Positions 1 to 64,000 of a DNA stretch of 64,000 nucleotides are shown one piece after another. The position numbers were made by a program, and so were the translations under genes. Source of the stretch: Dehalococcoidia bacterium (GTDB lineage Bacteria > Chloroflexota > Dehalococcoidia > Lucifugimonadales > UBA3495). The stretch lies in assembly GCA_022823505.1 (NCBI GenBank), contig JAJEIA010000077.1:1-64000 (forward strand), written 5' to 3'. Under the pieces are notes generated by a model. It had not been told where the DNA came from and did no database searches. It saw only the letters and a list, made by a program, of their open reading frames with translations. Each line of letters begins with the position of its first letter. The stretch's first letter is position 1.

Positions 1-1
1 G

Positions 2-985
2 GTCACCACCGAGTTCGCGACCTCCGACCCGTCTCCCACGCGGAACCCGTGGAACCTGGAGCACACTCCCGGCGGTTCCAGCAGCGGGTCATCGGCGGCG
101 GTGGCGGCGCGGATGGTTCCGGCGGCCCTGGGTTCGCAGACCGGCGGATCGACGTGCCGGCCGGCGGCGTACAACGGCATCGTCGGGTTGAAGCCCACCT
201 ACGGGCGCATCTCGCGGTACGGGGTGGCCCCGGTGAGCTGGTCGCTGGACCACGTGGGCATCCTGACCCGTACCGTGGCTGACGCCGCGCTGATGCTGAC
301 CGTGCTGAGTGGCGAGGACGACAACGATCCCGGCACCCTGCGCGAAGCGGTGCCCGACTTCACCGCGCAGATGGCCGAGCACGACCGGCCCCCGCGCATC
401 GGCCTAGTCCGTCAGTATTACGAAGACTACGCCACGCCGGAGATGTGGGCGCACACCGAGGAAATCGCGAACCGGCTGGCGGAGGCGGGCGCCGAGGTCG
501 AGGAGATCCCGCTGCCGGACAGCTTCGCCGCAGTACACAGCTTCCAGCGCATCGTGATGAACGTGGAGTGCGCGGGATTCCACGAGGTCAATCACCGCAC
601 TCGCGCCGCAGACTACGGCCCGCGCATCCGCGCCGGCATGGAGATGGGCATGATCATGCCCACGTCGGCGTACCTGAAAGCCCAGCGGCTGCGGCGGCAG
701 TTCCGCGCCGACCTGAGCGAGATGGTCTCCAAGGTTGATGTCGTGATGACGCCGGCGATACCGGCGCCGGCTCCCCGTGACCTGAACACGACGGGCGATG
801 CGGCGTTCCAGGTGCCGTGGACGGCGGCGGGGCTGCCGACGGTGGTGGTCTCGACGGGCCTGAGCGAGCTGGGGATGCCCATGGCGGTGCAGTTCGGCGG
901 GCCGTGGGCCCAGGAGGGCCGGGTTCTGGGCGCGGCGCAATGGTGCGAGCGGATTGCCGGTCTGAACCAGGCGCCGCCGGTGTAG
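2..985 (+). CDS. Amidase signature family protein, 5' truncated
   Basis: The frame is open from base 2, so the start codon lies left of the window and about 327 residues of the C-terminal part are present. The Gly/Ser-rich amidase signature is visible: GGSSSGSSAAVAA (cis-Ser) followed by GSQTGGST, which carries the nucleophilic Ser. The catalytic Lys of the Ser-cisSer-Lys triad would be upstream. Amidase-signature enzymes hydrolyse amide bonds in the cytoplasm; GatA is the best known relative. No gatB or gatC is adjacent, so a stand-alone amidase is more likely than a Glu-tRNA amidotransferase subunit. The substrate cannot be told from the sequence. Confidence 0.9.
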   Translation, partial: VTTEFATSDPSPTRNPWNLEHTPGGSSSGSSAAVAARMVPAALGSQTGGSTCRPAAYNGIVGLKPTYGRISRYGVAPVSWSLDHVGILTRTVADAALMLTVLSGEDDNDPGTLREAVPDFTAQMAEHDRPPRIGLVRQYYEDYATPEMWAHTEEIANRLAEAGAEVEEIPLPDSFAAVHSFQRIVMNVECAGFHEVNHRTRAADYGPRIRAGMEMGMIMPTSAYLKAQRLRRQFRADLSEMVSKVDVVMTPAIPAPAPRDLNTTGDAAFQVPWTAAGLPTVVVSTGLSELGMPMAVQFGGPWAQEGRVLGAAQWCERIAGLNQAPPV

Positions 986-1072
986 CTACTGAAATTTGAC
1001 CGGGACGCCAGCCAGGGGTGGTCTGGTTATGGCCGTTGCAACCCATGAGCTGAAACGCCCGGGAGGTCAATC

Positions 1073-1324
1073 ATGCCCGACAACCAAGATTTGCTGAAAC
1101 GCATCACGGCCCGCCCGGATGTGTTTGGAGGGAAACCGATTGTCCGCGACATGCGAATATCGGTGGAGCTTATCCTGAGCTTGCTGAGTCAGGGCGCCGG
1201 CGAGGATGAGTTGCTGGAAGACTATCCTGGACTGGAACTGGAAGACATCCGAGCCTGCATCGCCTACGCCCACGCCGTCATTGCGAGGGACACGCTCGCC
1301 ACCGTTTCGGTAGCTGGATCGTGA
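1073..1324 (+). CDS. DUF433 antitoxin-like protein
   Basis: An 83-residue protein of the DUF433 type, with the typical opening (ITARPDVFGGKPIVRDMRI) and the helical stretch around EDELLEDYPGLELEDI. DUF433 proteins are small DNA-binding, VapB-like antitoxins usually encoded just before a DUF5615 PIN-like protein, and that is the arrangement here. An SD-like GGGAGG precedes the ATG. The stop codon overlaps the GTG start of the next gene by 4 bp, so the pair is probably translationally coupled and autoregulated (inference from family behaviour). Confidence 0.9.
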   Translation: MPDNQDLLKRITARPDVFGGKPIVRDMRISVELILSLLSQGAGEDELLEDYPGLELEDIRACIAYAHAVIARDTLATVSVAGS

Positions 1325-1677
1325 GGTTTCTGGTCGATAGATGCGCCGGACGCCGCCTGGCCAATTGGCTTCACAATAACGGGCATGACACACTTGAGGC
1401 CCAATCCATCGGCCCGGATCCGGGTGACCAAGCGTTGCTGGAACTGGCAGCATCCGAGAACCGTGTCCTCATCACGATAGACAAGGATTTCGGAGAACTG
1501 ATTTACCTGCACAGAATCTCCCACGCTGGACTCATTCGTCTACCGGACGTTCGCATGTATCAGCGTATCGAAATCATTGCGGAGATCATCGAAAACCACA
1601 GTCTCGCGATAGAAGAACACGCCATGATCACCGTACAAGGCAGACACATTCGCATTTCACATCCCCCAACGAACTGA
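1321..1677 (+). CDS. DUF5615 PIN-like toxin partner
   Basis: A 118-residue protein of the DUF5615 (PIN-like) family. Seen directly: the N-terminal FLVDRCAG strand, the VLITIDKDFGEL motif with conserved acidic residues, and the HAGLIRL strand. PIN-like domains are metal-dependent ribonucleases; DUF5615 proteins are thought to be the toxins of DUF433 pairs. The start is a GTG in GTGA, overlapping the DUF433 stop. G+C is lower than in neighbouring ftsY, consistent with an acquired module. The usual Asn of FLVDxNL is Arg here (FLVDRCAG), so activity is not assured. Confidence 0.88.
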   Translation: MRFLVDRCAGRRLANWLHNNGHDTLEAQSIGPDPGDQALLELAASENRVLITIDKDFGELIYLHRISHAGLIRLPDVRMYQRIEIIAEIIENHSLAIEEHAMITVQGRHIRISHPPTN

Positions 1678-1757
1678 CACGCAAACGTGAAAAGCCGCTG
1701 ACGAGCCTGGAACACAGCGCCACCATAGGTCTGAACTGCTATCGACGCGGGCCGTGG

Positions 1758-1784
1758 TTGCGCCCAAAGGGTGGCGCTGATAAT
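1758..1784 (+). promoter_or_regulatory. Probable ftsY promoter
   Basis: TTGCGC at 1758-1763 and GATAAT at 1779-1784 are 15 bp apart. The ftsY ATG lies 11 nt beyond the -10 box and has no Shine-Dalgarno sequence, so the mRNA leader would be only a few nucleotides long. Confidence 0.4.
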
Positions 1785-1795
1785 CTTGCGCCGCT

Positions 1796-2755
1796 ATGTT
1801 TTCGATCTTCAAGCGGAACCGGGGCGAGGTCAACCGGCAGCAAACCGACGCCGGGGTGAAGCGGAGCCGGGACAGCTGGTTCGGGCGCATCCGCAACCTG
1901 TTCGCGTCCCGCGAGCTGGACGATTCGGTGTGGGATGAGATCGAGGAGATCCTGATCTCGGCGGACGTGGGGGTGGACACCACCATGGCGGTGCTGGACG
2001 AACTGCGGGCCGAGGTCCGGTCGGGGCGGGTTGCGGACGGAGAGGGCGCGTTTGATCGGCTCAAGGAGCTGATCGCGGCGGAGCTGTCGGCATCGGACGA
2101 CCCGGACGCGTGGCTGGACGATGACAGCGTCGCGGCACCCTACGTGATACTGGTTTGCGGCGTGAACGGGGTGGGCAAGACCACCAGCATCGCCAAGCTG
2201 GCGCACCACTTCACCGGGGCGGGCAAGAAGGTGATCCTGGGCGCGGCCGATACGTTCCGCGCCGCCGCCGAGGAGCAGCTGGAGATCCTGGGTGAACGGG
2301 TGGGCGTGGACGTGATCAGCCATCAGCACGGGGCGGATCCCGGCGCGGTGGCCTACGACGCGTGGCAGGCAGCGCGGGCCCGGGGAGCGGACATCCTGAT
2401 CGTGGACACGGCGGGACGGCTGCACACCCGCCAGAACCTGATGGACGAACTACGCAAGGTGCGGCGGGTCATCAATGGGCTGGACGAGGCGGCGCCGCAC
2501 CAGGTGCTGCTGACGCTGGACGCCACCACCGGCCACAATGGGCTGACCCAGGCGCAGGCGTTCACCGACGCGGTGGGCTGCACGGGCATCTTCCTGGCCA
2601 AGCTGGACGGCACCGCAAGGGGCGGGATCGTACTGTCGATACGACGGGCGCTGGGCGTGCCGATCCTGTTCATCGGCACCGGCGAGGGGCTGGACGACAT
2701 CGCGCCCTTTGATTCCCGCGAGTTCGTGGACGCCATGCTGTCGCCGGCCGCCTGA
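1796..2755 (+). CDS. ftsY: Signal recognition particle receptor FtsY
   Basis: A 319-residue SRP-family GTPase. The N domain (about residues 20-110) is followed by the G domain with GVNGVGKTT (P-loop, about residues 121-129), DTAGRLHT (about 203-210) and the TKLDG-type motif as AKLDGTARGG near residue 270. FtsY docks the ribosome/SRP complex at the membrane and hydrolyses GTP with Ffh to release the nascent chain to SecYEG. The long acidic N-terminal A domain of the E. coli protein is missing; only a short basic N-terminus is present, as is common outside proteobacteria. The gene stands just before the DUF2298 membrane-protein gene. Confidence 0.97.
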   Translation: MFSIFKRNRGEVNRQQTDAGVKRSRDSWFGRIRNLFASRELDDSVWDEIEEILISADVGVDTTMAVLDELRAEVRSGRVADGEGAFDRLKELIAAELSASDDPDAWLDDDSVAAPYVILVCGVNGVGKTTSIAKLAHHFTGAGKKVILGAADTFRAAAEEQLEILGERVGVDVISHQHGADPGAVAYDAWQAARARGADILIVDTAGRLHTRQNLMDELRKVRRVINGLDEAAPHQVLLTLDATTGHNGLTQAQAFTDAVGCTGIFLAKLDGTARGGIVLSIRRALGVPILFIGTGEGLDDIAPFDSREFVDAMLSPAA

Positions 2756-2776
2756 CGGCCGGGCCGCCCCCCAACC

Positions 2777-5227
2777 GTGCAGGACGTTCTCGCCTGGCTC
2801 ATCGCCCTGTGGGCCCTGTCGCTGGTCGGGTTCCCCATCGGTTCCACGGTGTGCGGGCTGGGGCGGCTGGCCGACCGCGGGTGGGCGGTATCCCGGGTTC
2901 TCGCGGTGCTGGCGCTGGCATGGATCACGTGGATCGGCGGCACGCTGGGCATCGTCCCAAACTCGGGGGCCGGCATCGGCTCCGTGCTCGTGATTATGGG
3001 TATCGCGGCGGCTTGGCTGGCCTACCGGCAGCGCGCCGAACTGGCGGACTTTTTTCGTCGACGCTGGGCGGTGGTAGCCACCACCGAGCTGACTTTTCTG
3101 GTCATCTTCGCGTTCTGGGCGCTGGTGATCAGCGAGGTTCCGGGCATCAGCCACACCGAAAAGCCGATGGACTTCGGCATCCTCAACGCTGTCGCCAACG
3201 CGGACGGCTTTCCGCCGGAGGACCAGTGGCTGTCGGGGCACAGCATCGCTTACTACTACGGCGGCCACTATGTGGCGGCCATGCTGTCGACCCTCACCGG
3301 CGTGGCGACGGACAAAGCGTACAACCTCGCCGTGGCAACGATTCCGGCCCTCCTGGCGGCCGGCGTGCTGGGATTGGTGTACAACGTGCTGCGCCTGGCC
3401 GGAGCAAGGGCGTTTCCGGCGCTGGGGGCCGGGCTGCTGACCGCGGTGGCCGTGACCATGCTGGGCAACCTGTCCGGCGTGCTGGAGCTGGCCTACGTGC
3501 GGGGGGTGGGGGGTGACTGGTTCTGGAATTGGGTGACAATCAAAGGCCTGGAGGCGCCGGCCGGCGGCGACGGCTGGCTTCCCGACGGGTTCTGGTGGTG
3601 GTGGCGGGGAACCCGGGTAATCGACACGCTGACGGAAACGGGCGCATCGCTGGACTACACCATCACGGAAGTGCCCTTTTTCAGCTTCCTGCTGGGCGAC
3701 CTGCACGCCCACGTGTCCGCGCTGCCCTTCGTGACGCTGGCGCTGACCCTGACTCTGGCGTTGCTGGTGTCGCCCTTCGCGCCGGGGCTGCGCTGGCTGC
3801 GGCGACGTCCGGGAGAGGCGGTGACGCTGGCCCTGGCCCTGGGTTCGCTGGCGTTCATCAATGCGTGGGACTTCCCGCTTTACGTGGCGATCGCAGCGAT
3901 GGCGGCGGTGGCCTGCTGGTCGGCATGGCGGATCAACCGGTCGGAGCCGGGGACGGACAGCAGCGGAACGGCTTCCCTGGCCCCGATGGGGCGGGCCACG
4001 GGAAGGGCCATGATATTGGCCGCCGGGCTCGTGGCGGCAGGGGTCACACTGTACCTGCCGTTCTACCAGTCCTTCGACAGCCAGGCGGGCGGCATCCTGC
4101 CCATAACGGGACCGGCGACGCGACCATTCCTGTTCCTGGTGGTGATGGGCGTGCCCGCGTTCCTGGCCGGGGCGCTGGTGGGCAGAGCCCTCTTCTCTCT
4201 GGGTCGGTTCACGGAGGGCAAACGCTTGCTGGTGTGGCCAGTGGCGACACTGAGCGCGGCGCCGTTCTTCATCTGGCTGCTGGCGGTGGCGTTGCTCGTA
4301 TCTTTGCGGCCGGAGGAGAGCACGCTGGCGGACGGGTTGGTCTGGCATCGGCTGGTGCTGGCCATCCCGCTGCTCGGCATGGGCGGGCTGGCCGCCTACT
4401 GCGCGGTGGTTCTGGCAGCCAACCGGAGGCCCATGCAGTGGCTGGTGTTCGCGCTGATCCTGGCGGCGGCGGGGTTCTACCTGCTGGCCGGCGCTGAGCT
4501 GTTCCGGATCGTGGACCTGTTCGGCAACCGGATGAACACGGTGTTCAAGGTCTACTACCAGGCCTGGATCCTGCTTGGGATTGCCGGCGGGGTGGGCATC
4601 TATTACATTGTGGCCGGTCCATACCGGCTGCGGCCGGGAGATTATCGGGCCGGCCTGTTCAGGGCGCTGGGTATAGCGTGGGCCAGTCTCGCGGTGGGAC
4701 TGATCATGGCGTCGGCGTACTATCCGGTGGCCGCCGTGCTGGACCGCACCGGGTGGTTCCATGACAGCGTTGGGTTCGGAGACAACACCCTGGCCGGGCT
4801 GGACTTCCTGCGCCGCAGCCACCCCGGGGAGTACGACGCAATCGTGTGGCTGAACGAAGAGGCGGAACCGGGGCGCATCCTGGAAGCGGTCGGGGACGGT
4901 TACAGCGACTACGGACGCATCGCGGGGGCCACGGGCCGAGCCACGGTGCTGGGCTGGGAGGGCCACCAGCGGCAGTGGCGGGGCGACGACAGCGCCTTCG
5001 CCGGCCGCAGCCACGACGTGGAGGCGATCTACCAGGGAACCGACGGAACGGAAACCCGCCGCCTGCTGGAAGTCTACGGCGTCCGCTGGCTGGTGGTCGG
5101 TCCTCGGGAGCGGGACGCCTACGGGGAGGAAGTGGACGAAAGGGTCGATGGATGGGTCGACGAAGGTTGGCTCGGGCCGGCTTTCTCATCGGATAACGTG
5201 GCAATCTACGAAGTGATTGGCAACTAA
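2777..5227 (+). CDS. DUF2298 (Chlor_Arch_YYY) polytopic membrane protein
   Basis: An 816-residue protein with many hydrophobic segments. It carries the family's diagnostic tyrosine triplet in SIAYYYGGHY near residue 160 and a conserved DLHAHV motif near residue 310. The family is known from Chloroflexi and Archaea and resembles GT-C glycosyltransferases and oligosaccharyltransferases, so transfer of a lipid-linked sugar on the outer face of the membrane is a reasonable guess, not shown. The C-terminal part (after about residue 660) is soluble and looks like the extracellular domain of this family. The GTG start 21 nt after the ftsY stop has no clear SD. Confidence 0.88.
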   Translation: MQDVLAWLIALWALSLVGFPIGSTVCGLGRLADRGWAVSRVLAVLALAWITWIGGTLGIVPNSGAGIGSVLVIMGIAAAWLAYRQRAELADFFRRRWAVVATTELTFLVIFAFWALVISEVPGISHTEKPMDFGILNAVANADGFPPEDQWLSGHSIAYYYGGHYVAAMLSTLTGVATDKAYNLAVATIPALLAAGVLGLVYNVLRLAGARAFPALGAGLLTAVAVTMLGNLSGVLELAYVRGVGGDWFWNWVTIKGLEAPAGGDGWLPDGFWWWWRGTRVIDTLTETGASLDYTITEVPFFSFLLGDLHAHVSALPFVTLALTLTLALLVSPFAPGLRWLRRRPGEAVTLALALGSLAFINAWDFPLYVAIAAMAAVACWSAWRINRSEPGTDSSGTASLAPMGRATGRAMILAAGLVAAGVTLYLPFYQSFDSQAGGILPITGPATRPFLFLVVMGVPAFLAGALVGRALFSLGRFTEGKRLLVWPVATLSAAPFFIWLLAVALLVSLRPEESTLADGLVWHRLVLAIPLLGMGGLAAYCAVVLAANRRPMQWLVFALILAAAGFYLLAGAELFRIVDLFGNRMNTVFKVYYQAWILLGIAGGVGIYYIVAGPYRLRPGDYRAGLFRALGIAWASLAVGLIMASAYYPVAAVLDRTGWFHDSVGFGDNTLAGLDFLRRSHPGEYDAIVWLNEEAEPGRILEAVGDGYSDYGRIAGATGRATVLGWEGHQRQWRGDDSAFAGRSHDVEAIYQGTDGTETRRLLEVYGVRWLVVGPRERDAYGEEVDERVDGWVDEGWLGPAFSSDNVAIYEVIGN

Positions 5228-5249
5228 ACTCGAAACACTGGAGGCAACC

Positions 5250-5684
5250 ATGGAATTCAGCGACGTGAGCAACTTTTTCAGCAGCAACCACCGGGCGGTG
5301 ATCAACACCTTCCGCCGGGATGGATCGGCGCAGACCAGCATCGTGGTGGCTGGGGCATCGCCCTTCGAGGGAGACGATGGGCCGGTGTTCGTCATCGTGC
5401 GGGGGACTTCCGCCAAGGCTCGCCACCTGCAGCGGGACAACCGGTGCAACGTAATGGCGGTGGCCGATGACTGGCGTCAGTTCGCCGTGGTGGAAGGCAC
5501 GGCCACGCTGCACAACTACCAGAACACCGACGCCGAGGAGATGCGGCAGATGCTGCGGACGGCGTTCCGTGCCTGCGGCGACCACGAGCACCCGAACTGG
5601 GAGGAATACGACCGGGCGATGGTGCAGCAGGACGCGGTCATCGTGCGGGTGCAGCCGGTGCGGGTCTACGGGTTGATACGGTAG
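5250..5684 (+). CDS. PPOX-class FMN/F420-dependent oxidoreductase-like protein
   Basis: A 144-residue split-barrel protein of the pyridoxamine-phosphate-oxidase-like superfamily. The typical order is seen: HRAVINTFRRDGSAQ (first strands), RGTSAKARHLQRD, CNVMAVADDW and a C-terminal QPVRVYG strand. Relatives bind FMN or F420 and reduce small molecules. A TTG 33 nt upstream is in frame, but the ATG at 5250 is preceded by GGAGGC, so it is taken as the start. It lies 22 nt after the DUF2298 gene and may be cotranscribed with it. Confidence 0.8.
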   Translation: MEFSDVSNFFSSNHRAVINTFRRDGSAQTSIVVAGASPFEGDDGPVFVIVRGTSAKARHLQRDNRCNVMAVADDWRQFAVVEGTATLHNYQNTDAEEMRQMLRTAFRACGDHEHPNWEEYDRAMVQQDAVIVRVQPVRVYGLIR

Positions 5685-5694
5685 GTCTGCTTGT

Positions 5695-5726
5695 GCCTCG
5701 CCGCGGTTTGACAGCCGCGGCGGGGC
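5695..5726 (+). terminator. GC-rich hairpin after PPOX gene
   Basis: A 12-bp stem (5695-5706 with 5715-5726, one G-T pair) encloses the loop TTTGACAG. There is no T-run, so Rho-independent termination is uncertain. The same sequence recurs imperfectly at 7912-7960, so it may instead be a small dispersed repeat. Confidence 0.5.
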
Positions 5727-5778
5727 CTACCTGTCATTGAACCACCGTATACGCCGAGCAAGGTAGAGGTGGTGAACA

Positions 5779-6018
5779 ATGCACATCATTCACACCGACG
5801 CCAAAAACTTCCCGGAAGCCTACCGGGAAGCGCAACGTCTCAAGGCCACGCCGGAAGGAGCCGGGCTCGTCCACAAGGTCGTCAAAGCTCGCTACATTGA
5901 AGGCTACGACATCGTGGTGATTGAGCCGTGGTTACTGGCAGACATGATGATTGGGAAAATTCCTCCTATACCACAGCTGAAAAAAACACCGGATAACCCC
6001 TTAGGGCTGATACGTTGA
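5779..6018 (+). CDS. Small hypothetical protein
   Basis: 79 residues, not recognised. A plausible SD (GAGGTGG) stands upstream of the ATG. The sequence is a mixed alpha/beta pattern with the motif GYDIVVIEPW in the middle and no signal peptide or membrane segment. G+C is lower than in the flanking metabolic genes. It precedes a TTG-started membrane protein gene and may share its transcript. Confidence 0.55.
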   Translation: MHIIHTDAKNFPEAYREAQRLKATPEGAGLVHKVVKARYIEGYDIVVIEPWLLADMMIGKIPPIPQLKKTPDNPLGLIR

Positions 6019-6049
6019 TTGATACACCGCATGATCCCCCAGTGACGAC

Positions 6050-6457
6050 TTGAACAACGGCGGCGAGGTCGAGGTTTTCGCCAAATCCCTTGTCGACGCC
6101 ATAACGGATTTAGCTGAACAGGAACGTCTACGCACTGCGGCTCAGCACGAGATTGCGCTGCGCAGCTTGGAAGGCGCAGAGAAAGCCGAACAACTTCAAC
6201 ATGAGCTTTCACTCAGGCAGGTTGAAGCGGAAACCGAACGATACCGACGGCGTTATCGTCTGGTGATTTACGCTCTCATCTTGCTTGCTGGCGTCCCGTT
6301 GGCTCTATTGACGCTGGCAATAGCAATGGCTTTCTTCGGCGACGAACGTCAGTCGCAGAATGCGCTCAATTTGTTGGGCATTGCCGGGACGGCATTGGGC
6401 GGGGCTGGTGTCGTGTTTCTGGTTGCGTTCGTCATCAACCGCGTAATCGGTCGGTAG
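6050..6457 (+). CDS. Small coiled-coil protein with two membrane segments
   Basis: 135 residues from a TTG start without a clear SD. Residues about 10-68 are a charged helix rich in Glu, Gln and Arg (probable coiled coil). Two hydrophobic segments follow, about 70-93 and 106-131, separated by GDERQSQN. The pattern (charged helix then a 2TM C-terminus) resembles the proteins at 15458-16036 and 41170-41715 in this window. Function unknown; a start at a later codon is possible. Confidence 0.55.
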   Translation: MNNGGEVEVFAKSLVDAITDLAEQERLRTAAQHEIALRSLEGAEKAEQLQHELSLRQVEAETERYRRRYRLVIYALILLAGVPLALLTLAIAMAFFGDERQSQNALNLLGIAGTALGGAGVVFLVAFVINRVIGR

Positions 6458-6538
6458 AGCTGATCTTCCACGAGTGAAGCCGGAAAACTCACATAGAAGT
6501 TCACGGACGCGCTAGCCGCGTTACCGTGATGGCGACCT

Positions 6539-7873
6539 CTACGGCTTGGTGCCCACCGCGCAGTGGAAGGGGGTTGAGATGAAGAAGGTGCCATCGGCCT
6601 GGGCCTGGGCTGCGGCCGCGCGCCACTCGTCGGCCTCCTCGGCGTTCAGGGTGGGCAGGATTCCGCCCTGCATGAATTGCAGGCGGTCCGGCTCCGCAAA
6701 CGTGCTGATGAACGGGAACATCCTGGTGTTCTCCAGTCCCAGCTTGGCGAAGCGCTGGTAGAGGGAGGAGTCGTCACATCCCTGGGGATGGCCCGGGTCG
6801 TCGACCCACGGCGGCGACTCGATCCTGGTCTTGAGATCGGCGCGCAGGGGCAGGTTGACCCACCGGTTCATGTCGTGGGCGTGGCCCAGCACCGCGATCC
6901 GGCCGCCGGGCTTCACGACCCGTACCAGCTCGGGCAGCATCAGGTCGGCGTTCACGCGCTGGATGACGGTGCTGGAGAAGACGACGTCGAAACTGTTGTC
7001 ATCGAAGGGCAGGGCCTCGGCGCTGCCCTCGTGGAAGCTCACCAGGTTGTCCATTCCCTCGCGCCGGGCGATCTCGCCGGCTTCCCGGAGGAAGTAGGTG
7101 TTGACGTCCACGCCCGAGACCGGGTTCTGCCGGTTGGTCCGGCGAGCCACCCAGCGGCAGAGGACGCCGGTGCCGCAGCCGGCCTCCAGCACCCTCTCGC
7201 CGGGCTGGATCTGCGCGGCGTCGATCAGGCTGCCCACGGCGGACAGGTAGCCGGGGGTGCGTCCCCGGCCCTCGAGGCTGCCCACCATGCCCAGCATCGG
7301 CCCGGACAGGGTGACGACGCAATATTTCTCGGTGAACGCCCCGACCACGGGGTCCCACTGGGACGGGCCGGCGCCCAGTGGGAGCAGGACCAGCGGAGGA
7401 CCGGATCCCCGCACGCTGAAATAGATGCCGTCAACCTCGCCTTCCGCGACGGAAGGGGATGCGACAGCCGGGCCATTCGCGGCGTCCACGCCGGCCAGGA
7501 AGTCGAGCATGGCGGGAACGACGGCTGCTCCCTGCTCGACCGCGATGTCGGCGTAGTTGTTCGGGTAGCCGTAGTCGGACAGCGATACCCTGGTTGCGGA
7601 CGGGAGGGCCGCCAGGTTGCGGTCGATGGTCGCAGTCGCCCCGCCGCGGTCGGCGTTGAACACCAGGAGGCGCTCGCCCAGGGGGGCCAGCGCCTGGGCA
7701 TCGAACCCCAGGGGGCAGATCAGGGTCATGGACGCGACGACGTCCGGAACATCGACTGCCAGACCCCGCCAGTCGCCGAGATTACGGGAGGCGAAATGGG
7801 CGCGCTCGATGCCGAGTTCGCGCAGGACCCCGACGATCCTCTCATCAACGGGAGCTTCTATCTGTGTCGTCAT
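6539..7873 (-). CDS. Methyltransferase fused to a permuted alpha/beta-hydrolase-like region
   Basis: 444 residues. The C-terminal half (from about 210) is a class I SAM methyltransferase: VLEAGCGTG (motif I), an acidic residue in SGVDVN (motif II), LPFDDNSFDVVFSS (post-II) and VKPGGRIAV. The N-terminal half looks like an alpha/beta-hydrolase in swapped order. Residues about 15-125 resemble the second half of such a fold (nucleophile-elbow-like HFASRNLG, then ERLLVFNADRGG, then a GYPNN segment where the final His would be). Residues about 145-205 resemble the first half (YFSVRGSGPPLVLL). The expected Ser-Asp-His set is not intact, so this part may bind rather than hydrolyse. Target unknown. 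The gene stands alone on the minus strand. Confidence 0.75.
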   Translation of the reverse strand: MTTQIEAPVDERIVGVLRELGIERAHFASRNLGDWRGLAVDVPDVVASMTLICPLGFDAQALAPLGERLLVFNADRGGATATIDRNLAALPSATRVSLSDYGYPNNYADIAVEQGAAVVPAMLDFLAGVDAANGPAVASPSVAEGEVDGIYFSVRGSGPPLVLLPLGAGPSQWDPVVGAFTEKYCVVTLSGPMLGMVGSLEGRGRTPGYLSAVGSLIDAAQIQPGERVLEAGCGTGVLCRWVARRTNRQNPVSGVDVNTYFLREAGEIARREGMDNLVSFHEGSAEALPFDDNSFDVVFSSTVIQRVNADLMLPELVRVVKPGGRIAVLGHAHDMNRWVNLPLRADLKTRIESPPWVDDPGHPQGCDDSSLYQRFAKLGLENTRMFPFISTFAEPDRLQFMQGGILPTLNAEEADEWRAAAAQAQADGTFFISTPFHCAVGTKP

Positions 7874-7911
7874 AGTGTCCTCCCGGCCGGGTCGGCCTCA
7901 GTAATGAGGGG

Positions 7912-7960
7912 CTTGGGCAGCTTCGCACGGTTTGACAGTTACGGCAGGGCTTACCTATGA
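7912..7960. repeat. Second copy of the TTTGACAG repeat
   Basis: This stretch matches 5690-5735 over about 45 bp, including CGGTTTGACAG and GGGC(C/T)TACCT. The stem is weaker than in the first copy. The two copies bracket the 5.8-7.9 kb segment. Confidence 0.45.
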
Positions 7961-8015
7961 TCATGCTGCCTTAATTGGCTGCAATGGTAAGGGTCGGCCC
8001 AGTTGAGAGAAAAGC

Positions 8016-8609
8016 ATGAACTCGCAAAATACGCAACCACTCCAAGCCGCTTTCATGTCATTGGAAAACGCGCCTCAAGTTGATGTGCTCGAATTGCCGC
8101 TGGACTTCAGGGTCAATGGTTTTTGGCAAGTTGACGGTCAGAATAGAGCGGGCACGTTGCGATCTGATGGCTTGGGTTCGTGTACAGCGTATTTTATAGT
8201 CAGCCACAAAGCGGGCCAACCTCCGTTTATGGAACCTACGGAAGTGACGTTTGAATCCCGAGACGGTCTAAAAATCGTGGGGCGGATTATGAACCCTTCC
8301 CGTAGCAAAGACGGAGGAGGCCAGGAGATATGCTCGGAATACGACATCGACGGAGAACGTTGCCAGAAAACTCGATTCTGGCAGACTTATTGCAAGGAAC
8401 ATACCAGATCGAAAGGATTCGAAATCACCGATGACGGGCGCATTTGTGTCGGTTTTACACAAGACGGTACGCCCTGCCGATATAAATCAAAGGTGAATGG
8501 CTACTGTGCCCAACATGGGAAAGGTTCAGCGCCTCGCGAAAAAACGACGCGGTTGTACGAGTTTCCTGTACACGACATGAAAATCATGGAGGGCTCGTTC
8601 CAATCATGA
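8016..8609 (+). CDS. Protein with two Cys3His zinc-binding modules
   Basis: 197 residues. Two copies of the same pattern C-x9-C-x9-C-x2-H are seen: C106/C116/C126/H129 (ending YCKEH) and C144/C154/C164/H167 (ending YCAQH). Such short modules (DUF5763-like) are found in phage and accessory bacterial proteins and probably bind zinc and nucleic acid. The N-terminal 100 residues look like a beta-rich domain of unknown family. The gene overlaps the exonuclease gene downstream by ATGA, so the two products likely act together. G+C is clearly lower than in the chromosome backbone. Confidence 0.7.
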   Translation: MNSQNTQPLQAAFMSLENAPQVDVLELPLDFRVNGFWQVDGQNRAGTLRSDGLGSCTAYFIVSHKAGQPPFMEPTEVTFESRDGLKIVGRIMNPSRSKDGGGQEICSEYDIDGERCQKTRFWQTYCKEHTRSKGFEITDDGRICVGFTQDGTPCRYKSKVNGYCAQHGKGSAPREKTTRLYEFPVHDMKIMEGSFQS

Positions 8610-9757
8610 CCAGCAAAGTTACGGTCCTAGACGTAGAAACGACAGGCGTGGGAAACAGAGACCGTATCGTCGAGATAGCCACTCTAACGCTCGATGCGGC
8701 AACCGGAGAAGTTCTGGACCGCTTCGAGACTTTGATCAATCCGCAACGCGACATAGGTCCGACTTCGATCCACGGCGTCTCCGCCAGCATGGTCGAACTC
8801 GCTCCCACCTTTGGCGAAGTCGCCTACGCTATCGCACGGAGATTAGACGGTAGCATCCTCGTAGCGCACAATCTAGCGTTCGATGCCAGATTTTTGCAAA
8901 ATGAGTTCGAAAGACTGAGAGGACGATTCGACCCGGGCAATGGGTTTTGTACTTTGCAGGCGACAGGTATGAAACTTGCGGCAGCTTGCGAATCCCTAGG
9001 AGTGATGATCAACAACGCACATCAAGCCGCGGGTGATGTCGAAGCGACGGCGATGTTGGCAATGAAGTGCGGGTTACCGTGGGAAAATTGCGAACCTGCT
9101 ACCGCTGAATGGAAGGGTACAGAAAACCACAAACGAACCGTCGTGCGGGCGGCATATGAGACAGAAGAACGGGATGTGACATCGCACTTGCTGGACTTTA
9201 CGGACATCAGTTTTCTCACGGACCGTCGCCTGATTTACGCAGACGCATTAGATCACGCGCTGAACGACCATGAACTCGACGCTGATGAACGAGCCTCGCT
9301 ATCGGAATTGGCACGTCGCCTTGGACTTCGCACTGAACAAGTTGAAAGCATTCACCGCCAATACCTAGAAAGTATCATAACGGCGGCGCAGCGAGACGGC
9401 AGAATTTCCGAAGCAGAGCACACCATCATCACGCGGATGATATCGTCTCTAGGGATACACGACGTTTTAGTTCCTCCCATCACCGATACCGTATCTACCG
9501 CAAGCCACGTTCAGCCGACAACCATTTGTTTTACTGGAGAAGTGGTAATCAGCGGCCGCACCTACACTAGAGTTCACATGGAAGCGGTAGCGGCTCTACA
9601 CGGTATTACGCCAAAAAACGCAGTGTCTAGAAACTGCGATTTGCTGGTCGCAGCTGATCCTGCCAGCAACTCAGGGAAAGCGCGGCGCGCACGCGATTTG
9701 AACATCCCAATCATCGGTGCGGTAGAATTTTTGGAAATGTTCGGTACGGAAAGCTAA
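8606..9757 (+). CDS. DnaQ-like 3'-5' exonuclease with helical middle and BRCT domain
   Basis: 383 residues in three parts. Residues 1-165 are a DEDDh exonuclease: DVETTG (D9, E11; ExoI), HNLAFDARFL (about 90-99; ExoII) and HQAAGDVEAT (about 137-146; ExoIII), all catalytic residues kept. Residues about 190-285 are helical and TerB-like (HELDADERASL, RDGRISEAEH). Residues about 300-380 are a BRCT domain (TICFTGEV at its start). DinG/PolC-type exonuclease-BRCT proteins process DNA ends. It is coupled to the zinc-module gene upstream and convergent with ligA, which also ends in a BRCT domain. The low G+C suggests transfer. Confidence 0.85.
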   Translation: MTSKVTVLDVETTGVGNRDRIVEIATLTLDAATGEVLDRFETLINPQRDIGPTSIHGVSASMVELAPTFGEVAYAIARRLDGSILVAHNLAFDARFLQNEFERLRGRFDPGNGFCTLQATGMKLAAACESLGVMINNAHQAAGDVEATAMLAMKCGLPWENCEPATAEWKGTENHKRTVVRAAYETEERDVTSHLLDFTDISFLTDRRLIYADALDHALNDHELDADERASLSELARRLGLRTEQVESIHRQYLESIITAAQRDGRISEAEHTIITRMISSLGIHDVLVPPITDTVSTASHVQPTTICFTGEVVISGRTYTRVHMEAVAALHGITPKNAVSRNCDLLVAADPASNSGKARRARDLNIPIIGAVEFLEMFGTES

Positions 9758-9839
9758 AACTTCAAAAACATCCCGCTCGGAAAGACTCTTGCGAATGTTC
9801 CTTCCCTCGTGTGTACGCATTCTGGGTCTCACGAACTCG

Positions 9840-11942
<2,103 letters not shown>

Positions 11943-12064
11943 TCAGAGTTACCGATAGTATAGTCCCGGCGGGCGGGACGATGCACCGCAACCGTGTGCG
12001 ACGTGTTCAGGACTGTTATCCTAGAGACACCATTACATTCACCCATCACCAGGAGGCGACCACC

Positions 12065-12595
12065 ATGCCCGCTGCCGCCGACGGCCTGATTTCGGCCCTG
12101 GAAAACAACTTCACCACCATCGACCTGGCGCTGAGGGACCTGGACGACGACGAGTTCGCGCGCATCCCGGCCGACGATTGCAACTCGGTGGCGTGGATCC
12201 TGTGGCACCTGTCGCGGGTGATCGACTCGTTCATCCACACCCGGCTGCGCGACCTGCCCCAGCTTTGGGACACCAACAACTGGGAGCAGCACTTCGGGAT
12301 GCCGGCCGACGGCGAGAACCGCGGCCTGGGCTGGACGCACCAGATGGTGTGCGACTGGCAGCCGCCGTCGCGCAAGCTGCAGATGGATTACTTCGAGCAG
12401 GTGCGCTCAGCTTTGCGGGAATACCTGCCGGGGCTCACGGAAGCTCAGATGCAGCAGGCGAAGATCATCCCGCCGGTGTCGGAGCCGCGAACGGTGGCAG
12501 CGGCGCTCGGCCAGATGACGTGGGACTGCGTATCCCACGGCGGCCAGATCGCCTTCCTGCGCGGGATGTACAAGGGCATGGGCTGGCACCGGTAG
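12065..12595 (+). CDS. DinB-family protein
   Basis: 176 residues. The DinB/DUF664-like four-helix bundle is shown by NSVAWILWHLSRVIDSF near residues 38-54 and a C-terminal HGGQIAFLRGMYKG, which supply the metal-ligand His residues of this superfamily. Members include mycothiol- and bacillithiol-dependent enzymes, but the substrate here is unknown. The ATG at 12065 is chosen because GGAGG precedes it; an ATG 84 nt upstream is in frame but has no SD. A second DinB-type gene is at 23626-24123. Confidence 0.8.
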   Translation: MPAAADGLISALENNFTTIDLALRDLDDDEFARIPADDCNSVAWILWHLSRVIDSFIHTRLRDLPQLWDTNNWEQHFGMPADGENRGLGWTHQMVCDWQPPSRKLQMDYFEQVRSALREYLPGLTEAQMQQAKIIPPVSEPRTVAAALGQMTWDCVSHGGQIAFLRGMYKGMGWHR

Positions 12596-12622
12596 GCCGG
12601 AGCCAACGAACCGCCCAACCGG

Positions 12623-13087
12623 CTAGCCCCGACGAGGTCGGCCGCGGTCGGCGCTGTCTACCATGATGGTCACCGGGCCGTCGTTCTGCAGGCTGACCTG
12701 CATGTAGGCCTGGAACTCGCCGGTGGCCACGGTGAGGCCGGTCTGGCGGAACATCGCCACGGCCCGTTCGTAGAGGCGGTTGGCCGTTTCGGGGTCGGCG
12801 GCGGCGGTGAAGTCCGGGCGCCGGCCGCGGCGGGTGTCGGCGTGCAGTGTGAACTGGGACACGACCAGGAGATCGCCGCCGGTATCGAGGGCTGACAGGT
12901 TGAAGCGGCCCTGATCGTCGGCGAAGATGCGCATGTTGACGATCTTGTCGACCAGGTAGCGGGCGTCGGCTTCGTCATCGCCCTGTGCGACGCCGAGGAG
13001 GACCACCAGGCCGGGGCCGATGCGTCCGACCGCGGCGTTTTCGATGGTGACGGAGGCCGAGGTCACCCGCTGGATCAGGGCGCGCAT
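12623..13087 (-). CDS. dtd: D-aminoacyl-tRNA deacylase
   Basis: 154 residues, typical for Dtd. It removes D-amino acids (and Gly mischarged on tRNA-Ala) from tRNAs in the cytoplasm. Both active-site signatures are present: SQFTL (about 77-81) and the C-terminal GPVTIMVDS, the Gly-Pro motif that enforces chirality. MRALIQRV is the usual N-terminus. The frame stays open 41 codons further upstream, but those codons lie in a dispersed repeat, so the ATG at 13087 is the start. Confidence 0.95.
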
Positions 13088-13109
13088 GGGATCAGCAGTT
13101 GCGCGCGTA

Positions 13110-13225
13110 CCCAGTTTGTCATCGCGAGAAGCATGGCGACGTGGCGATCTCGCTGCCGGAAGAGCCGACCTGTTCGCGCCTGGATTGCCACGCTCCGCTC
13201 GCAATGACATCTTTTACAAACTGGG
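13110..13225. repeat. Family-1 intergenic palindromic repeat (TCATCGCGAG type)
   Basis: The ends CCCAGTTTGT and ACAAACTGGG are inverted repeats. Inside are TCATCGCGAGAAGC and, inverted, GCTCGCAATGACA. The same pattern occurs at 20811, 37431, 38653 and 49957. No protein is encoded; it lies upstream of dtd. Confidence 0.8.
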
Positions 13226-13329
13226 CACTCATCAGCATGCTTCCAACCTATGTTGATACTGCAATAACGTGCTATGCCACTGCTACTGGGTTGGCGATTT
13301 CGGGATTCCCGATATCAGAGTTACCGGAA

Positions 13330-13680
13330 CTACGACTGTTCCAATAAAGGCAGAAGTTTGTTCAGCAGTGCCTCAACGTCGTCCAGGCTTTCCGAGACCT
13401 CGGAGGCGTGCATCGTGTTTTCGTAAAAATTCTCGTGGAGTGCACTGGCGGTGTTGAACCGGCGACGGATTTCGCCGTCGCCGGTCTCGGCCCTCAGCCG
13501 GCTGACTGTGATGAGGTGGTGCCGATGCCGGCTGTGTTCCCATCCGCGTTGTTCGGCGAGCGCTTTGAGGATCTGGACAGAAGCGCCCCAGCCTTTTTCG
13601 GAGGCCTGGGGCAGATCGCCATCCGCCCATTCCCTTCTGGCCTGCGCCAGGAAATGTTCGCTGGCTTGTTGATACCTCAC
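13330..13680 (-). CDS. HEPN/PaREP1-like small protein
   Basis: 116 residues, all-helical. The segment ADGDLPQASEKGWGA followed by LKALAEQRGWEH fits PaREP1-type HEPN proteins. It carries R45-x6-H52, the arrangement of the HEPN ribonuclease motif. The second half (HENFYENTMHASEV, ending LLNKLLPLLEQS) aligns with the B-type proteins at 24846-26001 in this window. Start is a GTG; an in-frame stop lies just upstream. No A-type partner is next to it. Function is not established; RNA cleavage or a regulatory role is inferred from the fold only. Confidence 0.65.
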   Translation of the reverse strand: MRYQQASEHFLAQARREWADGDLPQASEKGWGASVQILKALAEQRGWEHSRHRHHLITVSRLRAETGDGEIRRRFNTASALHENFYENTMHASEVSESLDDVEALLNKLLPLLEQS

Positions 13681-13913
13681 GGGTGGTCACGTGTGGGTTC
13701 TCCTATTGTTCCGGAATATTAGCGGGTCAAGTCTGATCGGACAATGGAGCGGCCGGAGCCCTGGTGAGGCTGTTGCGTCTCTGGTATCGGTGCTCTCCCA
13801 CTGCGTGACCCTGTTGGTGGGTGGTTTCGTTGGCGTTCTGACCGGGCTTTGCGAGGTTCTCGCGGCAATAATCCCCGGTGTCTCCGGGTTGTTACTGGCT
13901 GCACCAATGGAAA

Positions 13914-13935
13914 GGCCGCACCCTGGAGTGCGGCC
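13914..13935 (-). terminator. Perfect 8-bp hairpin after fmdB
   Basis: GGCCGCAC and GTGCGGCC enclose a 6-nt loop, 27 bp beyond the fmdB stop. On the minus strand the stem is followed by CTTTCC, a weak U-tract, so a terminator is likely but not certain. Confidence 0.6.
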
Positions 13936-13962
13936 CGATTGTTCGTGTTGCCGGGGGGTTGA

Positions 13963-14304
13963 TCAGGCGGAGTCGCCGGCGGCTGCGGCGGCCGGGGCGG
14001 GTGAATCCGAGGAAGATGACGATCCGGAGTCGCCGGACGAACTGTCGCCGCTGCTGCCGTTGGACGAAGTCGACTTCGATTCGGTGGTCGACTCCTTGCT
14101 GTCTTCCTTCTCGACGGGGCGCTTGGGTCGACCGTAGTCGGTGGTGTAGAAGCCGCTGCCCTTGTATATCACCGGCACGGCGTGGAACACCCGCTGTCCG
14201 GCGCCGCCGCACGATGGACACTCTCCCTGTCCGGCCTCACTGAATTTCTGCACCAACTCGAACTCGTTTGAGCACTCCGTACAGCGATAATCGTAGCGCG
14301 GCAA
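13963..14304 (-). CDS. FmdB-family zinc ribbon protein
   Basis: 113 residues. The N-terminal zinc ribbon PRYDYRCTEC...CPSCG holds four cysteines, as in the FmdB/CxxC_CXXC_SSSS family. The tail after about residue 60 is low-complexity Ser/Gly/Asp, ending in Ala. The start is taken as TTG at 14304 because PRYDYRC is the conserved N-terminus and GGGAGG lies 7 nt before it; a longer frame exists upstream but is not conserved-looking. FmdB proteins are proposed regulators; function is not proven. It follows rpsU on the same strand. Confidence 0.9.
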   Translation of the reverse strand: MPRYDYRCTECSNEFELVQKFSEAGQGECPSCGGAGQRVFHAVPVIYKGSGFYTTDYGRPKRPVEKEDSKESTTESKSTSSNGSSGDSSSGDSGSSSSSDSPAPAAAAAGDSA

Positions 14305-14449
14305 AACTGCCCTCCCTGGTGTGAAGAACGCCGCCGGGCACATTGGTGCCCCGGCCGGCCCATTCCATGTGTAACGCGGGCGGAGTCTAGCACCGCGCCC
14401 GCAACCGGTCAATTTGCGCCGGCTGACCTGGGGTCAGCCTCGCGGTGGC

Positions 14450-14635
14450 CTACCGCCGCTGCCGTCGGCGTCGCCGGGCCGCCCGCTGGGCCCCCAGACG
14501 CTCCTTCTGCGCCTGGGAGCGGAAGAACCGGCGGTCCTTCAGTTCGCGCAGGATGCCGGCGTGCTGTACAGACGCCCGGAATCGATTCACCAGGCTCTCT
14601 GGGGTTTCGCCATCTCGCGGCGTTACGTAAGCCAT
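14450..14635 (-). CDS. rpsU: 30S ribosomal protein bS21
   Basis: 61 residues, the size of bS21. Typical features are the opening with ESLVNRFRASVQ, the ILRELKDRRFF segment and the very basic C-terminal tail (RRRRRQRR). bS21 sits on the small subunit near the anti-SD end of 16S rRNA and helps initiation. A GGGAG SD precedes the ATG. Confidence 0.95.
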   Translation of the reverse strand: MAYVTPRDGETPESLVNRFRASVQHAGILRELKDRRFFRSQAQKERLGAQRAARRRRRQRR

Positions 14636-14680
14636 GCAATGCTCCCGTTTAGGTGATTCAGGATACTTTCTAGTAGGCCT

Positions 14681-14710
14681 GACTATAACACGCCCGTGCG
14701 GAACCCGGCA
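14681..14710 (-). promoter_or_regulatory. Probable rpsU promoter
   Basis: On the minus strand TTGCCG (14710-14705) and TATAGT (14686-14681) are separated by 18 bp, about 45 nt upstream of the rpsU start. Confidence 0.5.
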
Positions 14711-14743
14711 AACGCAGGGCCGACACCGGACGGGTGATCCAGA

Positions 14744-15448
14744 TCAGTTCGACGCCGCGCCGTCGACGGATGCGATGCGCCCGTCGGCCATCTGGAGGCG
14801 ACGGTCGGCCATGTCGGCCAACAGCAGGTCGTGGGTGGCGGTGACGACGGTGACGCCGCGACTGGCGCCAATGTCGCGCATGATGCCGCCGATGGTCTGG
14901 CCGGTGACGCTGTCCAGCTCACCGGTGGGTTCGTCGGCGAAGAGCACGGACGGGTCGGCGACCAGGGCGCGGGCGATGGCGACGCGCTGCTGCTCGCCGC
15001 CGGAAAGCTCGTAGGGTCGATGGCCGGAGCGGCCGGTGAGACCCACCAGGTCCAGGGCCTCGTTGGCGCGGCGGCGGCGGTCACGCCAGGACACGCCGGC
15101 GATGTGCAGGGGCAGCTCGACGTTTTCGAAGGCGGACAGCAGGGGGATCAGCCCGAAGGACTGAAACACGAAGCCAATCTTCTCACGGCGGAGGCCAACC
15201 AGGTCACGTTCCGGCATCTCGGACAGCTCGCGTCCTTCGAACCACACCTTGCCGGAGCTGGGGCGGTCGAGTCCCGCCAGCAGGTTGAGCAGGGTGGTCT
15301 TGCCCGACCCGGAGCGGCCCACCAGGGCGACGAATTCGCCGGGCGCGATGCTGACCGTGACCTCGTTGACTGCGCGGACGGCGCTGTCTCCTTCGCCGAA
15401 CTCGCGGACGACCGATTCCGAGGCCAAAGCCGCCGTCACTGATGACAT
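14744..15448 (-). CDS. ABC transporter ATP-binding protein (LolD/MacB type)
   Basis: 234 residues. Walker A GRSGSGKTT, Q-loop in FVFQSFGLIP, signature LSGGEQQRVAIARAL, Walker B VLFADEPTGELDS and the H-loop in VTATHD are intact. The ADEPTGELD form is typical of LolD/MacB/FtsE-like ATPases that drive mechanotransmission permeases. It starts 9 nt after the coiled-coil membrane protein gene and is third in the operon. No FtsX/MacB-type permease is encoded nearby, so its membrane partner must be elsewhere or be the intervening membrane protein. Confidence 0.93.
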   Translation of the reverse strand: MSSVTAALASESVVREFGEGDSAVRAVNEVTVSIAPGEFVALVGRSGSGKTTLLNLLAGLDRPSSGKVWFEGRELSEMPERDLVGLRREKIGFVFQSFGLIPLLSAFENVELPLHIAGVSWRDRRRRANEALDLVGLTGRSGHRPYELSGGEQQRVAIARALVADPSVLFADEPTGELDSVTGQTIGGIMRDIGASRGVTVVTATHDLLLADMADRRLQMADGRIASVDGAASN

Positions 15449-15457
15449 CGAGGTTAC

Positions 15458-16036
15458 CTACTCCGCGCTGTGGGTTCCATTGCCGTTACGATTTCCCAGC
15501 CGCTCGGCCAGATCCAGAAACCGCGTCATCAGCAAATCTCCCCGTTCTCTTTCGGCCTGCAGCGTGGCCAGAAACTGCTGGCGCTCTCGGCGGTTTTCTT
15601 CCCTTTCGGCATTGAGCAACTCGATCATGTCCTGCTGGAATCTGCGCTGCTCGGCCAGCTCCTGTTCCCGTGCAGCACGCTCCTGCTCCCTGATGGCACG
15701 CTCCTGCTCCCGAGCGATGCGCTCCTGCTCCCGTTCCCGGCGGTCGTCTTCCTCGCGCCGCAAACGGTCCGCCTCCATCTGTCGGGTTTGCATCAAGGTC
15801 CAAAGTGTCAAGAACATATCCAACCCACCAAAAAACGCCAGCCACAGCAATGTAGCGGCAGTGGTGTTTAGAATGGCAGCCGATGTTGTATCAGAGAGCG
15901 CTTCCCCGGCGGCGGCGTAAGACCATAGTGTCAGCCAAAGCACCCCGCCGCCAATCGCAGCAGTCAATACAAAATAGAAAAAGATACCAGCGAAAATCAG
16001 GCGTCGATTTGCTTTCTTGGAATGGCTTTGCTCCAT
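15458..16036 (-). CDS. Two-TM protein with long charged coiled coil
   Basis: 192 residues. Two hydrophobic segments (about 12-42 and 52-80) are followed by a long charged helix with near-repeats REQERIA, REQERAI, REQERAA between about 95 and 130, then more coiled coil to the C-terminus. No known family recognised. It lies between two LolD/MacB-type ATPase genes with short spacers (30 and 9 nt), so it is probably made with them and may be a membrane partner; this is inference from position. Confidence 0.75.
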   Translation of the reverse strand: MEQSHSKKANRRLIFAGIFFYFVLTAAIGGGVLWLTLWSYAAAGEALSDTTSAAILNTTAATLLWLAFFGGLDMFLTLWTLMQTRQMEADRLRREEDDRREREQERIAREQERAIREQERAAREQELAEQRRFQQDMIELLNAEREENRRERQQFLATLQAERERGDLLMTRFLDLAERLGNRNGNGTHSAE

Positions 16037-16066
16037 GGTAGCAGTGGCAGGGTGGTTTGATCCCGA

Positions 16067-17344
16067 TTAAGCCTCCGAACCGGTCTCCCACCTTTCGCGG
16101 CTGCGGTGGGGCGCGGTGGCCGGGCGCAGGGTGATGGAACCGGTATCCTCGTCCATGCCGGCGGTGGCCAGTCCCTCCAGCGACAGCTGCTCCACGTACT
16201 CGCGGGGGAGCTGGAGCCGGCCGGCGCGGTCAACTACCAGGTACTCCTCCTCCTGGCCCTCATCGCCCCGGTAGGAGGACATGAGGTAGGACTCGGAGCC
16301 GATGCGGCCGTCGCGGATGCGCACCACGCGGTCGACCCAACGGGCGATGCCGGCGTAGTGGGTGACGATGATGATGGTCACACCGAACCTCCGGTTGATG
16401 CGCTGGAGCATCCGGAATACGTCCTCGGCCATGTTGGTGTCCAGCTCGCCGGTGGGTTCGTCGGCCAGGAGCAGCGGCGGGTTGTTGGCCAGGGCCACGG
16501 CGATGGCCACGCGCTGCTGCTCGCCGCCGGACAACTCCGACGGATAGCGGCGTGACTTGTCAGACATCTGCAGGGCATCCAGCAGTTCCTCGGCGCGTTC
16601 CCGGCGCTGTCTCTTGCCGGTTCCGGCGATCGCCTGGGGCAGCTCGATGTTGTCGCGCACGCTGAGGTACGGCACCAGGTTTCGGCCGGTGGCCTGCCAG
16701 ACGAACCCGACCTCGCGGCGGCGATAGGCCACCAGATCCTGGTCCGTGATGTCCAGCAGGTCGCGCTCGCCCACACGGATGCGGCCGGCCGAGGGGCGCT
16801 CGAGGCCGGCCAGGATGTTCAGCAGCGTGGTCTTGCCGGAACCGCTGGCGCCGACGATGCCGATCAGTTCTCCGGACCGCACCTCGAGGTCGACGCCGCG
16901 CAGGGCGACCACTTCCAGGTCGGCCGGCTTGTAAATCTTGAAGAGGTCGTTGGCCTCGACGTAAGCCGGCGTGCTCACATCCTCGTCGTCGACGTCCTCC
17001 CAGGGCTCGGGGGCGGGAGCGGGAGGGACGGGCCTCGCCCCGTTATCGGACGGGGGGCGCGCCGGCGCCGCCGCGACCACCGGGGATTCCGCCGCCGGCG
17101 CATCGGACGCGTCAACAGGCGGCGCCGGAGCCTCGGAGACTTCCTCCACAGGAACCGGAGGGGTATCTGCCACGGGCGGCTCAGGGGTATCCGCTACGGG
17201 CGTCGGAGGAGTGTCGGCCACCGCGACGGTCTCCTCGGCGGCGTCCGCCGCGGGTTGCTGGGGGGCCAACCGGGCGCGACGCTCGGGCGGCATGAACTGG
17301 CGAGCGTACTCGTCAGCAGGATTATCTTGGGGCGATTCGGACAT
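16067..17344 (-). CDS. ABC transporter ATP-binding protein with Pro/Ala-rich N-terminal extension
   Basis: 425 residues. The ATPase core (about 125-345) has GASGSGKTT, FVWQATGRN, LSGGEQQRVAIAVAL, LLLADEPTGELDT and IIIVTHYAG. Ahead of it is about 110 residues of low-complexity Pro/Ala/Val/Glu with repeated VADTPP-like units, probably disordered. About 60 residues after the core are unlike usual LolD proteins. The ATG at 17344 is preferred to a TTG 15 nt upstream. First gene of a three-gene minus-strand operon with another ATPase but no permease. Confidence 0.9.
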   Translation of the reverse strand: MSESPQDNPADEYARQFMPPERRARLAPQQPAADAAEETVAVADTPPTPVADTPEPPVADTPPVPVEEVSEAPAPPVDASDAPAAESPVVAAAPARPPSDNGARPVPPAPAPEPWEDVDDEDVSTPAYVEANDLFKIYKPADLEVVALRGVDLEVRSGELIGIVGASGSGKTTLLNILAGLERPSAGRIRVGERDLLDITDQDLVAYRRREVGFVWQATGRNLVPYLSVRDNIELPQAIAGTGKRQRRERAEELLDALQMSDKSRRYPSELSGGEQQRVAIAVALANNPPLLLADEPTGELDTNMAEDVFRMLQRINRRFGVTIIIVTHYAGIARWVDRVVRIRDGRIGSESYLMSSYRGDEGQEEEYLVVDRAGRLQLPREYVEQLSLEGLATAGMDEDTGSITLRPATAPHRSRERWETGSEA

Positions 17345-17385
17345 TCTGGACCATCTCAACAGACATATTGCGACAAACCCACGGC

Positions 17386-17391
17386 ATTATA
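17386..17391 (-). promoter_or_regulatory. -10 box of the ABC operon
   Basis: A perfect TATAAT on the minus strand, about 40 nt upstream of the ATG at 17344. No convincing -35 box was seen. Confidence 0.4.
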
Positions 17392-17483
17392 ACGCGCAAT
17401 GCGGGAGCATGGCACGGCCAAAACGGGACAGGGCGAGCCCAATGGCCCGCCCCGTCCCAAAGCCTGCCGGAGTATGGACAGGA

Positions 17484-18359
17484 CTATTGGGGCTTGCGCG
17501 CCGACACCTTGACGCTGGCGACGTTCAGGGGAACGTCATCCTCGTCCAGGCGGATGGACTCGTCGATGGTCGCGATGTCCACGAATCCGGCGGATTCCAT
17601 GCGGGCCAGATAGGTGCCGCGATACTCGGCGCCGCCGATGCAGGAGGCCCAGGCTTCGGCGTCGGTGAGACGCGGGCCGTCCTCGGTCAGCGCGAGCATG
17701 TCGGAGACGTGGAGCCGCCCGCCCGGGGTCAGGACGCGGAAGGCTTCCCGGAACACGGCGTCCTTGTCGGGGGACAGACAGATGACGCAGTTGCTGATCA
17801 CCACGTTTATGCTGGCGTCGGGCAGGGGAATGTCCTCGAGGTGGCCCTTCACAAACTCGACGTTGGTGACGCCCATGCGGTCGCGGTTGGCGTTGGCCAG
17901 CGCGAGCATCTCGGGGGTCATGTCCAGGCCGAAGACCCGGCCGGACTCGCCAACCTGCTCGGCGGCGATGAAGCAGTCGATGCCTCCGCCGGAGCCGAGG
18001 TCGAGCACGGTTTCGCCGGGGCGCAGGTCGGCCAGGGCGGTGGGGTTGCCGCAGCCGGCCGAGGCGGCCATTGCCTCCACGGGCAGGCCCTGGAGCTGGG
18101 CCTCGTTGTACAGGGCCATGGCGCGCTCGGTGTCGGCGGGTCCGCAACAGACGACGGCGGCAGGGCCGCAACCGCAGGCCACGGCGTCGTGCCCGCAGTC
18201 GTCAGCGCCGCAGGTGCCGTGGCCGCAGTTTTCGGCGCCGCAGCCGACGCCCTGGGCCGGCGTCACGTCGGTAAGCTCGATCACCCGCAGGGCGCGCTGG
18301 CCATAGTGGTCCTGGACGGCCTGGCGGATTTCGTCGGTATTGTTCGGTACGGTCGTCAT
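17484..18359 (-). CDS. arsM: Arsenite S-adenosylmethionine methyltransferase ArsM
   Basis: 291 residues. ArsM methylates As(III) using SAM in the cytoplasm. Diagnostic features are SAGCGNP, VLDLGSGGGIDCF (SAM motif I), NCVICLSPDK and ASCIGGA, which supply the conserved cysteines. An unusual Cys-rich segment lies near the N-terminus: C40, C45, C50, C55, C62, C64, C71 and C72, with two His, before the usual CC motif; it could trap arsenite or another metal. Start ATG 18359 is set by GGGAGG just upstream. No arsR is adjacent. Confidence 0.92.
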   Translation of the reverse strand: MTTVPNNTDEIRQAVQDHYGQRALRVIELTDVTPAQGVGCGAENCGHGTCGADDCGHDAVACGCGPAAVVCCGPADTERAMALYNEAQLQGLPVEAMAASAGCGNPTALADLRPGETVLDLGSGGGIDCFIAAEQVGESGRVFGLDMTPEMLALANANRDRMGVTNVEFVKGHLEDIPLPDASINVVISNCVICLSPDKDAVFREAFRVLTPGGRLHVSDMLALTEDGPRLTDAEAWASCIGGAEYRGTYLARMESAGFVDIATIDESIRLDEDDVPLNVASVKVSARKPQ

Positions 18360-18469
18360 CGGCGCCTCCCGGTGGTTGGGATCTGCTGGTGGTATTTGGG
18401 TAATGCTACGCCGGCCGGGGGCGGGCGTCAAACGGGTTCACTTCTCAGTCGTTCCGGCTGGCGTGAGTC

Positions 18470-18574
18470 GTCAGAATCAGGATTTTCGAGATTTGCGGAT
18501 TATCAGGATTGGAGCCGTTACGCGATGGAAATCTCTCGATCATGATGGTCGTAAGTTCCCGCGAATCCTGACTG
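18470..18574. repeat. Family-2 palindromic repeat (TCAGAATCAGGATT type)
   Basis: The left end GTCAGAATCAGGATT is inverted as GAATCCTGACT at the right end about 105 bp away. Related elements are at 34686, 36351, 44268 and 61517. Internal half-sites CAGGATT and ATCTC recur. No coding capacity. Confidence 0.75.
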
Positions 18575-18682
18575 TGACACCACCGGCCGTAAACTGGGTA
18601 CGCATGAGGTCTCAGTTTGGCGGATACAATTGAAACGGATGTTGCCTCGTTGGAAGGCGTAAGGCCGTGTGCGAGGACCGAG

Positions 18683-19153
18683 ATGACTACCATTGATCAC
18701 GGGGAAATGAGCGGTGAAACCGTTCCTTTATCGGCGACAAAATGGGTGACGCCTGATTTGCTACGGTATCTTCGGATTTATCATTGCGACATTGTGGTTG
18801 ATCGGAGAACCCATCTCAGTCGCGGATACGTCGAAGAGATCAGGCGAGCGGAAGATCTGGGCATTGTTCGCCGCAATTCCGATATGGAAATAGCCAATTC
18901 CCTGGTAACGCTGCGCGGCTACCGGGAAACAGATGGTGTGCGTGTGTGGGCTGTATTCGAAGCTTCGGTGAGTATCCATGACATCCATGTCGAACTGGTA
19001 CGCCAGCGCGCGGATATTCTGGCTGTCGTTTACAGTGAGCCGGCCCTGGCTGTGATCGTCGGCGAAAGCATCCAACCATCCGGTCTGTTGCGTGCAGCCG
19101 CCCTTGGCGTGACCTTATTTACCGCTCCTCACCGGAAAGCGTCTTGGGCCTAA
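18683..19153 (+). CDS. PD-(D/E)XK-like protein lacking the usual Lys
   Basis: 156 residues. The helix YVEEIRRAEDLGI, the strand VWAVFEAS and the HDIHVELVRQRADIL helix, then AVIVGESI, fit a restriction-endonuclease-like core in which the ExK motif reads E-A-S. The protein at 51014-51661 has the same layout (AVEISFTADKRD). So a nuclease-fold protein with doubtful catalysis is my reading, with moderate confidence. A TTG 66 nt upstream is in frame; the ATG at 18683 has a GAGG nearby and is chosen. G+C is low relative to neighbours. Confidence 0.55.
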   Translation: MTTIDHGEMSGETVPLSATKWVTPDLLRYLRIYHCDIVVDRRTHLSRGYVEEIRRAEDLGIVRRNSDMEIANSLVTLRGYRETDGVRVWAVFEASVSIHDIHVELVRQRADILAVVYSEPALAVIVGESIQPSGLLRAAALGVTLFTAPHRKASWA

Positions 19154-19290
19154 TTGAATCCCATTGCCTTGTGGCCGGCGCCAAGCACTCAAAACTTGTC
19201 AGCAAGCGGTGACCGTTACGGATCCGTGTTGCCGGTGTGGTAGGCGCGTGCTAAATTGCCCTACGTCATTCCACACACGGAGTTATATCT

Positions 19291-20376
19291 ATGAGAATCA
19301 CCGGCGGCACCACGCGCGTTCTGCAGACACCGGCGGACAACCCGCTGGTGGTGGGTATCGACCAACCGGGCACCCGCGAGTTCGTCACCCTGGAACTCCA
19401 CACCGACGAGGGGATCAATGGCGTCGGCCTGACCTTTTTCGGAGGGCCGCTGGTGCACGCGCTGTGCCGGGCGGTGGATGACCTGGTGCAGCTGGCGGTG
19501 GGTGAGGACCCGATGAACCCTGAGGCCATCTGGGGCAAGCTGATGGACGCCTGCTCGTCCGCCGGGCCGGAGGGCATCCTTTCGCTGGGGCTGGCGCCCA
19601 TCGACATGGCGGTATGGGATATCAAGGGCAAGGCGCTGGACCAGACCGTGTGCGGGCTGATGGGCGGCTACCGGGACCGCGCGCCCACCTACGCCAGCGG
19701 CGCGCTGATGCGGCCCATGGGCCTGGAGTACCTGTCCGAGGCCGGCCCGCGGCTGGTGGAGCAGGGGTTCCGCCAGATGAAGACGCAGATGGGCGCGGAG
19801 CCCACGGCCGCCCGCGAGGTGGCCCGCATCCGCACGCTGCGGGACGCCATCGGACCGGACATCGACCTGATGTGCGACATCAACCAGCTTTGGAACGTCA
19901 ACCAGGCCATCCAGATCGGCAGCATGGTCGAGGAGTACCACCTGTTCTGGCTGGAGGACGTGGTGGCCCGGGACGACTACCAGGGGCTGGCGCGGGTCGC
20001 CGACGCCCTGACCACGCCCATCGCGGCCGGCGAGTACGTCTACGGCATCCGGCCCTTCCGCCACATGGTGGAGCAGCGGAGCATTGACATCGTGATGGTG
20101 GACCTGCTTCGGGCCGGCGGGATCACGCCCTTCCGCAAGATCGCCGGCATGGCGGAGGCGTTCAACCTGCCGGTGGTGTCCCACCTGATACCCGAGGTGC
20201 AGGTTCACACGATCTCGGCCATACCCAACGGGCTGACGGTGGAGTACATGCCGTGGTCGCTGCGGCTGTTCGACGAGACGCCGGACATCGTGGACGGTGA
20301 CCTGGTGGTGCCCGACCGGCCGGGGCTGGGCCTCTCCTTCAGCCAGGACGCCATCGCCCAGTACCAGGTTGCCTGA
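19291..20376 (+). CDS. Enolase-superfamily (mandelate racemase/muconate lactonizing type) enzyme
   Basis: 361 residues. N-terminal capping domain (to about 125) and a TIM barrel with metal ligands in LMCDINQLWN (Asp), FWLEDV (Glu) and AAGEYVYG (Glu). A later Asp in VMVDLLRAGG and a His in VSHLIPE match the mandelate-racemase Asp-His dyad. The first barrel motif is MKTQMG: the second Lys of the usual KxK is Gln. Such enzymes abstract a proton alpha to a carboxylate, commonly as sugar-acid dehydratases; the substrate is not clear. It is followed by a NIPSNAP gene. Confidence 0.92.
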   Translation: MRITGGTTRVLQTPADNPLVVGIDQPGTREFVTLELHTDEGINGVGLTFFGGPLVHALCRAVDDLVQLAVGEDPMNPEAIWGKLMDACSSAGPEGILSLGLAPIDMAVWDIKGKALDQTVCGLMGGYRDRAPTYASGALMRPMGLEYLSEAGPRLVEQGFRQMKTQMGAEPTAAREVARIRTLRDAIGPDIDLMCDINQLWNVNQAIQIGSMVEEYHLFWLEDVVARDDYQGLARVADALTTPIAAGEYVYGIRPFRHMVEQRSIDIVMVDLLRAGGITPFRKIAGMAEAFNLPVVSHLIPEVQVHTISAIPNGLTVEYMPWSLRLFDETPDIVDGDLVVPDRPGLGLSFSQDAIAQYQVA

Positions 20377-20387
20377 CCGTGGGCAAT

Positions 20388-20449
20388 TTGCATGGATGTA
20401 CAGGATATTCAGGATAAATTTATCCCTTTTATCTTGTTTATCCATGCAA
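20388..20449. repeat. Palindrome between enolase and NIPSNAP genes
   Basis: Perfect 10-bp inverted arms TTGCATGGAT and ATCCATGCAA enclose AGGATA/TATCC half-sites. It is A+T-rich compared with its surroundings, resembles a short form of the family-2 repeat, and would form a hairpin in the leader of the NIPSNAP mRNA. Confidence 0.6.
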
Positions 20450-20472
20450 GCAAAAACTCAAGGAGGATAATA

Positions 20473-20784
20473 ATGGCTACCTACCAGTTGCGCATCTACA
20501 CCATCAATCGCGGCATGATGGACTCCTGGCTTGGGCTGTTCAACGAGCACATCCGGCCGCTGCACGACCGGCTGGGCATCCCCGTGGTGTCCAGCTACGT
20601 GAACGCCGACCGCACGGAGTTCATCTGGGTCCGGCGGTTCGACAGCGCGGACGAGATCGCGGAGAAGGAGGCAGCGTACTTCGCTTCGCCGGAGCGGAGC
20701 GCCCTGGGCGACCGGCCCACCAGCCACATCGCCAAGATGGAAGTGCGGGTGATGGACGGAGTGGAGGCCGCGGCCGCGGCCTGA
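20473..20784 (+). CDS. NIPSNAP-family protein
   Basis: 103 residues, a ferredoxin-like alpha/beta barrel of the NIPSNAP family: YQLRIYTINRGMMDSW at the start, then FIWVRRFDSADEI. Members are small dimeric proteins, some acting as monooxygenase-like or accessory proteins; no substrate is known. The ATG at 20473 has AGGAGG 5-10 nt before it, so the longer frame upstream, which runs through the palindrome, is not used. Confidence 0.88.
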   Translation: MATYQLRIYTINRGMMDSWLGLFNEHIRPLHDRLGIPVVSSYVNADRTEFIWVRRFDSADEIAEKEAAYFASPERSALGDRPTSHIAKMEVRVMDGVEAAAAA

Positions 20785-20810
20785 CCGCCAGCCGCACGGC
20801 AGGGCTCACG

Positions 20811-20974
20811 CGTGCTCAGTTTGTCATCGCGAGGAGCGTAGCGATGTGGCGGTCTCGTTACGGCGGCAGCGTTCCTGACCCCGACGAGATTGCTGCGCTG
20901 CGCTCGCAATGGCAAGTGGAGTGCATCAGCGTGGCGGGATTGCCACGCTTCGCTCGCGGTGACAGCTCCAGCGA
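20811..20974. repeat. Family-1 intergenic repeat, long copy
   Basis: Contains CAGTTTGTCATCGCGAGGAGCG and two inverted right-hand ends (GCGCTCGCAATGGCA and CGCTCGCGGTGACA), as if two elements were nested. It lies between convergent NIPSNAP and PPOX genes. Confidence 0.75.
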
Positions 20975-21017
20975 AAAAGCGTGCGTGTGGGCACGGCAGG
21001 GGCGGAGATTTTCGCCC

Positions 21018-21530
21018 CTATGAGGCTTGGGATGGCACCTGCTCGGCGTGGCGTTCGTGCCAGCCGGCGTTGATGTTGGCCCAGTAGTTTTCCCAGTTGC
21101 GGCGGGTGTCAGCCTCGGTGGCGCCGCCCCAGTAGCCGGGGGACACCAGGGGCAGGGCCTGCTCAATGCGGATGAGGACCACGGCGCGCACGCTGTCGGC
21201 GAGGCCGGTTACGTTGGAAGGGCCGTTGCGCATCCGCTCCTTCACCGTCGCCTCCAGCTCGTCGCCGGAGTGGACGGCCACGGTGCCCTTGAAGCGATAG
21301 CCCTTGCGGGCGAACTGGTCCACGACGTTGATCTCGATGGACGGGTTGTGCTCCAGGTTGCGCATGGTGCCCGGCGAAGCCAGGTCGGTGAACAGGATGT
21401 GATCGTCGTCCCAGATCATGGTGGTGGCCTTGGGCGACAGGTTGGGGGTGCCGTCGGGGCAGACGGTGGCGGCGAAGATCAGGCGCTGCTCGGTCAGGGC
21501 CCGTTTCATGTCATCGGTCAGAATTCCCAT
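21018..21530 (-). CDS. PPOX-class pyridoxamine-phosphate-oxidase-like protein
   Basis: 170 residues of the split-barrel flavin-binding superfamily: FAATVCPDGTPNLSPKATTMIWDD, then HILFTDLASPGTMRNLEHNP and VAVHSG. The pattern is that of small FMN- or F420-binding proteins. The C-terminal 40 residues (YWGGATEADTRRNWENYW) are outside the core. Start 36 nt after the GNAT gene stop, so the two probably form an operon. Confidence 0.85.
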   Translation of the reverse strand: MGILTDDMKRALTEQRLIFAATVCPDGTPNLSPKATTMIWDDDHILFTDLASPGTMRNLEHNPSIEINVVDQFARKGYRFKGTVAVHSGDELEATVKERMRNGPSNVTGLADSVRAVVLIRIEQALPLVSPGYWGGATEADTRRNWENYWANINAGWHERHAEQVPSQAS

Positions 21531-21565
21531 GCTTGGCGTCTCTCCGGTTTCGAAAGTTCTTCTGT

Positions 21566-22018
21566 CTAAAGGTCCTTGACCATTTCGCGGTGGGGGATGC
21601 CGGCTTCCTCGAAGACCTCGCCGACCTCCCGGTAGCCGTGGCCGGCGTAGAAGGACTTGACGTATTCCTGGGCGTGGAGGGTGATCTGGCGGAAGCCGCG
21701 CTCGCGACCCTGCTGCTCCAAAAAGCTCAGCACTTGGCCGCCAACGCCATCGCGGCGCCGTTCCCGCTCCACGGCCATGCGGCCGATGTGCGGCCCCTTG
21801 CCATCGACGTCGGGGAGGAGCCGGCCGGTCCCAATGACAACGCCGTCAAGCAGAGCCACCGCGTGGACGGTGTCGTCAGCGGTGTCGAACTCGTCCAGCT
21901 CGATGTCGGCGGGGACGCCCTGCTCGCCCACGAAGACACGGATACGCAGGCTGAACGCCGCCTCAAGTTCGGCGGGTGTTTCGATCAGTTTGATGGTGAT
22001 GTCTGAGGTTGAGGTCAT
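21566..22018 (-). CDS. GNAT-family N-acetyltransferase (ElaA/YjcF-like)
   Basis: 150 residues. AFSLRIRVFVGEQGVP near residue 20 is the ElaA/YjcF opening, and RMAVERERRRDGVGGQ is the acetyl-CoA pyrophosphate-binding loop (R-x-x-G-x-G/A type). The C-terminal HAQEYVKSFYAGHGYREVGEVFEEAGIPH segment is typical. It transfers an acetyl group from acetyl-CoA to an unknown amine. First gene of a two-gene minus-strand unit with the PPOX gene. Confidence 0.9.
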   Translation of the reverse strand: MTSTSDITIKLIETPAELEAAFSLRIRVFVGEQGVPADIELDEFDTADDTVHAVALLDGVVIGTGRLLPDVDGKGPHIGRMAVERERRRDGVGGQVLSFLEQQGRERGFRQITLHAQEYVKSFYAGHGYREVGEVFEEAGIPHREMVKDL

Positions 22019-22041
22019 GTCGGGTCCCAGCGTTGTGCGGG

Positions 22042-22312
22042 CTAATTGTTTCGGTACACTTCGCTGCGGTGTGCCACTGCCCTAACGATGATACGGCGAG
22101 TTTGTCGATCCAAGGTGTACAAAATCCGGTAATCCCCCACCCTCTCCCGGAACAGCCCCCTCAACCTCCCGGTCAGGGCCTGGTGACGAATGGTTCCCGC
22201 GTTGACGGCCAGTTCATCCCAGCTTGCCACGCACTCGTCTGGCCGGCTCTGTGTCCAAACGCGTCAGATCATCGGCGGCGCTGGCGTGGAACTCTACTGA
22301 ATATGGGATCAA
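22042..22312 (-). pseudogene. RelE-type toxin gene with a single-base frameshift
   Basis: From a TTG at 22312, overlapping the antitoxin stop by 4 nt, the frame reads IPYSVEFHASAADDLTRLD and ...RRVRGKL, a normal RelE N-terminus. It then meets TGA near 22218. One base further the frame continues as DELAVNAGTIRHQALTG, then FRERVGDYRILYTLDR and RSEVYRN, the RelE core and C-terminus. The total span of 271 nt is one base over 90 codons, so an extra G in the GGG near 22220 explains it. The toxin is either inactivated or the base call is wrong. Confidence 0.8.
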
Positions 22313-22521
22313 TCCAGCCCCAATCGCCGGTACACTTCCTCGGCAGGAATTGTGTGCTTTTCCGATGCGACGCGTCGTTCCATCTCGGCGACGAATTCAT
22401 CGCTGAATTCCAACCCTTCGTCCGGGTCGTCCAACAATTCGGCAACGACCTCGGCGACGGTCTCGCGGATCAAAGCGCGGAATTCGTCGATGGTTAGTTC
22501 GGCAACGGTTTGGGCAGCCAT
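22309..22521 (-). CDS. RelB-like antitoxin
   Basis: 70 residues, acidic and helical, with LTIDEFRALIRETVAEVV and a C-terminal IPAEEVYRRLGLD. This is the usual shape of the antitoxin partner of a RelE/ParE gene, but no DNA-binding motif is obvious. It overlaps the damaged relE by 4 nt (TTGA) and has GGAG before its ATG. Confidence 0.7.
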   Translation of the reverse strand: MAAQTVAELTIDEFRALIRETVAEVVAELLDDPDEGLEFSDEFVAEMERRVASEKHTIPAEEVYRRLGLD

Positions 22522-22689
22522 TATTGCTCCGGGCAGGGCGATTGCGGTGGTCGGGCGCTTTGCGTGGGCGCCGTTACGGCGAGTCTAACACCGCGCGTTT
22601 GACACCGGCAAACCAAAAGCAAGCTGCCGCCGGCAAGATTGCCGGCGGCAGCAGTGTTCGGCCTGGTGGCCTGGGCTGGCGCGGCTCGG

Positions 22690-23541
22690 TTACTGCACCA
22701 GATTGGGCGTGACCTCGGCGGGGATGCCGCCGGCTTCCATCTCGCGGCCGCGGGCCTCAACCTGCGGGATGATCGAGGCGACGAGGTCCTCGTCCAGGTC
22801 GGCGGCGACGCCGGGGTAGCCGGCGCGCTCGAGCATGGCCTTGAGCTTGCCGGTCTTGAACTGGTCGAGGCACCAGCCCAGCGGGTCGGGGACCAGGGTC
22901 TTATCCCAGAAGATGCGGTGGTTCTTGTTGCGCGGGCCGTAGTGGTAGTGCGGATCGTCCCGGAAGCAGTCGAAGGCCAGCAACTCGGTCTCTTCCGTGA
23001 ACACGCGGCCGGTGTTGCCGGCCAGGTCGCTGAGAACGTGGATGGCCAGCCCGCCGTCGCCGGAGGCCTGGCGGCGCATCTCGAGGCCAAAGCGGATGTT
23101 GCCGGCTTCGATGATGTCGGTGCCGCGGTTGTGCTTGACGGTGTTGCGCTCGGCGGCGAACTTGACCCGGGCGGTGGCATCGACCTCGTCCAGGGCGGCG
23201 TTGACCGCGTTCATATCCAGCGCGCCGGCGGCGTCGGCATGGCCGGCCCGGGTCAGCATGGCGGCAAGGTTGCTGCGCATGGTCCTGACCGACCAGCCGA
23301 TGGGGTTGCCGTCGACGGTGTGGTCCATCCGGTAGTTGATGCTCTCGCCGTCGGGCGCGTAAACGTAGCTCTTTTCGATGTCGAAGCAGTTGAAGCGCAG
23401 CGCGGTCTCGCCGCCGACCTCCACCAGGATGACCACGCCCTGGTCGGAGTGGTCCTGGATGTTGCCGTCCCACAGCTCGTGCTGCACCACGAAGGCGACG
23501 TTACCCGCTTCAAACCTGATCCGTCCTCGCTGTGTCGTCAT
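22690..23541 (-). CDS. Protein with two tandem related domains, unknown function
   Basis: 283 residues. Two halves of about 125 residues align. The first runs from FEAGNVAF through LRFNCFDIEKSYVYAPDG, DGNPIGW, RSNLAAMLTRAGHADAAGALD. The second runs from IEAGNIRF through LAFDCFRDDPHYHYGPRN, VPDPLGW, GKLKAMLERAGYPGVAADLD. Each half thus has a beta-rich part with C-F-D-I/R, an aromatic-rich loop, a P-x-G-W motif and a C-terminal helix pair. The family is not recognised. No signal peptide. The CF(D/R) and YHYGP segments could form a ligand or metal site (guess). Confidence 0.7.
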   Translation of the reverse strand: MTTQRGRIRFEAGNVAFVVQHELWDGNIQDHSDQGVVILVEVGGETALRFNCFDIEKSYVYAPDGESINYRMDHTVDGNPIGWSVRTMRSNLAAMLTRAGHADAAGALDMNAVNAALDEVDATARVKFAAERNTVKHNRGTDIIEAGNIRFGLEMRRQASGDGGLAIHVLSDLAGNTGRVFTEETELLAFDCFRDDPHYHYGPRNKNHRIFWDKTLVPDPLGWCLDQFKTGKLKAMLERAGYPGVAADLDEDLVASIIPQVEARGREMEAGGIPAEVTPNLVQ

Positions 23542-23625
23542 ATTCGATTTCCTCCCTTTTTCAGAACGAAAGTAAACGAAATATAACCGGGCGGTTTCGC
23601 GGGTGTCAAACGGAACCGTCGGCGT

Positions 23626-24123
23626 TCACATCCCCAGGGCTTCTCGGATGGCGCGGAGTTGGTTGAGGTGCTCGCCCCAGTGCCGTTCCAGACCATCGAT
23701 GAACGATTGTGCGGTGCGTTGCTCGTGGATTTCGCGGTGCGGGAGATGAGCCATGGCGGTCCGTGCCTCAAAATCGCCGTCGCCGGCGTTGGCAATGGCG
23801 TCCTCGGCGGTTTGCAGGATGGCCAGGGGGCCGGCCAGGGCATCGCCAATGTCTGTGGCCAGGCGCTCTGGCGTCATGTTGTTGGCGTCGGGCAGGATGG
23901 TGACCTCTTGAAGGCTGCCGGCCAGGACGCCGGCGATTACGCCGCCGATGCCGCCCTCGGGCGTGTCCACCAGGTGGTAGAGGACCTCCCGGGCGCACCA
24001 TGGATCAGCGTCGGATCTGGCGCCGTCCTTCCAGTCCAGGCAGTAGTCCATGCCGTCCAGGGCAGCGATCAACTCGTCGCGGATGCGGCGGACGGTGGCG
24101 AGGTTGGTGGTGCGGTCAGCCAT
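23626..24123 (-). CDS. DinB-family protein
   Basis: 165 residues. The helical-bundle pattern of the DinB superfamily is seen: VRRIRDELIAALDGMDY at the start, WCAREVLYHLVDTP in the middle (His ligand) and HWGEHLNQLRAIREAL at the end (His ligands). Substrate unknown. The start codon overlaps the 3' end of the upstream membrane-protein gene by 8 bp, so translation is probably coupled. Last gene in the minus-strand run from 26908. Confidence 0.78.
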   Translation of the reverse strand: MADRTTNLATVRRIRDELIAALDGMDYCLDWKDGARSDADPWCAREVLYHLVDTPEGGIGGVIAGVLAGSLQEVTILPDANNMTPERLATDIGDALAGPLAILQTAEDAIANAGDGDFEARTAMAHLPHREIHEQRTAQSFIDGLERHWGEHLNQLRAIREALGM

Positions 24124-24829
24124 GTTCAGGTTCTCCAGTCTGGGGTTGAGGGTCTGCGGCGCTGACGGCAGGCGGCTTGAGCAATCCGGCGACCAGCCAC
24201 AGGCCGCTGACGACCAGCCAGGCGAGGAAGGCAATGCCGGATACCCGGTGCATGGCGGTGGCGGCATCCACCCAGATGAACAGCATGGCGACGCCGATGA
24301 CGAGGTCCGCCACGGCGGACACCTTGAGCAGCCCACCGATGCGCCACTGCACCGGCGCCAGGCCGATCAGGCCCAGCCCGGCCAATGTGAAACCGGCCTT
24401 CCCCGTTATCCAGCGGGCAGCGTCCAGCCGGCCGACCAGCTCCAGCGAACCGGCATCGCCAGTTGCAAGCGCGGAAGGACCGACAGTGGTCAGCATGATC
24501 GCGCAGATTCCCGAGACCACCGTGATGACGCCGGACAATGACAGCGCCGTCATCGCCAGCCTGGCCGGCGCCGGATGGTAGGGTGTCGTCACGTATCGCA
24601 GAACGCCAGCCGCAGCCAGCAGGAACACGCCGGAGGCAATGCGCGCCGCCGCGCTGTAGGTGTAAGCCAGGGTGTTGGCGTCGATGGCCTCGAGGCTCAG
24701 ACGGAGGGTCGGCTGATCGGCGTCGGCCATGATGCGCGTGGGCACCATGATGGCCGTGGCCACGGCGGTAAGGAGGAGAAACACGCCGGCGATGCGGGCG
24801 CTGCCGGCGAAGTAGGTTGATACGTGCAT
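24116..24829 (-). CDS. Membrane protein, DUF4386-like
   Basis: 237 residues with about six hydrophobic segments, starting SARIAGVFLLLTAVATAI. The arrangement (N-terminal SARIAGV..L, long loops with small residues, AARWITGKAGFTLAGLGLIGLAPV) resembles DUF4386-type membrane proteins. Function unknown. An ATG at 24829 is chosen over a TTG 27 nt upstream; the gap to the HEPN-like B1 gene is 16 nt, so the genes likely share a transcript. Confidence 0.7.
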   Translation of the reverse strand: MHVSTYFAGSARIAGVFLLLTAVATAIMVPTRIMADADQPTLRLSLEAIDANTLAYTYSAAARIASGVFLLAAAGVLRYVTTPYHPAPARLAMTALSLSGVITVVSGICAIMLTTVGPSALATGDAGSLELVGRLDAARWITGKAGFTLAGLGLIGLAPVQWRIGGLLKVSAVADLVIGVAMLFIWVDAATAMHRVSGIAFLAWLVVSGLWLVAGLLKPPAVSAADPQPQTGEPEHG

Positions 24830-24845
24830 AACGATCGGTTGCGGG

Positions 24846-25199
24846 TCAGGCGGCAAGGGGAAGGAGGCGGTTAATCAGGGAGCGGGTGGTATCAGCGGCA
24901 TCTCGAACTTGAACATCTGCCATATTGTTCAGGTAAAAATGGACGTGGAGCCGGTTCGCATCCTTGTAGTCTTCAACAATTACGGGGTCGTCAATCTCGG
25001 CGATTATTTGGCGCATTACGTGGCGACGATGTTGATGTTCCTGATACCGTTGTCCGCGCTGCATGGCTATGGCAATGATGACCTGCGACAAGGAGCCCCA
25101 GAGCAACTCGGCTCCTGCCATGTCGTCGCCATTGCCAAAGTGCTGTTCGGCGAGCAAAGACAATTCGGTGGACGTACGCAGCCTCTCTGTCGATGTCAT
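24846..25199 (-). CDS. HEPN/PaREP1-like protein B1
   Basis: 117 residues, all-helical. FGNGDDMAGAELLWGS and the IIAIAMQRGQRYQEH segment match the PaREP1-like pattern and contain R48-x6-H55, the HEPN RNase arrangement. NRLHVHFYLNNM and LINRLLPLAA match the solitary gene at 13330-13680. The start overlaps the stop of A1 by ATGA, so A1 and B1 are coupled and likely form a complex. HEPN proteins are often RNases in toxin-antitoxin or defence systems; no activity is proven here. Confidence 0.7.
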   Translation of the reverse strand: MTSTERLRTSTELSLLAEQHFGNGDDMAGAELLWGSLSQVIIAIAMQRGQRYQEHQHRRHVMRQIIAEIDDPVIVEDYKDANRLHVHFYLNNMADVQVRDAADTTRSLINRLLPLAA

Positions 25200-25564
25200 G
25201 ACACGTCGCGCACTGAGAAGCCCAACATACGATCAATGAACCCGGTAGAGATGTCCCAGTCCTCTTCAACATCTTGGGCGGGTATAGCGAGGCCCATCCC
25301 ATTTGTTCGGGCCAAGTCGGCGCAACCCAACGCGGACATGAAGCCGCGTTTTTCAGGATGTGCTTGGGCGATCCGCCGACCGGCGGCATAGACTTCGTCG
25401 AACGTGTCGCAGGGCCAACCGCGTTCTTGGGCAACGCACTTGATGGCGTGGGCGGTGGCTTCCCAGATGCGTTTGCAGAAGAGCTCATGGTCGCGCTGGG
25501 CCATGGCCTGGTCGGCAAGCCAGACCTTGTTGCGAACTTGCTGGATTTGCGCCGGGGATAACAT
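25196..25564 (-). CDS. HEPN/PaREP1-like protein A1
   Basis: 122 residues. KRIWEATAHAIKCVAQERGWPCDTFDEVYAAGR fits the same helical fold as the B proteins, but the motif position after the Arg has Phe instead of His, so the RNase motif is lost. The C-terminal DWDISTGFIDRMLGFSV is shared with A2. The ATG at 25564 gives the same start (MLSP) and the same length as A2; a TTG two codons earlier is less likely. Own -10 box upstream. Confidence 0.68.
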   Translation of the reverse strand: MLSPAQIQQVRNKVWLADQAMAQRDHELFCKRIWEATAHAIKCVAQERGWPCDTFDEVYAAGRRIAQAHPEKRGFMSALGCADLARTNGMGLAIPAQDVEEDWDISTGFIDRMLGFSVRDVS

Positions 25565-25597
25565 GGCCAATCTCCGCGTCCCGATAAGGGTTTGATC

Positions 25598-25603
25598 ATT
25601 ATA
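25598..25603 (-). promoter_or_regulatory. -10 box of the A1-B1 unit
   Basis: TATAAT on the minus strand inside GCCGGCTATAATG, 33 nt before the A1 ATG. The same 13 bases occur before A2. Confidence 0.55.
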
Positions 25604-25648
25604 GCCGGCCCTGACGAAGGGTCAGAGCAACCGCGCGGCGTGCCCGGG

Positions 25649-26001
25649 TCAGGCAGACAGCGGGAGAAGACGGTCGATGAGAGCGTGGGTTTTCGCAACC
25701 GCGCTGCTCAGCAACTCCGTAGGCATATCGTTGTGATAGAAGTGGGCGTGCAATCTCTGGGCTTCGCTGAAGTCGCGCCGGATGGAATCTTCGCCCAATT
25801 CACGCACCAGATTGCGAACCGTTGCACGGCGATGTTGATGGTCCTGGATTGGTTCCTGACGGTTCATCGCGATGGCTATGACTATTTGCGTCACCGCGCC
25901 CCACAGCATTTCGGCGCCGACCATAGAATTGCCAGCAGCGAAAATTTATCTGCAAGGGTGATGAATTCCCGCGCGGCCCTGATGCGTTCCTCCGCGGTCA
26001 T
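25649..26001 (-). pseudogene. HEPN/PaREP1-like protein B2, frameshifted
   Basis: From the ATG at 26001 (ATGA overlap with A2) the frame gives MTAEERIRAAREFITLADKF, like B1. The match then continues in the -1 frame as FAAGNSMVGAEMLWGA, IAIAMNRQEPIQDHQH and LIDRLLPLSA. The whole span is 353 nt, one base short of the 354 nt of B1. The shift lies at the TTTT run near 25950. The R-x6-H motif (RQEPIQDH) is kept in the second part. Possible causes are decay, a sequencing error in a homopolymer, or programmed -1 slippage on TTT-T. Confidence 0.7.
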
Positions 26002-26366
26002 TCGATCTGGCGCACCGGTCGGCCCAGGACCCTTTCTATAAAGCCTGGAGCAAGATCCCAGTCTTCGACCACTTCGTAATCGTCAAATATCTTCCACTGC
26101 GCATTGGCACGGTGGCATTCAGCGAAATTGAGCTCAGACTCGGCGGCGGACTCGTCGTCTTGCTCCCCGGCGATTTTGCGCCCGGCCGCGTAGATCTCCT
26201 CGAACGTCGAGTGGGGCCAGCCGCGCCCTTGCGCCACGAACTTGATTGCCAGGGCCGTAGCATCCCACATTTTTTGGCTGGCCAAGCAATAATCCTGCTG
26301 ACCCAACGCCAAGTCAGCTTCCCAAACTACGCTCTGAACTTTTCGCGCTTGCTCCGGGGATAGCAT
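25998..26366 (-). CDS. HEPN/PaREP1-like protein A2
   Basis: 122 residues, a paralogue of A1 (shared LSP start, QKMWDATALAIKFVAQGRGW, FEEIYAAGRKIAG and DWDLAPGFIERVLG). The B-type R-x6-H is missing here too (RGWPHSTF). Coupled to B2 by an ATGA overlap. A clean ATG with GGGGAGATAACC upstream marks the start. Confidence 0.68.
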   Translation of the reverse strand: MLSPEQARKVQSVVWEADLALGQQDYCLASQKMWDATALAIKFVAQGRGWPHSTFEEIYAAGRKIAGEQDDESAAESELNFAECHRANAQWKIFDDYEVVEDWDLAPGFIERVLGRPVRQIE

Positions 26367-26398
26367 GGGTTATCTCCCCAACAGACTGGGATGTAAAC

Positions 26399-26404
26399 AT
26401 TATA
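26399..26404 (-). promoter_or_regulatory. -10 box of the A2-B2 unit
   Basis: TATAAT on the minus strand inside GCCGGCTATAATG, 32 nt before the A2 ATG, identical over 13 bases to the A1 copy. Confidence 0.55.
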
Positions 26405-26422
26405 GCCGGCGCGGCCACAGGC

Positions 26423-26908
26423 TCAGGGAGCGAGCGGCGCGTAGGAGAACCAGCCTCCCGGGGGCAGAAAGTACCCGAGTAGCCACACCAGCAGGATCGC
26501 CACGACCAACGCCAGGTAGAAGGGCCAGACGGACATGGAGCGCAGGCTGACCAGCATCTGCTTGTTGACCGGGCCGACCGGGCGCACGACGTACAGGTCG
26601 GACAGCTCTACCGCTCCGACACTGTGCAGCTTGTGGACAAAGGCGTTGTAGGAGTTGCGGAACACTTGCTCCAACGCTAGGTAGTAGGCGTCAAGAAACA
26701 GGAAGAACGCTGCAGGGATCAGAGCCAGCAGGGCGTAGGCGGGGGCTCCGGAGCGGGCCACAAGCACCAGGATGGCCGCCACCAGGACGATGCACCAGTT
26801 CTTGCACGACGCGCTGTTGCCGGCCATGCGCTGGATGACGTCCTGCAGGATGGTCAGGTGCGTCCGAACCGCCTCGGAATTGGCGCCGTATTCCCGTTGG
26901 CTGGCCAT
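26423..26908 (-). CDS. Conserved small membrane protein (2-4 TM)
   Basis: 161 residues. The layout HLTILQDVIQRMAGNS - K/CW..LV - hydrophobic pair - LDAYYLALEQVFRNSY is a widespread uncharacterised family (ILxxVIxRMxxNS...LDAYYLxxExxFRxxY). Two central hydrophobic segments (about 42-72) and a C-terminal pair (about 128-150) are visible. SLATT-like 2TM effectors of defence systems have a similar feel, but I cannot show homology. It is 56 nt upstream of the HEPN-like A2 gene on the same strand, so a link is possible. Confidence 0.7.
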   Translation of the reverse strand: MASQREYGANSEAVRTHLTILQDVIQRMAGNSASCKNWCIVLVAAILVLVARSGAPAYALLALIPAAFFLFLDAYYLALEQVFRNSYNAFVHKLHSVGAVELSDLYVVRPVGPVNKQMLVSLRSMSVWPFYLALVVAILLVWLLGYFLPPGGWFSYAPLAP

Positions 26909-27001
26909 GGCGTTTGCTTCATCATCGGTTGCGCTGTCTGATGGCGTCTTCGACCCATGCCGCAGTGCAGTCGAACGCTACAAACTCATTGTAGCACCGG
27001 G

Positions 27002-28324
27002 TCACGCGGTCGCCGGCTCCGGGTCGCGGGCGTTGCCGGGGATGGCGAGGGAGGCGAGGAAGCCGACGGCGTAGATGCCGCCGGCGATGAAGAAGCCGTA
27101 CTGCCAGTCGAGCCACTCGATGGGGCCGAAGATGAACAGCGCGGCCACGGCGCCGAAGAGGACGTTGTTGCCCCACATCAGGCCCAGGAAACTGGACTCC
27201 AGCCGGTAGCGGGCGGCCACGTCAGCCGCAGCGGCGGAGGTGAGGTTAATCACAGTGAAGTGCTGTAACCCGTAGAGGGCAACGCAGACGGTGATCCACA
27301 CCGAGTACTGCTGCCCGCCCATGGGAATGGCCAAAGTCAGAACCGTGGCGAACGCCATCAGGAACACGATCAGCGACTTGCGGCCCACCCGGTCGGACAG
27401 GGCGCCCAGCAGCGGGGCCGTCACCATGGCCGGGCCAACCATCAGCGCCAGGTGCGTCGACGCCTGGAAGGTGTTGATGCCCAGGCCGTGGGTGAGGTAC
27501 AGCGGCACCAGGAACAGCATTGACCCGTCCGCCATGCCGCGCACCGCAGCCACCGCGAAGATGGCCCAGAGGCCGGTCCCGCGAAAGGCCACGTAGGTGC
27601 CCCGCCACATGGTCGTAAGGCGCTGCCCCAGGTCGACGTTGACTGGCGGCGCGCCGCCGGCGTGGCGGAGCAGTCCATAGATGACGAACGTGGCAACGAA
27701 CATGATGGGCGCGCCGAAGGCCAGGATCCAGCGCCAACTCACCGGCTCCAGGCCCACGTCCCAGCCGACGGCGAGACCGTCGGCGGCCTCCCACTGCAAC
27801 GCGCCCAGCAGCAGGATGCCGGCGATCATCGGGCCCACGACGTCACCGACGCTGCCGGTGGAGCGGTGCATGGAGAGGAACAGCCCACGCCGGTTGGGGA
27901 ACCGCTGGGCCAGCAGACCCAGCGCCGGCGGATGCCACAGCGCCGCCCCCGATGACGCCAGGGCCAACGCCAGCAGGATCACGCCGTAGGACGGGGATAT
28001 GGCGATCAGCAGCAGGCCCACGGCGGTGAGAAAGGCGCTGACGGACAGCACCCACGCGATCCGGTGGTGGAGCAGGTCGGACAGGAACCCGCCGGTGACG
28101 CTGGTTATTCCGGCAGCGGCGGAACGGACCGCCACGATGGCGCCCACCTGGAGCGCGCCCAACCCCAACTCTACCGCCATGACCGTGGTCAGCAGCGGGA
28201 TGCTGTTGGAGATGAGGTGCTCGAAGCCGTGGGCTCCGATGAGGGTGGACGCCAGCACCCGATTGCCGGTGCGGCGTTCACCCGTCACCGGCGCATCGGG
28301 AAGCGTCCCCTGCGCTGCTGCCAA
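27002..28324 (-). CDS. MFS transporter
   Basis: 440 residues with 12 predicted membrane segments. Loop motifs of the major facilitator superfamily are present, for example GALSDRVGRKSL between helices 8 and 9 and RFPNRRGLFLSMHRSTGSVGD in the first half. It is a close paralogue of the next gene upstream; both share GAHGFEHL/GAHAFEHL and RLESSFLGLMWGNN. The start is a TTG 18 nt after the preceding stop and has no SD, so the exact start is uncertain. Substrate unknown. Confidence 0.9.
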   Translation of the reverse strand: MAAAQGTLPDAPVTGERRTGNRVLASTLIGAHGFEHLISNSIPLLTTVMAVELGLGALQVGAIVAVRSAAAGITSVTGGFLSDLLHHRIAWVLSVSAFLTAVGLLLIAISPSYGVILLALALASSGAALWHPPALGLLAQRFPNRRGLFLSMHRSTGSVGDVVGPMIAGILLLGALQWEAADGLAVGWDVGLEPVSWRWILAFGAPIMFVATFVIYGLLRHAGGAPPVNVDLGQRLTTMWRGTYVAFRGTGLWAIFAVAAVRGMADGSMLFLVPLYLTHGLGINTFQASTHLALMVGPAMVTAPLLGALSDRVGRKSLIVFLMAFATVLTLAIPMGGQQYSVWITVCVALYGLQHFTVINLTSAAAADVAARYRLESSFLGLMWGNNVLFGAVAALFIFGPIEWLDWQYGFFIAGGIYAVGFLASLAIPGNARDPEPATA

Positions 28325-28342
28325 TCTGGATTTGCCAGGTCG

Positions 28343-29740
28343 TTAGGCGGGAACCGACACCGCCTCGCGTTCCTGCGCGTCCGCAGGGTCGGACGGGGCG
28401 TCCTGGGTAGGGACAGCCTCGGGCGCCATAGGCTTGCCGGGGATCATCAGCGAGACGAGGAAGCCCGCGAAGTAGATGCCGGCGGCGATGAAGAAGCCGT
28501 ACTGCCAGTCGAACCACTCCACCGGGCCGAAGATCATGAAGGCGGCGATTGCGCCGAACAGGGTGTTGTTGCCCCACATCAGGCCCAGGAAGCTGGATTC
28601 CAGGCGTCGGCCGGCGGCGATGTCGGCGGCGGCGGCCTGGGTCAGGTTGTTCACCGAGAAGTTCATCATCCCGTAGATGGCGACGAACACGGTGATCCAG
28701 GGGGTATATCCACCGCCACTCGCCAGGATGATGGCGATGGTGAGCATCGTGGTGACGCCCATGATGAAAATGATCAACGGGCGGCGGCCGATGCGATCGG
28801 ACAGCGAGCCGATGATCGGGCCAAAGAGGATGCCGGGGAGCACCATGAGCATGACGTGAACTGCGGCCTGGAACTCGCCCACTCCGAGGTGGATCAGGTA
28901 CAGCGGCACCAGGAATACCAGGGAGCGGTCGGCCATGCCGCGGACGGCGGACACGGTGAAGATGGCCCACATGCCGGTGCCGCGGAAGGCGTCCTTCATG
29001 CCGGCCCAGTTGGTGCGCATGCGGGCGCCGATGTCCACGTTGATGGGACGCTCGCTGCCGGCGTTGCGCAGCAGGATGAAGATGACCACGGTGGCGACGA
29101 ACATTATCGGGGTGCTGAAGCCCAGAATGTACCGCCAGTCCACGGTGCCCCAGGGGAGCGCATACGAGACGCCTACCTCGGCTCCTTCGGTGCCGCCGGT
29201 CCAGGTGAGCGCGCCGGCGATTAGCGCGCCGGCGGCCAGCGGGCCAATCACGTCGCCGATGCTGCCGGTGGAGCGGTGCATGGAGATGAACAGGCCGCGC
29301 CGCTCAGGGAAACGCCGGGCCAGCAGACCCAGGGCCGGCGGATGCCACAACGCGCTGCCCATGGACCCCAGGGCGATGGCGCAGAGGATCAGGGCATAGG
29401 ACGGGGCGATGGACATGAGCAGGTAGCCCAGCCCGATCATGAAGGTGCTGATGGCCAGCACCCAGGCCACCCGGTGATGGAACAGGTCGACGAGAAAGCC
29501 GCCGGCGGTGCTGGTGATGCCGCCGAAGATGGAGCGGATGGCGACCACCGCGCCGACGCTGAGGGCCCCCAGCTCGAACTCGGTGATGATGGCGAGGATG
29601 ATGATGGGGATGCTGTGGGCGTACAGGTGCTCGAAGGCGTGGGCGCCCACCAGCGTGGTGGCCATTACGGAGCCCTTGGTTCTGGGCTGCGCGTCCTGCG
29701 TCGCGGGTTGGGAGGGGCTGACGCCGGCTGCCTGTGCCAT
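28343..29740 (-). CDS. MFS transporter
   Basis: 465 residues, 12 membrane segments. GSLSDRIGRRPL and RFPERRGLFISMHRSTGSIGD are MFS loop motifs. It is the first of a tandem pair of paralogous carriers, produced by a gene duplication. ATG with GAGGAG upstream, and TATAAT at 29789-29784 on the minus strand. No linked enzyme points to a substrate. Confidence 0.92.
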   Translation of the reverse strand: MAQAAGVSPSQPATQDAQPRTKGSVMATTLVGAHAFEHLYAHSIPIIILAIITEFELGALSVGAVVAIRSIFGGITSTAGGFLVDLFHHRVAWVLAISTFMIGLGYLLMSIAPSYALILCAIALGSMGSALWHPPALGLLARRFPERRGLFISMHRSTGSIGDVIGPLAAGALIAGALTWTGGTEGAEVGVSYALPWGTVDWRYILGFSTPIMFVATVVIFILLRNAGSERPINVDIGARMRTNWAGMKDAFRGTGMWAIFTVSAVRGMADRSLVFLVPLYLIHLGVGEFQAAVHVMLMVLPGILFGPIIGSLSDRIGRRPLIIFIMGVTTMLTIAIILASGGGYTPWITVFVAIYGMMNFSVNNLTQAAAADIAAGRRLESSFLGLMWGNNTLFGAIAAFMIFGPVEWFDWQYGFFIAAGIYFAGFLVSLMIPGKPMAPEAVPTQDAPSDPADAQEREAVSVPA

Positions 29741-29783
29741 GTATTGCGCTCCTCAAATGGTGGCCAGGGGCGGGATTTCGCGC

Positions 29784-29789
29784 ATTATA
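29784..29789 (-). promoter_or_regulatory. -10 box of the tandem MFS operon
   Basis: TATAAT on the minus strand, 43 nt before the ATG at 29740, between it and the hairpin of the upstream gene. Confidence 0.45.
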
Positions 29790-29802
29790 CACGACGTTAA
29801 CA

Positions 29803-29837
29803 TTGGCGCCCGTCCGTGAGATTCGGACGGGCGCCAA
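29803..29837 (-). terminator. Perfect 14-bp hairpin after the binding-protein gene
   Basis: TTGGCGCCCGTCCG and its exact complement enclose a 7-nt loop, 34 bp beyond the stop at 29872. There is no long U-tract, but the stem is strong and lies exactly between two transcription units. Confidence 0.75.
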
Positions 29838-29871
29838 CGATGCGGAAGGCTACGACGGTACTGCCCTGGGA

Positions 29872-32265
29872 TCACTCAACCAGTTCGTAGTCGCCGTTCG
29901 CGTCGATTCGGGTCAGGAATACCTCATCGGATCCCTGGTTGTCGGTGGGCCCGAAGGTCACCTCGAAGCCGTCCAGGTCGATTGTGCCGGCGGTCTGTAC
30001 CGCGTTCAGGAAACACTTACGAGTGACGCTTTCTCCGCAGGCATCCACGGCGTAAATTGCCAGGCGTCCGGCCAGGTAGCCTTCGAGAGAGACGAACCCG
30101 GGTTGAGCTTGGGAATCAACCGCTGCCAGAGCGGCCTGATATTTGGCAATTAGGGGATCGGTGGTATTACCCGGCAGCGGCACCACCTGGGTGGAGAACA
30201 CGTTGTCACGGGATTCACCGAGATCCTCGAGCTTTTCGTCGAGCGAGTCGCTGTTTACGAAGGACACGTTCATGAAGATCAGGTCCGAGCCCAGTTTGTC
30301 GCGCAGCATCTGGATTGCCTGGGCCGCCGGATCGGAGGCGCCGATGATAATCACTGCCTGCGGGTCCGCCGCCGCTATGCGGTAAACCGCCGATCGCACA
30401 GAGGCGGTGTGGCGCAGGTAGTACCAGGACGCCGCCAGTTCCATGTCACGGCCGTTCAGCGTCTGCTCCACGCCGGTGAGCCCGTCTATGCCATACGAGT
30501 CGTTCTGGTAGAGCACGGCCACGCTGGTGACGCCTTGATCCTCAAGATAGTCCACCATCGCGGTGGTCTCTTCGTGATACGAGGCGCGGAGGTTTAGGAC
30601 GTTGGTGAGCCGCGGTTCGCGCAGCAACGCTGCGCCGGTGAACGGAGCGATGAAGGGCACCCCTTCCGCGTGGGCCAGCGGAGACACCGCGCGGGAGGTT
30701 GGCGTACCCACGGCTCCGATCAGGGCGAACACCTGTTCATCGCCAATCAACTCCTGGGTGTTTTCAAAGGCGCGCTCGGGTTCGTAGCCATCGTCGCGGT
30801 CCACAAGCTCCAGGGTGCGGCCGTCGATCGCGCCCGCCTCCTGGAACGCGGCCTTGATCCCCAGGCGCATTCCTTTGCCCAGTTCCGAGGTGCCCTCGGA
30901 GGAGAAATCGGCGGACTGCCCGAATGTGACCGTGCTCGCGGTGACCCCTGGATTCGTGACTTCCGCTTCGGGCGTCGTTTCGGGCGTCGGATGCTGTCGC
31001 CCGAGGACATCGGCGGCCAGGCGGCCGATCTCATCGCGCAACCGGGCCAGGGTTTCCTCGTTGTCCTCGACCAGTTCCCGTTCGGCTGCGACCAGCGTCA
31101 GCCGCTGTTCCAGGCGTACGAAGTAGTTGCCCGGTCCGGCGCCGGCGGCGAGCGCCCGTCTGGCATTGTGGAGGATCATCTGCTCCAGCTGAGCGTCAGC
31201 GCCTTCCTGAAGATATTCGATGTCTCGCTCGATTCTGTCTGCCACCGAGTCGTACGATTCTTGGATTCGGGCCACGAAGGTGGGGTCCTGCATCAGACTT
31301 GCTATCAACAGGAAAGTATGTCCCAAAATCGCGTTGTACGACAGGCTGGTGATGTGGGTGTAGCGCAATACGTTGTCCTTTGAAACATCCCCTGAACTGC
31401 CGGCATCCGCGCTGGTCACCAGGCTGTAGAACTGTTCGTCCACGCTTTCGTTGGCGTTCGGGTACAAGTTGTCACGATTGGCCCGCGTCAGGTCATTCCT
31501 GCTCATGTCCTCAGTCACCAACGCCCTCAGCAACTCCGGCCTCTGGGCTCGAATCCCATCCACGTTGGACTGCAAACGGTTTACAAGGGCTCCTATCTGG
31601 GCGACGCGGGCGTCGTTGCCACTGTCATCCAAGATTGATAGTTGTCCGCTCAGCGCGGCTTTCCGCCCAGCCACCATCTGATCATATCGTGGGAAGTCTG
31701 TCCTCATCTCGGGCAAATCCGCCGCAACCAGCGCGCTGGAGTGCCTCAGGATCTCCAGGGCGGCGGCCAGGGTCGCGGCGACGTTGGTTTGGCCGCCCGT
31801 CGTGCCGCCGCCACCGCCCGTGCCTCCACCAGAGCCTCCCCCGGTGGAAGGCGTGCGCGCGGAGGTCTGCGTCGGTTCGTCTGGTTCCCGTTGGAACGAG
31901 AGCTTGGTGGGTTCGGCGGTGTCCTCGCTGTCGCCGGCGCCACGGATCAACAGGTAGCAGACTTCGTCCGCCGAGCCGCTGCGGTATCCGGCGTCGTAGC
32001 TGTCGTCGGCCGGGTAGGCCCGAACGGACGTGGCGCCGTTGCTGTCGGTGCTCCGGATGATGTACCACTCGTCCCCGTCGCCGTCGGTATAAAAGCCGTC
32101 AAAGTCGATTTGCCCGCCGCCTGATCCGTCCGACGACTGTTCCGGCCAGTCAGAGGGGCATCCGGATCCATCGGCGTATGCGGAGCCCTGCCAGATCAGG
32201 CCGGCCGCGGCCAAAGCGCAGACAAACACGATGGCCAATGATACGGTCAATTTATCGAATCGCAT
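29872..32265 (-). CDS. Chimeric branched-chain-type substrate-binding protein with long N-terminal extension
   Basis: 797 residues, about twice the normal size. A signal peptide (1-31) ends near SAYA-DG. Residues about 32-130 are a small acidic, Asp/Ser/Gly-rich domain with two or three Cys. A Gly/Ser/Thr linker (about 140-160) follows. Residues about 160-420 are helical, like a sensor four-helix domain (RNDLTRANRDNLYPN, RIERDIEYLQEGADAQLEQM). From about 435 it is a Peripla_BP_6 (LivJ-like) domain: TVTFGQSADFS, ALIGAVGTPTSRAVSPLA, VAVLYQNDSYGIDGL. No permease genes are adjacent. It is likely secreted or cell-wall bound, perhaps as a receptor. SD GGGAG. Confidence 0.85.
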   Translation of the reverse strand: MRFDKLTVSLAIVFVCALAAAGLIWQGSAYADGSGCPSDWPEQSSDGSGGGQIDFDGFYTDGDGDEWYIIRSTDSNGATSVRAYPADDSYDAGYRSGSADEVCYLLIRGAGDSEDTAEPTKLSFQREPDEPTQTSARTPSTGGGSGGGTGGGGGTTGGQTNVAATLAAALEILRHSSALVAADLPEMRTDFPRYDQMVAGRKAALSGQLSILDDSGNDARVAQIGALVNRLQSNVDGIRAQRPELLRALVTEDMSRNDLTRANRDNLYPNANESVDEQFYSLVTSADAGSSGDVSKDNVLRYTHITSLSYNAILGHTFLLIASLMQDPTFVARIQESYDSVADRIERDIEYLQEGADAQLEQMILHNARRALAAGAGPGNYFVRLEQRLTLVAAERELVEDNEETLARLRDEIGRLAADVLGRQHPTPETTPEAEVTNPGVTASTVTFGQSADFSSEGTSELGKGMRLGIKAAFQEAGAIDGRTLELVDRDDGYEPERAFENTQELIGDEQVFALIGAVGTPTSRAVSPLAHAEGVPFIAPFTGAALLREPRLTNVLNLRASYHEETTAMVDYLEDQGVTSVAVLYQNDSYGIDGLTGVEQTLNGRDMELAASWYYLRHTASVRSAVYRIAAADPQAVIIIGASDPAAQAIQMLRDKLGSDLIFMNVSFVNSDSLDEKLEDLGESRDNVFSTQVVPLPGNTTDPLIAKYQAALAAVDSQAQPGFVSLEGYLAGRLAIYAVDACGESVTRKCFLNAVQTAGTIDLDGFEVTFGPTDNQGSDEVFLTRIDANGDYELVE

Positions 32266-32915
32266 GTGATCTCCCGATTCTCTTTCGTGTTACGGCCCGC
32301 CGCGTCAGGTTTTATCTCCGTGACGGCGGGTTCAGCAAGGTTCCTGTTGCAATTGCCAATGGAATGTGCCGGACGCGGCCGGGAGGCTGACGAGCGCCAC
32401 GGCTCGCGCCTGGCAGGACGTTGCATGGGCCCGTTCGATTGAACGGCGCCGGTGCCGGGAGGTTCTGCTTTGCCAATGGGGCCGCTTGATCGAACCGTGC
32501 CGGAACCAGGAGGTTTTGCTTTGTTATGCAGTGAGTCCGGGGATGCCAGCGCATATAATCCGCCAAGTCTTGATTTTCCCACTCACATGAACCAAGCGAT
32601 GTCTGGTATATCCGCGGAATAGCGACAAATTGACGTTATGGCGCCAACTCACCGTGTCTGCGGTCAGATGTCTATCCGCGATAGACAGTGCTCATGCCGA
32701 CGATACGTATGTCAGCATATCTCAAACGAGAATATCACGATTTAAGTGCGTTTTGTAACTTCACATAACGTTACTTCCCTCAACCTTGTTGGCGACAAGC
32801 GCCGCCACATCTGCCGAAATACCACATGGATTCGCAGCATCCGTCTGCATGGCGGCCGATGTCGCGAGACTTCCGAAGGGTGGCGGGCTTGCTGTGGGCA
32901 CGGGGATGCTCACCA
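32266..32915. other. 650-bp gene-free stretch
   Basis: No convincing coding sequence. It holds the 51-bp tandem repeat at 32426-32527 and A+T-richer DNA around 32580-32780. It separates the binding-protein gene start from the asparaginase gene end. Confidence 0.6.
32426..32527. repeat. Imperfect 51-bp tandem duplication
   Basis: Two units, 32426-32476 and 32477-32527, share TTCGATTGAAC/TTGATCGAACC and GGAGGTT(C/T)TGCTTTG. It lies in an intergenic region upstream of the 797-residue binding-protein gene. Confidence 0.6.
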
Positions 32916-33917
32916 TCAGTAATCGTGGAACATCTGCTGCAGCGCGTCGCGGTCGTCGGTAATGGTGAGGCCAAGCATGAGGAGCAGGCGGGCCTTCTGG
33001 GGCATGAGGTTGTCGGACACGATGAAGCCCTGCTCGTCCTTGCGCGGGGTCATGACCACGCGGCCGGCGCTGGAGCGGCTGGCGAGAACCACGGGCATTC
33101 CACCGGCCACGGCGGCCTCGGCGGTGGAGATCACCGCCGGCGGGAAGGTGCCCGCGCCGAAGCCGGCCAGGACGAGACCCGCCGATCCGTGGGCACGCAC
33201 CGCGTCGATGAGCATCCCGTCGGCGCCGGCGTAGGAGTGCACGATGTCCACCCGGGGCAGGTCGCTCATGCCGTCCACGCGGAAGGGGGTTTCGGTGGTG
33301 TGCTTGCGGACGGGCCGGCGATAGAAGACCACGCGGTGGTCGGAGTCGGCGTAGCCCAGGAAACCCAGTTCGTTGGGCTTGAAGGTCTCCACGCGCAGGG
33401 TGTTGGCCTTGTACACCTCGCGGGCGCAGTGGATCTCGTTGTTGAGGACGGTGAGCACGCCCATGCCGGCGGACTCGGGCGTGGCGGCGATGCGGACGGC
33501 GTCCAGCAGGTTCAGGTCGGCGTCGGTGCTGATGGCCGTGGGCGGACGCATGGCGCCGGTGATGACCACGGGGCGCTGGGTCTTCACGGTCAGGTGCAGG
33601 AAGTAGGCGGTCTCCTCCAGGGTGGCGGTGCCGTGGGTGATGACGACGCCGGCCGTGTCTGGCTCGTCGCGGTCGATGGCGTGGATGCGCTCGGCCAGGG
33701 CGATCCAGTTGGACGGCCCGATGGCGGTGCTGCCCACGCTGACCATGTCCTCGGCGATGACGTTGAAGTTGTCGCCGATCTCGGGCACGCGGGCCAGGTT
33801 CTGGTCGATGGTCAGGTGGTCGCCGATCTCGGGGTACCGGGTGTAATCCATGCGGTCGGGGCCGACGCCGGCGATGCTGCCGCCGGTGGCAATGATGTGG
33901 ACGGTGGGCTTGGGCAT
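32916..33917 (-). CDS. L-asparaginase-family protein
   Basis: 333 residues. ATGGSIAG (about 10-17) has the catalytic Thr, and a Lys follows in REVYKANT. The second signature reads HGTAT (about 95-99) rather than HGTDT, so the Asp that holds the substrate amino group is Ala. The usual DSSDM segment is replaced by GSTAI near residue 62. The enzyme may therefore act on another amide than asparagine. GGAG SD and a clear ATG. A -10 box lies at 33988-33983, divergent from the cyclophilin gene. Confidence 0.88.
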   Translation of the reverse strand: MPKPTVHIIATGGSIAGVGPDRMDYTRYPEIGDHLTIDQNLARVPEIGDNFNVIAEDMVSVGSTAIGPSNWIALAERIHAIDRDEPDTAGVVITHGTATLEETAYFLHLTVKTQRPVVITGAMRPPTAISTDADLNLLDAVRIAATPESAGMGVLTVLNNEIHCAREVYKANTLRVETFKPNELGFLGYADSDHRVVFYRRPVRKHTTETPFRVDGMSDLPRVDIVHSYAGADGMLIDAVRAHGSAGLVLAGFGAGTFPPAVISTAEAAVAGGMPVVLASRSSAGRVVMTPRKDEQGFIVSDNLMPQKARLLLMLGLTITDDRDALQQMFHDY

Positions 33918-33982
33918 GGGTGGGTCTCCTATTCAAGCAGAGGTGATGCGGCGCATCGCCTGGGTTGGCATGGTTCCGGCGG

Positions 33983-34024
33983 ATTATAGCAACGTGGGAG
34001 GCCACGCCTGGCGGTAGGGTATAA
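33983..34024. promoter_or_regulatory. Divergent -10 boxes for asparaginase and cyclophilin
   Basis: TATAAT on the minus strand at 33988-33983 (in GTTGCTATAATCC, like the box before modA) and TATAAT on the plus strand at 34019-34024. The starts they serve are at 33917 and 34067. Confidence 0.5.
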
Positions 34025-34066
34025 TCGGCGGGACTTATCCGTTCCACGACTTTCAGGAGACAATCG

Positions 34067-34603
<537 letters not shown>

Positions 34604-34685
34604 GCCGGTACGATCATACGGGATTATGACGAGGGGCGGGCGCGGAGCCTGCCCCTCGCCTCATGTCTACCCGTTGTGGCGAATC

Positions 34686-34798
34686 GTCGGAAGCAGCAGG
34701 ATTTACGGGATTTTATGATTTGGCAGGATTGAGAGATCTCCGTCGCGGAACGGCTCCAATCCTGGAAATCTCCAAATCTTGAAAATCCTGCTTCTGAC
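34686..34798. repeat. Family-2 palindromic repeat
   Basis: Left end GTCGGAAGCAGCAGGATTT, right end AAATCCTGCTTCTGAC, about 113 bp. It lies between the convergent cyclophilin and MFS genes. Confidence 0.8.
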
Positions 34799-34849
34799 GT
34801 TCCCCCGCCACAGACTGGGGTGTCCGTGAGCGCTGCCGGCCAGCTGCGA

Positions 34850-36205
34850 CTACGAGTCGCCGGCGGCCGGAGCCGGGGCAGGTACGGGAACGGCGGCGGC
34901 GGGAGCGGTCGGGATGCGCGGACGCTTGGCGAACAGGAAGCAGATACCGCCCAGGAAGTTGAAACCTGCCAGCACCAGGAAAGCGATGGTGTAGGAGCCC
35001 TGCCAGTCGTACATGTAGCCGGCAAAGGGGCCGGCCCCCAGCAGCAGAATGTTCATGGGGATGGTGCTGATGCCCAGGATTTTGCCGAAATTGCCCCGAC
35101 CGAAGTACTCGCCCCGGATTGACGTGGTCAGCGGGTTGCGTCCGCCGAAACCCAGGCCGAAAGCGACCGCAAATGCGTAGAACATCCAGAGGTCGGTGCT
35201 GAAGGTCAACAGGACCACGGCGCCGGCCTGAATGGTGGTGAAGACGAAAATGCTGATGCGCTTGGGGAACCGGTCGCCCATGTACCCGCCAAGCAGCTGC
35301 GCCCACATGGCGACAAAGGTATAGGTGGTGACCACCGGCGCGATATGTGCCCCGAACCCGGCGTCGTTCAAAAACAGGCCCAGGTGGGTCATAATGGCCA
35401 GGATTATCATGCTGGTCAGGCCGTGTCCTACCGCGATGAGCCAGAACGCTGCGGTGCGTACCGCCTGCTGGGCCGTCAAGCCCTGTGGCGCGGACGGGCT
35501 ACGCTGACCGCCACGCGCGCGGCCGGCTGGCTCGGCCTCTCCGTCCATCTGCAGGCCCATGTCCTCCGGTTTGTCGCGAATTACCAGGAAGAACGGAACG
35601 GCGGAGGCGAACACCACCACGGCGACCACCAACGCAGTGCCCTGCCATCCGATGGGACTGTTGATGCCCAATCCGATGAGGGGCACCACAATCAGGGCTC
35701 CGCCGCGGCTGATCCAGTTGGCCCAGGCCATGGCGGTCGCCATACGCCGGGAGAACCAGTTGTTGATGGTGGTCATCATGGGCACCCAACTGCCCATGCC
35801 CTGCCCCAGGGCCATCACCATGAAGGCGAAGTAGAAGGTGTACAGAGGCGAAACCGGCCAGAATTCGGCGCCGATTTGGGAAAAAGCCAGGAAACCGAAG
35901 CCCAGGATGATGAACCCGATTAGCACCATCTTCCGACCGCCCAGCTTGTCGGTAAGATAGCCTTCGATGGGGCCCATTAACCCGCCTTCAATCCGCGTCA
36001 ACGCCATCGCCATGGACAGGGCGCCCCGTTTCCAGCCGAAATGGGCCTCCAGCGCCGGATTCCACAGCGTCATCGCGTGGAACATGGGCACCGTGGCGAC
36101 GGTCATCACGAAGCCGGTGATGGCGACGATGTACCAGCCGTAGTAAATCTTGGACGGCAGAATGCCGAATCGGCGCCCGGCGGACGGTGCACTGTTGCTG
36201 GACAT
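34850..36205 (-). CDS. MFS transporter (OFA/monocarboxylate-like)
   Basis: 451 residues with 12 membrane segments. KIYYGWYIVAITGFVM at the start and the loop GYLTDKLGGRKM are typical of the OFA / monocarboxylate branch of MFS. A cytoplasmic loop near residue 220 and a Pro/Ala-rich C-terminus follow. The ATG at 36205 (MSSNSAP) is preferred; the frame runs 41 codons further upstream without a good start. Substrate unknown, perhaps an organic acid. Confidence 0.9.
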   Translation of the reverse strand: MSSNSAPSAGRRFGILPSKIYYGWYIVAITGFVMTVATVPMFHAMTLWNPALEAHFGWKRGALSMAMALTRIEGGLMGPIEGYLTDKLGGRKMVLIGFIILGFGFLAFSQIGAEFWPVSPLYTFYFAFMVMALGQGMGSWVPMMTTINNWFSRRMATAMAWANWISRGGALIVVPLIGLGINSPIGWQGTALVVAVVVFASAVPFFLVIRDKPEDMGLQMDGEAEPAGRARGGQRSPSAPQGLTAQQAVRTAAFWLIAVGHGLTSMIILAIMTHLGLFLNDAGFGAHIAPVVTTYTFVAMWAQLLGGYMGDRFPKRISIFVFTTIQAGAVVLLTFSTDLWMFYAFAVAFGLGFGGRNPLTTSIRGEYFGRGNFGKILGISTIPMNILLLGAGPFAGYMYDWQGSYTIAFLVLAGFNFLGGICFLFAKRPRIPTAPAAAVPVPAPAPAAGDS

Positions 36206-36587
36206 GGTGATTAAAGAAAACGGCACAACGTGACGATTGCCGTTGCGCAACGGGGCACATTCTACGCCTTTTGCGAATATGCCCACAAGATATACAGATT
36301 GATTACGAATATCACGAATCAATATCACGCATGCCCGCTATCGCAAATCTGTCAGAATCAGGATTCTCAAGATTCAACGATTGTCAGGATTGGAACCGTG
36401 CTGCGATGGAACTCTCCCAATCCTGCGAAATCATAATATCCGGGTAATCCTGATTCTGATGTTTACCGCCACGAGCCGGCTCCGGGCGAGCATCGCAGCG
36501 GGATTGCCACACCGCGCCGGCGGTGCCAAACTTGGGGGCAAGTCAACTACGACACCAAACCGTCCCGACACTTCCGAGAGGTGCAAC
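36206..36587. other. Intergenic region with a repeat
   Basis: 382 bp between divergent MFS and hydrolase genes. It has A+T-rich DNA with direct GA(A)TATCACG repeats near 36305-36330, then the family-2 element at 36351-36460. No gene seen. Confidence 0.5.
36351..36460. repeat. Family-2 palindromic repeat
   Basis: Left end GTCAGAATCAGGATT, right end AATCCTGATTCTGAT, about 110 bp apart; an almost perfect inverted repeat. Confidence 0.8.
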
Positions 36588-37397
36588 GTGAGCAGCGCGC
36601 GAATCAACGGAATTGACCTGCACTACCAGAGCTACGGCGAGGGCGAGGCCATCGTGTTCGCCCACGGCGCCGGCGGCAACCTGTTGAGCTGGTGGCAACA
36701 GATACCCTTCTTCTCGCAGCATTACCGGTGCGTCACCTTCGACCACCGCGGGTTCGGACACTCCTATGACGAGCCCAACGGGCCGGGCCAGAACTCGTTT
36801 GTCGACGACCTGCGGGGCCTGCTGGACCACCTGGGGATCGAGTCGGCGCACCTGGTGGCGCAGTCCATGGGCGGCCGCACGATGCTGGGGTTTGCGGTGG
36901 CGTATCCCCACCGGGTCAAGAGCCTGGTGATGGCGGACACGGTGGGCGGCATGAACGTTCCGGAGGTGGTGGAGCAGCAGCGCATCTGGGCGGAGAAGCA
37001 GGCCAACAACCCGGCCGCCAGCGGAGACATCGGACACCGGGCGGTGTCTCCCCTGTTCGTGCAGAGGAGCCCGAATCTGGCCAATCTGTACCTGCAGGTA
37101 TCGCGCACTAACCCGCCGCGTCACACGCCGCCGGGAGGCGCGGCGGCCGGACCCAGCGCGGACCAACTGGCCAACCTGAAAGTGCCGACGCTGTTCTTCG
37201 TGGGCGAGGACGACCAGATCTCGCCGCCGCAGGTGATCGAGGCCGGCGTGCGGGCCATCCCCGGCGCGCGGCTGCTGCGGGTTCCGGAGGCGGGCCACTC
37301 GGTCTACTTCGAGAAGCCGGACATCTTCAACTTCGAGGTGCTGCGGTTCATCGAGGCGGCGGTAACAGCGCCCGAACCGGTTGCGGCCGGTGTCTAG
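36588..37397 (+). CDS. Alpha/beta hydrolase
   Basis: 269 residues from a GTG with GAGAGG upstream; a longer frame to 36381 runs through the family-2 repeat and is rejected. HGAGGNLLSWW (oxyanion), LVAQSMGGRTMLG (nucleophile elbow with Ser in QSMGG), VGEDDQISPP (Asp) and EAGHSVYFEKP (His) give a complete Ser-Asp-His triad. It is cytoplasmic and could be an esterase or C-C hydrolase; substrate not evident. Confidence 0.92.
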   Translation: MSSARINGIDLHYQSYGEGEAIVFAHGAGGNLLSWWQQIPFFSQHYRCVTFDHRGFGHSYDEPNGPGQNSFVDDLRGLLDHLGIESAHLVAQSMGGRTMLGFAVAYPHRVKSLVMADTVGGMNVPEVVEQQRIWAEKQANNPAASGDIGHRAVSPLFVQRSPNLANLYLQVSRTNPPRHTPPGGAAAGPSADQLANLKVPTLFFVGEDDQISPPQVIEAGVRAIPGARLLRVPEAGHSVYFEKPDIFNFEVLRFIEAAVTAPEPVAAGV

Positions 37398-37430
37398 CAG
37401 TTTTAGATCCTAAGAATGGAACCCCCCTCA

Positions 37431-37552
37431 TGCGTACCCAGTTTGTCATCGCGAGAAGCGTAGCAAGGTGGCGATCTCGCCGCCGAAATAGCCAGCCTGA
37501 TTGCGGCGGGATTGCCACTCTTCGCTCACAATGACATTCCTTACGAACTGGT
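37431..37552. repeat. Family-1 intergenic repeat
   Basis: TGCGTACCCAGTTTGTCATCG at the left; CGCTCACAATGACATTCC...ACGAACTGG at the right, inverted. It lies between the hydrolase and DUF2283 genes. Confidence 0.8.
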
Positions 37553-37599
37553 TTCCCGTCACCGGACGGGCAGCTTGTAAAAAGGTACGGAGGCAGGCC

Positions 37600-37860
37600 G
37601 TGGTCAAATCTACAGTGAAACACCAAGAGAACAAAGCAGTGGTCAAGTACTACGCCGATACGGAGACGCTCTGCATTTCCAATGGCAGGCCCATGGGCGA
37701 AGGCGACGACGTTTGCAAGGACGTAGTGGCGTTCTTCGACCGGGAAAACCCGTCCGAAGTGGTCGGTCTGACCATCGAGTGCGCTGAGGAAGTGCTGAAG
37801 CCCTTCGTAGACGCAATTTTGGCCAAACACGGCGTGACCGAGGTTGCAACGAACGGATGA
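37600..37860 (+). CDS. DUF2283 protein
   Basis: 86 residues. KYYADTETLCIS near the start, then a strand-turn pattern and VVGLTIECAEEVL, fit DUF2283. Function unknown; members are often near toxin-antitoxin genes. GTG start at 37600, preceded by GGAGG; the longer frame upstream lies in the repeat. Its stop overlaps an ATG of the next gene's frame by ATGA. Confidence 0.85.
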   Translation: MVKSTVKHQENKAVVKYYADTETLCISNGRPMGEGDDVCKDVVAFFDRENPSEVVGLTIECAEEVLKPFVDAILAKHGVTEVATNG

Positions 37861-37877
37861 ATAGCGAGGAAGCCAAC

Positions 37878-38648
37878 ATGACCACCGGCGTATGCGTCGA
37901 TGCACGGGACGGCATCGCCACGGTGTCCGTCGCGGGGCGGACGCACCTGAACCTGCTGGGGCCCGATGTGTTCCGGGAGCTGCGGGAGCGGGTGGAGGAG
38001 TGCGGCAACGATCCGGCGGTGCGGGCGATCGTGTTGCGGGGAGCCGGCGAGCGGGCGTTTTCGGCCGGCGTGGACCTGCGCGAGATGAAGGACCTGACGC
38101 CGCTGACGGCCGAGCGGTTCATCCGCAGCCTGCACCGGGCGGCGCGCATCCTGGTGGACGTGCCGGTGCCCGTGGTGGCGGCGATACAAGGGCCGTGCCT
38201 GGGCGGCGCGCTGGAACTGGCGTTGGCCGCTGACATCCGCATCGCGTCGACGGACGGCATCTTCGGGCTGCCGGAGGTTCGCGTCGGCCTGCCCTCGGTG
38301 ATCGAGGCGTCGCTGCTGCCGCCGACGGTGGGCCTGGGTCGCGCCCGCAAGATGCTGCTCACCGGCGAGATCATCGACGCCGCCGAGGCGCACCGCATCG
38401 GGCTGGTGGACGAGGTGGTCGAGCACGAAGCAGTCCATGAAAGGGCTATGGCGATGGCGTGGGAGTTCCTGGGCATGGCCCGACCGGTGCTGGCCTCGCA
38501 GAAGGACATCGTCGGCAAATGGCTGGAACTGGGCGAAGCGGAGTCGGCCGAATACACCATCAAGGCATTCGCCCTGGGGTTCGCCACGCCGTACCCCCAC
38601 GAGGCCATGACCGCCTTCCTGGAGAAGCGCGCGCCGCGATTTGAATGA
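37878..38648 (+). CDS. Enoyl-CoA hydratase/isomerase family protein
   Basis: 256 residues, crotonase fold. GERAFSAGVDLREM (first oxyanion region), AAIQGPCLGGALELALAADIRIA (second) and FGLPEVRVGLPS are the signature. The first catalytic Glu of hydratases is Leu/Glu-like in ALELAL and the second lies in LPEVRVG, so hydratase or isomerase activity cannot be fixed. ATG at 37878 has GAGGAAG; an ATG at 37857 with ATGA coupling is an alternative. It acts on acyl-CoA thioesters. Confidence 0.9.
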   Translation: MTTGVCVDARDGIATVSVAGRTHLNLLGPDVFRELRERVEECGNDPAVRAIVLRGAGERAFSAGVDLREMKDLTPLTAERFIRSLHRAARILVDVPVPVVAAIQGPCLGGALELALAADIRIASTDGIFGLPEVRVGLPSVIEASLLPPTVGLGRARKMLLTGEIIDAAEAHRIGLVDEVVEHEAVHERAMAMAWEFLGMARPVLASQKDIVGKWLELGEAESAEYTIKAFALGFATPYPHEAMTAFLEKRAPRFE

Positions 38649-38652
38649 CAAG

Positions 38653-38750
38653 ATCGTCATTGCGAGCGCAGCGCGGCAATCCCGTTGGACTGACGCACTT
38701 TGCTACGAGACCGAGATGGCCACGTCGCTATGTTCTTCGAGATTACAAAC
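38653..38750. repeat. Family-1 intergenic repeat, divergent copy
   Basis: ATCGTCATTGCGAGCGCAGCG at the left end; GCCACGTCGCTATGTTCTTCGAG at the right end, roughly inverted. It lies before the nitroreductase gene. Confidence 0.6.
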
Positions 38751-38782
38751 CCAATAGGTACGAAACCGGAGGGGTACACCCA

Positions 38783-39424
38783 ATGACGGAATCCACCGAA
38801 CTGTTTCACATCATGCGCACCACGCGGGCCATGCGCCGGCTCAAGCCGGACCCGGTGCCCGACGAGCTGATACACCGCATCCTGCAGGCCGGGCAGTGGG
38901 CGGCCAACGGCGGCGCCAACCAGCGCTGGCGGTTCCTGGTGGTCAAGGACCGCAGCATCAAGGAGCAGGTGCAGAAGTGGTACCAGAAGGCCTTTGACGA
39001 GGTGGTCGGGCCGCGCTATCTGGGCAGCGAGCCGCCTCCCGGTTCCAGCCCGGGCCGGTATCGCCGGCAGCACGACGCGGTGGAGTACCTGACCGAGCAC
39101 TACCACGAGGCGCCGGTGTGGATCGTGGCCTGCCAGGACGACGGCGCGGAGACGCCGACGCGGTCGGCCGGCGCGTCGATCTATCCGGCGGTGCAGAACA
39201 TGCTGCTGGCCGCCCGTGCCCTGGGGCTCGGCTCGACGCTCACCAGCCGCCACCTGCGCCACGAGAAGGAGGTGGAGGAGATCCTGGGCCTGCCGCCGGG
39301 GGTGCACTCCTACGCCATCCTGCCCATCGGCTACCCCATGGGCAACTTCGGGCCGGTGCGCCGTGGGCCGCTGTCCGACGTGGTGTACCTGGACAGGTGG
39401 GGCGAGACCTACATCGCCGATTAG
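38783..39424 (+). CDS. Nitroreductase family protein
   Basis: 213 residues. MRTTRAMRRLKPDPVPDELI at the N-terminus contacts FMN phosphate; AGQWAANGGANQRWRFLVV and AGASIYPAVQNMLLAARALGLGSTLT are typical. Such FMN enzymes reduce nitro groups, quinones or dehalogenate; the real substrate is unknown. ATG with GGAGGGG upstream. A hairpin follows the stop. Confidence 0.9.
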   Translation: MTESTELFHIMRTTRAMRRLKPDPVPDELIHRILQAGQWAANGGANQRWRFLVVKDRSIKEQVQKWYQKAFDEVVGPRYLGSEPPPGSSPGRYRRQHDAVEYLTEHYHEAPVWIVACQDDGAETPTRSAGASIYPAVQNMLLAARALGLGSTLTSRHLRHEKEVEEILGLPPGVHSYAILPIGYPMGNFGPVRRGPLSDVVYLDRWGETYIAD

Positions 39425-39429
39425 ATCGG

Positions 39430-39458
39430 CCGGCGCGTTGACGCTTGCGACGCGCCGG
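39430..39458 (+). terminator. Hairpin after the nitroreductase gene
   Basis: CCGGCGCGT and ACGCGCCGG (9 bp) with an 11-nt loop, 6 nt after the stop codon. No U-tract. Confidence 0.5.
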
Positions 39459-39515
39459 GGCGGGTGATCATTCGTCCCGGCAACGCATGCACCCATCGCA
39501 TTGGGGAGGGAACTG

Positions 39516-40628
39516 ATGGCGGACATCTTTCGAGCCGACCACGTGGGGAGCCTGCTGAGGCCGCCGGAAGTGCACGAGGCGCGGGCGGCTTATCAGGCGG
39601 GCCGTTTGGATGCGGACGAACTGCGCGTCGTGGAGGACCGGGCCATCCTGCACGCTCTGGAACGCCAGCGGGCGGCCGGCGTGTCGGTGTTCACCGACGG
39701 GGAGTTCCGCCGCACCGGGTTCCAGAACGATCTGATCGAGGCGGTGGACGGCTTCGTCATGCCCGAGCGGCCGGCGGTGGTGCGGGTCTGGCAGGGACCG
39801 GGCGGCGAGCCATCCGAGCAGGGCACGCGGCAGGTGGTGGGAGCAAAGCTGCGGCAGGTACGCGGCCTCACCGAGAACCAACTGGGGTTCTTGCAGGAGC
39901 ACGCGCCGGGTCCGGTCAAGATGACGCTGCCCAGCCCGAGCCAGTTCCCGGCCATCGCCTACCAGCCTGGCGTCAGCGACCGGTTCTATCCGACACGATC
40001 GGACCTGCTGTGGGAGATCGCCGGCTTCATCAGGGCGGAGATTGCCGCGCTGCTGGAGGCCGGGGTCGACTACATCCAGATCGATGCGCCGCGCTACAGC
40101 TACTACGTCGACCCACGTTGGCGGGAGCACCTGCGGGAGCTGGGCGAGGATCCGGACGCGATGTTCGAAGAGGCGGTGAACGCGGACAACTTCTGCCTGG
40201 AAGGGGCGCAGCGGCCCGGCGCGACCATCGCGATGCACATCTGCCGGGGCAACAACCAGAGCAAGTGGTACGCCGAGGGCGGCTACGAGGCCATCGCCGA
40301 GCGGCTGTTCGGCTCGCTGGCCGTGGACCGGTTCCTGCTGGAGTACGACACGGAGCGTGCTGGCACCTTCGAGCCGCTGCGCTTCATGCCCACCGACAAG
40401 ATGGTGGTGCTGGGCCTGGTCAGCAGCAAGGAGGCGGCGGTGGAGTCGCGGGACTACCTGCTGGAGCGGATCGAGGAGGCCAGCGGATACGTGCCGGTGG
40501 AGCGGCTGGCGCTGAGCCCGCAGTGCGGGTTCGCGTCAACAGCGGCGGGCAACCTGCTCACCGAGGACGACCAGTGGCGGAAGCTAGAGCTGGTGGCGGA
40601 GGTGGCAGGGGAGGTTTGGGGCGGTTAG
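39516..40628 (+). CDS. MetE-like cobalamin-independent methionine synthase family protein
   Basis: 370 residues, a stand-alone barrel like the MetE C-terminal half. RADHVGSLLRP at the start, DYIQIDAPRYSYY, then the zinc ligands H and C in MHICRGN, E in FLLEYD and C in SPQCGFAS. It probably transfers a methyl group to a thiol, but short MetE-like proteins often use other donors than methyltetrahydrofolate. ATG at 39516 has GGGGAGGG before it. Confidence 0.88.
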   Translation: MADIFRADHVGSLLRPPEVHEARAAYQAGRLDADELRVVEDRAILHALERQRAAGVSVFTDGEFRRTGFQNDLIEAVDGFVMPERPAVVRVWQGPGGEPSEQGTRQVVGAKLRQVRGLTENQLGFLQEHAPGPVKMTLPSPSQFPAIAYQPGVSDRFYPTRSDLLWEIAGFIRAEIAALLEAGVDYIQIDAPRYSYYVDPRWREHLRELGEDPDAMFEEAVNADNFCLEGAQRPGATIAMHICRGNNQSKWYAEGGYEAIAERLFGSLAVDRFLLEYDTERAGTFEPLRFMPTDKMVVLGLVSSKEAAVESRDYLLERIEEASGYVPVERLALSPQCGFASTAAGNLLTEDDQWRKLELVAEVAGEVWGG

Positions 40629-40836
40629 CCCCTGGTCTATTGTCGTGACAGCGTTCCCAGGGTCTACTGCGACGCCTCTCATAGGTGATGCCTCTGATCG
40701 TAGCCGTTGGTTCAGCGGACCCCCATTGGATGGCATGCCGCCGCGCTGATACAATCCAAATGCACGAAAGAAAATCATTTGATAGAATCCGCGCCCGCGC
40801 GGCAACGGGCCGCCGAGGCCGAAGAGAGGATCACAG

Positions 40837-41163
40837 ATGGCGACCACCAGGGACGAACAGGCCCCATTGTCCTGGGAACAGATCCTGCTCGCTATCAACC
40901 CGCAACAAGGGCTTCACAAAGACAGGCTCCGCAGGCTGGTCAACGCTATCCAGAAAGCCCATCAGGAAGGGCAGCCGCTAGATCCTGAGGTTGAAGGATA
41001 TGCCAAAGCACTGATGGCTTCCATCATATACGAGCAGGTAAACGCCATGATCGGTGACCTGATGGTCCCACGGGATCGGAACCAAGCGCGTATTCGACGC
41101 CGTGGTCGTAGTGTACGGAACAGGGCCGTTCACGGCGGGCGCCAACCGGTGCGGTTGTTCTAA
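40837..41163 (+). CDS. Small hypothetical protein
   Basis: 108 residues, not recognised. Helical, with SWEQILLAINPQQGLHKDRL near the start, ASIIYEQVNAMIGDLM in the middle and a basic C-terminus (RIRRRGRSVRNR). Six nt separate it from the next gene, so they likely form an operon. GAGAGG upstream of the ATG. Confidence 0.6.
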   Translation: MATTRDEQAPLSWEQILLAINPQQGLHKDRLRRLVNAIQKAHQEGQPLDPEVEGYAKALMASIIYEQVNAMIGDLMVPRDRNQARIRRRGRSVRNRAVHGGRQPVRLF

Positions 41164-41169
41164 ACCACG

Positions 41170-41715
41170 ATGACAACACCCGAGCGTTCAGGTCAATCCG
41201 AACAAGAACACGATCCTCCGGAGTCTGCTCCGGAAGGAGAGCCTTCAGCAGATAACGAACCCTCTGACGGTCCGAACATCCAGATTCTTCGGGAGTTTTT
41301 TGACAGCTTGCCGGAGGAAATGCAGCAGGAAGTTCCGCCACAGATTCAAGAGTTGCTGAGGGCCGGTGCTGGGGAACTCAGAGGTTTTTCAGCCCGCCTG
41401 TCCATGACGCAAGGCGGACAGTTCGATCCCGTAGTGTCTCAGATTACAGGGAATCACATCGCGGGTATCATTGACCTGCAGCGCAGGGAATTAGAGAACG
41501 AGGACCGACAGTCGGAGCGTGATTTCCAAGCAAGTAAAGAAGAGGGACGGATCTTCGCAGGATTGGCCGTGCTGGGGGTTGTGGCGGTGCTGGGGATTTG
41601 CGCTCTTGCCGCATGGCAGGTTCCCGAGTATTTGCCAGAGATTGTAACCGGCTCCATTGGCACCGCTGCGGGTTTGATAGGTGGCTACGGCATCGGACGC
41701 TCACGGAGCCGGTGA
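41170..41715 (+). CDS. Coiled-coil membrane protein, DUF2335-like
   Basis: 181 residues. The N-terminal 45 residues are acidic and disordered. Then comes a helical region LPEEMQQEVPPQIQELL and a charged helix (LQRRELENEDRQSERDF), followed by two hydrophobic segments (about 130-150 and 157-175) ending in RSRSR. The layout is like DUF2335 proteins and like the gene at 6050, but I would not assign a family firmly. Coupled to the gene upstream. Confidence 0.6.
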   Translation: MTTPERSGQSEQEHDPPESAPEGEPSADNEPSDGPNIQILREFFDSLPEEMQQEVPPQIQELLRAGAGELRGFSARLSMTQGGQFDPVVSQITGNHIAGIIDLQRRELENEDRQSERDFQASKEEGRIFAGLAVLGVVAVLGICALAAWQVPEYLPEIVTGSIGTAAGLIGGYGIGRSRSR

Positions 41716-41818
41716 AGAATGCCAGTTTCGGTCCACAAGCAGACACGCTAGCGGAACAAACAAACGTGGTGGCTACCGGGAGGCAGCCACCACTATTTCC
41801 GCCCTATGACAGTGTCGC

Positions 41819-42946
41819 CTACAGGAACGCGAACTGCTCGTAGTCGCCGTGGACGATGGGGATGGGGTCCAGCTCCAGCCAGCGGTTGAGGATGGTGGCG
41901 TAGGTGGAGCGGAAGTCGGTGGTGAAGTGCATGTCGCCCTCGGAATGGTCCTCGGGGCGGAGGGACGGGTACTCGCCGTAGAGGCCGCCGTTGACCGAGC
42001 CGCCGATGACGAAGGCCGCGCCGCCGGAACCGTGGTCGGTGCCGGTGCCGTTGTCCTTGATGCGCCGGCCGAACTCGGAGAAGACCAGGATCAGCGTGTC
42101 GTCGAGCATGCCGTGCTCATCCAGGTCGCTGGTGAAGTCGGCGATGGCGGTGGACACGTCGGTCCAGAGCTTGTGGTGAGCGGGCAGCTCGTTGCTGTGG
42201 GTGTCGAAGCTGCCGTGCATCGTGTAGTAGATGCGGGTGCCCAGGTCGGCGGACATCACCTGCACCATGTTCCGCAGGGACTGGCTGATGGGCGTGTCGG
42301 CGTACTCAACGGAGGAAGAGTACACCTCGGGCGCGCTGCGCAGACGGTCGGCGCCCTTGAGGGCGTTGGATCCGGTCTCGGACAACACCTGGGCGACGAT
42401 GTCCTTGCTCTCGGTGGGCCCGTAGATGCGGCTGAAGGCCTCCAGGGCGTACTGGCGGGACTTCTCGTCCTGGATGTCGGGCATCAGGCCGTAGGTCTCC
42501 AGGTTGGCAACCGATGCGACGGGCACGCCCTTGCAGACCAGGGCCCGGGGGAGGCCGCGTCCGAAGTTGACGCCGGTGAGCACGTTCTCGCCCCGGGCGT
42601 CCAGGTCGCGGATGGCCGCGCCCAGCCAGCCCTCGGCGCCGATCTTCTCCGACTCGGCGGTGTACCACACGTCGCGGGAGCGGAAGTGCGACCGGTTGGG
42701 ATTGGGATAGCCGATGCCGTTGATGACGGCAAGGTTTCCCTGGTCCCAGAGGTGCTTCATGGGGGTCAGGCTGGGGTTGAAGCCCACCTCGCCGTCCAGG
42801 TGCAGCACCTCGCCCTCGGGGATGCCAACGTTGTTGCGGAAGTCGTAGTAGAGAGGGTTGTTGTAGGGGATGACGGTGTTCAGGGCGTCGTTGCCGCCCT
42901 GGAGTTCAATCACCACCACCGACCTTTCCTTCTTGGTGGAAGTCAT
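41819..42946 (-). CDS. DUF1501 family protein
   Basis: 375 residues. VVIELQGGNDALNTVIPY at the N-terminus, GYPNPNRSHF, HGSFDTHSNE near residue 245, and VFSEFGRR...TDHGSGGAAFVIGG are the alkaline-phosphatase-like core of DUF1501. Metal-binding His and Asp residues are kept, so a hydrolase-type role is possible, substrate unknown. Usually a Tat signal is present; here the protein begins directly at the core, so it may be cytoplasmic or have lost its leader. Last gene of a four-gene operon, strong SD AGGAGG. Confidence 0.92.
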   Translation of the reverse strand: MTSTKKERSVVVIELQGGNDALNTVIPYNNPLYYDFRNNVGIPEGEVLHLDGEVGFNPSLTPMKHLWDQGNLAVINGIGYPNPNRSHFRSRDVWYTAESEKIGAEGWLGAAIRDLDARGENVLTGVNFGRGLPRALVCKGVPVASVANLETYGLMPDIQDEKSRQYALEAFSRIYGPTESKDIVAQVLSETGSNALKGADRLRSAPEVYSSSVEYADTPISQSLRNMVQVMSADLGTRIYYTMHGSFDTHSNELPAHHKLWTDVSTAIADFTSDLDEHGMLDDTLILVFSEFGRRIKDNGTGTDHGSGGAAFVIGGSVNGGLYGEYPSLRPEDHSEGDMHFTTDFRSTYATILNRWLELDPIPIVHGDYEQFAFL

Positions 42947-42992
42947 CGGGCTATCCTCCTGTTCGGGTCTGCCGGGGCCGTTTCTGCTGGTA

Positions 42993-43030
42993 AGGGATTG
43001 CCGCGCCGCGCTCGCAATGGCTTAGGAGTA
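42993..43030. repeat. Family-1 repeat fragment
   Basis: GGGATTGCCGCGCCGCGCTCGCAATGGC is one end only of the family-1 element. Confidence 0.45.
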
Positions 43031-43068
43031 CGCAGTTGGAAGTTTTTACACTCGTCTGGAAACTTTTA

Positions 43069-43178
43069 CACCCGTCATTCCCGCGAAAGCGGGAATCCAG
43101 TGGCCAAAATCGTTAACAGTGTTTCACGTTCGTCCACTATGAAGTGAATGGATCCCTGCGTGCGCAGGAATGACGGGT
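43069..43178. repeat. Family-3 repeat: two inverted dRS3-like hairpins around a core
   Basis: CCCGTCATTCCCGCGAAAGC at the left and GCGCAGGAATGACGGG at the right form inverted ends. The core contains AAATCGTTAAC. A second copy at 59165-59273 has the same core in the opposite orientation. Confidence 0.8.
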
Positions 43179-43207
43179 TTGTAATTTCAAGTGCGTGACT
43201 GCCGTGG

Positions 43208-44245
43208 CTAAGCGGAGGCGCCGGCCGGCTGGTACACCTGGATGCGGTGCCGGTTGCTTTCGGTTACGTACAGGTTCCCGTCGCGGTCGAGCTTGATGGA
43301 CACGGGGGACCAGAAGTACTTTTCGATGTGCGACGATTCCTCGTGGGGTTCGTCCACGAAGTATTCGATTTCGGGTTCCAGGTCGGCGCGGGAGCGGGCG
43401 TCTCCCTCCTCCACGTTGATGGCCAGGAAGTTGGCGGCCCAGTCGGACAGGGTGGCCTCACCGCGCAGCTTCTGGACGAAGCCGCCGTTTGCGTCAAGCA
43501 CCTGCACGCGCTCGTTGCCCCAGTCGGCAACGTAGATGTTGCCGGCCGCGTCCACCGCGACACCGGAGGGGCGGTGGAACTGGCCGTCGCCCCGGCCGCT
43601 GGTCCCGAAGGACGCCAGGTGTTCGCCGTCGGAGGAGAACTTCTGGACGCGGTCGTTTCCCCAGTCGGCGACGTAGACGTTGCCATCCGTTCCCACGGTG
43701 ATGCCCCAGGGGAGGTTCAGCTGGCCGGGGCCGCTGCCCTCGCCGCCAAAGGCGAGCAGGAAGTGCCCGTCGGCGGTGAACTTCTGGACCCGATGGTTGT
43801 AGGTGTCGGCGACATAGAGGTTGTCGTCGGCGTCGAAGGCGAGGCCGGACGGGGTGTCCAGCTGGCCATCGCCGGATCCATGCTCGCCCCAGGTGGACAG
43901 GAACGCGCCCTCACGGTCGAACACCGAAACTCGATGCGTGGCCTCGTCGCTGACGTACACGCGACCACGGCTGTCCAGGGTGCACGCCGAGGGCCAAATG
44001 AACTGGCCGGGGGACTGACCGTAGGCGGCGAAGGTGCCGTAATACTCGCTGTTGATGTCGCACATGGTGACGCGGACGCCGCGGGGGACGTTCTCCAGCG
44101 AGCGGTTGGCAACGTAAATCCGGCCGTCATCGGCAATTGCCGTGTCGGTGGGGCTGTAGAAGCCCCGACCTTCCATGGTCGTCATGCCCAGGGTCATGCG
44201 GTATTCGAGGAGCTTTACCTCGGGTATGTCTTGAACTGTGGTCAT
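43208..44245 (-). CDS. NHL-repeat beta-propeller protein
   Basis: 345 residues with six NHL-type units, each ending near YVADTYNHRVQKF, YVADWGNDRVQKF, YVADWGNERVQVL and similar. The repeats run from about residue 30 to the C-terminus, with an insertion near 260-300. No signal peptide is seen. Such propellers bind proteins, RNA or sugars. The gene is third in the operon with DUF1800 and GMC oxidoreductase genes; it starts with an AAGGATG SD, and a family-2 repeat separates it from the DUF1800 gene. Confidence 0.9.
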   Translation of the reverse strand: MTTVQDIPEVKLLEYRMTLGMTTMEGRGFYSPTDTAIADDGRIYVANRSLENVPRGVRVTMCDINSEYYGTFAAYGQSPGQFIWPSACTLDSRGRVYVSDEATHRVSVFDREGAFLSTWGEHGSGDGQLDTPSGLAFDADDNLYVADTYNHRVQKFTADGHFLLAFGGEGSGPGQLNLPWGITVGTDGNVYVADWGNDRVQKFSSDGEHLASFGTSGRGDGQFHRPSGVAVDAAGNIYVADWGNERVQVLDANGGFVQKLRGEATLSDWAANFLAINVEEGDARSRADLEPEIEYFVDEPHEESSHIEKYFWSPVSIKLDRDGNLYVTESNRHRIQVYQPAGASA

Positions 44246-44267
44246 GGTCTTTTCATCCTTGGCAATC

Positions 44268-44375
44268 GTCTGAATCAGGATTTGCCGGATTGGAGGATTT
44301 TCATGATTGGGTGTTTTTCACCAGCGGATGCTCCAATCCTGTCACTCCCACAATCCCGAAAATCCTGCTTCTGAC
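44268..44375. repeat. Family-2 palindromic repeat
   Basis: Left end GTCTGAATCAGGATTTGCC, right end AAAATCCTGCTTCTGAC, about 108 bp. It lies inside the four-gene operon between DUF1800 and NHL genes. Confidence 0.8.
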
Positions 44376-44380
44376 TATCC

Positions 44381-45793
44381 CTACGCCCGCTGGAACTCGT
44401 GGGTGGAGGCCACCATCTGGAGAACCTCGGCGATGCGGCCCGCGCCGGCGTCGGGTGAGCCCGCCACGGAGGCGAAGTCCACCAGCTCGCGGCGGGTCTC
44501 CTCGGAGACGGTGATCGCGCCCACCTGGTCGAGGCAGGCGTCCACCAGCATTTCGGGCGAGACGGCCGACGGTGTCTCGGCAATGCGCTCCACCATGGCG
44601 CTGACGCCGGGCTTGGCGGTGTCGCCAAGCTGCTGGGAGGCGAAGTTGATGCGCTCCACCAGGGAGCCGGTGTCGATCCAGTCGGTGCCCTGGTGCCAAC
44701 CCTCGACGCTGGGCGGGTTGTTGAGGAACTGGCCCATGAACACGGCCTGCTGGTAGCGGTCCAGGATCTCCTTGCGGGGTCGGTCGAACTCACCGGTCAG
44801 GCGGAGCACGCCGGCCACCAACTCGACGGGGCTCTTGACCTTGCGGTACCAGGCCGCCTCGTCCTGGAAGAAATCGGCGTTGAACAGGGCGCGCAGCATG
44901 GCGGCGATGTTGTAGCCGCTGTCGAAGTAGGCCTTGACCAGCAGGTCGATGGCCGCCGGGTCCTGGGGCTCGGTGTAGGGCCACTCGGGCACGGGCGGCT
45001 CGTCGGCCACGAAGAAGCTGTACATGTGCCGGGCAATGAACCGGGCGGTGGCCTCCTGCTGGCAGATGATGTCGACGATGTCGTCGCCGTTGAAAGCGCC
45101 GCGCTGGCCCAGGAACTCCTTTTCGCCGAAGTCGTGGTCCTCCTCCTGGAACTCGAAGTGCCAGGAGATGCGGCCGTAGGGCCAGTCGGAGTCGCGCATG
45201 GAGCGCAGTTCCATGTACTCGCGGTTGCCCAGGGTCCAGCCGGTGAAGGCACGGGCGCACTCCTGGACGTCCTGCTCGGTGTAGTTTCCGACGCCCATGG
45301 AGAAGAGTTCCAGCAGCTCGCGGCCGTAGTTCTCGTTGATGGCGTCCTTGTGGTTGTCCTGGTTGTCCAGCCAGATGATCATGGCCGGGTCCCGGGAGAG
45401 CTCCACCAGCAGGTCGCGGAAGCTGCCCATGCCCTTGTAGCGGAACATGCGAACCTGGTCGGACAGGGCCTTGCCGTGGATGACCTTGGGGTAGCCGGTG
45501 GCGAAGATGCCGTGCCAGAAGAGGGCGACCTTTTCGCGCAGTGGCGTGGTGGTGGTGGCCATGCGGTACAGCCAGTTCTCGCCGGAGCCCAGGGTGCCCA
45601 TCATGCCGGACAGCTCGGGATGGAAGCGGCGAATCAGGTCGTCGCCCATGCGCTGCTCGTTGCTGTGGTCCAACAGCCGGTCGACGGTGGCCTCGTAGCC
45701 CTGGGCGGCGTAGGCCTCCAGTTGCTCTCGGGTGGCGCCGAAGCCGGCGCGCCGCATCAGGTGGCCGATGAGTTCTACATCGCGGTTTGCCAT
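44381..45793 (-). CDS. DUF1800 family protein
   Basis: 470 residues, typical for DUF1800: LMRRAGFGATREQLEAYAAQG at the start, LREKVALFWHGIFATG, YGRELLELFSMGVG, ARAFTGWT, and DYLxN-like features near the middle. DUF1800 is a conserved, often exported protein encoded beside DUF1501; its reaction is unknown. It begins 12 nt after the GMC gene with a GAGGAGG SD, so translation is likely coupled. Confidence 0.92.
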   Translation of the reverse strand: MANRDVELIGHLMRRAGFGATREQLEAYAAQGYEATVDRLLDHSNEQRMGDDLIRRFHPELSGMMGTLGSGENWLYRMATTTTPLREKVALFWHGIFATGYPKVIHGKALSDQVRMFRYKGMGSFRDLLVELSRDPAMIIWLDNQDNHKDAINENYGRELLELFSMGVGNYTEQDVQECARAFTGWTLGNREYMELRSMRDSDWPYGRISWHFEFQEEDHDFGEKEFLGQRGAFNGDDIVDIICQQEATARFIARHMYSFFVADEPPVPEWPYTEPQDPAAIDLLVKAYFDSGYNIAAMLRALFNADFFQDEAAWYRKVKSPVELVAGVLRLTGEFDRPRKEILDRYQQAVFMGQFLNNPPSVEGWHQGTDWIDTGSLVERINFASQQLGDTAKPGVSAMVERIAETPSAVSPEMLVDACLDQVGAITVSEETRRELVDFASVAGSPDAGAGRIAEVLQMVASTHEFQRA

Positions 45794-45805
45794 GGGTTGC
45801 CTCCT

Positions 45806-47353
45806 CTAGCTGCCCTGGAGGATGAGTTCGGAGACGCGCTCGCCGATCATCATGGTGGTGACGTTGGTGTTGGCGCGGATGCAGTCGGGCATGATCGAAG
45901 CATCCACTACGCGCAGGTTCTGCACGCCCTTGACCCGGCCCTGCTGGTCGACCACGGCCATGGGGTCGGAGTCGGGACCCATCTTGCAGGTGCAGGAGAT
46001 GTGCTGGGCGGTGGAGACGTTGCTGCGGAGCCAGTGGTCCAGCGCTTCGTCGGTTTCGAGGTCGGAGTCCAGAGGTTCGGTGCGCTCCTGGATGATGTCG
46101 GCGAAGCCGCCGTGGTTGCCCAGTTCCACGGCGATGCGCACGCCGTCGCGCAGGCGCTTGCGGTCAAACTCCTCCTTCAGGTAGTTGTAGTCCAAGTAGG
46201 GCTGCTGGTGGGGGTCGGTGGACTGGAGCTTCAGCTCGCCAGCGCCTACGGCGAGGTAGATGGACACCGAGGCGCGGATACCCAAAGGCTGCATGCGGTC
46301 GCCGCCGCGGATGACCTGCTCGGTGGCGAAGGACGAGAAGATCATGATCATGTCGTTGCGCAGGTCGGACCCCTCGGCGGTGTATTTCAGGCACGTCTGG
46401 ATCCGGGGGGCGAAACCGTCCAGCTCGAAGCCGGGCCTGGTGCGCCAGGTGACGGGTACGATGGGATGGTCGCGGAGGTTCTGGCCGACGCCGGGGCTGT
46501 CGTGTACCACCGGGATGCCCAGGCTGCGCAGGTGCTCGGCGGGGCCGACGCCGGAGAGCATGAGGAGCTGTGGGGAGGCGATGGCGCCGCCGCTGAGGAT
46601 GATCTCGTCTCCCTCGACGGTGAACACCTCGCCGCCGCTCTCCACCACCACGCCGGTGGCCCTGTTGCCGTCGAACACCACGCGATGCACCGTGCAGTTG
46701 GGGCGCAGGGTGAAGTTCAACCGGTGGCGCGCCAGGTCGAGGTAGCCTAGGGCGGTGCTCCAGCGGATGCCGTTGGGGTTGTTGAAAGGAGTGGGGCCGA
46801 TGCCGGTGGAGTCGGGGCTGTTGTGGTCGTCGGTGTGCGGGAAGCCGTAGGCGCGGGCGGCGTTGTAGAAGGCGTTCTGCGCCGGGAGCCACTCCTCGCG
46901 CTTGAAGCGACGGGCGACGATGGGGCCGTCGTTGCCGTGGAAGTCGTCCGAGAAGTCGGTGTCGGTTTCCAGGCGGCGGAAGCAGCCCAGGAGGTTCTGG
47001 AAGCTCCACTGGTCGTTGCCCATGGCGGCCCAGCCGTCATAGTCCTCGGGCACGCCGCGCAGGAACATCTGGCCGTTGATGGCGCTGGAGCCGCCGGTGA
47101 CCTTGCCGCGAGGCACCATGATCTCGGGGTTCTCAGGAGTCCCGTAACCGGTGAACTGCCAGTTGTGGTCGCTGGTCATCACGTCGGTGGCGGTGGCGTA
47201 GCCGAACTTGACCTCGTCGGGCAGGTGCTCGAAGTTGGGATAGTCCGGGCCGGCCTCCAAGAGGATCACCGAGGTGTTGGGGTCTTCGCTCAGCCGGGTG
47301 GCCATGATGGAGCCGGCCGAACCGGCGCCGATGACGATGTAGTCGTACTTCAA
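45806..47353 (-). CDS. GMC-family FAD-dependent oxidoreductase (choline dehydrogenase-like)
   Basis: 515 residues. FAD-binding GAGSAGSIMATRLSED near residue 9, VPRGKVTGGSSAINGQMFLRG near 85, and the C-terminal AQHISCTCKMG with the catalytic His are GMC hallmarks. It oxidises alcohols to aldehydes; the acceptor and substrate are unknown. TTG start, fixed by AGGAGG 6 nt before it. First gene of the operon that continues with DUF1800, NHL and DUF1501 genes. Confidence 0.94.
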   Translation of the reverse strand: MKYDYIVIGAGSAGSIMATRLSEDPNTSVILLEAGPDYPNFEHLPDEVKFGYATATDVMTSDHNWQFTGYGTPENPEIMVPRGKVTGGSSAINGQMFLRGVPEDYDGWAAMGNDQWSFQNLLGCFRRLETDTDFSDDFHGNDGPIVARRFKREEWLPAQNAFYNAARAYGFPHTDDHNSPDSTGIGPTPFNNPNGIRWSTALGYLDLARHRLNFTLRPNCTVHRVVFDGNRATGVVVESGGEVFTVEGDEIILSGGAIASPQLLMLSGVGPAEHLRSLGIPVVHDSPGVGQNLRDHPIVPVTWRTRPGFELDGFAPRIQTCLKYTAEGSDLRNDMIMIFSSFATEQVIRGGDRMQPLGIRASVSIYLAVGAGELKLQSTDPHQQPYLDYNYLKEEFDRKRLRDGVRIAVELGNHGGFADIIQERTEPLDSDLETDEALDHWLRSNVSTAQHISCTCKMGPDSDPMAVVDQQGRVKGVQNLRVVDASIMPDCIRANTNVTTMMIGERVSELILQGS

Positions 47354-47511
47354 GGCTATCCTCCTAGCTCAGGAGTGTCGGGGCGTCGGGAGTGTTGGGT
47401 TTCAGGAGAATGGGGGTGCAGTCTGACGGATTTTCGCAATGATACTGGAAAAGGCGGGGTAGTTCCAGATTGGCGGGGCGCGCAAACCCCGGGGCGATGC
47501 GGTTTTGTAGA

Positions 47512-47517
47512 TATAAT
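47512..47517 (+). promoter_or_regulatory. -10 box before vapB
   Basis: TATAAT, 34 nt before the ATG of the antitoxin gene. No clear -35. Confidence 0.4.
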
Positions 47518-47550
47518 GAAGCAGTCATAACCACGGCAACGGAGGACACC

Positions 47551-47820
47551 ATGGAGAAAGTAATCCTGTACGCTGACGGTCGCCTGGTAGACGCCGTGCA
47601 ATGCAGGGCGCTTGAGGAAAAGACGGGCTTGAACGAGCTGTTTCGTCAGTGGATGGTGGATTATCTGGGTGGCGAAGAGGCGGCAAAGCAGGTCATCGCC
47701 GACACCCCGGCGTTGCACAAGGCGCAGGTGGAACGGGCCATGGCGGCCGTCGACGAATTGCAAAAATTCATTGACACCAGTGGGCCCAAGCCCACGCGGG
47801 ATGAGATGAATGCCCGCTGA
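47551..47820 (+). CDS. VapB-like antitoxin
   Basis: 89 residues. The short N-terminal strand (VILYADGRL) and the following helices resemble ribbon-helix-helix or AbrB-like antitoxins, and the acidic C-terminal half would wrap the toxin. It overlaps the vapC start by 11 bp, the usual order. GGAGG SD. Exact antitoxin family is not certain. Confidence 0.75.
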   Translation: MEKVILYADGRLVDAVQCRALEEKTGLNELFRQWMVDYLGGEEAAKQVIADTPALHKAQVERAMAAVDELQKFIDTSGPKPTRDEMNAR

Positions 47821-48250
47821 GAATTTCGTCGACAGCAATATATTCGTTTACATGTTGGATATATCAGCTCCCGACAAGCGTCAGCGCGCGAGGGAGTTGG
47901 TGTACGGCCTGCTGGGTGACCGGACCGGTTGCATCAGTTATCAGGTAGTGCAAGAGGCGTTGAATGTTCTGATAGGAAAACTGGGTGAGCCACCGGATGC
48001 CGTGACCTCATTCCTGGAAGAGGTATTGCTCCCCGTTTGGCAAATCAACGAAATTAATGCCACGCCTGAGCTTTATCGCAACGGCCTCGAACTACGGGCG
48101 CGGTACGGCTTCAGTTTCTACGATTCGCTGATCGTGGCCGCGGCGTTGGGAGCCGGCTGCACCACCCTGTACAGTGAAGACATGCAGGACGGGCAAAGGA
48201 TAGACGGGTTGACCATCAGGAACCCCTTTGCGGAAACCCGCGCGGCGTGA
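47810..48250 (+). CDS. VapC-type PIN-domain toxin
   Basis: 146 residues with the four acidic residues of PIN ribonucleases: D8 in FVDSNIFVY, E49 in QEALN, D105 in FYDSLIVAAAL and D124 in YSEDM. VapC toxins cleave initiator tRNA or rRNA and are held inactive by VapB. Its frame is intact. G+C is lower than that of the neighbouring GMC and SGNH genes. Confidence 0.9.
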   Translation: MPAENFVDSNIFVYMLDISAPDKRQRARELVYGLLGDRTGCISYQVVQEALNVLIGKLGEPPDAVTSFLEEVLLPVWQINEINATPELYRNGLELRARYGFSFYDSLIVAAALGAGCTTLYSEDMQDGQRIDGLTIRNPFAETRAA

Positions 48251-48264
48251 ACGGAGAACGATCT

Positions 48265-48502
48265 ATGCGGCAAGTCATCCTGTATCCAGGCGAGGACGGC
48301 TACTGGGTTGGTGGAATGCCCCAGCCTGCCCGGCTGTATCAGCCAGGGGGAAACCAGGGAAGCGGCCGTCGCCAACATCAAGGAGGCGGTCGAGGTGTAC
48401 ATCGCCGTGCTTGAAGAGGACGGGCCACCGATTCCATCAATCACACGTTCCAGCAATCACACCGTAGATGTTGGTCGCTATGACCTTTCCACTGGCGTGT
48501 AA
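48265..48502 (+). pseudogene. HicB-like antitoxin gene with a single-base frameshift
   Basis: The frame from the ATG at 48265 gives RQVILYPGEDGYWV; the HicB match then continues one base later as VECPSLPGCISQGETREAAVANIKEAVEVYI. One extra G in GTTGGTGG near 48310 explains the shift, and the 238-nt span is one base over 79 codons. HicB proteins neutralise HicA; no hicA gene is seen on either side. It is either a relic or a sequencing error. Confidence 0.8.
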
Positions 48503-48601
48503 TGAGCAGTCATCCGACAATCCGGCCCGCACGTCGCAGAATTCCGTAAATTGATGTAACTTGAGGCTACGAAATGCAATCGTGACAACCGGAGGTGTTT
48601 C

Positions 48602-49615
48602 ATGCCTCAAACCATCCGACCTGACGACCCCCGGCTGACCTGGCAGGGGGCTATTTCGTTCCACGACACCGCGGAGTGGCGGATGCCGTGGCGCGTTCCC
48701 TACGAAGATCGTTCGCTGTTTCCGCCCGATGCCCTGCGGGAGCGGGCGGCGATGCCGGCCGGCGTGCGGATCTCGTTCCGCAGCGACACGGAGACTGTGG
48801 CCGGGTCGGTCGCGCCGGCGGTGGAGTCCAGCCCCATTGATCTGTATTGCGACGGGAAGTTCCACGGATCGGCAGCGCTGGCAGGGCGGGACGGCTTCCG
48901 GTTCGAGGGGTTGCCGGCCGGCGAGAAGTTGGTGGAGCTGTGGCTGCCGCAGCACGGGGAGTTCCGGCTGCGTCACCTGGAGGTCTCGGGCGGGGCCGGA
49001 CTGGAGCCTTACGACGACCGGCGGCCCCGGTGGGTCGCCTACGGCAGTTCGATCACCCACTGCCGGACGGCGGCCAGCCCCAGCCTGACCTGGCCGGCCG
49101 TCGCCGCGCGGGCCTGTGATTTGAACCTGACCTGCCTGGGGTACGGCGGCGGGTGCCACCTGGAGCCCATGGTGGCGCGGATGATGCGGGATCTGCCGGC
49201 CGACTACCTGTCGATGAAGGTCGGGATCAACGTGTACAACGCGGCCAGCATCGGGCTGCGGACGTTCATGCCGGCCGTCATCGGGTTTGTGCACATCCTG
49301 CGGGAGAAGCATCCCGACACGCCGCTGGCGGTGATCTCGCCGATCTTCTCGGCATCACGGGAGAACACGGAGAACCCCCTTGGCTTCACCCTGTCGGCCA
49401 TGCGCGCCGAGGTGTCCGAGGCGGTGGAACTGATGCAGGCGCGGGGCGACGCCAACCTGCACTACGTGGACGGTCTGGAACTGTTCGGGCCGGAGATGGC
49501 ACACATGCTGCCCGACGACCTGCATCCTGACGCCGAGGGGTACCAGGCGATGGGGCGGAACTTCGTGGAGAAGGTGGCGGCTACGGTGTTTGGCCGGGCT
49601 CCGGTTCCGGCGTGA
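48602..49615 (+). CDS. SGNH/GDSL hydrolase-like protein
   Basis: 337 residues. An N-terminal beta-sandwich (to about 135) precedes an SGNH hydrolase core: YGSSITHC (block I, Ser), LGYGGGCH (Gly), KVGINVYN (Asn) and DDLHPDAEGY (Asp-x-x-His). Such two-domain GDSL hydrolases deacetylate sugars or cleave esters. No signal peptide. GGAGG SD. The 3' end overlaps the convergent YkgJ gene by 35 bp. Confidence 0.92.
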   Translation: MPQTIRPDDPRLTWQGAISFHDTAEWRMPWRVPYEDRSLFPPDALRERAAMPAGVRISFRSDTETVAGSVAPAVESSPIDLYCDGKFHGSAALAGRDGFRFEGLPAGEKLVELWLPQHGEFRLRHLEVSGGAGLEPYDDRRPRWVAYGSSITHCRTAASPSLTWPAVAARACDLNLTCLGYGGGCHLEPMVARMMRDLPADYLSMKVGINVYNAASIGLRTFMPAVIGFVHILREKHPDTPLAVISPIFSASRENTENPLGFTLSAMRAEVSEAVELMQARGDANLHYVDGLELFGPEMAHMLPDDLHPDAEGYQAMGRNFVEKVAATVFGRAPVPA

Positions 49616-49943
49616 TGTGCTCGGAGAGAGGGCAGCCGGGCTCACGCTTGCGGGGAAACTCGCGGCAGACGCGGGGGCGCCGGTCGTAGATGCGGCAACC
49701 GGAAGTAGCCGTATCCAGCATGGGGCAGCACTCGCGCTCCTGATCCAGGAACAGCACGTTGCCGCCACCGTCGGCGGTGCGGTTGATCCTGGCCTCCGTG
49801 CCCAGATCGGCCGCCAGGCGGTAGAAGCCGGTGACCTCGTCAGGGTCCAGCCGCAGGATGATGGGGCCGCGGCAGCACATGGCGCGGCACTCCTTCATGC
49901 AGATGCGGCTGGCTTCCTCCGGCGAGACGGTCAGGTCGGGCAC
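49581..49943 (-). CDS. YkgJ-family cysteine cluster protein
   Basis: 120 residues, GTG start with GAGG upstream. The cysteine pattern CMKECRAMCCRG, CCPMLD, GCRIYDRRPRVCREFP is typical of YkgJ proteins, which bind zinc or an Fe-S cluster. Function unknown. It is convergent with, and overlaps, the SGNH hydrolase gene. Confidence 0.9.
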   Translation of the reverse strand: MPDLTVSPEEASRICMKECRAMCCRGPIILRLDPDEVTGFYRLAADLGTEARINRTADGGGNVLFLDQERECCPMLDTATSGCRIYDRRPRVCREFPRKREPGCPLSEHITPEPEPGQTP

Positions 49944-49956
49944 GGCGCGACGGCCT

Positions 49957-50092
49957 CATGCGTACCCGGCTTCGCTCGAACCGCCATCGCGAGCGCAGCA
50001 TGGCGATCACGTCGGGGCTGCGGCGTCTCTCTCTGCAACGAGATCGCCACGTCGGTGCGCTCCTCGCGAAGACAGGCCTGGTGTGGGCGAGA
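49957..50092. repeat. Family-1 intergenic repeat, degenerate
   Basis: CATGCGTACCC at the left, followed by CATCGCGAGCGCAGCATGGCG and an inverted GCGCTCCTCGCGAAGACA at the right. The arms are eroded. Confidence 0.55.
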
Positions 50093-50100
50093 CAAGACGG

Positions 50101-50445
50101 CTACTTGCCATCTTCGATGCTGACGGTGATGATGGCGTTGGCAATCAGGGTGCCGTCGCTGCCGTCCTCGTTGAGCAGCTCGAGGCCGCCCACCACGACG
50201 TTCACGTTGGCGCGGCCATGGGGCAGCGAGTCGGCGACCTCGTCGGCGTTGACCTTCTCCGGATGGGGTGCGCCGATGGTGACGTCGACCGTCATATCGT
50301 CGGCGGTTGCGTCCACCAGGCGGGCAAAACCCAGACTGCTGTGGTGTATGGCGTCGAACACGGCCCGCTTGGCCGCAAGGGTGTAATCCAGGCCGTGAAC
50401 ATCCACGCCCATGCCCATTTCGGTAACGCAACGCACGAGAGCCAT
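50101..50445 (-). CDS. Lin0512 family protein
   Basis: 114 residues with the Lin0512 pattern: EMGMGVDVHGLDYTLAAKRAV near the start, and VADSLPHGRANVNVVVGGLEL. Function of the family is unknown. The ATG at 50445 follows AGGAGG closely; a longer frame upstream lacks an SD. Confidence 0.88.
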   Translation of the reverse strand: MALVRCVTEMGMGVDVHGLDYTLAAKRAVFDAIHHSSLGFARLVDATADDMTVDVTIGAPHPEKVNADEVADSLPHGRANVNVVVGGLELLNEDGSDGTLIANAIITVSIEDGK

Positions 50446-50650
50446 ATCGTGACCTCCTGAACGGTCGACTGGTTTGTCCGGGGAGAGGCGGCGGTCCGCA
50501 AGCGTCGGCGGCGCCGTTGGGCCATTTAACGGCAGCGCCTGTGGCAAGTCAAGGCGGGGCTGTTGCGGAGGGCGTTCCGATATGGGCTTGAACCCGTGCA
50601 GGAAGTACGGGCGTGCAAAGTGCAGAAATATGAGCGAAGCGAAGTCGCCA

Positions 50651-50998
50651 TCAGAACCAATCCAAGACCTTCTCCGCGGATACGGGCGTGTAGATCGACA
50701 TGTAGAGCGTCTCAGTTTGAGCGTTGAATGAGCACTCGCGGAGAGAACAAGGTTTCATGGGAGGTCTTTCGCTAATCTCAACGGCGAAATCAAACTGGAA
50801 TTTATGCCACGGCGAGAACTTGCGGAACAACTCCCTCGGGTGGCCACTTTCCTCCTTGAATGCAAACCGTATCACGGATTCTCCGTTACGCCGCTCACTG
50901 ACGGCCGTGGCGGTTATGCCGATGGGCTTTTCTGCAGGTAGAGTCTCGACATCCTCCCCGTGGACGAAACGGAGCCCATGCACAACATTTTTCTCCAT
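50651..50998 (-). CDS. Small hypothetical protein beside the nuclease-like gene
   Basis: 115 residues, not recognised. It looks beta-rich with an FKEESGHPRELFRKFSPWHKF segment. It starts 15 nt after the nuclease-like gene stop with GGAGG, so it is probably the second gene of a two-gene unit and may be its partner. G+C is lower than the backbone. Confidence 0.6.
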   Translation of the reverse strand: MEKNVVHGLRFVHGEDVETLPAEKPIGITATAVSERRNGESVIRFAFKEESGHPRELFRKFSPWHKFQFDFAVEISERPPMKPCSLRECSFNAQTETLYMSIYTPVSAEKVLDWF

Positions 50999-51013
50999 AA
51001 GCCAACCTCCGGA

Positions 51014-51661
51014 TCAGTCCGCTCTGAGTGTACTCTGGTCAATCTCATACCAATGTACCAAACCCTGTTCGACCTGCTGGGCCACGTCGCGATCATTCTG
51101 AACGCTGGCGACCACGGAGTGGGCTTCGTACCCGGTAAACCTGTGGAGGAATCCGGCGTTGCGTATTGCTCTGTCGGTATCCCTCTTGTCCGCCGTGAAC
51201 GAAATTTCGACGGCAACGTACACCTTATCTGAACCGTCGTGGGCCTCAATCACCAAGTCTGCTTCTCGGAAACTTCTCAAATCTGAAGCCTCGATCCCGC
51301 TGTTAGAGTGGGTTTGCGCCCACTTCGCCAATTCAATCTTTGCGACATCGCGCACGTACTTTATGCCGAGGTCAAAAGCGATCAGCTCAGCATTGCGAAC
51401 CACCTCGTTCCTGGCATGGCCCCCTTTCAATATACCGATCGCGTCAGTCATGGACTGCATACGCCTGGACATAGACTGCATCTGCTGTTTGATCTCGTCG
51501 AACGTATCGACCATGACCTTATTGAAACTGGACTGGTCGCGGACAAACTCACGAATTGCACTTCCGGTTTGCTCTCCGCCGATTTCGTTCGCAGCGTATT
51601 CGGCATCGCTGGCGAGATCCCTCATTTCGTTCATGCCGTGTTCAGGTTCTTGGGTGGTCAT
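51014..51661 (-). CDS. PD-(D/E)XK-like protein with N-terminal coiled coil
   Basis: 215 residues. A coiled coil (about 30-75, with QQMQSMSRRMQSM) precedes a nuclease-fold domain: ADLVIEA (Asp), VYVAVEISFTADKRD (E-x-S in place of E-x-K) and NAGFLHRFTGYEAHSVV. The layout matches uncharacterised cyanobacterial and Chloroflexi proteins and the gene at 18683-19153. The missing Lys makes cleavage uncertain; DNA or RNA binding is the safer guess. Followed closely by a small partner gene. Confidence 0.65.
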   Translation of the reverse strand: MTTQEPEHGMNEMRDLASDAEYAANEIGGEQTGSAIREFVRDQSSFNKVMVDTFDEIKQQMQSMSRRMQSMTDAIGILKGGHARNEVVRNAELIAFDLGIKYVRDVAKIELAKWAQTHSNSGIEASDLRSFREADLVIEAHDGSDKVYVAVEISFTADKRDTDRAIRNAGFLHRFTGYEAHSVVASVQNDRDVAQQVEQGLVHWYEIDQSTLRAD

Positions 51662-51885
51662 GCTCGTACTCTGCGTTGGGGCCTGAACCCATGAAGATAG
51701 CGGGAGGTGTCAAAACAAGCACAGCGGCAGTATCCCAAGCGCAAAGTAAGCATATACCCACAAGCGGATCGGCCGCAATCGCGGCGGGTATAGGGTAGCG
51801 ATGCCTTTCGATTATCAGCTCCCACTTTGCCGCCACCACACGTCACTCGCAATGACAAAACAGGTGCGCGTCAGTGAGCCGTTGC

Positions 51886-51891
51886 TATAAT
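51886..51891 (+). promoter_or_regulatory. -10 box before modA
   Basis: TATAAT inside GTTGCTATAATCC, 38 nt before the modA ATG; the same 13 bases occur before the asparaginase gene on the other strand. Confidence 0.5.
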
Positions 51892-51928
51892 CCACGTCTA
51901 TGCGTAACCGACAGGGACCCAGGGTTCG

Positions 51929-52810
51929 ATGAACTCCAGATTTCTCGCATTGGCGCTGGCAACGGCAGTGGTTGCCCTGGCGATCACGGCCTGCGGGTGC
52001 GCTCCCGCCGCATCGCGGGCAGAGGCGCCGGCAGACGCGCTGACCGTGTTCGCCGCGGCCTCGCTGGCGGAGCCGTTTCGCGCCGTGGCCGACGCTTACG
52101 AGGCAGACCATCCCGGCGTCGCGGTGACTTTCAACTTCGCGGGGAGCCAGGCGCTGCGCACCCAGCTCGAACACGGGGCGCGGGCGGACGTCTTCGCGTC
52201 GGCGGACTGGGAACAGATGGCGGCGGTGCGGAAGGCCAACCTGCTGGGGAACACTCCGGAATACTTCGCCACCAACCGGATGGCGGTGGTCGCGCCCCCC
52301 GGCTCAAACGCCGTGCAGAGCGTGGAAGACCTGGCCCGCCCGGGGGTGAGCATCGCCATCGCGTCGGAGGAAGTGCCGGCCGGCGGGTACGCCCGTGCGA
52401 CGCTCAACCTGATGGCGGGGTCTGAGGATTTTCCCGACGACTTCGCCGGGCGCGTGCTTGCCAACGTGGTGACCAACGAGACCAACGTCCTGGCGGTGGC
52501 GCAGAAGGTCGTCCTGGGCGAGGTGGACGCCGGCCTGGTGTACGAAACGGACGCCCGAGCGCAGCAGCACGGGGACGCGCTTCGAGTGATCGAAATTCCG
52601 CTGCAATTCAACCCGGCGGCGGAGTATCCCATCGCGACGCTGGGGGAGGCCAGCCACCAGCAGGCTGCCCTGGACTTCGTCGCGTTCGTGCAGGGCGACG
52701 ACGGGCAGGCCATCCTCCGGGAATACGGCTTTGCGCCGCCGGCCAACGTGGCGTGCCCGTGCCACGATGCTGTGCCTTCCGGAAGCACCGCTCCCACGCC
52801 GTCGCAGTGA
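51929..52810 (+). CDS. modA: Molybdate ABC transporter substrate-binding protein ModA
   Basis: 293 residues. A lipoprotein signal is seen (LAITAC, lipobox Cys near residue 22). The mature part has LTVFAAASLAEPFRAVADAYE, TFNFAGSQALRTQLEHGA and ADVFASADWEQM, all typical of ModA. It captures molybdate or tungstate outside the membrane. The C-terminal tail with CPC and Ser/Thr/Pro is extra. modB and modC follow. Confidence 0.95.
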   Translation: MNSRFLALALATAVVALAITACGCAPAASRAEAPADALTVFAAASLAEPFRAVADAYEADHPGVAVTFNFAGSQALRTQLEHGARADVFASADWEQMAAVRKANLLGNTPEYFATNRMAVVAPPGSNAVQSVEDLARPGVSIAIASEEVPAGGYARATLNLMAGSEDFPDDFAGRVLANVVTNETNVLAVAQKVVLGEVDAGLVYETDARAQQHGDALRVIEIPLQFNPAAEYPIATLGEASHQQAALDFVAFVQGDDGQAILREYGFAPPANVACPCHDAVPSGSTAPTPSQ

Positions 52811-52813
52811 TCG

Positions 52814-53662
52814 ATGATCTCAAGGTTCCTGCTGGGCAAGAGTCGGGCTGACGGCGGGCGACAGCAGTCGTCCCTGGGGGCGCTGGCTCCGGCCGGGATG
52901 GCGGCGACGGTCGTCTACGTGCTGTTCATCGGGCTGCCCATCCTGGCGTTGCTGGTGCGAGCCAGCCAGCAGGAGGGATTCCTGGCCGGCCTGACGGGCG
53001 AACTGGTGCTTCAGGCATTGCGCCTGACGGTGATCACCAGCGTCGTGAGCATGGTCGTGGTCGTGGTGGTCGGGACACCCTTCGCCCTGCTGCTGGCCCG
53101 CCGGCGGTCGACGGTGCTGCGGGTGATCGACACCTTCGTGGAGCTGCCCATCGTGCTGCCGCCGGTGGTGGCCGGCGTGGCGATGCTGATGGCATTTGGG
53201 AGGAACGGGTTGCTGGGGCCGGCGCTGGGCACCCTGGGCGTGACGCTGCCGTTCACCACGGCAGCGGTGATCTTCGCGCAGGTGTTCGTGGCGGCGCCGT
53301 TCTACATCCGGGCGGCGCGTATCGGGTTCGCCGGCGTGGACCCGACCTACGAGGAAGTGTCGCAGACGCTGGGGGTGTCGCCGTGGGCGACGTTCTGGAG
53401 GCTGACCCTGCCGGTGGCGTGGCCGTCGCTGCTGACGGGGCTGACGCTGGCCTGGGCGCGGGCGGTGTCGGAGTTCGGGGCGACGATAATGTTCGCCGGG
53501 AACCTGACCGGGCGCACCCAAACCATGCCGCTGGCGATCATGACGGCCATGGAGTCTAGCCTGGGATCGGCGCTGGCGCTGGCGGTGCTGCTGCTGGCGA
53601 TGTCCGCGCTGGCGCTGGCGGCGCTCAGCTTGCTATTAGGACGCGCCGGATCGACGGCATGA
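52814..53662 (+). CDS. modB: Molybdate ABC transporter permease ModB
   Basis: 282 residues with six to seven hydrophobic segments and the inner-membrane-component loop EEVSQTLGVSPWATFWRLTLP (EAA-type loop). VELPIVLPPVVAGVAML and GRNGLLGPAL fit ModB/CysT permeases. It forms the channel with ModC. Starts 3 nt after modA and overlaps modC by 4 bp. Confidence 0.93.
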   Translation: MISRFLLGKSRADGGRQQSSLGALAPAGMAATVVYVLFIGLPILALLVRASQQEGFLAGLTGELVLQALRLTVITSVVSMVVVVVVGTPFALLLARRRSTVLRVIDTFVELPIVLPPVVAGVAMLMAFGRNGLLGPALGTLGVTLPFTTAAVIFAQVFVAAPFYIRAARIGFAGVDPTYEEVSQTLGVSPWATFWRLTLPVAWPSLLTGLTLAWARAVSEFGATIMFAGNLTGRTQTMPLAIMTAMESSLGSALALAVLLLAMSALALAALSLLLGRAGSTA

Positions 53663-54780
53663 GCGAGCAACCCGGCGGCAACGGCGCATCGGGGCGCTTC
53701 GGGGTGAACCTGGGCGGCTTCCGCATGGAGCTGGAGTTCAAGGTTCACGCCGGGCGGGTCCTGGTGCTCTTCGGGCCGTCGGGCGCGGGCAAGACCACGG
53801 CGCTGCGAACAATAGCCGGACTGGTCCGGCCCGACGCCGGGCGCATCGTAATAGCGGGCCGCACCGTGTACGAGGACGGGAACGGCGCCGGAGCGCGGCC
53901 GGTCTGGGTGCAGCCGTACCGCCGGGGCGTGGGATACGTGACCCAGCAGAACCACCTGTTCCCCCATCTGACGGTGCGCCAGAACATCGCCTACGGCCTG
54001 CGGGACCGGCGAGGCGAACCGGCGCGGCATCGCGTGGCCGAGCTGGTGGAGCGGCTGCGGTTGGACGGGCTGGAAGACCGGCGGGTCTGGCAACTGTCGG
54101 GCGGGCAGCAGCAGCGAGCGGCGTTGGCCCGGGCGCTCGCGCCGTCGCCCGACCTGCTGCTGCTGGACGAGCCCTTCGCCGCGCTGGACATGGAGCTGAG
54201 ACGGGAGTTGGGTTCGGAGCTGCGGGCGACGGTGCGACAGTTCGACGTGCCGGTGATCCTGGTAACGCACAGCCGGGAGGAGGCCCTGGCCCTGGGAGAC
54301 GAGGTGCAGATCATCGACGCCGGTGTCACCGTGGCGTCGGGGCCGCCGCTGACCGCCCTGGAGCAGCCGGGCCGGGGCCGCGTGGCGAGGCTGGTGGGGG
54401 TCGAGAACCTGCTGGAGATGTGCGTGACGGCGCGGCTGCCGCAGGACGGCACCATGGTATGCGCGGCGGCGGAGCACCTGCTGGAAACCCCGCTGGCGGA
54501 CGGCTGCGCGGTGGGCGATCCGGTGACTGTGGGCATCAGGGCGTCGGATATCATCCTGGCGACGGGCCCCCTGCCGCAGTCGTCGGCGCGCAACACCTGG
54601 GCCGGCGTGGTATCGGCGGTGTCGCCCAGGCCGCCGGGCTACGAGGTAACGCTGGAATGCGACGGGGTGCCCCTGCGTTGCCACATCACCGGGACTTCGC
54701 TGGAGGCGATGGGCATCGCCCCCGGACTGCCCATGTGGGCGATCTTCAAGGCGTCGTCGTGCTTCCTGCTGAGCGAATAA
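53659..54780 (+). CDS. modC: Molybdate ABC transporter ATP-binding protein ModC
   Basis: 373 residues. Walker A FGPSGAGKTTAL, LSGGQQQRAALARALA, Walker B LLLLDEPFAALD and VILVTHSREEAL are complete. The C-terminal part (about 290-370) is a TOBE/Mop-like domain that binds oxyanion or regulates transport. ATGA overlap with modB shows coupling. No modE regulator is nearby. Confidence 0.94.
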   Translation: MSEQPGGNGASGRFGVNLGGFRMELEFKVHAGRVLVLFGPSGAGKTTALRTIAGLVRPDAGRIVIAGRTVYEDGNGAGARPVWVQPYRRGVGYVTQQNHLFPHLTVRQNIAYGLRDRRGEPARHRVAELVERLRLDGLEDRRVWQLSGGQQQRAALARALAPSPDLLLLDEPFAALDMELRRELGSELRATVRQFDVPVILVTHSREEALALGDEVQIIDAGVTVASGPPLTALEQPGRGRVARLVGVENLLEMCVTARLPQDGTMVCAAAEHLLETPLADGCAVGDPVTVGIRASDIILATGPLPQSSARNTWAGVVSAVSPRPPGYEVTLECDGVPLRCHITGTSLEAMGIAPGLPMWAIFKASSCFLLSE

Positions 54781-54881
54781 CGGGCAATGAATTATGCAGG
54801 ATTTCGCCCTCTCTCAGCCCTCTTCTGTCAGGGCAGAAAGGATCATGGCAGTCAAACAGGTCGTATGTTGGGGCTCCTTGA

Positions 54882-54887
54882 TATAAT
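54882..54887 (+). promoter_or_regulatory. -10 box directly before the gene at 54894
   Basis: TATAAT ends 6 nt before the ATG, so transcription would start at or next to the start codon: a leaderless message. No SD is present. Confidence 0.45.
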
Positions 54888-54893
54888 GCCGGC

Positions 54894-55280
54894 ATGGAAC
54901 GATGGCGACGGTGGTTCGCGCCTGATCGATTGCTGCGGTGGCACTTTTTGGCTTCACCATTCGGGATCGCCTTCACGACATGGTTGGTCACACGCTGGCG
55001 GACCGGAACCGCAGATTTTGATGCATTAGCGAACTTCGTCAGTATCAGCGCCGTAATTTACGGAGGATTAGCTGTAGCGATTGATCTACTAATAATGGGA
55101 GGAGCCAAGGTTGTGTTTTACGGGATAGCTACAATCATCAAGCTCCTGGATGAGAGGAAAGCTGACAAGAGGGCAGAAGCCGTCCGCCTCGTGAGCAACG
55201 ACAATGCACTCTTTGAGCAAGTCCTGGAGCGACGCCGTGCCAAGGAGCGCGATTCTGATGCCCATAACAACGGGCACTAG
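54894..55280 (+). CDS. Small two-TM hypothetical protein
   Basis: 128 residues. Two hydrophobic segments (about 16-34 and 46-80) are followed by a charged helix with LLDERKADKRAEAVRL and a hydrophilic tail. Not recognised. Probably leaderless. G+C is low for this region. Confidence 0.6.
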   Translation: MERWRRWFAPDRLLRWHFLASPFGIAFTTWLVTRWRTGTADFDALANFVSISAVIYGGLAVAIDLLIMGGAKVVFYGIATIIKLLDERKADKRAEAVRLVSNDNALFEQVLERRRAKERDSDAHNNGH

Positions 55281-55411
55281 CGCCCGTTGAACGCTGATTC
55301 CGATGCGGTCTACAGCACTTCAGGCCTGATACCAAGCATGGGGTTCAGCCGTCAGGTGAAGCAAATGCCGGTACGCGTGAGCAAGTACAACTAAAGGGGG
55401 ACCAACCGGAG

Positions 55412-56074
55412 ATGCCTGGTTACAAGGGGATTTTGTTCGACATGGACGGGGTGCTGGTGGACAGCGAGCCGCTGTTCCACAAGGCGGTGAACGTGATGGT
55501 GGAACGATGCGGCGCTGACCCGATAACGGAAGAGGAGAACAACCGCTACCTGCTGGGCACGACGGTGGAGGAGACCTGGGTTCGGGTCAAGGAACTGCGG
55601 GGGATACCGCAGACGCCGGCCGAACTGCTGGCCGGCTACAACGAGGTGGTGAAGGAAGTGCTGCGCTCGGACCTGGTGGCGCGGCCGGGCGTCCGGGAGC
55701 TGATCGCCGAAGCGCAACGGAGGGGCCTGCCCATCGCGGTGGCGTCGTCGTCGCTGCGGGAGTGGGTGAACCTGAAGCTCTCGGTCATCGGCCTGACCGA
55801 TGCCTTCCCGGTAAAACTGGGCGGCGACGACATCGAGAACGGCAAGCCGGCCCCGGACATCTACATCAAGGCCGCGCGGCTCCTGGGGCTCGAGGCGACG
55901 GAGTGCGTGGCGATTGAAGACTCGCCCATCGGCCTGGCGGCAGCCAGCGCGTCGGGAGCCTACACGGTGTGCACGCTAACCGATAGCACGCGACACCTGG
56001 ACCTCTCGGCGGCGGACGTGATCATCGAGAACCTGGAACACTTCGACTACGGGCTGCTGGCGGCTGGCAGCTAG
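55412..56074 (+). CDS. HAD-superfamily phosphatase (beta-phosphoglucomutase-like)
   Basis: 220 residues. LFDMDGVLVDSEP (motif I with both Asp), VASSS (motif II), GKPAPDIYIKAA (motif III Lys) and AIEDSPIG (motif IV acids) are complete, with a helical cap between. It is a sugar-phosphate phosphatase or mutase; substrate unknown. Its stop shares the palindromic CTAG with the stop of the convergent SCO1664-type gene. Confidence 0.92.
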   Translation: MPGYKGILFDMDGVLVDSEPLFHKAVNVMVERCGADPITEEENNRYLLGTTVEETWVRVKELRGIPQTPAELLAGYNEVVKEVLRSDLVARPGVRELIAEAQRRGLPIAVASSSLREWVNLKLSVIGLTDAFPVKLGGDDIENGKPAPDIYIKAARLLGLEATECVAIEDSPIGLAAASASGAYTVCTLTDSTRHLDLSAADVIIENLEHFDYGLLAAGS

Positions 56075-56802
56075 TCCCGTCTTCGGCGCCGGCGGTAGCC
56101 CGGAAGGCCAGGGTAGGTCCCTTCCTGCAGCACCCATTGCAACCGCTGCATCAGGGCCCGGGCCTCGGCGGCGTCCATCATGGACAGCAGCTCGGCAACG
56201 TCGCCCGTGGGCGCGATCATCTGTCCGCAGAGGCGGCGCAGGGGTTCCAGCAGGCGATCGGGAATGGGCTCGTCCGCAAAGTCCCAGATGGCGGTGCGGA
56301 TCTTGGTGTCCGCATGGAAGGTCAGGCCGTGGTCGATGCCCCACAGCTTGCCGTCGGGAGCGCGGATGACGTGCTCGGGCTTGCGGTCGGTGTTGTTGGC
56401 GACCAGGTCGAAGCAGCAGATGGTGCGCAGCTGATCGGCGTCGCAGTCGCTCAGTTCCTCGCGGGTGATGGTGTAGTAGTTTTCTCGGGGATTGTGATCG
56501 ACGTAAAGCTGAACGGACCCGATGCCGCCCGGGCCCTCGCGGATGATGGTGAGCGGGATGAAGTCCCAGCCCAGGATATGGCTGAGCAGGTAGGCAGCGT
56601 ACTCGCGCTTGTATAGGGTGCCGGAGGGGAAATCCCAAAGAGGCCACTCGCCCTGCCGGGGTTTGTAGATGGCCAGGGCGTAGCGATCCTGCAGCGAAAT
56701 CTCGGCCAGGTAAGTGTAGTTGGAACCCTGCCGCGTCAGGTCGCAGCTCAGGATCTCCCCGTGCCGGAGCAGGTCAAAGTCGGATGGCCCGTCGGTGACC
56801 AC
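56071..56802 (-). CDS. SCO1664-family (PI3/PI4-kinase-like) protein
   Basis: About 243 residues. LLRHGEILSCDLTRQGSNYTYLAEI, AIYKPRQGEWPLWDFPSGTLYKREYAAYLLS, and DLVANNTDRKPEHVI with WGIDHGLTFH are the kinase-like core of the TIGR03843 family, known mainly from actinobacteria. Function unknown; the core recalls PI3/4-kinase folds. The start is uncertain: GTG at 56802, TTG at 56841 or a codon further up, overlapping the DUF3090 gene. The pair is a known genomic partnership. Confidence 0.85.
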   Translation of the reverse strand: MVTDGPSDFDLLRHGEILSCDLTRQGSNYTYLAEISLQDRYALAIYKPRQGEWPLWDFPSGTLYKREYAAYLLSHILGWDFIPLTIIREGPGGIGSVQLYVDHNPRENYYTITREELSDCDADQLRTICCFDLVANNTDRKPEHVIRAPDGKLWGIDHGLTFHADTKIRTAIWDFADEPIPDRLLEPLRRLCGQMIAPTGDVAELLSMMDAAEARALMQRLQWVLQEGTYPGLPGYRRRRRRD

Positions 56803-56827
56803 GGGAACAGGGGGGCCGGCCGTTCGG

Positions 56828-57361
56828 CTAGCCGGTTTCAAATACGGCGTGGCCGTTGGCGCGGGCGCAGCGGTGGCCGTCGGGATCGATCGGCGCGCCA
56901 CACAGGAAGCACGGGGGCCGGCCGGCCGCACAGATCCGCAGGGCCTGGTCGGCCAGGGCTGAGGACTGGGCCATCGTCATCCAGAAGCTGACCGAAGTCT
57001 GGGCGCCGGCGTCGGGGTCATCCTCGTCGCCCTCAAAGGCGTGGATGACGAAGCAGTTGGCTTCCTTGTCGTATTCCAGTTGCATCTGGCGGGCGCGGAA
57101 GTCCTGCTCCAGCGGGTCTCCCATCCAGGGAGTTTCGCCGGGAGCGCTTTCCTGATCCACCACCGATTCGCCCAGTTGCTTCACCGCCTGCTGGAGATAC
57201 AGGGCGAGTTGGAAAAGCTGCTCCTTCTCGAGCCAGATAAAGGATTGAGCCCTTCCGGCCTCCGCAACCAAGCGGAAGGTGCGCTGGCCGGGGCGCCCGA
57301 AGGTCTCGGCGGACACCGATTGGGCCGCGCCCATTCGATAGCGGACTTCGCGTTCTGCCAT
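56828..57361 (-). CDS. DUF3090 family protein
   Basis: 177 residues. FGRPGQRTFRLVAEAGRAQSF and WLEKEQLFQLALYLQQ are DUF3090 (TIGR03847) signatures, and PPCFLCGAPIDPDGHRC at the C-terminus is a small zinc knuckle. Function unknown; it pairs with the SCO1664-type protein in many genomes. The ATG at 57361 (MAEREVRY) is the conserved start; the frame extends upstream into non-coding DNA. Confidence 0.9.
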   Translation of the reverse strand: MAEREVRYRMGAAQSVSAETFGRPGQRTFRLVAEAGRAQSFIWLEKEQLFQLALYLQQAVKQLGESVVDQESAPGETPWMGDPLEQDFRARQMQLEYDKEANCFVIHAFEGDEDDPDAGAQTSVSFWMTMAQSSALADQALRICAAGRPPCFLCGAPIDPDGHRCARANGHAVFETG

Positions 57362-58205
57362 GCGGCTATGATAGTCGCCGACTCTTAAGCTGGCAAGTGG
57401 CGATCCGATAACCATGCAGATCCCAGAATCGCGGGGTCGACCGGCAGTCGCCCGGTGAATGTCCCAGTCGGCTCGGTTCTGCCGAGGCGACGAGACAAGG
57501 TCCCTCCCGGAGGCGCAGCCAGGCGTTGAGCCGAGTTTCGCGCTACGAACCTGACACCCGGGCGCCCACCGCCGGGCGAAGCGCCGGCGCCCCGTCGCAG
57601 CCGCCATATGCAGCGGCAACCATCACCCCGTTCGATGCGCATTGCCGGTGAGTGCGGTCATCTCCACCGACATTTTTACATGGCGTCGCGGATGCCAGGC
57701 GGCGATTTGCACATGAACATCAATCGGGAGCAATCGGCATTTTGGCAACGGTGACACGATTTTGGCGCGCAAAAACCCCGCCTTTTTCCTGCACACACGT
57801 TGCTTTCGGCGTGCAAAACCCCGATTGCACAGACTTTACCGATACCGAAGCCTATTATCCCCGCGAAAGGCCACCACCGCGCGATCCGTGCCGCGCCGAG
57901 AGCATTTGTCGGCACATCGCACGTAACGCGCGTGCGCCATCAGGACATCATCGCTGGCATCGATCGTCGCGTACGACGGTTACGCCTTTCAAATGTCCGC
58001 GCTGCGCCGCCGTTTCGTATCACGCACATTGACGCCGGGGCAAAATCGACGTCTTGATTGGGAAACACCACTGAAAACCGCACGGTGTTACCGGTTAATC
58101 GGTTGCCCGCTTCCAGGCCACGGACACAAAGGACGGCAACCATCGACGGGGACGAAATCAGGGCACAAATGCGCGTCAACCTCGATCCAGGAGGAACCCG
58201 AATAA
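57362..58205. other. 844-bp stretch without a supported gene
   Basis: Reading frames here are short and lack SDs. Seen: GCGCAAAAACCCC and GTGCAAAACCCC near 57760-57830, and the stem GGTTGCC/GGCAACC around 58100-58142. The second lies in the leader of the small gene at 58206. A structured RNA is possible but no known class was recognised. Confidence 0.4.
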
Positions 58206-58415
58206 ATGCACTTAGGCCACAAAACTACGGCGACCGTCACCCGGCGACTGGCGTTCCTGCTCAAGCACTCGCTGCGGTTGGCGTTGATGGGTATGCTGTT
58301 CGCGCTAACCTGCTGGGAGGTGAATCCGGGGCAAATGCCCATGCCGGAAAGGGATTCCGAGCCTTCCGCAGTATCGGTCTTCGGTGCAGCGCCGCAAACG
58401 GGCCAGGGGGAGTAG
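58206..58415 (+). CDS. Small membrane-anchored peptide
   Basis: 69 residues. AGGAGG stands 8 nt before the ATG, a strong SD in a gene-poor region. A basic start (RRLAFLLKHSLRLA) is followed by one hydrophobic segment ending LFALTC, then a Pro/Ser/Glu-rich tail. It could be a signal anchor or a poor lipoprotein signal. Not recognised. Confidence 0.5.
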   Translation: MHLGHKTTATVTRRLAFLLKHSLRLALMGMLFALTCWEVNPGQMPMPERDSEPSAVSVFGAAPQTGQGE

Positions 58416-58704
58416 GCGGGTATATTGCGGCGGCGGCGCGGTCAGACTCCGGGTCATGATGTTTCGGATGGTTGCCGAGGGGGAGAGCACAACGACGCCG
58501 GATCCGCAGTTTGGATTGCAAGCGGCGATGAATGCATCGGCGCGTTGCCCGGGGGTTAGGACCCGCGGGTCGATATGGGCAGCAGAAAGCCGGTCTCAAC
58601 TGGGACCGGCTTCCGAATTGTCCTGTGGGGGGTGGGAGTGCGCCGTCCAACGATGCCGGTAGGCGTCCCGGCGGACGGGGTTGTCCGGCGGGCCGGCGCG
58701 GGGC
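58416..58704. other. Gene-free region with a strong hairpin
   Basis: 289 bp between the small peptide gene and the gcvH end. It contains only the terminator-like hairpin at 58587-58612. Confidence 0.5.
58587..58612. terminator. Bidirectional terminator-like hairpin
   Basis: AAGCCGGTC and GACCGGCTT (9 bp) enclose an 8-nt loop, between convergent genes. Flanking A and T bases suit both strands weakly. Confidence 0.65.
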
Positions 58705-59094
58705 CTATAGGCCTCCCAGGTACTCGTTGTAACTGCCGGCGTCCAGCAGGGCGTCGAGTTCAGCCGGATCGCTCATGCGGACCCGCAGCATCCAGCCGTC
58801 TCCGAAGGGGTCGGCGTTCACCAGTTCGGGTTCCTGGGCCAGCCGGCCGTTGATTTCGGTGACCTCGCCGCTGACGGGCGAATAGAGGTCGGACACGGCC
58901 TTAACGGATTCGATCTCCCCCATCTTGTCCATGTGCCCGACGGGGGCGCCGGTCTCGGGCAGTTCCACGTACACGACGTCGCCCAACTGGTCCTGAGCGT
59001 AGTGGGTGATGCCCACCAGGACAGTTCCGGCGGCGGCGTCCTCAACCAGGGCCCACTCGTGCTCCCTGGAGTATTTGCGGTCTTCGGGGTTCAC
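58705..59094 (-). CDS. gcvH: Glycine cleavage system H protein
   Basis: 129 residues from a GTG, set by the conserved N-terminus (PEDRKYSREHEW) and GGAGG upstream. The lipoyl Lys is K65 in IESVKAVSD. GcvH carries the aminomethyl group between the P and T proteins. It lies downstream of gcvT, with a family-3 repeat between them; gcvP is not in the window. Confidence 0.96.
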   Translation of the reverse strand: MNPEDRKYSREHEWALVEDAAAGTVLVGITHYAQDQLGDVVYVELPETGAPVGHMDKMGEIESVKAVSDLYSPVSGEVTEINGRLAQEPELVNADPFGDGWMLRVRMSDPAELDALLDAGSYNEYLGGL

Positions 59095-59164
59095 TTTGTC
59101 TGGTACCTCCAAAGGTAAGGTGGTCAACGATTCTGGCGACCGAAGGCGCCACGGATGGCAAGTC

Positions 59165-59273
59165 ACACCGTCACTCCTGCGAAAGCAGGAGTCCAGGGCG
59201 GGTATGGTGAAATGGTCAGAAAGGTCATTAACGATTTCGGACGCTGGATTCCCGCTTTCGCGGGAATGACGGC
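59165..59273. repeat. Family-3 repeat, second copy (opposite orientation)
   Basis: CCGTCACTCCTGCGAAAGC at the left and GCTTTCGCGGGAATGACGG at the right, with GTCATTAACGATTTCG inside. It matches the copy at 43069-43178 when reversed. Confidence 0.8.
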
Positions 59274-59290
59274 ATTTTTGTCAACGGGCT

Positions 59291-60448
59291 CTAGGCCGGT
59301 CGCTGGTAGAAGGGAATTTCCGCGGTTGTGGCCTCGGCCCGGCGTCCGCGAATGTCGACGGTGAGGACGGTGTCGGGCTCGGCGTGAGCGGCGTCGACAA
59401 AGGCCATGGCGATGCTCCGCTGCAGGGTGGGCGAATAGCTGCCGCTGGCGACCGCGCCGACGACCTCGCCATTAGCCAGTACCTCATACCCGGCGCGGGG
59501 AGCGCTGCGTCCCGGCAGGGTCAGCCCAACCAGGCGGCGTTCGGTCCCGTAGACCCGTTGGTGGTCCAGCACGTCGGCGCCGTTGTAGCCTCCGTCGCGC
59601 CGCACGAACCGGCCCAGGCCGGCCTCAATGGGCGTGATGGTGTCGGACAGTTCGTGGCCGTGCAGCGGGAGGCCAGCCTCCAGCCGGAGCACGTCCCGGG
59701 CTCCCAGGCCGCAGGGGACCGCGCCGGCATCGGTCAGCCTGTTCCAGATGGGGACGACGTCAGCGGACCCGACGGCGAGTTCAAACCCATCCTCCCCGGT
59801 GTAGCCGGTGCGTCCAATGAAAACGCGGCGACCGTCGATGTGGCCACGGCCCCACGTGAAAGGTCGCAACAGAGACGGCGCAGGGCTGCGGCCGGGGTTG
59901 CTCGCCTGACGAGCGCCGGGAGTGAAGTCCTCGCACAGCTGATCGACAATGTCCACCGCCCTCGGTCCCTGCACGGCGATGAGTCCGGTGAGCATGGTGC
60001 GATCGGTGATGTGCACGCCGCGACCATCGAAATGCATCGCGAGCTGGCGGTCGAACCAGCGGGCCACGACGGGACGGTTGCCGGCGTTGGGGATGAGCAG
60101 GAATTCGTCGTCGGAGAGGCGGTAGAAGATTGTGTCGTCGATGACGCCGCCCTGCTCGTTGCAGATGAAGCAGTAGCGGGCGCGACCGACGCGCAGGCCG
60201 GACGCAGAGCCGGTGAGCAGAATGTCCAGCAGGGCGGCCGCGTTGGGCCCGCCGATATGCAGCCGGCCCATGTGCGAGACGTCAAACAGGCCGGCGGCGT
60301 TGCGAACGGCCGCGACCTCGGCGATGACCCCCTCGTACTGCACCGGCATGTCCCATCCGCCGAAGGGCACCATGCGGGCGCCGAGAGCTACATGGGTATC
60401 GTACAGGGCGGTGCGGAGATTCTCAGCAGCAGTGGTATCAGCAGCCAT
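59291..60448 (-). CDS. gcvT: Glycine cleavage system T protein (aminomethyltransferase)
   Basis: 385 residues. HVALGARMVPFGGWDMPVQYEG, FDVSHMGRLHIGGPNA, TGYTGEDGFEL and LRLEAGLPLHGHEL are GcvT signatures. It transfers the methylene unit from H-protein-bound aminomethyl to tetrahydrofolate and releases ammonia. Conserved folate-binding Asp is present near residue 105 in the IDDTIFYR segment. First gene of the gcvT-gcvH order. Confidence 0.96.
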   Translation of the reverse strand: MAADTTAAENLRTALYDTHVALGARMVPFGGWDMPVQYEGVIAEVAAVRNAAGLFDVSHMGRLHIGGPNAAALLDILLTGSASGLRVGRARYCFICNEQGGVIDDTIFYRLSDDEFLLIPNAGNRPVVARWFDRQLAMHFDGRGVHITDRTMLTGLIAVQGPRAVDIVDQLCEDFTPGARQASNPGRSPAPSLLRPFTWGRGHIDGRRVFIGRTGYTGEDGFELAVGSADVVPIWNRLTDAGAVPCGLGARDVLRLEAGLPLHGHELSDTITPIEAGLGRFVRRDGGYNGADVLDHQRVYGTERRLVGLTLPGRSAPRAGYEVLANGEVVGAVASGSYSPTLQRSIAMAFVDAAHAEPDTVLTVDIRGRRAEATTAEIPFYQRPA

Positions 60449-60706
60449 GGGTTATTCGAGCGGCGGTGTGACGTTGGAAAGCACTCGGAATCATCATACC
60501 GCCAAGACCGTTGGGGCGCAATGCGAGAACGGGCCGGCAATCACCCGGTTTCACAGTGTCCGGCCGCGAGAAGTGCCCCGGTGATTCCACCCGGATGCGT
60601 GAGGTCGATTGAAGGCCGAAAGCGCCACGGGTATGCCGTTGACGGGACCGCCAAACTGCGCCGACAATTGCCGACGCAAATCGAACTGCCATCAAGGAGC
60701 AGAAGG

Positions 60707-61399
60707 ATGAATCAAAAGCCGGATCCGGCGGAGCACGAGGACGCAGAGCGCACGATCTCCACTGCGGAGGAACTGGCTGCCTACCTGGGCGAAAACCGGC
60801 AACTCGCCGCCGCGCTGGTCAGCGAGCTGGCGGACGAGATCGAGACCGAAGGTTACGATCCGATCAACGACATACTGGAGAAAGGATATGAAGATTCGTT
60901 CTACACGGACGACCTGATGGGGTTCAACGAAGAATTCGAGACCGTCGTGATAACCCCGATGATCGAGATCGGGACCGATTGGGACCAGCCCTTTGACAAT
61001 CACGACTTCGGCGCCAGCGTAGAGGGCGTGCTGGAAGGCGCGGGGGTCGATGATGAGCTGGCCGCCGAATTCCGGCGCTGCCTGATGCGGGAGTGCCTGA
61101 ACCTGGTGGAAACAAGGGGACGGGCCAGGCCGGATTCCGGCTTTGTGGACATCTTTGGCCTGAAGGTCTTCGAGGCCTACAAACCGCTCCAGTCGGCGTT
61201 GCAGGAGGAATTGCAGTTGTTGCGACAGGAGGAGGACGAGGATGACTGGGGCTACGGCACAACCGGCGAGTTGATGCGGGACGCTTTGGCCAGCGCAATC
61301 GAAAGAGCCGCGCCTCTCATCGCCGAGTGGATGGCGGAAACCATCGAGGCAGAGGGGGAGGAGCTGGCGTACAACGCCCTGCGGAGAATGACTTCGTAG
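60707..61399 (+). CDS. Acidic hypothetical protein
   Basis: 230 residues, strongly acidic, helical, no signal. It begins MNQKPDPAEHEDAE; the AAYLGENRQLAAALVSELADEIE and EEEL/EEDEDDW stretches are rich in Glu and Asp. Not recognised. AAGGAG before the ATG fixes the start; the frame is open far upstream only as a shadow of gcvT. Confidence 0.65.
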   Translation: MNQKPDPAEHEDAERTISTAEELAAYLGENRQLAAALVSELADEIETEGYDPINDILEKGYEDSFYTDDLMGFNEEFETVVITPMIEIGTDWDQPFDNHDFGASVEGVLEGAGVDDELAAEFRRCLMRECLNLVETRGRARPDSGFVDIFGLKVFEAYKPLQSALQEELQLLRQEEDEDDWGYGTTGELMRDALASAIERAAPLIAEWMAETIEAEGEELAYNALRRMTS

Positions 61400-61720
61400 C
61401 CAGGCCCCTGACGTCGCGTACCATTCTGGCTGGCTGCCGCAGCATCGAGCGCCGGGGCCGCGTCCCGGCGTGCGCAAAGTCCATCCCTGCGGCAACTGGC
61501 AGACCCGTCGGCAACCGTCAGAAGCAGGATTTGCCGGATTTCGAGATTTTCAGGATGTTCATGGATGCCGAAAATCTCCTAATCCTGGCGATCCTGCTTC
61601 TGACAATGACTTTGCACAAGCCCTGTCCCGATTTGCGGGCGGCCTGGATTTAGGGGATGATTGGCGCATGGCTGACACGAAGCTCGGATCGTACGCGAGC
61701 AACGCACGGGAGGCAGAGAA
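61400..61720. other. Intergenic region with a repeat
   Basis: 321 bp holding the family-2 element (61517-61604) and a leader with GGAGGCAGAG before the next ATG. No gene seen. Confidence 0.5.
61517..61604. repeat. Family-2 palindromic repeat, short copy
   Basis: Left end GTCAGAAGCAGGATT, right end ATCCTGCTTCTGAC; about 88 bp, the tightest copy of the family. Confidence 0.8.
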
Positions 61721-62656
61721 ATGAGCGACCTGGTATTGCGGACCGCCGTGGGCAATTATGGACACACCACCCCGCTGAAGGACGGCACGATCACCTCGTC
61801 GGCGTTCAGCATGGAGCACATCGAGGTGTCGCCGGTGACCAGCATCTTCCGCCGGATGGTGCGGGAGCTGGAGTTCGACGTGGCAGAGATGGCGCTATCC
61901 ACCTACCTGTGCGCCCGGGCGCACGGCAAGCAGTTCACGGGGGTGCCCGTTTTCCTGACCCGGGCCTTCTACCACGGTGGCATCGTGGTGAACCGGAAGA
62001 GCGGCATCGAATCGCCCAAAGACCTGGAGGGCAAGCGGTTCGGCGTGCGCAGCTACACGCTGACGCCCGGGGTCTGGACGCGGGGATTGCTGCAGACGGA
62101 GTACGGCGTGGATCTGGACGCGGTGACGTGGGTGCTGTCCGGCGACGAGCACGTGGCGGAGTACGCGGCGCCGGCCAACGTGGTGTCGTCGCCCAACAGC
62201 AACCTGGGCGAGATGCTGCTGTCGGGCGAGATCGACGCGGCCATCGGCGCCGGGCCGGTGGACTCGCCGGACGTGCGGCCGCTGTTCCAGGAGCCGGACG
62301 CCGCCGACGCGGCCTGGCACCGGAAGACGGGGGTGTATCCCATCAGCCACATGCTGGTGGTGAAGAACGCCGCGCTGGACTCCAACCCCGACCTGGCGGC
62401 GGAACTTTTCGAGACGTTCAACACGGCCAAGGCGCTGTACATGGGCAAGCTGCGCTCGGGTGACGCCGCCGCGCCGGAGGACCGGCCGTACCACCGGATG
62501 GTTGACGTAGTGGGCGACGACCCGATCCCCTACGGTGTGGAGAGCTCGCGGAAAACCCTGGAGACATTCGTGGGCTTCAACGTGGAGCAGAAGGTGATAC
62601 CGGAAGCGGTCGACGTGGATGAGCTGTTCCCGGAGGCAACGCTGGGGCTGGGATGA
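61721..62656 (+). CDS. 4,5-dihydroxyphthalate decarboxylase-like binding protein
   Basis: 311 residues with a periplasmic-binding-protein fold. FDVAEMALSTYLCARAHGKQF, VPVFLTRAFYHGGIVVN and GKRFGVRSYTLTPGVWTRG are typical of the family. It has no signal peptide, as in the decarboxylase. The reaction is not fixed by sequence; aromatic acid decarboxylation is only the family name. No aromatic-degradation genes are adjacent. Confidence 0.85.
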   Translation: MSDLVLRTAVGNYGHTTPLKDGTITSSAFSMEHIEVSPVTSIFRRMVRELEFDVAEMALSTYLCARAHGKQFTGVPVFLTRAFYHGGIVVNRKSGIESPKDLEGKRFGVRSYTLTPGVWTRGLLQTEYGVDLDAVTWVLSGDEHVAEYAAPANVVSSPNSNLGEMLLSGEIDAAIGAGPVDSPDVRPLFQEPDAADAAWHRKTGVYPISHMLVVKNAALDSNPDLAAELFETFNTAKALYMGKLRSGDAAAPEDRPYHRMVDVVGDDPIPYGVESSRKTLETFVGFNVEQKVIPEAVDVDELFPEATLGLG

Positions 62657-62670
62657 TTCCCAAAACGTAA

Positions 62671-62745
62671 GTCCATGTGAGCGTGGACGCGCTGGGCAAC
62701 CCTTTGCGGTTCATTCTGACCGGAGGACAAGAGCATGACATTACC
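62671..62745 (+). mobile_element. IS5-family transposase fragment
   Basis: The frame reads VHVSVDALGNPLRF, ILTGGQEHDITQA, the DALGNP...TGGQ.HD segment of IS5-type transposases. Only about 25 residues remain, with no ends or start. It lies immediately before the damaged higA. Confidence 0.75.
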
Positions 62746-62806
62746 CAGGCACATGAAGAGTAATGGCTTCTAAATGGATCGCCTGACATCCTGAACTGGT
62801 GCGATC

Positions 62807-63064
62807 TTGAAAGATGAGCTGGAGGAGAGAGGCGTATCGCCGGCGAGTTTCGCCAGGCAGATTGACGTCCCGGCCAATCGCATCAGCCAGATCCTGGCCG
62901 GCAAACGCGCGGTGACGGGCGACAGCGCCCTGAGGTTTGGCCACTGGTCCGGCATGGATCCCCAGTTCTGGCTGAACCTGCAGGCGCAGTACGAGCTGGC
63001 GGTCGCGGAACGGCTGGTGGGAACAAAGATACGTGCGCTGCCCACCGTGGCCGGCGCCGAGTAG
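62807..63064 (+). pseudogene. HigA-like antitoxin with damaged N-terminus
   Basis: 85 residues from a TTG: LKDELEERGVSPASFARQIDVPANRISQIL is the helix-turn-helix and WSGMDPQFWLNLQAQYELAVA the C-terminal half of HigA. In frame upstream are GAI and an ATG at 62774 (MDRLTS), but a TGA at 62792-62794 interrupts, so a normal-length start is lost. No higB is seen. It may still be translated from the TTG. The gene follows an IS5 remnant. Confidence 0.65.
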
Positions 63065-63208
63065 AGTGCGAACGGGGTCTCGCGCCGGTGTCCAAGATGT
63101 GCCCAGGCTCGCGACGGCGCTCAGGTAATCCCGTATGGGAATAGGAACAGCGGCTGTCATCGCCGTAGGACCAGTGCCGACAAAGCCCTACGGATCGGGG
63201 AATCTGCC

Positions 63209-64000
63209 ATGATCATACTGCATGGTGGCATGAAAGACGGTTGGATGCTGCTGTGGGCGGAGCGGTCTCCGGACGAAATGCGCCCCGATGGGGACCGTGA
63301 TCCGGTGGGCAATAAGCATCCCTACTGCGTTGATGCCGAAGAGTTGGTCAACGTTCTGGCCAGCGCCGCATCCGGCTTTCGGGCGGACACGGGCGAGATG
63401 GTCTCCGCCACCGCGTGGTTGCCCAGCCGGGGCGGCAGCCCGCTTCCGTCCAGCGCCCTGGTGGCGGACCCGCCCAGATCCAGGGCGAAACCCAGGCTGA
63501 TGCCCTGGTCCATACCGGCATACCGGGTGTCTCCGGCGGACGCCATTCCCATATTTCAGGCCTGCAGAGGTCAGGGGATGCTGACTGCCGGCGTGGGCAT
63601 CGGAGTGGACCTGGACTACTGGAACCAGGCGGTGCGCTTCGGTGCTGGGCTGGTGGCTCGGCAGCGGTTCCTGCCGGGGATCATCCACGACCCGGGTGGC
63701 GCGCGCGCCGCCTGGATGCCGCTGTTCATCGGAGACGACGCCGAGCGACTGGCCCGGCTGAGCCAACACATGCCGGCGGCGGCCCGTTCGTTGTCGGACC
63801 CTGACGCAGATGAACCGCCCGACCAGCCGGCGGCCACGGTTCTCAGGACCTTCGTAGCCGTGGTCGCGGACCGCCTGGTCAGGGATGCCATCGGAGTTCC
63901 GGAGATGGCTGCGCCCAGGGGTCGCCGCAAAAAGTTGTCTTTCGACAGCGTGCATGACGCCTGGTTGCACGGCCTGAAATCAGCCGATCGCGCCGTTCAC
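63209..64000 (+). CDS. SNF2-family helicase, N-terminal part (3' truncated by window end)
   Basis: 264 codons are open to the last base. IILHGGMKDGWMLLWAERSP at the start is the N-terminus of DUF3670-type SNF2 helicases, followed by DLDYWNQAVRFGAGLVARQRFLP, which belongs to the same N-terminal region. The helicase motifs would lie beyond the window. Such proteins remodel nucleoprotein complexes, sometimes in phage defence. Start ATG is followed directly by the conserved IILHG. Confidence 0.8.
   Translation, partial: MIILHGGMKDGWMLLWAERSPDEMRPDGDRDPVGNKHPYCVDAEELVNVLASAASGFRADTGEMVSATAWLPSRGGSPLPSSALVADPPRSRAKPRLMPWSIPAYRVSPADAIPIFQACRGQGMLTAGVGIGVDLDYWNQAVRFGAGLVARQRFLPGIIHDPGGARAAWMPLFIGDDAERLARLSQHMPAAARSLSDPDADEPPDQPAATVLRTFVAVVADRLVRDAIGVPEMAAPRGRRKKLSFDSVHDAWLHGLKSADRAVH

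Follow-up and report, generated by a model that had tools for sequence, protein, structure and literature searches.

A class I SAM methyltransferase carrying a circularly permuted, triad-less α/β-hydrolase core in SAR202-type and other environmental bacteria

Described permutations and fusions of α/β-hydrolases

Few enzyme folds have been studied as much as the α/β-hydrolases (ABHs). Canonical ABH esterases and BphD-type hydrolases carry a lid and a catalytic triad. Fungal PHB depolymerase is a secreted enzyme whose structure 2d80 was reportedly described as circularly permuted by Hisano et al. in 2006, and to our knowledge no methyltransferase is attached to it. In the enzyme from Penicillium funiculosum, the triad S39-D121-H155 is followed by the oxyanion residue C250 (PMC9878459), and since the triad precedes the oxyanion residue, this order is the same as in the front domain of the 444-residue protein described here, which is encoded in the window (the whole 64,000-nucleotide stretch of DNA analysed). 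A classification of the ABH superfamily from 2024 mentions, in the portions available, permutation for the peripheral strands β1/β2; its Figure 4 marks permuted sequences, and its main text does not contain the word "methyltransferase" (PMC11878206). The fusion of a putative ABH to a SAM methyltransferase, as seen in the window protein, also exists in Bacteroides fragilis, where BioG (the putative ABH) is joined to the methyltransferase BioC (PMC3494674). Both parts of BioG-BioC are active there, whereas the ABH part of the window protein has no triad and its methyltransferase part falls below the BioC cut-off.

Computation shows a front domain of which both parts are homologous to ABHs, standing in permuted order without lid or triad, and joined to a methyltransferase with intact SAM motifs in a fusion that is kept across distant genomes. 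An earlier note on this DNA had considered that a permuted, probably non-catalytic fold joined to a methyltransferase would be unusual. This holds for the combination, which was not found in the searches made, and no description of a permuted ABH-methyltransferase family was found among the open-licence PubMed Central titles and abstract starts listed; it does not hold for a permuted ABH core alone, for which fungal PHB depolymerase is a precedent. Within these searches, what appears new is the occurrence of permutation, dead active site and methyltransferase in one protein.

Strand order and active site of the front domain

The gene comprises 444 codons on the minus strand, with its ATG at 7873 and its stop codon ending at 6539, and GGGAGGAC lies 3 bases upstream of the ATG (Table 1). 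The open frame extends upstream by only 8 more codons (452 aa), so there is no hidden front half in frame. An antisense ORF of 427 aa at 6677-7960 (+) lies opposite the gene and is read as a shadow frame of GC-rich coding DNA. The genome to which the window belongs (G000) consists of 3.7 Mb in 164 contigs; it is of SAR202 type within Chloroflexota and stands near SAR202/Dehalococcoidia MAGs. A front domain of 205 residues had been proposed for the protein; its ABH-like nature was upheld, but from the sequence its end appears to be nearer residue 195 than 205, because the LExR motif is invariant in the family and also present in three of four stand-alone methyltransferases, with which this cap belongs.

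Table 1 Features of the permuted ABH-methyltransferase gene (strand and helix names were assigned by reading AF2 elements against ABH nomenclature).
Feature	Window coordinates	Strand	Basis
Whole gene, 444 aa: permuted pseudo-ABH domain and class I SAM methyltransferase	6539..7873	-	ORF; family alignments A1 and A4
Residues 1-136, ABH second half: αB, β5 (degenerate nucleophile elbow), αC, β6, αD, β7, αE, β8, αF; without the β6-β7 lid	7466..7873	-	AF2 elements; profile alignment to canonical ABHs; VIA-align ranges within 1-135
Residues 137-195, linker (to ~143) and ABH first half: β1, β2, β3 (degenerate oxyanion loop PL), αA, β4	7289..7465	-	Profile matches near canonical ABH starts; AF2 elements
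Residues 196-444: methyltransferase N-cap LExR (200-203), SAM-binding core GCGTG (232-236) and D256, family-specific C-terminal part with GC....LY (365-372) and HC (437-438)	6542..7288	-	Pfam; column check; comparison with stand-alone methyltransferases
N31 codon, at the canonical nucleophilic Ser position	7781..7783	-	Profile alignment; residue counts over 17 members

Residues 1-195 form a circularly permuted, lid-less ABH core in which β5-β8 precede β1-β4. The proposal that the second half of an ABH comes first and is followed by its first half was borne out by the order of profile matches, by a rotation test, and by the predicted structure and its structural alignment. When the PDB was searched with profiles of the front 205-215 residues, all 14 sequences at E ≤ 0.01 were named as ABH-type enzymes, the closest being Est1 (6eb3/8v16, E ~1e-9) and BphD-type C-C hydrolases (E 2e-5). 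Est1-type ABHs have the canonical strand order and match the domain in swapped order: profile positions 14-77 align with the middle of the Est1 chain (77-148) and positions 147-188 with its start (6-57). PHB depolymerase was absent among the PDB sequence matches listed (60 of 77, E up to 10).

For the rotation test, rotated versions of the domain profile (17 rows, residues 1-206) were made by cutting it at 43 positions, and each was compared with a profile of 19 canonical ABHs, 18 of them from the window genome and one (L016) from G080, a genome of the same order. These 19 were drawn from 28 loci, of which nine were dropped as the filter recognised no ORF; L101-L103 were left out. The native order scored 68.2 over 116 columns, against 101.9-102.0 over 175-180 columns (prob 98.45) for cuts at 130-145, an optimum at the linker that joins the last ABH helix to β1, the expected cut site of a permuted protein. 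Scores were 99.8 and 97.1 for cuts at 150 and 155, 72-80 for cuts at 160-175 and 47 for the cut at 20; cuts at 50-125 gave 79-89 over 106-116 columns, thus intermediate cuts also scored above the native order. Controls stayed far lower, with a maximum of 19.0 (mean 13.5) for 30 column shuffles and 11.8-12.5 for 24 rotations of the methyltransferase part. For 16 of the 19 canonical ABHs a position was found for each of the two parts; in every one of these 16, residues 137-206 matched upstream of residues 1-136, with many scores near noise. The domain thus shows sequence homology to the ABH core and lacks the canonical β1-β8 order. Pfam returned no match for the ABH-like domain of five members, native or half-swapped, at E up to 10, which counts neither for nor against an ABH identity.

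Structure prediction and similarity searches likewise gave an ABH-like fold and not an unrelated one. AF2 modelled the domain with pLDDT 89.2 and pTM 0.87 and the full-length protein with pLDDT 87.5 and pTM 0.84, and the order of elements was read as αB-β5-αC-β6-αD-β7-αE-β8-αF-β1-β2-β3-αA-β4, then methyltransferase. VIA-align found 817 of 1000 chains with Z ≥ 2. Among the 50 matches listed, 48, mostly hydrolases by title, have model ranges within residues 1-135 (Z 7.2-10.2), and only PHB depolymerase spans nearly the whole domain (2d80: residues 15-206, 178 residues, Z 8.6; 2d81: residues 18-205, 176 residues, Z 8.4; rmsd 4.4-4.5), where a range gives the first and last residue only and Z 8.6 is just above the tool's warning level of 8. 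For canonical ABHs Z rises to 10.2, over 123 residues, compared with Z 8.6 over 178 for PHB depolymerase. According to the sequential alignment and the rotation test, the window protein resembles this depolymerase in placing the nucleophile half before the oxyanion half, but the depolymerase is an active Ser-Asp-His enzyme and the two share 10% identity. The best Foldseek match, and the sole one below 0.001, was the hydrolase 3bdi (E 3.7e-4); the BFVD viral models gave no match at E 0.001.

The Ser-His-Asp set had been suspected not to be intact, and profile alignment together with residue counts over the 17 members indicates that all three triad positions are lost. At the nucleophile position, N31 in the window protein, the family has Asn in eight members, Met in two, and Gly, Leu, Trp, His, Tyr, Ala and Ser in one each; the single Ser (L040) lies in CVRSPE, not in GxSxG. 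The acid position is G77, Gly in 16 of 17, with the nearby D75 being Asp in 14 of 17, and no conserved His was found at the catalytic His site among the 17 members (position 101 is His in one). The oxyanion HG is replaced by PL (Pro in 16/17, Leu in 17/17), and the β6-β7 lid is absent in the alignment to canonical ABHs. The GxSxG nucleophile, acid and His of catalytic ABHs are accordingly missing from this domain.

The methyltransferase part and the distribution of the family

The SAM methyltransferase noticed behind the front domain was recognised by Pfam as Methyltransf_11 (residues 229-327, E 1.6e-20), and none of the 19 Pfam families listed for the protein has its best stretch before residue 213. 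By this match, the GxGxG motif I and the acidic D256 the protein belongs to the class I SAM methyltransferases, and the GCxG-type motif I (G232, C233, G234, G236) and D256 are present in 17/17 rows. Methyltransferases and the methyltransferase-like SpnF are among the Foldseek matches listed for the full-length model (50 rows). Scores remained below the cut-offs of two specific models, ArsM arsenite methyltransferase (72.2 bits against a curated 263) and BioC (TIGR02072, 50.8 bits against 184.95). Four stand-alone class I methyltransferases of Chloroflexota (L041, L044, L063 and L046) have the same core, three with an LExR-type N-cap, and no ABH part was noticed in them by eye. G365-C366...L371-Y372 and H437-C438 are present in all 16 complete rows of the family and in none of these four. 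The two motifs lie at 6560-6781 (-) of the window (residues 365-438) and are possibly substrate or metal ligands.

All 17 aligned members, the window protein included, keep the permuted order, although the 17 rows of this alignment (A4) were collected with a whole-length profile, a search biased towards proteins with this order, and one of them (L032) ends at a contig end. Their identity to the window protein is 36-86% in this alignment; in the search for public relatives the best, that of SAR202 cluster bacterium bin87 (L018), is 87% identical. In a survey of the order, 16 of 99 genomes matched (that of the window included), of which the G080 match is a canonical ABH, leaving 15/99. Of these, 11 belong to the genus (14 genomes surveyed) and 4 to the rest of the family (36 genomes); the other 49 genomes of the order have none. 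G005 has a split copy in two frames (C137:1324-1934) and G035 part of the gene only. Across the phylum, 371 of 400 genomes matched the full-length profile, nearly all via the methyltransferase; full-length matches above 300 bits occur in six (G000 included), and among the matches listed all others begin at residue 186 or later, except a broken second copy in G258. This additional copy, at G258:C156:6458-7229, is in broken frames, and such copies in G258 and G005 reflect either decay or assembly error. Among the public relatives, which overlap with the survey of 99 genomes, 15 of 17 loci are members (L026 and L032 partial). Members L031 and L032 come from MAGs labelled Deltaproteobacteria, and in the phylum of the L031 genome the only matches among 395 genomes are these two genomes themselves. 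Plasmid records gave no match to the protein at E 0.01.

In the window the gene is surrounded by genes for a DUF3087-like protein, a DUF5763 protein, an exonuclease and a DNA ligase, flanks common mainly to the window and four close relatives (L018-L021); single flanking ORFs are common with or among L022, L024, L026 and L032, and no neighbourhood common to all loci compared was noticed. In L027 and L029, both from SAR202/Dehalococcoidia MAGs, an MmgE/PrpD gene lies 13 bases upstream of the family gene and a 264-aa gene, a short-chain dehydrogenase in L027, lies downstream, forming an operon-like set at L027:6572-10170 and L029:6533-10175. Several distant loci have metabolic neighbours (MmgE/PrpD, short-chain dehydrogenase, NIPSNAP, molybdopterin enzymes, a methylenetetrahydrofolate reductase-like protein, a luciferase-like monooxygenase and SAH hydrolase), and transporters and a stress protein are also found. 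These neighbours hint at small-molecule metabolism. In genome G242, a canonical ABH gene (Abhydrolase_1; L109:136-951, +) lies ~155 bases upstream of the permuted ABH-methyltransferase gene on the same strand.

Possible role and origin of the permuted domain

The reading that we favour, and regard as reasonably probable, is that of an intact-looking small-molecule SAM methyltransferase carrying a permuted, catalytically dead ABH core (1-195) which likely acts as a ligand-binding or gating module. The former hydrolase pocket would no longer cut esters and may instead bind a ligand, which could be the methyl acceptor or else a regulator. According to the secondary-structure prediction, the last ABH strand, β4 (185-190), runs directly into two helices that precede the first strand of the methyltransferase, and through this continuity binding in the ABH domain could keep the acceptor in position or control access to the methyltransferase.

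Our second choice, which we consider unlikely, is that the ABH-like domain has no ligand pocket and serves only to stabilise the methyltransferase, as a structural or oligomerisation scaffold. The loss of the triad fits such a role, as does the fact that loops on the old active-site side (hand-chosen from the DSSP string) show only slightly higher conservation than the rest, with a mean entropy of 1.28 versus 1.60 elsewhere and 1.37 for opposite-side loops, not clearly above background since 13 of 185 circular shifts do as well. Conserved polar and charged residues nevertheless remain in the domain (H26, D109 and Q172 in 17/17, D34 in 16/17), which argues against a mere scaffold.

As to its origin, the family may have arisen by tandem duplication of an ABH gene, loss of the outer halves and joining to a stand-alone methyltransferase gene. 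The two domain parts rank the canonical ABHs differently (Spearman -0.23, p 0.37, 17 ABHs) and have different ABHs at the top, so descent from a single ABH is unproven. This would suit the joining of the C-half of one ABH gene to the N-half of another, without permutation of any one ABH, a route that we regard as rather doubtful, as in the AF2 model the two parts fold together as one confidently predicted domain that has a single set of strands, and the scores are too weak to name the parent of either part. That the protein is bifunctional, the methyltransferase making a methyl ester and the ABH part cleaving one, is highly improbable despite the example of BioG-BioC with both its activities (PMC3494674), given that Ser, acid and His are not conserved at the triad positions and that the BioC model is so far from its cut-off.

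Returning to the ligand-binding or gating module, we tentatively suggest, without claiming it as the likelier outcome, that the family represents a second natural permutation of the ABH core, independent of that of fungal PHB depolymerase, in which catalysis was lost and the domain now serves as a ligand-sensing or acceptor-presenting module on a small-molecule methyltransferase in SAR202-type and other environmental bacteria. The permuted ABH domain goes undetected by Pfam-A, and a conserved family whose core was permuted, whose active site was lost and to which a methyltransferase was added offers a natural experiment on the extent to which the ABH fold can be rearranged and reused.

Follow-up and report, generated by a model that had tools for sequence, protein, structure and literature searches.

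Coupled His-less and His-bearing PaREP1 HEPN proteins form a candidate toxin-antitoxin-like module in Dehalococcoidia

Why would a bacterium keep two small homologous proteins in coupled genes, when one of them lacks the catalytic His that the other retains? This question is raised by a locus in the window, the whole 64,000-nucleotide stretch of Dehalococcoidia DNA analysed here, where two A-B gene pairs, four small open reading frames in all, lie on the minus strand, together with promoter-like elements placed by sequence comparison:

25998 to 26366, minus strand: A2, an intact His-less PaREP1-like HEPN protein of 122 amino acids, with Phe at the HEPN His position
25649 to 26001, minus strand: B2, a PaREP1 HEPN gene with R-x6-H and LHxxFY, interrupted by a 1-base frameshift at about 25940
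25196 to 25564, minus strand: A1, a His-less PaREP1-like HEPN protein of 122 amino acids
24846 to 25199, minus strand: B1, a PaREP1 HEPN protein of 117 amino acids with R-x6-H and LHxxFY, ATGA-coupled to A1
26399 to 26404, minus strand: TATAAT, similar to a -10 element, 33 nt 5' of the A2 ATG
25598 to 25603, minus strand: TATAAT, similar to a -10 element, 34 nt 5' of the A1 ATG

The A1 gene is taken from its ATG at 25564, the longest open reading frame starting at a TTG at 25570. LHxxFY, the second motif of the B proteins, is missing from the A proteins, and A2 keeps R48. The TATAAT of A2 sits within a GCCGGCTATAATG context, which by sequence comparison is common to both window modules and to relatives. 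Since A1 and A2 are 46% identical, B1 and B2 44% identical, and A2 is homologous to B1 (blastp E=1e-5, 22% identity), the window holds two related modules; relatives have one module type, either that of A1/B1 (G007, G008) or that of A2/B2 (G001, G003, G005). A chance origin of the layout is disfavoured by the conservation of the pairing across genomes. Most of what a first-pass annotation had read from the letters was recovered: two A genes of 122 amino acids each, mutual homology of the proteins, an ATGA overlap at each A-B junction, R-x6-H in B (RGQRYQEH in B1, RQEPIQDH in B2), and Phe aligned with the His position in both A1 and A2. Its two B genes of 117 amino acids reduced to one, as B1 has this length and B2 is not intact. 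Rfam and tRNA scans of the window returned no matches.

In B2, the frame opened by the ATG at 26001 runs for 36 codons before its stop, and the PaREP1 part is found in a different frame (25649-25939) because a T run at about 25940 is one base short: the window reads AAATTTTCG, compared with CATTTTTTCGG in the intact relative G001. This frameshift may be a mutation or an assembly error. A programmed frameshift was considered and rejected: B2 has no classical slippery heptamer, the T run of the intact relative is longer, and the frameshift in the B gene of G006 lies elsewhere.

Both B proteins score above the Pfam cut-off of 24.4 bits for PaREP1 (PF05942), B1 with 33.8 bits and the downstream fragment of B2 with 40.6 bits. 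The same profile gives no match for A1 and a match below the cut-off for A2 (12.8 bits, E 0.11), and the kinship of A with PaREP1 proteins is seen solely by pairwise and lineage-profile comparison. The family assignment suggested at first pass is therefore recovered by profile for B and not for A; the defence families of PADLOC-DB 2.0.0 gave no match to A1, A2, B1 or B2 at E<=1, and NCBIfam held nothing meaningful for A or B. Structure prediction bears out the proposed HEPN fold: the AlphaFold2 model of B1 (pLDDT 91.5) matches 2hsb (Z 14.8) and 2q00 (Z 14.3), the latter being the structure of a Sulfolobus PaREP1 protein, and matches HepT toxins at Z of about 10. On the A side, the A-type domain of L095, a protein of a relative in which A and A' are naturally fused, is matched to both 2hsb and 2q00 at a probability of 1.00. 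The AlphaFold model of this fusion (pTM 0.52) has low inter-domain confidence and is therefore uninformative on the A:B interface.

Public records of the close relatives are metagenome-assembled Dehalococcoidia/SAR202 genomes, among them bin87 from the sponge Aplysina aerophoba (PMC5649159). PaREP1 genes are abundant in all 14 genomes of the genus (10-58 copies per genome). An expansion confined to the genus, hinted at by a class sample in which most other genomes have none to nine copies, was rejected, since other genera of the order have 12-35. The window also contains a solitary PaREP1 gene (13333-13680, minus strand), which has both His motifs and matches PF05942 better than any other gene of the genome.

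The asymmetry seen in the window recurs well beyond it. Syntenic A proteins carry F, E, Y or D at the catalytic His position while retaining the Arg, and R-x6-H is conserved in syntenic B orthologues. The R-x6-H His is absent from 39/39 A proteins, which are partly defined by missing His motifs, and present in 26/32 B proteins and in each of 46 other copies; the LHxxFY His occurs in every one of the 32 B. Six B proteins thus have no R-x6-H His (for example L118, L119, L120, L122, L142 and L143). In 14 of 19 modules, which are not fully independent, A is more acidic than B (p=0.006); the window's own module is an exception to this trend.

Because the A rows are partly motif-defined, a grouping by spacing alone is the fairer test of the asymmetry. 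The pair set comprised the tandem PaREP1 genes of G000, G012 and G013 (full catalogue), four chosen loci of G004/G009 and the syntenic loci, and a pair was called close when at most 30 nt separated the upstream stop from the downstream domain start. In close pairs the upstream gene lacked both His in 30/31 cases and the downstream gene in 0/31, compared with 1 and 3 respectively among 21 wider tandems (Fisher p=3e-12; 4e-10 without syntenic copies). The exceptional close pair, L142, has an upstream gene without the R-x6-H His that keeps the other His. The single upstream case among the wide tandems and one of the three downstream cases come from the window, because the frameshift displaces the annotated start of B2 and because A1 follows B2; another downstream case is the A gene of the second module of L122. 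The active/inactive HEPN pair proposed at first pass corresponds, then, to a real and systematic His-plus/His-less asymmetry, the two adjectives being drawn from the motifs. By genome, G000 has about 10 modules, G012 about 8 and G013 about 6, and the ATGA overlap is found in syntenic modules.

In the regions sampled outside the genus, the A-B layout is rare. A coupled His-less upstream partner was absent from 40 such regions, and 20 further regions yielded two A-B-like pairs, L257 (same family) and L242, the rest being mostly His-bearing copies or tandems. Coupled pairs in which both genes carry the His also occur in other genera (L252, L254, L256). At L162 (G155:C86), likewise outside the genus, the order is reversed: an intact PaREP1 gene comes first, and 2 nt on follows a second gene with Phe at the catalytic His and LHxNFY kept. 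A different arrangement is seen at L153 (G004:C44), a double-domain PaREP1-like protein in which both domains are His-less, with no B gene in the fetched stretch. Similar double-domain-like frames of 245-259 amino acids were found in G001:C12, G007:C14, G009:C26 and G011:C1, and a conserved 'double A' protein may exist.

At a single syntenic locus, 10/14 genus genomes have either A alone or A together with B, and many genomes share the same-strand array MFS-MFS-(c8)-A-B-c2-c1-DUF7700. In the window, the module is flanked by:

26423 to 26908, minus strand: c8, a membrane-protein-like open reading frame of 161 amino acids outside the module, a member of the syntenic array in some genomes
24116 to 24829, minus strand: c2, membrane-protein-like, downstream of B1

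The membrane protein gene reported ahead of the module at first pass agrees with the membrane-protein-like character of c8, which has no Pfam match above cut-off. The DUF4386-like gene reported behind it was not confirmed: that open reading frame is membrane-protein-like and has no Pfam match to DUF4386. No Pfam match was obtained for c2, which every one of the 14 genomes has, whether A-B is there or not, and no nucleotidyltransferase (MNT) was found among the Pfam-scanned flanking genes. The array also includes a DUF7700 protein (22690-23541, minus strand, E 5e-66), a conserved member with no known function. The survey of A-B adjacency proposed at first pass gave a positive answer, with A and B adjacent in other genomes as well as in many paralogous modules. 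In G012 (L088, 7551-9979) the module has an intact MFS gene on one side and, on the other, a C-terminal MFS remnant of 94 aa; this position is unlike that in other genomes and points to a rearrangement or a second insertion.

The two genes of the pair do not persist equally at this locus. A is intact with B broken or absent in three instances: B2 of the window, the B gene of G006, and G013, where A is kept without B and is directly coupled to the next gene. In two of these instances the loss of B comes down to a 1-nt deletion in a T run of a metagenome assembly, which may be an error of that assembly. The reverse, B without A, was found in none of 10 B orthologues, a small number, all of which have an adjacent A. 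In G006 (L089 / L095, G006:C144), two A domains are fused in one frame, followed by the frameshifted B. The whole module has been lost in G011, given that just a 27-aa C-terminal B remnant stands directly behind a promoter-like TATAAT, and no module trace was found at the locus in G002, G004 and G009, where the flanks persist. To judge from the sequence of these four loci, the A-B module is dispensable.

To place the modules relative to one another, a maximum-likelihood tree was computed from 111 alignment columns with the His and LHxxFY columns masked. In this tree, 28 A rows form a single cluster (86/93), outside which lie the A-B modules L127/L139 and L008/L129 (99/95 each). This separation suggests that the dead/intact pair arose at least three times, a count that is provisional because the alignment has only 111 columns and the tree several long branches. 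A and B have diversified together: a Mantel test gave r=0.87 for 32 modules and, for 17 paralogous ones, 0.43 (p=2e-4). Intact A and B showed purifying selection in every case that allowed an estimate of dS, with omega of 0.04-0.09 (0.11 for the B2 fragment), and in nearly every syntenic comparison A was no less conserved than B.

Several elements of this arrangement are known. Excerpts from the PaREP1 literature (PMC3710099, PMC2701414, PMC3558965) describe the PaREP1/PaREP8 HEPN-T family (PF05942) from Pyrobaculum and other Crenarchaeota, and already report PaREP1 itself, its HEPN fold, its expansion and tandem PaREP operons. The present B proteins are like that family in Pfam membership, in sharing the HEPN fold of 2q00, and in being multi-copy and dispersed in genomes. 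They differ in that most copies have R-x6-H, whereas the PaREP1/PaREP8 family is said, in an excerpt from PMC3710099, to lack the R of Rx4-6H. HEPN/MNT (HepT-MntA; PMC7641770) is likewise a two-gene module with a small R-x4-6-H HEPN protein, in which one partner is thought to silence the other; here, however, the place of the nucleotidyltransferase is taken by another HEPN homologue, and the missing RX4HXY motif means that no AMPylation mechanism is implied. As for RnlA/RnlB and other HEPN toxins in the same excerpt of PMC3710099, a HEPN RNase would putatively be curbed by the product of the adjacent gene; unlike RnlB, which the excerpt does not describe as a copy of HEPN, the putative inhibitor would be paralogous to the toxin. 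The inactive HEPN regulators treated in that excerpt, MtlR among them, show that motif-less HEPN proteins persist and may bind RNA, although MtlR belongs to a mannitol operon and the motif-less gene described here is coupled to a motif-bearing partner. Excerpts from the open-access PaREP1 literature (PMC3710099, PMC2701414, PMC3558965) describe no ordered, coupled pair of a His-less and a His-bearing protein. Most subscription journals lay outside the search, and within its reach an ordered dead/intact HEPN pairing appears undescribed so far.

HEPN RNases generally function as dimers, with the active site located where the two subunits meet. On this basis, the pair may be a translationally coupled, probably co-transcribed two-gene HEPN module, in which B, a HEPN protein of the PaREP1 type bearing the R-x6-H and LHxxFY residues that a metal-independent RNase would have, would be a putative RNase and A its homologous pseudoenzyme without the catalytic His. 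Translated first and coupled to B, A would pair with it and replace one B subunit; the composite active site would then be incomplete, and B would be harmless until A is removed or outcompeted. By analogy, this would be a type II toxin-antitoxin pair in which a dead version of the toxin serves as antitoxin. We infer complex formation, RNase activity, toxicity, neutralisation and the trigger or release step. That A is such a pseudoenzyme, disarming B by hetero-oligomerisation in a toxin-antitoxin-like module, is the reading that we tentatively favour from the sequences, and it may well be right without yet being probable. The anatomy agrees with a type II system, in that two small co-directional genes are coupled with the putative antitoxin first, and further traits would resemble one by analogy: in the few cases seen, the putative inhibitor seems more readily kept than its partner, and the module is dispensable and multi-copy. 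Other observations count against it. The window module has stayed at one locus by stable inheritance, which is not expected of a typical mobile toxin-antitoxin pair; the six B proteins without the R-x6-H His leave modules for which an RNase toxin does not account; and the coupled pairs of two His-bearing genes in other genera speak against an antitoxin that is a dead twin.

The main rival makes A and B the two halves of a permanent HEPN dimer, which would bind RNA or a ligand and control the genes next to it, with a structural or regulatory role for the His-less half. We consider this rather unlikely, though it accommodates some observations well: the window module lies within a same-strand array conserved in many genomes, other modules stand among metabolic genes, and the six B proteins without the R-x6-H His retain the LHxxFY His, which fits binding better there, so that binding may outweigh cleavage. 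RNA-binding roles have also been proposed for inactive HEPN domains, such as the MtlR family, in an excerpt from PMC3710099. Yet G002, G004, G009 and G011 have the array without the module, which is therefore unneeded there, neighbours vary between modules, and an obligate dimer would not predict A alone, as in G013.

Two further explanations seem less likely still. If A-B modules and solo PaREP1 proteins were anti-phage RNases or sensors, with A an inhibitor or sensor subunit freed by infection, the lineage-specific HEPN expansion (up to 58 PaREP1 copies per genome in the genus and 35 in other genera of the order) would fit, as eukaryotic expansions of this kind are read as defence-related (excerpt from PMC3710099), and sponge symbionts are enriched in defence and toxin-antitoxin genes (PMC5649159). 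We nevertheless find this improbable: A and B have no PADLOC match, viral contigs queried with B1 gave no relative, and the genes next to 12 other modules are for the most part metabolic and form no defence islands, which leaves a defence role without contextual support. The 96 neighbour genes of module neighbourhoods L196-L207 (G012 and G013) include single DarT and DarG matches. That A is a mere decaying, functionless tandem duplicate of B would account for its lost motifs, and PaREP1 genes do often duplicate in tandem; this idea is already largely refuted, and we give it hardly any credence, since A is under strong purifying selection, is in syntenic comparisons nearly always at least as conserved as B, outlives B at three loci, and shows the same asymmetry in separate parts of the tree.

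Toxins and antitoxins are usually unrelated proteins, and how new pairs start is an open question. If the toxin-antitoxin-like reading is correct, the putative inhibitor here would be a disarmed duplicate of its own partner, present at several depths of divergence and apparently formed more than once, so that the step from duplication to matched pair could be followed. It is possible, if somewhat speculative, that in sponge-associated SAR202 bacteria, with some 6-10 modules per genome, the antitoxin is a His-less copy of the HEPN toxin, generated by repeated tandem duplication and then diversified as a matched pair. For PaREP1, best known as a repetitive gene family, this provides a hypothesis of function that is testable in E. 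coli.
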